15,293 nt of DNA from Holophaga sp. (lineage in GTDB: Bacteria > Acidobacteriota > Holophagae > Holophagales > Holophagaceae): contig JARLGP010000078.1 in NCBI GenBank assembly GCA_031292735.1, positions 1 through 15,293 of the forward strand, given 5' to 3'. Made by a program: the position numbers and the translations under genes. This document shows, piece after piece, positions 1-15,293 of the stretch (the stretch's first letter is position 1; each line of letters opens with the position of its first letter). The notes under the pieces are model-generated. The model did no database searches, was not told the DNA's origin, and saw only the letters and a list, made by a program, of their open reading frames with translations.

Positions 1-1924
1 GATCAAGGACTATGCGATCTTCCTGCTGGACCCGGAGGGCAGGATCACCAGCTGGAATCCCGGGGCGGAGCGGATCAGCGGGTACCCCGAAAGCGAGGTT
101 CTCGGGCAGCCCATTTCCCGCCTGTTCCCCGAGGAGGAGGTGGCGGCGGGCCGGCCGGGCCGGATCCTGCGCCTGGCCGCCGAGACCGGACGGTACGAGG
201 ACGAAGGCTGGCGGGTCCGCAAGGACGGCCGCCGCTTCCTCGCCTCCGGGGTGATCGCCGCCTTCTACGATGTCCAGGGCGTCCTGCAGGGCTTCACCAA
301 GGTCACCCGGGACATCACCGAGCAACGGGCGAACCAGACCGCCCTCCAGAACCTGGCCGGGAGCCTGGAAGACCAGGTGAAGGCCCGGGTCCAGGAGCTC
401 AGGGCCAGCGAGGCCAGGCTCCAGGGCTTCATCCGCCATGCTCCGGCCGCCATCGCCTTCAAGGACCGGGAGGGCCGCTTCCTGGCCATCAACCCGCGGA
501 TGGAGACCCTCATCGGCCGTCCGGCCGGGGAGATCCTCGGCAAGACCAACGAGGACCTGCTCCCCCCCGGAACCTGCGCCCGGTTCCGGGAGCGGGACCG
601 GCGCACCCTGGAACTCAAGCAGGCCATCCAGGAGGAGGAGCCCTGGGTGGATGCGGAAGGCTCCACCCGCCACTACCTGTGCCACAACTTTCCGCTGGTG
701 GATGCCACCGGCCAGGATTGCGGGCTGGGCTTCATCGGCACCGACATCACCGAACGCAAGCAGGCGGATCTGGCGCTCCTCCAGAGCCAGAAACTGGAGT
801 CCCTGGGCGTCCTGGCGGGGGGCATCGCCCACGACTTCAACAACCTCCTGGGCGCCATGCAGGGCAACGTGGAGCTGGCCATGACGGAGACCTCCCTGGA
901 ACGGGCGAAGCCCTACCACGAGATCCTGAGGGGGCTCATGGCCAAAGGCTCCGGCCTGCTCCGGCAGATGCTGGCCTATTCCGGACGAGGCAGGTCCAGT
1001 GTCTGCATCCTCGACTTGAACCCGCTGGTGGAGGAGATGACCCATCTCCTGGAAACCTCCATCTCCAAGAAGGCCCGGATGCGCCTGGCGCTCCATCCGA
1101 AGCTGCCGCCCATGGAAGCGGACCCCGACCAGATCCAGCAGGTGATCATGAACCTGGTCATCAACGCCTCGGAGGCCATGGAGGAGCAGAACGGCGTCAT
1201 CACCTTGGCGACCCGGCCGGTGGACCTGGACCAGAAGGCCATCGACAGGCTTTGCGAAGGCCAGCCGGTCCATCCCGGCCCGCACGTGTCCCTGGAGGTT
1301 TCCGACAACGGGTCCGGCATGTCCCCCGAGGTGCTGAAGAAGATTTTCGATCCCTTCTTCACCACGAAATTCACCGGCCGGGGGCTGGGGTTGGCGGCCA
1401 TCCACGGCATCGTCCGGAACCACCAGGGGTGCATCCTGGTGTCCAGCGAGCCGGGCCGGGGCAGCACCTTCCAGCTCCTGTTCCCGGCCGCCCAGGGTCC
1501 GGTTCCGCGGGCCGCTCCCGATGCCATGCTGCCCCGGCCGCCGGCCGGCGGGAACGGCGAAGGCACGGTGCTGGTGGTGGACGACGAGGATGAGATGCGC
1601 TCCGTGGTGGTGACCGCCCTGGGGCGGGCGGGGTTCCAGACCCTCCAGGCGCGGGACGGGAGGGAGGCCCTGGGCCTGTTCCTGGCGAACCGGGACCGGA
1701 TCCGGCTCATCCTCATGGACCTGACCATGCCCATCATGGACGGCGAGGAGGCCTGCCGCGAGCTCCAGCGAACCGGCGCTTCGGTGCCGGTCATCCTCTG
1801 CAGCGGCTTCCACGAAATGGAAGCCCTGCGCCGGTTCGGCGGCCTGGGGCTGGCCGGGTTCCTGCAGAAGCCGTTCGGCCTCGGGCCGCTGATCGACCGG
1901 GTGCAGAAGCTCCTGGCCGGATGA
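1..1924 (+). CDS. Hybrid sensor histidine kinase (PAS-PAS-HisKA-HATPase-REC), 5' end missing
   Basis: The gene enters from outside the window, reading in the frame that starts at base 2; 640 residues are visible. Domain order: a PAS domain (about residues 1-110, ending in the usual DITE motif), a short coiled coil, a second PAS domain (about 140-255, ending DITERK), a HisKA dimerisation domain with H-box IAHDFNNLL (phospho-accepting His codon 830-832), and an HATPase domain with N-box (NLVINASEAM), G1 (DNGSGM), F-box (FDPFFTTK) and G2 (GRGLGLA). A C-terminal receiver domain follows, with the acidic pair in VVDDED, phospho-Asp codon 1718-1720 in LMDLTMP and Lys codon 1868-1870 in QKPF. By family it senses a signal through PAS, autophosphorylates and passes phosphate to its own receiver. 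No membrane segment is visible, but the N terminus is missing. The internal GTG at 140 lies inside the first PAS domain and is not a credible start. The signal and output partner are unknown. Confidence 0.93.
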   Translation, partial: IKDYAIFLLDPEGRITSWNPGAERISGYPESEVLGQPISRLFPEEEVAAGRPGRILRLAAETGRYEDEGWRVRKDGRRFLASGVIAAFYDVQGVLQGFTKVTRDITEQRANQTALQNLAGSLEDQVKARVQELRASEARLQGFIRHAPAAIAFKDREGRFLAINPRMETLIGRPAGEILGKTNEDLLPPGTCARFRERDRRTLELKQAIQEEEPWVDAEGSTRHYLCHNFPLVDATGQDCGLGFIGTDITERKQADLALLQSQKLESLGVLAGGIAHDFNNLLGAMQGNVELAMTETSLERAKPYHEILRGLMAKGSGLLRQMLAYSGRGRSSVCILDLNPLVEEMTHLLETSISKKARMRLALHPKLPPMEADPDQIQQVIMNLVINASEAMEEQNGVITLATRPVDLDQKAIDRLCEGQPVHPGPHVSLEVSDNGSGMSPEVLKKIFDPFFTTKFTGRGLGLAAIHGIVRNHQGCILVSSEPGRGSTFQLLFPAAQGPVPRAAPDAMLPRPPAGGNGEGTVLVVDDEDEMRSVVVTALGRAGFQTLQARDGREALGLFLANRDRIRLILMDLTMPIMDGEEACRELQRTGASVPVILCSGFHEMEALRRFGGLGLAGFLQKPFGLGPLIDRVQKLLAG

Positions 1925-1934
1925 ACCCCCGGAA

Positions 1935-1973
1935 ACCTTTCCCGCCGGGTCCGCATTCATCGGGGGGAAAGGT
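1935..1973 (+). terminator. Stem-loop after the kinase gene, possible terminator without a U tract
   Basis: Perfect 9-bp arms (ACCTTTCCC at 1935-1943 and GGGAAAGGT at 1965-1973) enclose a 21-nt loop, starting 11 bases after the kinase stop codon. No run of T follows, so it is not a classical intrinsic terminator. It could be a Rho-assisted end, an mRNA-stabilising hairpin, or part of the leader of the next gene. It is the only notable structure in the gap between the kinase and the radical SAM gene. Confidence 0.35.
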
Positions 1974-2039
1974 GCGGCCCGTCGCGTCCTGGACCGTGGG
2001 GGTTCCGGAGGGTGCGGGCGCGAGTCGAGAGGGTGGTGC

Positions 2040-3500
2040 ATGGCCATGCGGGCGTCTGACCTGCCGTCTTCGGAAATCATCGGGCCCCTGGATCCCGGCT
2101 TCGCCAAGCCCAAGGCCGTGGCCCTCCTGGAACGGCCGGAAAACAGGCGCCTGCTGGACCATGTGGCCACGGACGCCTTCGGGGCCCACGTCTTCCCCGG
2201 GGACCTCCTGGACTATCCCGCGGCCCGTTTCCTGGAGGAGCTGAACCGGCAGCTCCAGGATGGCAACCCGATCCACCTGTGGGTCAACCTGCCGGTCTGT
2301 GAACAGCGCTGCCACTTCTGCCAGTTCCCGGTGGTGACCGCCAGGCCTGCGGATCTCCGGGCCGGTGTCCTGCAGCGCTGGCTGGACGCCAACCTCAAGG
2401 AAGTCCGGCTCTGGCTGGACGCGGTGCCGGCCCTGGGCCGGGTGCCGATCGGCGCCTTCAGCATCCTGGGCGGCACCCCGACCCTGCTGTCCGACGCGCA
2501 GCTCGGCGCACTGCTGCATTCCTACCGGGAGCGCTTCCATTTCCGCGAGGAGACCTCCATCCGGATCGAAGGCACGGCGTCCACCTTCACCGCGGATCGG
2601 CTGGCGCAGCTGAAGGGCCTGGGCATCCGGACCGTTTCCGCCGGGGTCCAGGCCTTCGACGATGCCGTGCTGGCGGCGGCCCACTGCATCCATACCGCGG
2701 CGGACGGAAGGAACTACCTGGAGCAGGCCCGTCTCCGGTTCGACGTGGACCTGGACCTGATGTACGGCATGGCGGGGCAGGAGGTGCGGGGCTTCCTGGA
2801 GGATGTCGGGTACGCGCTCGCCCACGGCGTCACCTGCCTGGTTCTCACCAAGCTGCACCTCCGGACCTTTGCCGAACCGCGCAGCGCGGTGTCGGGAGAA
2901 AAACCGGCAGCCTGGCAGTCCCCCCGGGTCCGCAGGAAGCTCGAGGAACGGGGCCGCCGCTGGCCGTCCCTGGGCGAGCAGTACCAGATGCGCGAAGAGG
3001 CCGCGGGAATGCTGTCCAGGAGCCGCTACCAGGAACACCCCACCATGTACTTCCATCATCCGGAACGCCCGCCGTCGAAATGGAAAGCCCTCACAGTCGA
3101 CCCGGACAAGCAGTTCGCCGAGGTGGGGTTCGGGATGGGCGGCAGCTCCAGCAGCATGCGCGCGGAAGCCATCAACGCCACGACGGAAGGCGGCTATTTC
3201 GGCCTCCTGGACCAGGGCCGGATCCCCCTGGGCTCGGTGCGGGGCTTCACCGGCCATGGGCTCCTGAAGAAGGCCATCAAGATGGCCCTGACCTCCTGCC
3301 GGCCCCTGGAGGACTGTCTGTTCCGGGAACGCCACCCGGGCCAATCCCTCTTCCAGGCGCCCTGGAAACCGTTGTTCGAGGGCCTGGAACGCAGGGCCCT
3401 GGTGGCGATCGATGGCCCCGGCAGGAGGATCGCCCTGACGGAGGTGGGCAGGACCCTGGTGGAAGCGATCATCCACACCGAATTCGAGCGGGAGGGCTGA
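2040..3500 (+). CDS. Radical SAM protein, HemN/HemW (coproporphyrinogen oxidase-like) family
   Basis: The protein has 486 residues. The SAM-cluster motif is C87-x3-C91-x2-C94 followed by Gln-Phe (VCEQRCHFCQF). That CxxxCxxCxF form is typical of HemW-like proteins, not of true HemN with its fourth Cys. ILGGTPT near residue 144 is the SAM-binding GGTP motif of the family. GFGMGGSSSS near 360 and the ending IALTEVGRTLVEAI match the HemN C-terminal wing. The start is ATG 2040; a second in-frame ATG at 2046 is possible, and the purine-rich GAGAGGG upstream suits either. Two bases separate its stop from the broken glycosyltransferase, so it heads a small operon with two glycosyltransferase genes. 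No heme-biosynthesis neighbour is present, so coproporphyrinogen oxidation is unlikely to be its role. A heme-chaperone (HemW) or another radical reaction is possible. The family is clear; the substrate is unknown. Confidence 0.85.
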   Translation: MAMRASDLPSSEIIGPLDPGFAKPKAVALLERPENRRLLDHVATDAFGAHVFPGDLLDYPAARFLEELNRQLQDGNPIHLWVNLPVCEQRCHFCQFPVVTARPADLRAGVLQRWLDANLKEVRLWLDAVPALGRVPIGAFSILGGTPTLLSDAQLGALLHSYRERFHFREETSIRIEGTASTFTADRLAQLKGLGIRTVSAGVQAFDDAVLAAAHCIHTAADGRNYLEQARLRFDVDLDLMYGMAGQEVRGFLEDVGYALAHGVTCLVLTKLHLRTFAEPRSAVSGEKPAAWQSPRVRRKLEERGRRWPSLGEQYQMREEAAGMLSRSRYQEHPTMYFHHPERPPSKWKALTVDPDKQFAEVGFGMGGSSSSMRAEAINATTEGGYFGLLDQGRIPLGSVRGFTGHGLLKKAIKMALTSCRPLEDCLFRERHPGQSLFQAPWKPLFEGLERRALVAIDGPGRRIALTEVGRTLVEAIIHTEFEREG

Positions 3501-3502
3501 TC

Positions 3503-4016
3503 ATGGCGGCACACCAGGTCGAGCCGGGCCTTCTGGGGATCTCCTTCGACGCGGTGCCCCTTTCCGGCGTCGTCGTGGAGTTCCTCAAGGCCGCCCGGAT
3601 CTTCCGGAACAGCGGGTACCGGATCCATCTGGACCTTGGCTACGAGATCAAGTCCGACAAGGGCCCGTAGCGACCTGTGCAGCTTCCTGACCTCCCGGGA
3701 CTACGAAAGCTTCGGCAACCCGGTCGCCGAGGCGATCATGCTGCACCGGCCCTACCTTGCCAGCTCCTACGAACGCTATGGGCACTGCTACGCCGACCCG
3801 GGCTACCGTGGGCTGGTCTTTCCGGTGGCGGAAGGCAATGACGGCCCCATGGACCTGGGCTTCGCCTCGGAGGTGTACCGCTTCCTGAAGGACCCGCGGG
3901 CGCGGGCCCGGATGGTGGCACACAATGACGCCATCTGGTCCCGGGCGCATCCCCCGGAGGACGATCTCGCCTTGAAGCTGGGGCGGATCTTTTCCCTGCG
4001 CCTGTGCCGGGGGTGA
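3503..4016 (+). pseudogene. Broken glycosyltransferase (GT4/GT-B-like) with an internal deletion
   Basis: ATG 3503 follows a GGGAGGG ribosome-binding site. It opens a 55-codon frame reading GISFDAVPLSGVVVEFLKAA, like the N-terminal Rossmann start of a GT-B enzyme, and stops at 3668-3670. From about 3665 a different frame continues to a stop at 4014-4016. It contains DLCSFLTSRDYESFGNPVAE, which is the C-terminal nucleotide-sugar region of family 4 transferases (the E-x(7)-E area). A normal member is roughly 350-420 residues, and the two pieces together give only about 170. So most of the middle is missing and the frames no longer match, with the junction near 3660-3670. Neighbours are intact and closely spaced (2 bases before, 4 bases after), so the deletion happened inside an operon. 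An assembly error could look the same. The 3636 TTG start of the downstream piece has no convincing ribosome-binding site. Confidence 0.75.
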
Positions 4017-4020
4017 AACC

Positions 4021-5292
4021 ATGGGGCCCGCCACCGAGTGCAGCATCGTCATCCCCGTCTTCAACGAGGCCGGGAACCTGGAGCAGGTGCTCCACGACCT
4101 GGGCCGGCAGGGCGGCCGCGACGGTTCCTGGAGACATCCGTTCGAGCTCATCCTGGTGGACAACAATTCCACGGACCGGACGCGCCGGATCATCGCCGAA
4201 GCCTCGGGCCGGGACCTGGGCTACGAGGTGATCGGCCTCCAGGAACCCCGCCAGGGCGTGGCCCACGCCCGGAAGGCCGGCATGGACCTGGCGGTGGCCC
4301 GGAGCCTGGAACGCGACCGGCGGTGCGGCCTCCAGCGCCCCTTCTACCTGCTTTCCGCGGACGCGGACTGCCGGCTGGAGGAGGACTGGGTGGACGGCCT
4401 GGTGGAGAAGCTCCAGGAAACCCGGGCCGCCCTGGCGGTGAGCCACTACTACTATGCCGAAGCCGACTTCCCCCACCAGCCCCGGTTGTTCGGGATCCTT
4501 GCCCTCATCGTGAAGGCCAGGCAGCGCGCCTGGGCGGTCCTGGGCGGGTTCCCCGACGGCAAGGGCTTTGCCGTCACCCGGAACGCGTACCGGAAGGTGG
4601 GCGGCATCGAGCTGTTCTACCAGGTGCGGGATGGCGAGTTCGTTTGCCACCTGTCCGACGACTGGGATTTCGGGATCAAGCTGAGGGCGAGCGGGGAGGA
4701 ACTGGTGTTCGCGCCCCGGTCGCGGGTGCGGATCCATCCGCGCAGGGTCCATGAGGGCCTGGACGACATGCTGGAAGGGGTGGCCTACGGGAGGAACGGC
4801 ATCATCACCATGACCGACTACCGTCCCCTGCGGCCGGCGCCCCGGGAGGATCTTTCGGCGGCCCAGGCCGCGCGGCTGTTTGCCAATGCCATCAAGGATT
4901 TCACCCCCAAGAACATCATCCTGCCCCTGCTGCTGACCCCGGCGATGCTGGAACGCCCGCCGGTGCTCGCGTTCCTGACTCCCGCCCTGTGCGCCAGGCT
5001 GGCCGCGAGGATCGCGGAGATCCAGGACCAGATGCAGATCAGGAACTTCCTGCCGATCCACCGCTACAAGACACCCAGCTACCGGCTCTACCTGGAATTC
5101 CGGGAGGACCTTTTCCAGCGCATGCGCGTGATGATCGACCCGGCCATCGGAACGCCTCCCCCCTTGCCGGGATGCCTGGAGCGGGTGCTGCTGGCGGACC
5201 CGGAGGCCTTTGCCGATTTCGTCTACTATTTCGCGGAAGACCGGGAGTCGGGGGAGGCCCACAACTACTTCTGCAATGGGGGCGTCTTCTAG
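4021..5292 (+). CDS. GT2-family glycosyltransferase with a long C-terminal extension
   Basis: The protein has 423 residues. The N-terminal GT-A fold is clear: SIVIPVFNEAGNL (8-20), LILVDNNSTDRT (43-54), the metal-binding D-A-D at 114-116 (SADADC) and the acceptor/catalytic acidic motif DDWDFGIKL (213-221). By family it moves a sugar from a nucleotide-sugar donor to an unknown acceptor, inverting the anomeric centre, on the cytoplasmic face. Residues from about 240 to 423 form a mostly helical extension that I do not recognise. No convincing transmembrane segment is seen. A GGGGGTG ribosome-binding site precedes ATG 4021, four bases after the end of the broken GT4-like gene. It presumably belonged to one pathway with that gene and the radical SAM gene. 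Its stop (TAG 5290-5292) overlaps the stop of the convergent hcp gene. Confidence 0.85.
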   Translation: MGPATECSIVIPVFNEAGNLEQVLHDLGRQGGRDGSWRHPFELILVDNNSTDRTRRIIAEASGRDLGYEVIGLQEPRQGVAHARKAGMDLAVARSLERDRRCGLQRPFYLLSADADCRLEEDWVDGLVEKLQETRAALAVSHYYYAEADFPHQPRLFGILALIVKARQRAWAVLGGFPDGKGFAVTRNAYRKVGGIELFYQVRDGEFVCHLSDDWDFGIKLRASGEELVFAPRSRVRIHPRRVHEGLDDMLEGVAYGRNGIITMTDYRPLRPAPREDLSAAQAARLFANAIKDFTPKNIILPLLLTPAMLERPPVLAFLTPALCARLAARIAEIQDQMQIRNFLPIHRYKTPSYRLYLEFREDLFQRMRVMIDPAIGTPPPLPGCLERVLLADPEAFADFVYYFAEDRESGEAHNYFCNGGVF

Positions 5293-6575
5293 GCCAGGGC
5301 CGCGGCCAGGTCGGCCTTGGGGTCCTTGCCGATCAGCTTGAGCCCGTAGGCATCCTGCAGGAGCTTGAACACGTTGGGGCTGATGAAGGCGGGCGCCGCG
5401 GGGCCCACGGCGATGTTCTTCACGCCCAGGTGGAGCAGGGTGAGCAGGACGGCCACGGCCTTCTGCTCGAACCAGGACAGGACGATGGTGAGGGGCAGGT
5501 CGTTGACCCCGCAGCCCAGGGTTTCGGCCAGGCCCGAGGCCACCTTGATGGCGCCGTAGGCATTGTTGCACTGGCCCATGTCCAGCAGCCGGGGCAGGCC
5601 CAGCAGGGTGCCGTAGTCGTGGCCCATGATCCGGAACTTGCCGCAGCCGAGGGTGAGGATGAAGGAGCTGTCCGGCGCGTTCTTGGCATAGTCGCTGTAG
5701 TAGTTGCGGCCGGGCTCGGCGCCGTCGCAGCCGCCGATGAGGAAGAAGTGGGTGAGCGACCCGGCCTTGACCGCGTCCAGGATGGCGGGCGCCGCGCCCA
5801 GGATCACGCTGTGGTGGAAGCCCACCGGGATCTTCGCGCCGGAGCGCTCGGGCAGGGCGCCCAGGGCCTTGGCCCGGGCGATCACGGCGGAGAAATCGTC
5901 GGTGGTGAGGCGCACGCTTCCGGGCACGGCGGTGGCCCGGGTGGTGAACATCCGGTCCCGATAGCTTTCCCTGGGCTCCTGGACGCAGTTGGTGGTGACC
6001 AGGAGGGCCCCGCCGAACGCCTCGAATTCCCGCTTCTGCAGTTGCCAGGCGCCGCCGAAGTGGCCGGCCAGGTTGGGATGGTTGGCCAGCTTGGGGTACA
6101 TGTGGGCGGGAAGCATCTCTCCGTGGGTGTAGACCAGCACGTCGGTGCCTTCCACCTGCCTCAGCAGGTCGGACAGGTCGAGCAGATCGTGCCCGGAAAC
6201 GAGGATGCCGGGCTGGGGCCGGGTGCCGGTGGGCACCTCCTTGACCTGGGGCTGGCCGAAGTGGGCCACGTGGGCTTCGTCCAGCATCTCCATGACCCGC
6301 AGGTTGTGCTTGCCGCATTCCAGCACCAGCTGGACCAGGGTGGGCACGTCGAAATTGACGTTGGTCATGGTGGCGAACAGGGCCTCCTCCATGAAGGCGC
6401 TGACGGTTTCATCCGAACGGCCCAGACGGCGGGCATGGTGGGCATAGGCGGCCATGCCTTTCAGGCCGTAGAGCAGGGTCTCCTGAAGCGACTGCACATC
6501 CTCGTCCTTGCCGCATACGCCATGATCCGTGCATCCCGTCCCGCTGGCCGCTTGCTCACACTGGTTGCAAAACAT
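5289..6575 (-). CDS. hcp: Hybrid cluster protein (hydroxylamine reductase family), short class III form
   Basis: The protein has 428 residues. The N-terminal [4Fe-4S] motif is C3-x2-C6-x8-C15-x5-C21. All hybrid-cluster ligands known from Desulfovibrio Hcp have counterparts: H129 (SGHD), E153 (THGEMLPAH), C197 (TTNC), C283 (IGGC), C311 (TLGC), C336 (GQCN), E370 and K372 (SWFEQK). The spacings H-E (24), E-C (44), C-C (28 and 25) and E-K (2) equal the D. vulgaris ones. About 115 residues are missing between the N-terminal cluster and the first His; this loss of a helical bundle defines class III, so it is not a damaged gene. By family it is cytoplasmic and acts in nitrosative stress, as hydroxylamine reductase, NO reductase or S-nitrosylase. 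The start is set at ATG 6575 (a 10-codon-longer frame exists) because GGAGGA sits just upstream and the first Cys pair follows directly. No partner hcr reductase gene is next to it. Confidence 0.95.
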   Translation of the reverse strand: MFCNQCEQAASGTGCTDHGVCGKDEDVQSLQETLLYGLKGMAAYAHHARRLGRSDETVSAFMEEALFATMTNVNFDVPTLVQLVLECGKHNLRVMEMLDEAHVAHFGQPQVKEVPTGTRPQPGILVSGHDLLDLSDLLRQVEGTDVLVYTHGEMLPAHMYPKLANHPNLAGHFGGAWQLQKREFEAFGGALLVTTNCVQEPRESYRDRMFTTRATAVPGSVRLTTDDFSAVIARAKALGALPERSGAKIPVGFHHSVILGAAPAILDAVKAGSLTHFFLIGGCDGAEPGRNYYSDYAKNAPDSSFILTLGCGKFRIMGHDYGTLLGLPRLLDMGQCNNAYGAIKVASGLAETLGCGVNDLPLTIVLSWFEQKAVAVLLTLLHLGVKNIAVGPAAPAFISPNVFKLLQDAYGLKLIGKDPKADLAAALA

Positions 6576-6582
6576 GGTGGCT

Positions 6583-6588
6583 TCCTCC
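6583..6588 (-). promoter_or_regulatory. Ribosome-binding site that fixes the hcp start
   Basis: GGAGGA on the - strand lies 7 bases before ATG 6575. The upstream in-frame ATG at 6605 has no such site, and starting there would add ten residues ahead of the first cluster cysteine. This favours the 428-residue protein. Confidence 0.8.
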
Positions 6589-6592
6589 GAAT

Positions 6593-6632
6593 GGACCCCG
6601 TGCATGGGGTCCCTGGATGGAAGTCTTCCAGG
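6593..6632 (-). promoter_or_regulatory. Two small hairpins in the hcp leader
   Basis: On the - strand there are perfect 7-bp arms GGACCCC/GGGGTCC with a 6-nt loop (6593-6612), and 6-bp arms CCTGGA/TCCAGG (within 6611-6632). They lie between the FNR-type box and the ribosome-binding site. The first ends only a few bases from the GGAGGA, so it could influence translation. No function can be assigned. Confidence 0.3.
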
Positions 6633-6642
6633 CCGCAGCCAT

Positions 6643-6670
6643 GGACGCCTTGACGGATATCAAGGCGTCC
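6643..6670 (-). promoter_or_regulatory. CRP/FNR-family (FNR/DNR/HcpR-type) operator upstream of hcp
   Basis: Perfect 11-bp arms (GGACGCCTTGA and TCAAGGCGTCC) flank a 6-bp spacer. The inner part, CCTTGACGGATATCAAGG, contains TTGA-N6-TCAA, the core recognised by FNR and by the NO-responsive DNR/NNR proteins. Its centre (6656/6657) is 82 bp from the hcp start codon. If it were a class II site at -41.5, transcription would start near 6615 and a weak -10 (AAGACT on the - strand) would sit at the right place. hcp is a classical target of such regulators in other bacteria. An alternative or second role is a transcription end for the serine hydrolase gene upstream, although no T tract follows on that strand. 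Confidence 0.55.
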
Positions 6671-6727
6671 TATTTCTTTGGGCTTTTCTTCGGGCCGACC
6701 CCATGGTTTCAGGTCTGCCCACCGCCC

Positions 6728-8320
6728 CTACCGAAGGGTTCCAGTTACCTCCGGCCGCACCAGGCCGCCAAACGGCCCCTTGGAATTGATGTTCACCGAA
6801 CGCACCATGGAAAGGGTGTTTTCCGTGAGCTTCAGGGTCACCTGGTCGCGGAAGGCCATTTCCGGATGGGTCCAGTCCAGTTGCAGGGTGTGGTCGTCCA
6901 CCCACTGGGCGGAAGCGACGATTTTCTGGGCCGGGTTCTGGTACTGGTGGTGCAGGTAGTTCCCGGTCATGGTGGTGGAACCTGCGATCCAGGACCCGAG
7001 GCCGTTGACCACGGTGTGCGTGCCGCGCTGGTCTTTCATCGTGTAGGTCACGCTGTCCCGGGTGAAGGCCAGGGTGATTTCGCTGATCCCGTCCCCGTTC
7101 CCGGCGATCCGGAAGGTCTTGCCGCTGATCTTCCCCACCAGGGGAGAATCGGTGGGCATGGCCCGCGGCAGGAGGTTCAAGCGCTCCCCCTTGGCCTTGA
7201 GGATCCCGGTGTACTTGCCGTCGTACTGGCGCGTGGCGTCCGCCAGGGTCGGCTTGACCACCGTGTCCTTGATCACGGAGGCGATCTTGGACGACTCGGC
7301 CGAGGTCCCCCCCGTGGTGCCCACCACCATGTTCAGTTCCGGAACGATGGCGATCTCCTGGCCGAATACGCCGGCGGCCACCAGGATGCCGTTCCGGTTC
7401 CACCAGTGGAGGTTGTAGACCTCCTGGCCATCGTTGAACGCGCCCTTGTAGCCCAGGGAATAGTTGCACCATTCCTCCGTGAGGATGCGTTCGCCGTTCC
7501 ACAGGCCCTTCTGCTGGTACAGGATGCCGATCTTGAGCAGGTCCATGGGCTTGACCATGATGCCGTTGCCTCCGGAGCTGATGCCCTCGGGGCTCTTCTG
7601 CCAGCTGAACTGGGCGATGCCAAGCTTCTTGACCAGCTTTTCCCGGATCACGTCCTCGGCGGTCATGCCCATGGCCTTCTGCACCATGGCGGACACCATG
7701 TAGGCGTTGCCGCTGGAATACTGGTACTTGGTGCCGGGCTTGTAGGGCACCGGCTCTTTCATGAAGGCGTCGAGCCAACTGGTTTTCAGGGGACGCCATT
7801 CATTGCCGCTGATCTCCCTGCCGTGCCCGCTGCGCATGGTGATCAGGTCGAAGAAGGTCATGGCCTTCAGGTTGTCGCTGGCGTCCTTGGGCACCCGGTC
7901 CGGAAAATAATCCACCACCTTGTCCGTGAACTTGAGCTTGCCCTCGGTGAAGGCGATTCCCGCCGCCGTGTTGGTGAATACTTTGGTCAGCGAATGGATG
8001 ATGTACGGATCATCCGGATTGTAGGGGCTGTAATAGCCCTCGAAGATCACCTGGCCGTCCACGGCCACCAGCAGGCTGTGCAGCTCGATGTTGCGCTTCT
8101 CGAATTCATTGAGCATGTCCAGGAGGTAGCCCGACGAAATGCCCTTGCTCTCCGGCGTGGCCCGCGGCAGTGGCGTGCTTCGTGCCGGTTCCGCCTGCCG
8201 GTTGACGCTTGGCGAATCACCGCCGGGCTGGGCCGCGCCCGCCGGTGCCGCCGCGCCCAGGGCCATGCAGGCGGCCGATGCCAACGCCCCGAAGGAAATC
8301 CAAGTCGTCCATCTACCCAT
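6728..8320 (-). CDS. Secreted serine hydrolase of the beta-lactamase/esterase (class C) fold
   Basis: The protein has 530 residues. Residues 1-30 form a Sec signal peptide: Arg near the N terminus, an alanine-rich hydrophobic core, and an AGA-AQ-like cleavage site near 29/30. This is followed by a Pro/Ser-rich linker. The catalytic SxxK tetrad is S110-L-T-K113 (IHSLTKVFT), and the second motif is Y201-S-S in QYSSGNAYM. The third region is GVFGQE with the following strand IAIVPELNMVV around 317-333. A domain of about 150 residues from 370 to the end looks beta-rich. By family it could be a D,D-peptidase, an esterase or a 6-aminohexanoate-oligomer hydrolase-like enzyme; the YSS rather than YxN motif leans to the esterase/NylB side. 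ATG 8320 is chosen because AGGAGA lies 5 bases upstream (8326-8331). It lies between hcp and the molybdenum hydroxylase locus with no clear functional link to either. Confidence 0.88.
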   Translation of the reverse strand: MGRWTTWISFGALASAACMALGAAAPAGAAQPGGDSPSVNRQAEPARSTPLPRATPESKGISSGYLLDMLNEFEKRNIELHSLLVAVDGQVIFEGYYSPYNPDDPYIIHSLTKVFTNTAAGIAFTEGKLKFTDKVVDYFPDRVPKDASDNLKAMTFFDLITMRSGHGREISGNEWRPLKTSWLDAFMKEPVPYKPGTKYQYSSGNAYMVSAMVQKAMGMTAEDVIREKLVKKLGIAQFSWQKSPEGISSGGNGIMVKPMDLLKIGILYQQKGLWNGERILTEEWCNYSLGYKGAFNDGQEVYNLHWWNRNGILVAAGVFGQEIAIVPELNMVVGTTGGTSAESSKIASVIKDTVVKPTLADATRQYDGKYTGILKAKGERLNLLPRAMPTDSPLVGKISGKTFRIAGNGDGISEITLAFTRDSVTYTMKDQRGTHTVVNGLGSWIAGSTTMTGNYLHHQYQNPAQKIVASAQWVDDHTLQLDWTHPEMAFRDQVTLKLTENTLSMVRSVNINSKGPFGGLVRPEVTGTLR

Positions 8321-8396
8321 TTCATTCTCCTAAGCGTTCCACGAAAGACAGCAGGCTCGCTGCGACCGTGATTCGGGCTGTGAGGGGTGTCCGGAC

Positions 8397-8402
8397 AGCA
8401 TA
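8397..8402 (-). promoter_or_regulatory. Weak candidate -10 for the serine hydrolase gene
   Basis: TATGCT on the - strand lies about 77 bp before the start codon. The hexamer 18 bp upstream of it (TTACCG) is a poor -35. The surrounding gap (8321-8510) otherwise holds only short GC-rich inverted repeats, such as GCCCG/CGGGC at 8492-8504 just after the ferredoxin-like remnant. It shows no U-tract terminator. Confidence 0.25.
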
Positions 8403-8510
8403 CCGCGCCCCGCGTCCTTCCGGTAAGGCCCTCTGCCACGGCGGCCGAAGGCCCCGGGGGCGATTCGGCGGCGCGTATCTGCAGCGCCTTCGCCCGGATC
8501 GGGCCCGGGG

Positions 8511-8632
8511 TCAGGCCAGGATGATGCCCCGCAGGTCGACGATGCCTTTCTGCGGGCAGCGGGTCACGCACGCCCGCAAATGCCGGTGCCGCCGCCGCGG
8601 GTGTGGGCCCTTGGCGGCGGCGCCGGGCTCAT
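8511..8632 (-). pseudogene. Eroded ferredoxin-like remnant overlapping the stop of the fused molybdenum hydroxylase gene
   Basis: An ATG (8632-8630) overlaps the TGA of the upstream enzyme gene as ATGA. The frame stops after about 20 codons, just past a Cys. In the neighbouring frame the text continues as ACVTRCPQKGIVDLRGIILA and stops at 8511-8513. Adding one G in the GCGGGCG stretch joins the frames to ICGACVTRCPQKGI, the CxxCxxxCP end of a bacterial [4Fe-4S] ferredoxin. Even when joined, the first cysteine of a full CxxCxxCxxxCP set is missing and the N-terminal part is low-complexity, so this is more likely a decayed fragment than an intact gene. A sequencing error in the G run is possible. 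A ferredoxin here would make sense as electron acceptor for an enzyme that lacks an FAD domain. Confidence 0.4.
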
Positions 8633-11313
8633 TTCCTGGCCTTCCGGTAGTAGGTCCCCTCCATGGGGAGCTTGTAGCGGAACACGCCGTCCATCTTGTA
8701 ATAGGCGTTCTGGCAGGCCGGGGCGGCCATGCAGCAGACGATCTCTCCGATTCCCTTGGCGCCGAAGGCCACGCCATCGGTGCTGTTCTTCTCGATGAGG
8801 TGGACCTTGACCGGCGGCATGAAGGTGGCCTTGGGGATCCCCAGCGTGCCCAGCTTGGCCTGGGGGATGCCCGCCTTCAGCGGGAAGTCCTCGGTGAGGG
8901 CGTAGCCGAGCCCCATGGCCACGCCGCCGTCCACCTGGCCTTCGGCGGAAAGGGGATTGATGGCCCTGCCGATGTCATGGGCGGCGATGACTTCCACCAG
9001 CTTGCCGGCGCCGTCGACCACCACCAGCTGGGTGGCGAATCCGTAGGCGATGTGGCTTACCGGGTTCGGCTTGGGCGAGCCCATGGGGTCGGATTTGAAG
9101 TCGAACTCCCCCTTGTAGGTCCGGCCTTCCAGCTCGGCCAGGCTGAGCCCCTGGTCCAGGTCGACCTTCAGCTTCAGGGAGGAGACCCGGGCCGCCTCCC
9201 CCGCGAAGGTGGTCTGCCGGGACGCGGTGGTGGTGCCCGAATCGGGGGTCAGCAGGGTGTCCGGATGCTCCACCTCCACCTGGTTGCGGGCCAGGCCGGT
9301 GACTTCGCATACGATCTGCAGCAGGACCGTCTGCACCCCCTGGCCGATGGCTCCGGCCGAGCACCGGATGTGCACCTTGCCGTCCAGGACGGCCAGGTTG
9401 CAGCGGCCGATGTCCGGCACTCCGACTCCGACCCCGGCGTTCTTCATGGCGGAGGCGATGCCCACGTGGAGGTCGGGGTCCGCTTCGTACCGCTCGAAGG
9501 CTTCCTTCACCGCCTCGAGGGTCTCCACCATGGCCGTGCCGGGGTCGGCGATCTGCCCGTTGGGGAGGGACTGGCCGGGCCGGATGGCGTTGCGGTAGCG
9601 GAATTCCCATCCCGACAGCCCCACCTTTTCCGCCAGCTGGTTGATGAGGCACTCCACCGCCAGGCAGGACTGGGTCACGCCGAAGCCGCGGAAGGCTCCG
9701 GCCGGGGGGTTGTTGGTGTAGTACGCAGTCCCTTCCACATCCAGGTTCTGGTAGTTGTACGGCCCCCCCGCATGGGTGCAGGCCCGCTGCAGGACCGGCC
9801 CGCCCAGGGAAGCGTAGGCGCCCGTGTCGGACTTGATCCGCGCCTGCAGCCCCAGCAGGATGCCGTGCTCGTCGCAGCCGATGCGGCCGTGGATCTCCAT
9901 GGCGTGGCGCTTGGGATGGTAGTTGATGCTCTCCTGCCGGCTGAAACTGACCTTCACCGGGCGCTTGCATAGGTAGGCGCAGAGGGCGGCCTGGTGCTGC
10001 ACGCTCATGTCCTCCTTGCCGCCGAACCCGCCCCCCACCACGGCGCTCTGGATCCGCACCTTGTCCAGGGGCAGCCCGAGGTAGTTGCTCAGCTCGTGGT
10101 ACTCGTCGTAGATGCCCTGGCCGCCCGTGATGACTCGGATCCCGTCGCCATCCGGCAGGCCGATGGCCGTTTCCGGCTCCATGAAGGCATGCTCCACGGG
10201 CGGCACGAAGAAGGTCCCCTCCACCACGTGCGCGGCCCGGGCCAGGGCGTCCTCCGCGTTCCCCCGCTTGATGAGTTCGTGGTAGAACACGTTGTTGGTG
10301 GGCACCACCCATTTGCCGAACTGGGAGAACCCTTCCGCATGCACCTGGTGGGCGCCGGGGACCGCGGCCTCGTCGCAGCTGCAGATGGGTTCCAGCTCCT
10401 CGTACTGGACCTGCACGGCCTTGGCCGCCGCCTCGGCCTGGTCCCGGGTTTCCGCCACCACCATGGCCAGCGTGTCCCCGCAGCACTTGGTCTGTTCCCC
10501 CACGGCGATCATGCCCGGCCAATCCTGGGCCAGATGGCCGATGTAGCGTTTGCCCGGGATGTCCTTGGCCGTGTAGACCGCCACGACGCCCGGCATGGCC
10601 AGGGCCTTGGCCGGATCGATGGACAGGATCTTCGCCCGGGCGAACCTGCTGAACACGTTCTTGCCGTACAGCATCCCCTCGAAGGAGAAGTCGTCGGCGT
10701 ACTTGGCCAGGCCCAGGGCCTTGGGGCGTGCGTCCACCCGGAACACCCGGTCGCCGACCTTGCCCAGGGGGCTGGTTTCCGGGATGTCCAGACCCTCCCG
10801 GAACATCCGGGCGGCCAGCAGCACGGCATCGATGATCTTTATGTAACCTGTGCACCTGCAATAATTGTTTCGAATGGCAAATTTCACTTCGTCGCGGGTG
10901 GGGGCGGGGTTCTGGTCCAGCAGGTTCTTGGCGCACACGACCATCCCGGGAATGCAGAATCCGCACTGCACCGCGCCCGCGGCCGAGAACGCGTAGGCGA
11001 GCACCTCCCGCTCCCGCTCGCTGAACCCCTCGATGGTCAGGATCTTCTTGCCGGCCAGCTTGGACAGCTTCGGCACGCAGGAGCGCACCGTCCGGCCGTC
11101 GATGATGAGCGTGCAGGTGCCGCAGGCGCCCTCCTTGCAGCCGTTCTTCACGGAAGTGATGTTCAGCACGTCGCGCAGGAAATCGATCAGGAGCATGTCC
11201 CGGTCCGATTCGTAGTCCCTGCCGTTGATGGTGACCCGGAGGGCCACCCCGGGTCCAAGGGGCGCCTGGGCCACGGCCTTGCCGTCCATGCCGGGGACAG
11301 AATGGCCGGTCAT
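8629..11313 (-). CDS. Fused [2Fe-2S]-molybdopterin hydroxylase, selenium-dependent xanthine dehydrogenase/MOP-like
   Basis: The protein has 894 residues. First [2Fe-2S] cluster: C59-x4-C64-x2-C67-x11-C79. Second: C117-x2-C120 (QCGFC) with C152-R-C154 (CRCTG). The molybdopterin part starts near 185 (VGDRVFRVDARPK) and has GGGFGGKED, AFRGFG and GQGVQT. The catalytic Glu is E857 in FGAKGIGE. Length and order match D. gigas aldehyde oxidoreductase (MOP) and the anaerobe selenium-dependent xanthine dehydrogenases. EREREVLAYAFSAAGAVQCG favours the latter, which hydroxylate purines. No FAD domain is present, so electrons must leave through a separate FAD protein or ferredoxin. It is cytoplasmic, with no Tat signal. 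ATG 11313 is used because AGGAGAC lies 4 bases upstream; longer frames would enter the leader. The first 13 codons copy the start of the divergent Mo-subunit gene. The substrate is inferred, not shown. Confidence 0.88.
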   Translation of the reverse strand: MTGHSVPGMDGKAVAQAPLGPGVALRVTINGRDYESDRDMLLIDFLRDVLNITSVKNGCKEGACGTCTLIIDGRTVRSCVPKLSKLAGKKILTIEGFSEREREVLAYAFSAAGAVQCGFCIPGMVVCAKNLLDQNPAPTRDEVKFAIRNNYCRCTGYIKIIDAVLLAARMFREGLDIPETSPLGKVGDRVFRVDARPKALGLAKYADDFSFEGMLYGKNVFSRFARAKILSIDPAKALAMPGVVAVYTAKDIPGKRYIGHLAQDWPGMIAVGEQTKCCGDTLAMVVAETRDQAEAAAKAVQVQYEELEPICSCDEAAVPGAHQVHAEGFSQFGKWVVPTNNVFYHELIKRGNAEDALARAAHVVEGTFFVPPVEHAFMEPETAIGLPDGDGIRVITGGQGIYDEYHELSNYLGLPLDKVRIQSAVVGGGFGGKEDMSVQHQAALCAYLCKRPVKVSFSRQESINYHPKRHAMEIHGRIGCDEHGILLGLQARIKSDTGAYASLGGPVLQRACTHAGGPYNYQNLDVEGTAYYTNNPPAGAFRGFGVTQSCLAVECLINQLAEKVGLSGWEFRYRNAIRPGQSLPNGQIADPGTAMVETLEAVKEAFERYEADPDLHVGIASAMKNAGVGVGVPDIGRCNLAVLDGKVHIRCSAGAIGQGVQTVLLQIVCEVTGLARNQVEVEHPDTLLTPDSGTTTASRQTTFAGEAARVSSLKLKVDLDQGLSLAELEGRTYKGEFDFKSDPMGSPKPNPVSHIAYGFATQLVVVDGAGKLVEVIAAHDIGRAINPLSAEGQVDGGVAMGLGYALTEDFPLKAGIPQAKLGTLGIPKATFMPPVKVHLIEKNSTDGVAFGAKGIGEIVCCMAAPACQNAYYKMDGVFRYKLPMEGTYYRKARK

Positions 11314-11328
11314 TGGAGTCTCCTGAAG
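11275..11328 (-). repeat. Start-region repeat, copy A2 (ribosome-binding site plus first codons of the fused enzyme)
   Basis: This 54-bp unit runs from CTTCAGGAG through GGCAAGGCC on the - strand. It matches copy A1 (11343-11396) at 42 of 54 bases, 68 bp away in tandem, and also matches the start of the divergent + gene (11901-11954). The first codons read M-T-G-H-S-V-P-x-x-D-G-K-A. That resembles the normal N terminus of a Mo subunit rather than the [2Fe-2S] domain they precede here. Confidence 0.75.
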
Positions 11329-11381
11329 CCGGCGAGGGCCGTGGCCTTGCCGTCGCTCCTGGGGACTGGGGTACCGATCAT
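11310..11381 (-). CDS. 23-codon upstream ORF / truncated copy of the Mo-subunit start, coupled to the fused enzyme
   Basis: ATG 11381 has its own CAGGAGA ribosome-binding site. It encodes 23 residues beginning MIGTPVPRSDGKA and ending in a TGA that overlaps the ATG of the fused enzyme as ATGA. The first 13 residues match the divergent gene's start (MIGTSVPRRDGRA), and the nucleotides match at 46 of 54 positions. So it arose as a copied gene start, not as a random short ORF. It may act by translational coupling, delivering ribosomes to the enzyme start, or it may be an inert by-product of duplication. The reading frame has stayed open and both ribosome-binding sites are intact, which favours translation. 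No protein function is expected. Confidence 0.5.
   Translation of the reverse strand: MIGTPVPRSDGKATALAGFRRLQ
11318..11324 (-). promoter_or_regulatory. Ribosome-binding site of the fused molybdenum hydroxylase gene
   Basis: AGGAGAC on the - strand lies 4 bases before ATG 11313. It is embedded in the last codons of the 23-codon upstream ORF, so ribosomes finishing that ORF end exactly at this start (ATGA overlap). Confidence 0.75.
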
Positions 11382-11396
11382 TGGGGTCTCCTGAAG
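11343..11396 (-). repeat. Start-region repeat, copy A1 (upstream ORF start)
   Basis: This is the second copy of the ribosome-binding-site-plus-first-codons unit on the - strand. It is closer to the + strand gene's copy at 11901-11954 (46 of 54 bases) than to its tandem neighbour at 11275-11328 (42 of 54). That suggests the inverted copy came first and a tandem duplication or older divergence produced the other. Confidence 0.75.
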
Positions 11397-11405
11397 ATGC
11401 ATCCA

Positions 11406-11425
11406 GGTTCCCGGATGGGGGAACC
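11406..11425 (-). promoter_or_regulatory. Hairpin just upstream of the upstream-ORF ribosome-binding site
   Basis: Perfect 7-bp arms GGTTCCC/GGGAACC surround a 6-nt loop. The arm-B leader has a hairpin with nearly the same arms at the matching place (11871-11891), while the sequences between differ. It may be a separate stem that controls access to the ribosome-binding site about 15 bases further on. Confidence 0.45.
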
Positions 11426-11454
11426 ACCGTGTTCGGGGGAGGTCGGAAGCGTCC

Positions 11455-11562
11455 CCCTGCACAGGAACTTGCGTTGAGCGTCGCGATCCGGGGAATCCGG
11501 AGGATTCCCGTGCTTCTACTCGGCCAGGGTGCAGGGAACCATATCGGCGATCTCGCGGCTCC
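11455..11562 (-). promoter_or_regulatory. Candidate structured leader RNA (riboswitch-like), copy A, ahead of the fused enzyme
   Basis: Predicted by eye. Closing stem CCCTGCAC (11529-11536) pairs with GTGCAGGG (11455-11462), 8 bp perfect. Inside it is hairpin GGGAATCC-TCC-GGATTCCC (11491-11509), 8 bp perfect. On the 5' side is stem GGAGCC/GGTTCC (11557-11562 with 11535-11540), sharing two bases with the closing stem. The enclosed 60-nt core is 58/60 identical to copy B. Differences inside the stems mostly preserve pairing. The downstream leader and a hairpin near the ribosome-binding site could be the expression platform. I could not match the conserved core to a riboswitch consensus from memory; the Moco RNA motif is the obvious family to test, given the genes. 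Confidence 0.6.
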
Positions 11563-11577
11563 ACTGCTACAAAGGGG

Positions 11578-11605
11578 ATCATATCGAATTCCCATCTGCT
11601 GTCCA
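11578..11605 (-). promoter_or_regulatory. Sigma-70-type promoter of the fused enzyme transcript
   Basis: On the - strand, TGGACA (11600-11605) is followed by a 16-bp spacer and TATGAT (11578-11583); each hexamer is one base from consensus. The predicted start is near 11571, giving a leader of about 190 nt to the upstream ORF and about 258 nt to the enzyme gene. Confidence 0.65.
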
Positions 11606-11664
11606 TCAAAAACACGGGTTCCCGAGGGCCCCCGGCCCAGGCGAACCCTCCCTGGCCGAAAAAT

Positions 11665-11684
11665 AATACATGTTTCGATGTATT
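11665..11684. promoter_or_regulatory. Second, overlapping palindrome in the operator island
   Basis: 7-bp arms AATACAT/ATGTATT with a 6-bp spacer share their right half with the larger palindrome at 11674-11701. The island therefore holds three similar half-sites in a row. That suggests cooperative binding of one regulator, or a site that can be bound in two registers. Confidence 0.45.
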
Positions 11685-11701
11685 TTCATAAATACATCGA
11701 A
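11674..11701. promoter_or_regulatory. Perfect 12-bp-arm palindromic operator between the divergent molybdenum hydroxylase genes, ModE-like layout
   Basis: Arms TTCGATGTATTT and AAATACATCGAA flank TCAT. The site lies in an AT-rich island (about 11655-11712) inside very GC-rich DNA. Its inner 24 bp begin with CG, end with CG and carry TAT/ATA at the positions where the E. coli ModE operator of modA does. From memory, 14 of 24 positions agree. The centre is near -37 relative to the + promoter, so a bound protein would cover its -35 region; it is about 116 bp upstream of the - transcript start. ModE control would fit genes that need molybdenum cofactor, but a TetR-, GntR- or XdhR-type purine-responsive regulator is equally possible. 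Confidence 0.55.
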
Positions 11702-11709
11702 TGAAATTT

Positions 11710-11718
11710 TGGTATGAT
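11710..11718 (+). promoter_or_regulatory. Extended -10 promoter of the three-subunit molybdenum hydroxylase operon
   Basis: TATGAT (11713-11718) is preceded by TG-G, an extended -10. The -35 position, AAATAC, is poor and lies inside the palindromic operator. The -10 and following CCCC-TTGTAGCAG match the opposite promoter exactly or nearly so, but the -35 regions are unrelated. The two promoters therefore share a core and differ in upstream control. The predicted start is near 11725, giving a leader of about 190 nt. Confidence 0.6.
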
Positions 11719-11733
11719 CCCCCTTGTAGCAGG

Positions 11734-11842
11734 GGGGCCCCGAGGTCGGACGTTTGGGCTCCCCGCACCCTGGCCGAGTCGAAGCACGGGAATCCTCCGG
11801 GTTCCCCGGATCGCGACGCTCAACCCATTGCCCGTGCCGGGG
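11734..11842 (+). promoter_or_regulatory. Candidate structured leader RNA (riboswitch-like), copy B, ahead of the three-subunit enzyme
   Basis: It has the same architecture as copy A. The 5' stem is GGGGCC/GGCTCC (11734-11739 with 11757-11762). The closing stem is CCCCGCAC (11761-11768) with GTGC-C-GGGG (11834-11842), with one bulged or mismatched C. The inner hairpin is GGGAATCC-TCC-GGGTTCCC (11788-11806). Relative to copy A, the inner hairpin changes A-U to G-U, and the 5' stem changes A-U to G-U and G-U to G-C; all keep pairing. The closing stem turns one U-A pair into a C next to a bulged or mismatched C. The 60-nt core is 58/60 identical while sequence on both sides is poorly conserved. 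This is the pattern expected of selection on RNA structure or on a ligand pocket. Confidence 0.6.
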
Positions 11843-11870
11843 GATGCACCCGAACACCTCCTGGCGCACC

Positions 11871-11891
11871 GGTTTCCCGCTTTCGGGAACC
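11871..11891 (+). promoter_or_regulatory. Hairpin just upstream of the Mo-subunit ribosome-binding site
   Basis: GGTTTCCCG pairs with CGGGAACC (one bulged T) around a CTTT loop. It is the counterpart of the hairpin at 11406-11425. It ends 13 bases before the AGGAGG, so it could take part in controlling translation start. Confidence 0.45.
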
Positions 11892-11900
11892 CGCATATGC

Positions 11901-11954
11901 CTTCAGGAGGCCCCGATGATCGGCACCTCAGTCCCCAGACGCGACGGCCGGGCC
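11901..11954 (+). repeat. Start-region repeat, copy B (ribosome-binding site plus first codons of the Mo subunit)
   Basis: This is the + strand member of the three-copy unit CTTCAGGAG...GACGGC. Here the encoded MIGTSVPRRDGRAKVLG is a normal N terminus for a molybdenum hydroxylase large subunit. This copy is therefore the likely ancestor of the two - strand copies. Confidence 0.75.
11905..11910 (+). promoter_or_regulatory. Ribosome-binding site of the Mo-subunit gene
   Basis: A perfect AGGAGG lies 5 bases before ATG 11916. It sets the start there and excludes an in-frame extension of 54 codons through the leader. Confidence 0.85.
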
Positions 11955-14207
11955 AAAGTCCTTGGAACGACCTGCTATGCCTGCGACAAGACGCTGCCCG
12001 GCCAGCTGCGCGGTGTGACCGTGCGTTCCAAGGTGCCCCGGGCCGTCCTCAAGGGCATCCGGTTCGCCGACGGGCTGCCCTGGGATGAGTTCACCATCGT
12101 CACCGCGGCCGATATCCCGGGCCAGAACCGGGTTGCGGCCATGGTGCTCGATCAGCCCTTCCTGGTCGGGCTGGGCGAGGAGATCGCCCATCCCGGCCAG
12201 GCGGTGGTGCTGCTGGCCCACCCGGATCCGCAGCTGGCGGAGAAGGGCCGCCAGGCCGTGACCCTGGAGGTGGAGGAGCTGCCGGCGGTGCTGGACATCC
12301 AGTCGTCCATCGACCGGGTCCAGGTGATCCACGGCACCGACAACATCCTGAAGGAATTCCGGGTGGACCGGGGCGATCCGGACGCCATGTGGGACCGGGC
12401 CGCCTGGATCATCGAGGGCGAGTACCGCACCGGAGCCCAGGAACACGTCTACCTGGAGACCAACGGGATCCTGGCCAGCACCCACGGCACCGGGGATGCC
12501 CGGGAGCTGGAGGTGTCCGGTTCCATCCAGTGCCCCTACTATGTGCATTCGGCCTTGAAGCTGCTGTTCGGCCTGCCCGACCAGCGGGTGCGGGTGACCG
12601 CCTTCGAACTGGGCGGCGGCTTCGGCGGCAAGGAGGACTATCCGTCGGTGATCGCCGGCCACGCCGCCCTGCTGGCCTGGAAGTCGGGCCGGCCGGTGAA
12701 GCTGATCTACGACCGGGAGGAGGACATGGCCTGCACCACCAAGCGGCATCCCTCCCGCACCCGGATCAAGGCGGCGTTCGACGCGGACGGGAAATTCCTG
12801 GCCGTCGAGACGGACATCGTGTACGACGGCGGCGCCTACGTCACGGTCTCCCCGGTGGTGGCCCAGCGCGGAACCCTGGCTTCGGGCGGGGTCTACAACA
12901 TCCCCAATGCCCGCGTCCATGGCCGGGCCATGGCCACCAATTCGCCCCCGCCGGGCGCTTTCCGCGGTTTCGGCGGCCCCCAGAGCGAGTTCGCCATCGA
13001 GCGGCACATGGACGCCTGCGCCCGCAGGATGGGCCTGGACCCGGTGGAGCTGCGGCGCCGCAACTTCCTGAAGATCGGCGATTCCCTGGTGTTCGGCCAG
13101 GTGATCAAGGAGAACCTGGACCTGGGCGGCATCATGGACCGGGTGCTGGGCGAGATCGGCTACCGCGAGAAGCTGGCCGCCTTCCAGGCCCACAATGCCA
13201 CCGACGATCCGGTCAAGTGGGGGGTGGGCTTCGCCGTGTGCATGCACGGCTGCGGCTTCACCGGCGGCGGCGAGGCCTACCTGGCCTCGGTGGTGGGGGT
13301 GGCGGGGCTGCCCGACGGCCGGGTTTCCATCCTGGCCTCCAACACCGAGATGGGGCAGGGCCAGCAGACCGCCTTCAGTCAGATCGCCGCCGAGGCGCTG
13401 GAGGTGCCCATGGACTTCATCGAGATCGCCCCGGTGGATACCCGCTATGTGCCCAACAGCGGGCCCACCGTGGCCTCCCGCAGCACCATGATCGTGGGCA
13501 AGCTGCTGGAGGAGGCCTGCTATAGCCTGAAACAGGCGCTGTGCCAGGACCACCTGCTGGACCAGCACCATACGCCCGGGCAGTTCCAGGAGGCGGTCCG
13601 GACCGCCTACGCCCGCCACGGCTCGGTCAAGGCCTACGCCCAGTACCGCAAGCAGCCCCACATCGTGTGGGACGACCCCACCTGCCACGGCGACGCCTAC
13701 CCCACCTGCGCCTGGGCCTGCAATGCCGCGGTGGTGTCGGTGGACACCACCACCTGGGAGGTGAAGCTGGAGGACTTCGTGGCCGGGCAGGAGGTGGGCC
13801 GGGTGGTCAACCCGGTGCTGGCCACCGGCCAGATCGAGGGCGGCGCGGCCCAGGCCATCGCCTGGAGCCTGTGGGAGGAGGTGGTCATGCGCCAAGGCCG
13901 GATGGCCAACAACCAGCTGACCAACTACGCCGTGCCCACCATGGCCGACCTGCCCCGGCTGCGGGTCATCTTCTTCGAGGAGCCCCATCCGGCGGGCCCC
14001 GGCGGCGCCAAGGGGATCGGCGAGCTGCCCAACGTCACCCCGGCCCCCGCCGTCATCAGCGCCCTGCAGAATGCCCTGGGCAGCGATCTCCGGCTGGACG
14101 AGGTGCCCATGACGCCGGAACGCCTCCTGGGCCGGATCGAAGAGCGGCAGGCCGCCGCCGGCCCGGAACCCGCCCTGCACCCTGTCCTCACCGGGAGCGC
14201 CCCATGA
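11916..14207 (+). CDS. Molybdenum hydroxylase large (molybdopterin-binding) subunit, xanthine dehydrogenase XdhA type
   Basis: The protein has 763 residues, close to E. coli XdhA (about 750). The N terminus VPRRDGRAKVLG is the usual entry of this subunit. Molybdopterin-binding and active-site motifs: GGGFGGKED (233-241), AFRGFGGPQ (348-356), EMGQGQQT, and GGAKGIGE with the catalytic Glu at 703. The AFRGFGGPQ loop is of xanthine/aldehyde dehydrogenase type, not the AYRCSFR loop of aerobic CO dehydrogenase. It hydroxylates an N-heterocycle or aldehyde using water, passing electrons to the [2Fe-2S] and FAD subunits encoded directly downstream. No signal peptide is present, so it is cytoplasmic. 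The stop overlaps the next start as ATGA. Purine is the likeliest substrate class by family and by the neighbouring enzyme, but the sequence does not prove it. Confidence 0.9.
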   Translation: MIGTSVPRRDGRAKVLGTTCYACDKTLPGQLRGVTVRSKVPRAVLKGIRFADGLPWDEFTIVTAADIPGQNRVAAMVLDQPFLVGLGEEIAHPGQAVVLLAHPDPQLAEKGRQAVTLEVEELPAVLDIQSSIDRVQVIHGTDNILKEFRVDRGDPDAMWDRAAWIIEGEYRTGAQEHVYLETNGILASTHGTGDARELEVSGSIQCPYYVHSALKLLFGLPDQRVRVTAFELGGGFGGKEDYPSVIAGHAALLAWKSGRPVKLIYDREEDMACTTKRHPSRTRIKAAFDADGKFLAVETDIVYDGGAYVTVSPVVAQRGTLASGGVYNIPNARVHGRAMATNSPPPGAFRGFGGPQSEFAIERHMDACARRMGLDPVELRRRNFLKIGDSLVFGQVIKENLDLGGIMDRVLGEIGYREKLAAFQAHNATDDPVKWGVGFAVCMHGCGFTGGGEAYLASVVGVAGLPDGRVSILASNTEMGQGQQTAFSQIAAEALEVPMDFIEIAPVDTRYVPNSGPTVASRSTMIVGKLLEEACYSLKQALCQDHLLDQHHTPGQFQEAVRTAYARHGSVKAYAQYRKQPHIVWDDPTCHGDAYPTCAWACNAAVVSVDTTTWEVKLEDFVAGQEVGRVVNPVLATGQIEGGAAQAIAWSLWEEVVMRQGRMANNQLTNYAVPTMADLPRLRVIFFEEPHPAGPGGAKGIGELPNVTPAPAVISALQNALGSDLRLDEVPMTPERLLGRIEERQAAAGPEPALHPVLTGSAP

Positions 14208-14689
14208 CCCAGACCCTTGCCGTGACGATGAACGTGAATGGCGTCGCCCGCACCGCGCAGGTGCATCCCATGGCCCGCCTCCTGGACGTGCTCCGGGACG
14301 ACCTGGGGCTCACCGGGGCCAAGGAAGGCTGCGGGGAAGGGGAGTGCGGGGCCTGCGCGGTGCTCATGGACGGCCGCCTGGTGACCAGCTGCCTGGTTCC
14401 GGTGGGCCAGGCCCAGGGTTCCGAGATCATCACCATCGAGGGCATGGCCCATGGCGACCGGTTGACCCCGCTGCAGGACGCCTTCGTGGTGGACAACGCC
14501 ACCCAGTGCGGGTTCTGCACCCCCGGAATGCTCCTGGTGGCCAAGGACCTGCTGCACCGCTGCCCCCATCCCGATGAAGCCCAGATCCGCCATGGCCTGG
14601 CTGGCAATGTGTGCCGCTGCACCGGTTACGTGAAGATCGTGGAGGCCGTCCAACGGGTGGCGAAGGGGTCTCCGGAGGGGGCGGAATGA
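14204..14689 (+). CDS. Molybdenum hydroxylase small [2Fe-2S] subunit, XdhC/CoxS type
   Basis: The protein has 161 residues, the usual length of this subunit (E. coli XdhC 159). The plant-ferredoxin-type cluster is C43-x4-C48-x2-C51-x11-C63 (EGCGEGECGAC), followed by the helical-bundle cluster C102-x2-C105 (QCGFC) and C137-R-C139 (CRCTG). All eight ligands are present. It relays electrons from the Mo site to the FAD subunit. Start ATG 14204 overlaps the Mo-subunit stop, and its own stop overlaps the FAD-subunit start (both ATGA), so translation of the three is probably coupled and their amounts matched. The gene order Mo, FeS, FAD differs from E. coli xdhABC (Mo, FAD, FeS). Confidence 0.95.
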   Translation: MTQTLAVTMNVNGVARTAQVHPMARLLDVLRDDLGLTGAKEGCGEGECGACAVLMDGRLVTSCLVPVGQAQGSEIITIEGMAHGDRLTPLQDAFVVDNATQCGFCTPGMLLVAKDLLHRCPHPDEAQIRHGLAGNVCRCTGYVKIVEAVQRVAKGSPEGAE

Positions 14690-15293
14690 AAAGCTACCTG
14701 CCGGACTACGAATTCAGGAGGCCGGAATCCCTGGCCGAAGCGCTGGCCCTGATGGCCGAGGCGCCGGGGCAGTGGCAGCCCATCGCCGGCGGCACGGATG
14801 TGATGGTGGTGCTCAACGCGGGCTTCCTGAAGGCCAGGCGGCTGCTGGACCTGACCCGGTTCCCGGAGCTGCGCGGGATCCGGGAAACCGGCGCGGAACT
14901 CAGCTTCGGCAGCCTGACCACCTTCATCGAGGTGCAGGAATGCGCCGCCGTCCACCGCCACCTGCCCAACCTGGTGAAGAGCGCGCGCAGCACCGGCGCC
15001 CTGGCCATCCAGAACCGGGGCACCCTGGGCGGCAACATCGCCAACGCCAGCCCCGCCGCCGACACCCCGCCCAGCCTGCTGGCCTACGGCGCGGCGCTCG
15101 ACCTGGTCTCCCCGCGCGGCGTCCGGCGGGTGCCCTTCGACCGCTTCTACCTGGGCTACAAGAAGATGGAACTGGCCCCGGACGAGCTGATCCAGCGCAT
15201 CATCGTGCCCAAGCCCGGCGGCCGCAGCTTCCACTTCTTCCGCAAGGTGGGCACCCGGCAGTCGCTGGCCATCACCAAGATCAGCCTGGCCGC
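14686..15293 (+). CDS. Molybdenum hydroxylase FAD-binding medium subunit, XdhB/CoxM type, 3' end missing
   Basis: ATG 14686 overlaps the previous stop as ATGA; 202 residues are visible before the window ends (the family is usually 280-300). The two FAD-pyrophosphate motifs are present: IAGGTDVMV (33-41) and NRGTLGGNIANASPAADT (110-127). FHFFRKVGTRQSLAI near the end matches the start of the C-terminal domain of these subunits. It accepts electrons from the [2Fe-2S] subunit and passes them to NAD+ or another carrier. The fused enzyme on the opposite strand has no FAD partner in view, so it might borrow this subunit; that is only an inference. Confidence 0.93.
   Translation, partial: MKSYLPDYEFRRPESLAEALALMAEAPGQWQPIAGGTDVMVVLNAGFLKARRLLDLTRFPELRGIRETGAELSFGSLTTFIEVQECAAVHRHLPNLVKSARSTGALAIQNRGTLGGNIANASPAADTPPSLLAYGAALDLVSPRGVRRVPFDRFYLGYKKMELAPDELIQRIIVPKPGGRSFHFFRKVGTRQSLAITKISLA

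Follow-up and report, generated by a model that had tools for sequence, protein, structure and literature searches.

Two divergent molybdenum-hydroxylase genes on a Holophaga contig have a common intergenic region in which one stretch of 60 nucleotides (nt), the core, is almost identical in both leaders. Why this stretch has stayed so similar, and whether the two transcripts carry a regulatory RNA, is the question addressed here for the 15,293 bases of contig that were analysed (the window). A sequence-only reading of this DNA had taken the contrast between the core and its drifted flanks as a mark either of selection on an RNA or of repeated gene conversion, and had proposed the core as a new cis-regulatory RNA.

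The near-identical core and the inverted duplication

The features on which the comparison of the two sides depends are these:
11916 to 14207, plus strand: molybdenum-hydroxylase large subunit, XDH-like, with the same start codon as its relatives
8629 to 11313, minus strand: selenium-dependent xanthine dehydrogenase family protein (TIGR03311; 1237.5 bits, cut-off 830.45)
11310 to 11381, minus strand: 23-codon stub open reading frame MIGTPVPRSDGKATALAGFRRLQ, resembling the start of the plus gene; its stop overlaps, through ATGA, the true start of the selenium-dependent gene that follows
11765 to 11824, plus strand: plus copy of the core, matching the minus copy at 58/60 positions
11473 to 11532, minus strand: minus copy of the core, read from 11532 to 11473

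The product of the plus gene, an XDH-like large subunit, falls under the cut-off of all 13 NCBIfam models that it matched. Seven of its eight fetched close relatives have the N-terminus MIG[TAS]SVPRRDG (the eighth is a truncated sequence), and a search of a second class (148 genomes, the class of G004) gave no homologue of the plus protein closer than the one already known at 66%. The near-identity of the core is real, with two differences in 60 positions, and the flanks have indeed drifted, their similarity lying far below 58/60. Between the two arms there are 62 differences, gaps counted, over 267 aligned columns, and the 60-mer is the longest stretch with no more than two; a stretch as long was reached in 27 of 100,000 permutations of all 267 columns and in 1 of 100,000 when only the 206 non-coding columns were used. 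The identity ends at a sharp edge between 11824 and 11825. The repeat itself exceeds the core, being a single imperfect inverted duplication that takes in promoter, leader, ribosome site and first codons, with arms 72-93% complementary across the promoter-leader-start region. On the minus strand, a 61-nt tandem repeat (11268-11396; copies 68 nt apart, 77% identical) duplicates the ribosome site and first codons once more, and this second copy of the gene start indicates that copying occurred more than once.

An outside copy of the leader separates the part of the core that is conserved from the part that is not. A covariance model (R1) built on both window leaders found, among 93 genomes of the class, four weak places in three genomes at E <= 0.1, of which one was kept (G072:C341:1806-1927, minus strand); it was judged homologous because TTCGATATGATC, which lies outside the model, sits where the minus promoter of the window also has TTCGATATGATC. 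The sequence GCACCCTGGCCGA at the 5' edge of the core matches this copy at 12/13 positions. Over the 47 nt of core that follow ACCCTGGCCGA (11778-11824 in the plus copy), the window arms match each other at 45/47, and the G072:C341 copy keeps only 27/47 of the plus and 25/47 of the minus sequence, so that we read the core identity after ACCCTGGCCGA as mostly local copying between the arms. Here, then, is a high-identity patch within diverged arms that is not conserved in the outgroup (one outgroup copy), as would be seen in a gene-converted inverted repeat, and passages of two papers (PMC8604942, PMC7202029) describe such local copying between the arms of imperfect inverted repeats. The near-identity of the 60 nt is best read, on the thin support of a single outgroup copy, as a by-product of copying between inverted arms. 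The promoter-leader-start region would have been duplicated in inverted orientation, probably from the plus to the minus side, and the patch re-copied later between the arms; the plus side is taken as the donor because seven of the eight fetched relatives of its protein begin with the same residues. Of the two causes offered earlier for the contrast between core and flanks, copying is the better explanation for the part beyond ACCCTGGCCGA, an outcome that the sequence-only reading had itself listed as counting against its proposal. That template switching or gene conversion simply re-copied a patch of 60-70 nt in an inverted duplication, and that the core needs no RNA function, we regard as probable given the complementarity of the arms, the sharp edge, the poor match in G072:C341 and the tandem second copy of the gene start.

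Could the core instead be conserved for what it encodes, an N-terminal extension or a leader peptide? Read by hand in the frame continuous with the plus gene, its two differences are synonymous. Against this, seven of the eight fetched close relatives start at the common N-terminus without any extension, searches found no protein with the same extension (85 candidates in one, none at E <= 1; no candidate in another), and the two copies are frameshifted relative to each other past the core. A coding role therefore seems very improbable.

A presumably 5'-terminal hairpin and tag in related genomes

The part that is shared across genomes lies at and upstream of the 5' edge of the core. It consists of a -10 box, exactly 7 nt, GTAGC, a hairpin (P1) and the tag ACCCTGG, and takes the following form in the window:
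11713 to 11718, plus strand: -10 box TATGAT of the plus promoter, 7 nt before GTAGC
11726 to 11768, plus strand: presumed transcript start G11726 and hairpin P1, present in both minimum-free-energy folds and in the five-copy covariation; pairs at 11729-11766, with extension possible between 11726/11727 and 11768/11767
11767 to 11773, plus strand: tag ACCCTGG, directly after P1
11578 to 11583, minus strand: -10 box TATGAT of the minus promoter, from a promoter scan and the five-copy comparison
11529 to 11570, minus strand: presumed transcript start G11570 and hairpin P1 (pairs 11567-11531), from the same folds and covariation
11524 to 11530, minus strand: tag ACCCTGG

The earlier choice of the 60-nt core as the conserved unit has accordingly to be given up, since only the 3' edge of the actual unit, the 5'-terminal hairpin with ACCCTGG, lies within it. 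This shows a trap: where the two arms of an inverted duplication are nearly identical, nucleotides may be marked as conserved wrongly, and an additional copy from outside shifts the element.

A second model (R2), comprising -10 box, P1 and tag, was built from three copies and run over the same 93 genomes, with up to 49 candidates scored per genome. Beyond the G072:C341 member of the model itself, it matched G072:C101 (31.3 bits) and C69 of G005, the Holophagaceae MAG bog_363 (28.8 bits); both precede a start codon in the same orientation, with 139 and 128 nt from tag to start. This makes five copies in three genomes, namely both window leaders, two G072 loci and one G005 locus. All five have the layout TA[T/A]G[A/C]T, 7 nt, GTAGC, stem, loop of 14-19 nt, stem, ACCCTGG, with GTAGC, ACCCTGG and the 7-nt spacing invariant in 5/5, and the end of the tag lies 98-142 nt before the first start codon; in the minus leader this distance is counted to the start of the stub, the true gene start lying 210 nt past the tag. 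From the 7-nt spacing to the -10 box we infer that transcription starts at or next to the G of GTAGC. Only for the minus strand did the promoter scan join a -35 box to the -10 box; it gave the plus -10 box no partner. Just upstream of the plus promoter, and only there, a perfect 12-bp inverted repeat, TTCGATGTATTT-TCAT-AAATACATCGAA (11674-11701), is operator-like in appearance.

The R2 scores of the two added copies are near noise, and it might be that they are unrelated and that only the window copies and G072:C341 are homologous. Some R2 match at E <= 1 occurred in 24 of the 93 genomes (up to 49 candidates scored in each). By sequence alone, G005:C69 reached 16.4 bits, the best after the model's own members, and G072:C101 reached 11.9 bits, under two chance matches. 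What speaks against chance is the joint occurrence of exact GTAGC, exact ACCCTGG, the -10 spacing, the stem, the orientation and the place before a gene. In a descriptor scan of 183 fetched loci (1.14 Mb, both strands, the five element loci included), 13 places were found and exactly five had no mismatch in GTAGC and ACCCTGG; these five had 9-10 of 10 stem pairs and 5-6 of 6 positions in the -10 box, and the next-best place had one mismatch, 8 pairs and 3 of 6. The reversed-motif control gave four places, each with two mismatches. A further 494 kb of G005 held no place without mismatch, 62 with one or two mismatches (42 in the reversed control) and a best R2 score of 14.9 bits. A chance resemblance of the two copies is therefore distinctly unlikely. 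Among the other R2 places, G001:C192 (27.7 bits) was dropped, as it is without the -10 box, GTAGC and ACCCTGG, and those in G002, G014 and G073 (below 27 bits) were rejected for absence of the motifs.

The sequence-only reading had looked to molybdoenzyme genes of relatives for further copies. Further copies exist and one helix in them covaries, but the three outside copies do not precede molybdoenzyme genes, and none was found at loci with XDH homologues. In 79 such loci from relatives, searched on both strands (some being the same place fetched twice and some cut by contig ends), the best E was 4.6, and a further model search of 74 of them gave a best E of 0.95 among sequences not in the model. 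The element may thus be young, or the genes under its control may change quickly. R2 found nothing above 18.3 bits on 23 stretches around related molybdenum-hydroxylase and neighbouring loci, and a reductase homologue in G070 is without the element. The leader DNA had no match in plasmids and phages, and in the five genomes of the fetched loci, 77 genomes of the family and 396 of the phylum its matches were of 15-39 nt only, chance-like; the nine best from the family and phylum searches were rejected because they overlap open frames of at least 191 codons. In viral contigs a 24-mer of the core had no match, and a degenerate 20-mer matched two stretches that R2 judged chance-like. Over the 93 genomes, the pattern GTAGCA..CCCTGGCCGA matched six times in six genomes, with the full element in G072 only (24 matches in the reversed control), and TATGATC..TGTAGCA matched in G072 and, without P1, in G002 (none in the reversed control). 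The G002 locus (L134, G002:C29) lies at a contig edge and has a window-like promoter, CGATATGATC-CAAG-TGTAGCA, with 6 instead of 7 nt to GTAGC and neither P1 nor ACCCTGG.

Copying between arms, probable as it is for the core, leaves unexplained why unrelated genes in G072 and G005 are preceded by P1 and ACCCTGG at an unchanged distance from the -10 box. Homogenisation of the part after ACCCTGGCCGA and a leader-RNA reading of the element are compatible. Since hairpin and tag recur before three further genes in two related genomes, they look like a small, undescribed control element, and we put at roughly one in two the probability that a few genes in one branch of the Holophagaceae use them as a new cis-acting leader RNA at the 5' terminus of their transcripts.

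Pairing in the leaders

Across the five copies, P1 has 11 pairs, of which three are invariant and five are changed on both sides in some copy, and 50 of its 54 cells pair. None of 500 shuffles reached its share of paired cells (92.6% vs 81.5% in shuffles), its cells changed on both sides (7 vs 2.8) or its covariation score (0.464 vs 0.263); the pairs changed on both sides (5 vs 2.5) were reached by 13 of 500 and the further pair types (9 vs 7.2) by 54 of 500. With the partner strand slid, 26-46% paired. These counts lean towards pairing because two of the copies were found with a model that contains P1; in the three copies known before R2, 3 of 11 pairs are changed on both sides, 46 of 500 shuffles reach this and the other measures, and the pair types are reached by 121 of 500. 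Template switching within hairpins can also produce compensatory changes, according to PMC8794818.

Folded singly, the two window leaders have 20 pairs in common; neutral simulations that keep the local substitution density average 3-5 such pairs and reach 20 in 2 of 300 runs in each direction. The common pairs are P1 (11729-11766), 11784-11837 and 11796-11810, not the outer closing stem that had been proposed around the core. That stem is weaker than proposed: its fourth pair is T-A in the minus copy and C-C in the plus copy, rescued only by a one-base shift, and both it and P1 need the strand CCC[T/C]GC, so that the two compete; the conserved stem is another. Two further helices of the sequence-only reading fared better: the 5' stem (GGAGCC/GGTTCC vs GGGGCC/GGCTCC) is real and is the part later found conserved elsewhere, and both window copies can form the 8-bp hairpin in which A-U becomes G-U. 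The consensus-fold energy was reached by 6 of 500 column shuffles for the whole leader, 40 for 11728-11845, 139 for the core with its closing stem and 206 for the core alone. Neutral simulations reached it in 11 and 7 of 300 runs for the whole leader, in 215 and 142 of 1000 for 11728-11845 and in 143 and 60 of 1000 for P1 alone. Neither window leader is more stable than its dinucleotide shuffles (z from -1.17 to +1.27), and many copies do not keep intact the helices that the five-way consensus fold has besides P1. When the G072:C341 and G005 copies are folded at full length, P1 does not dominate, its first pairs reaching 0.10-0.19. With the transcript cut short, both G072 copies form P1 at 90 and 120 nt and not at 60, and the G005 copy forms it at 60 nt and not at 90 or 120.

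Two other roles for the conserved 5' end can be set against this pattern. The first is a DNA element, an initially transcribed site bound by a transcription factor or a special RNA polymerase holoenzyme, for which a -10 box fixed 7 nt away in 5/5 copies would be in keeping. The arms of P1 vary in sequence and yet stay complementary, unlike a sequence-specific operator, and we hold this role to be quite unlikely. The second is a stem-loop that only shields the mRNA from decay, without regulation. Stem-loops of the ompA type at the 5' terminus stabilise mRNA, and P1 resembles them in beginning within a few nucleotides of the presumed +1 (3 nt in all copies); its loop of 14-19 nt is also unconserved. 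A mere stabiliser, however, needs neither an identical 7-nt tag nor an identical GTAGC, and in these invariant flanks of the stem the element differs from the ompA type, so that protection without regulation appears unlikely.

Taken as a leader RNA, the element has traits that fit a recognition site in nascent RNA: a covarying stem, an invariant tag and a 5' end that is likely fixed. Both window transcripts would begin with a 5'-terminal hairpin (GTA-P1), with the fixed tag ACCCUGG immediately after it. Hairpin and tag may be recognised in the nascent mRNA by a protein or small molecule, which would alter translation or stability. More tentatively, the tag might be a switching strand that pairs with the first codons in both window copies. 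Its predicted partner there lies within codons 4-8 of the first reading frame, at a place that varies with RNA length (0.98 for the middle pairs in the minus leader, 0.39 in the plus). The switching step stays conjectural because the other copies show no common partner of the tag; no downstream partner is common to all five. Nearer the ribosome site, the consensus fold of the two window leaders contains one more hairpin:
11871 to 11891, plus strand: hairpin before the ribosome site (GGTTTCCC/GGGAACC), possible in the minus leader too

The ribosome site is predicted to be strongly paired in the plus leader and partly paired in the minus leader. A predicted pairing joins CCTCCTGG (11857-11864) to the plus ribosome site CAGGAGG (11904-11910). 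No intrinsic terminator came out of a simple scan of 11300-11960.

Known RNA classes and the genes downstream

That the sequence-only reading did not recognise the core as a known riboswitch class agrees with the searches: a search of the 4227 families of Rfam 15 gave no match at gathering threshold in the window, and only chance-level matches at E <= 10 over 11380-11930 and at E <= 1 in the three loci with outside copies. The particular classes that had been singled out for a check gave no match either. Like the Moco RNA motif (RF01055), the element would be a leader RNA ahead of molybdenum-enzyme genes, but three of its five copies do not precede such genes and the covariance model has no match, either at gathering threshold in the window or at E <= 10 in the leaders. 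Riboswitches of the purine and xanthine type could in principle control purine-oxidising enzymes; the purine class is laid out as a three-way junction, whereas the element is a hairpin with a tag, and the window and leaders have no Rfam match to these families.

The genes behind the outside copies are a mixed group. Downstream of G072:C341 lies a gene in two pieces matching the HGD-D family and the double-cubane reductase model, the pieces scoring 150.3 and 244.8 bits against a cut-off of 350 set for the whole protein. A 151-residue protein without family, membrane-like by eye, follows G072:C101. The G005 copy precedes a transporter of the YeeE/YedE type (Sulf_transp) and then a TusA-like gene. 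These hint at sulfur, selenium or metal-cofactor redox enzymes rather than molybdenum alone, and the whole set (selenium-dependent and XDH-like enzymes, double-cubane-type reductase, YeeE/YedE-TusA pair, membrane-like protein) suggests control by sulfur, selenium or cofactor status. A likeness to selenium-trait gene sets (SDMH, YedE/YedF), as given in PMC5322559 and PMC2276186, lies in the TIGR03311 minus gene and in the G005 transporter with its TusA-like neighbour. The likeness stops short at the scores, since the transporter is under the selenium-specific cut-offs (137.4 of 350; 28.5 of 200) and the TusA-like protein under that of YedF (29.7 of 79), which makes sulfur transport equally possible. 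The selenium-dependent xanthine dehydrogenase is above its cut-off; the reductase and the membrane-like protein are not selenium-specific. A table in PMC5322559 has a 2-hydroxyglutaryl-CoA dehydratase subunit among the genes associated with a LysR-like gene. A limited literature search found no work linking double-cubane proteins, dehydratase and selenium.

It is conceivable, as a long shot, that the hairpin-and-tag RNA, beginning at or beside the first nucleotide of the transcript, senses the supply of sulfur or selenium, or a sulfurated or selenated cofactor intermediate, and so switches a small regulon of chalcogen-dependent redox enzymes and a transporter. Were this so, it would be a class of regulatory RNA for which a limited literature search found no published counterpart; no selenium riboswitch was found there, nor any work treating xanthine dehydrogenase, molybdenum cofactor, riboswitch and RNA motif together. 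If the element is real, the Holophagaceae would have an undescribed leader-RNA motif in which a compact covarying stem and an invariant tag go with a 5' end that is likely fixed. Its gene set would indicate that molybdenum, iron-sulfur and sulfur or selenium functions are controlled together, and for such control no regulatory RNA turned up in the limited literature searches. Elsewhere in the window, a protein of the hydroxylamine-reductase family (5289-6605, minus strand, 438 amino acids) is 89% identical to its counterpart in G005; its best stretch spans positions 135-544 only of the 546 in the family model, a short form.
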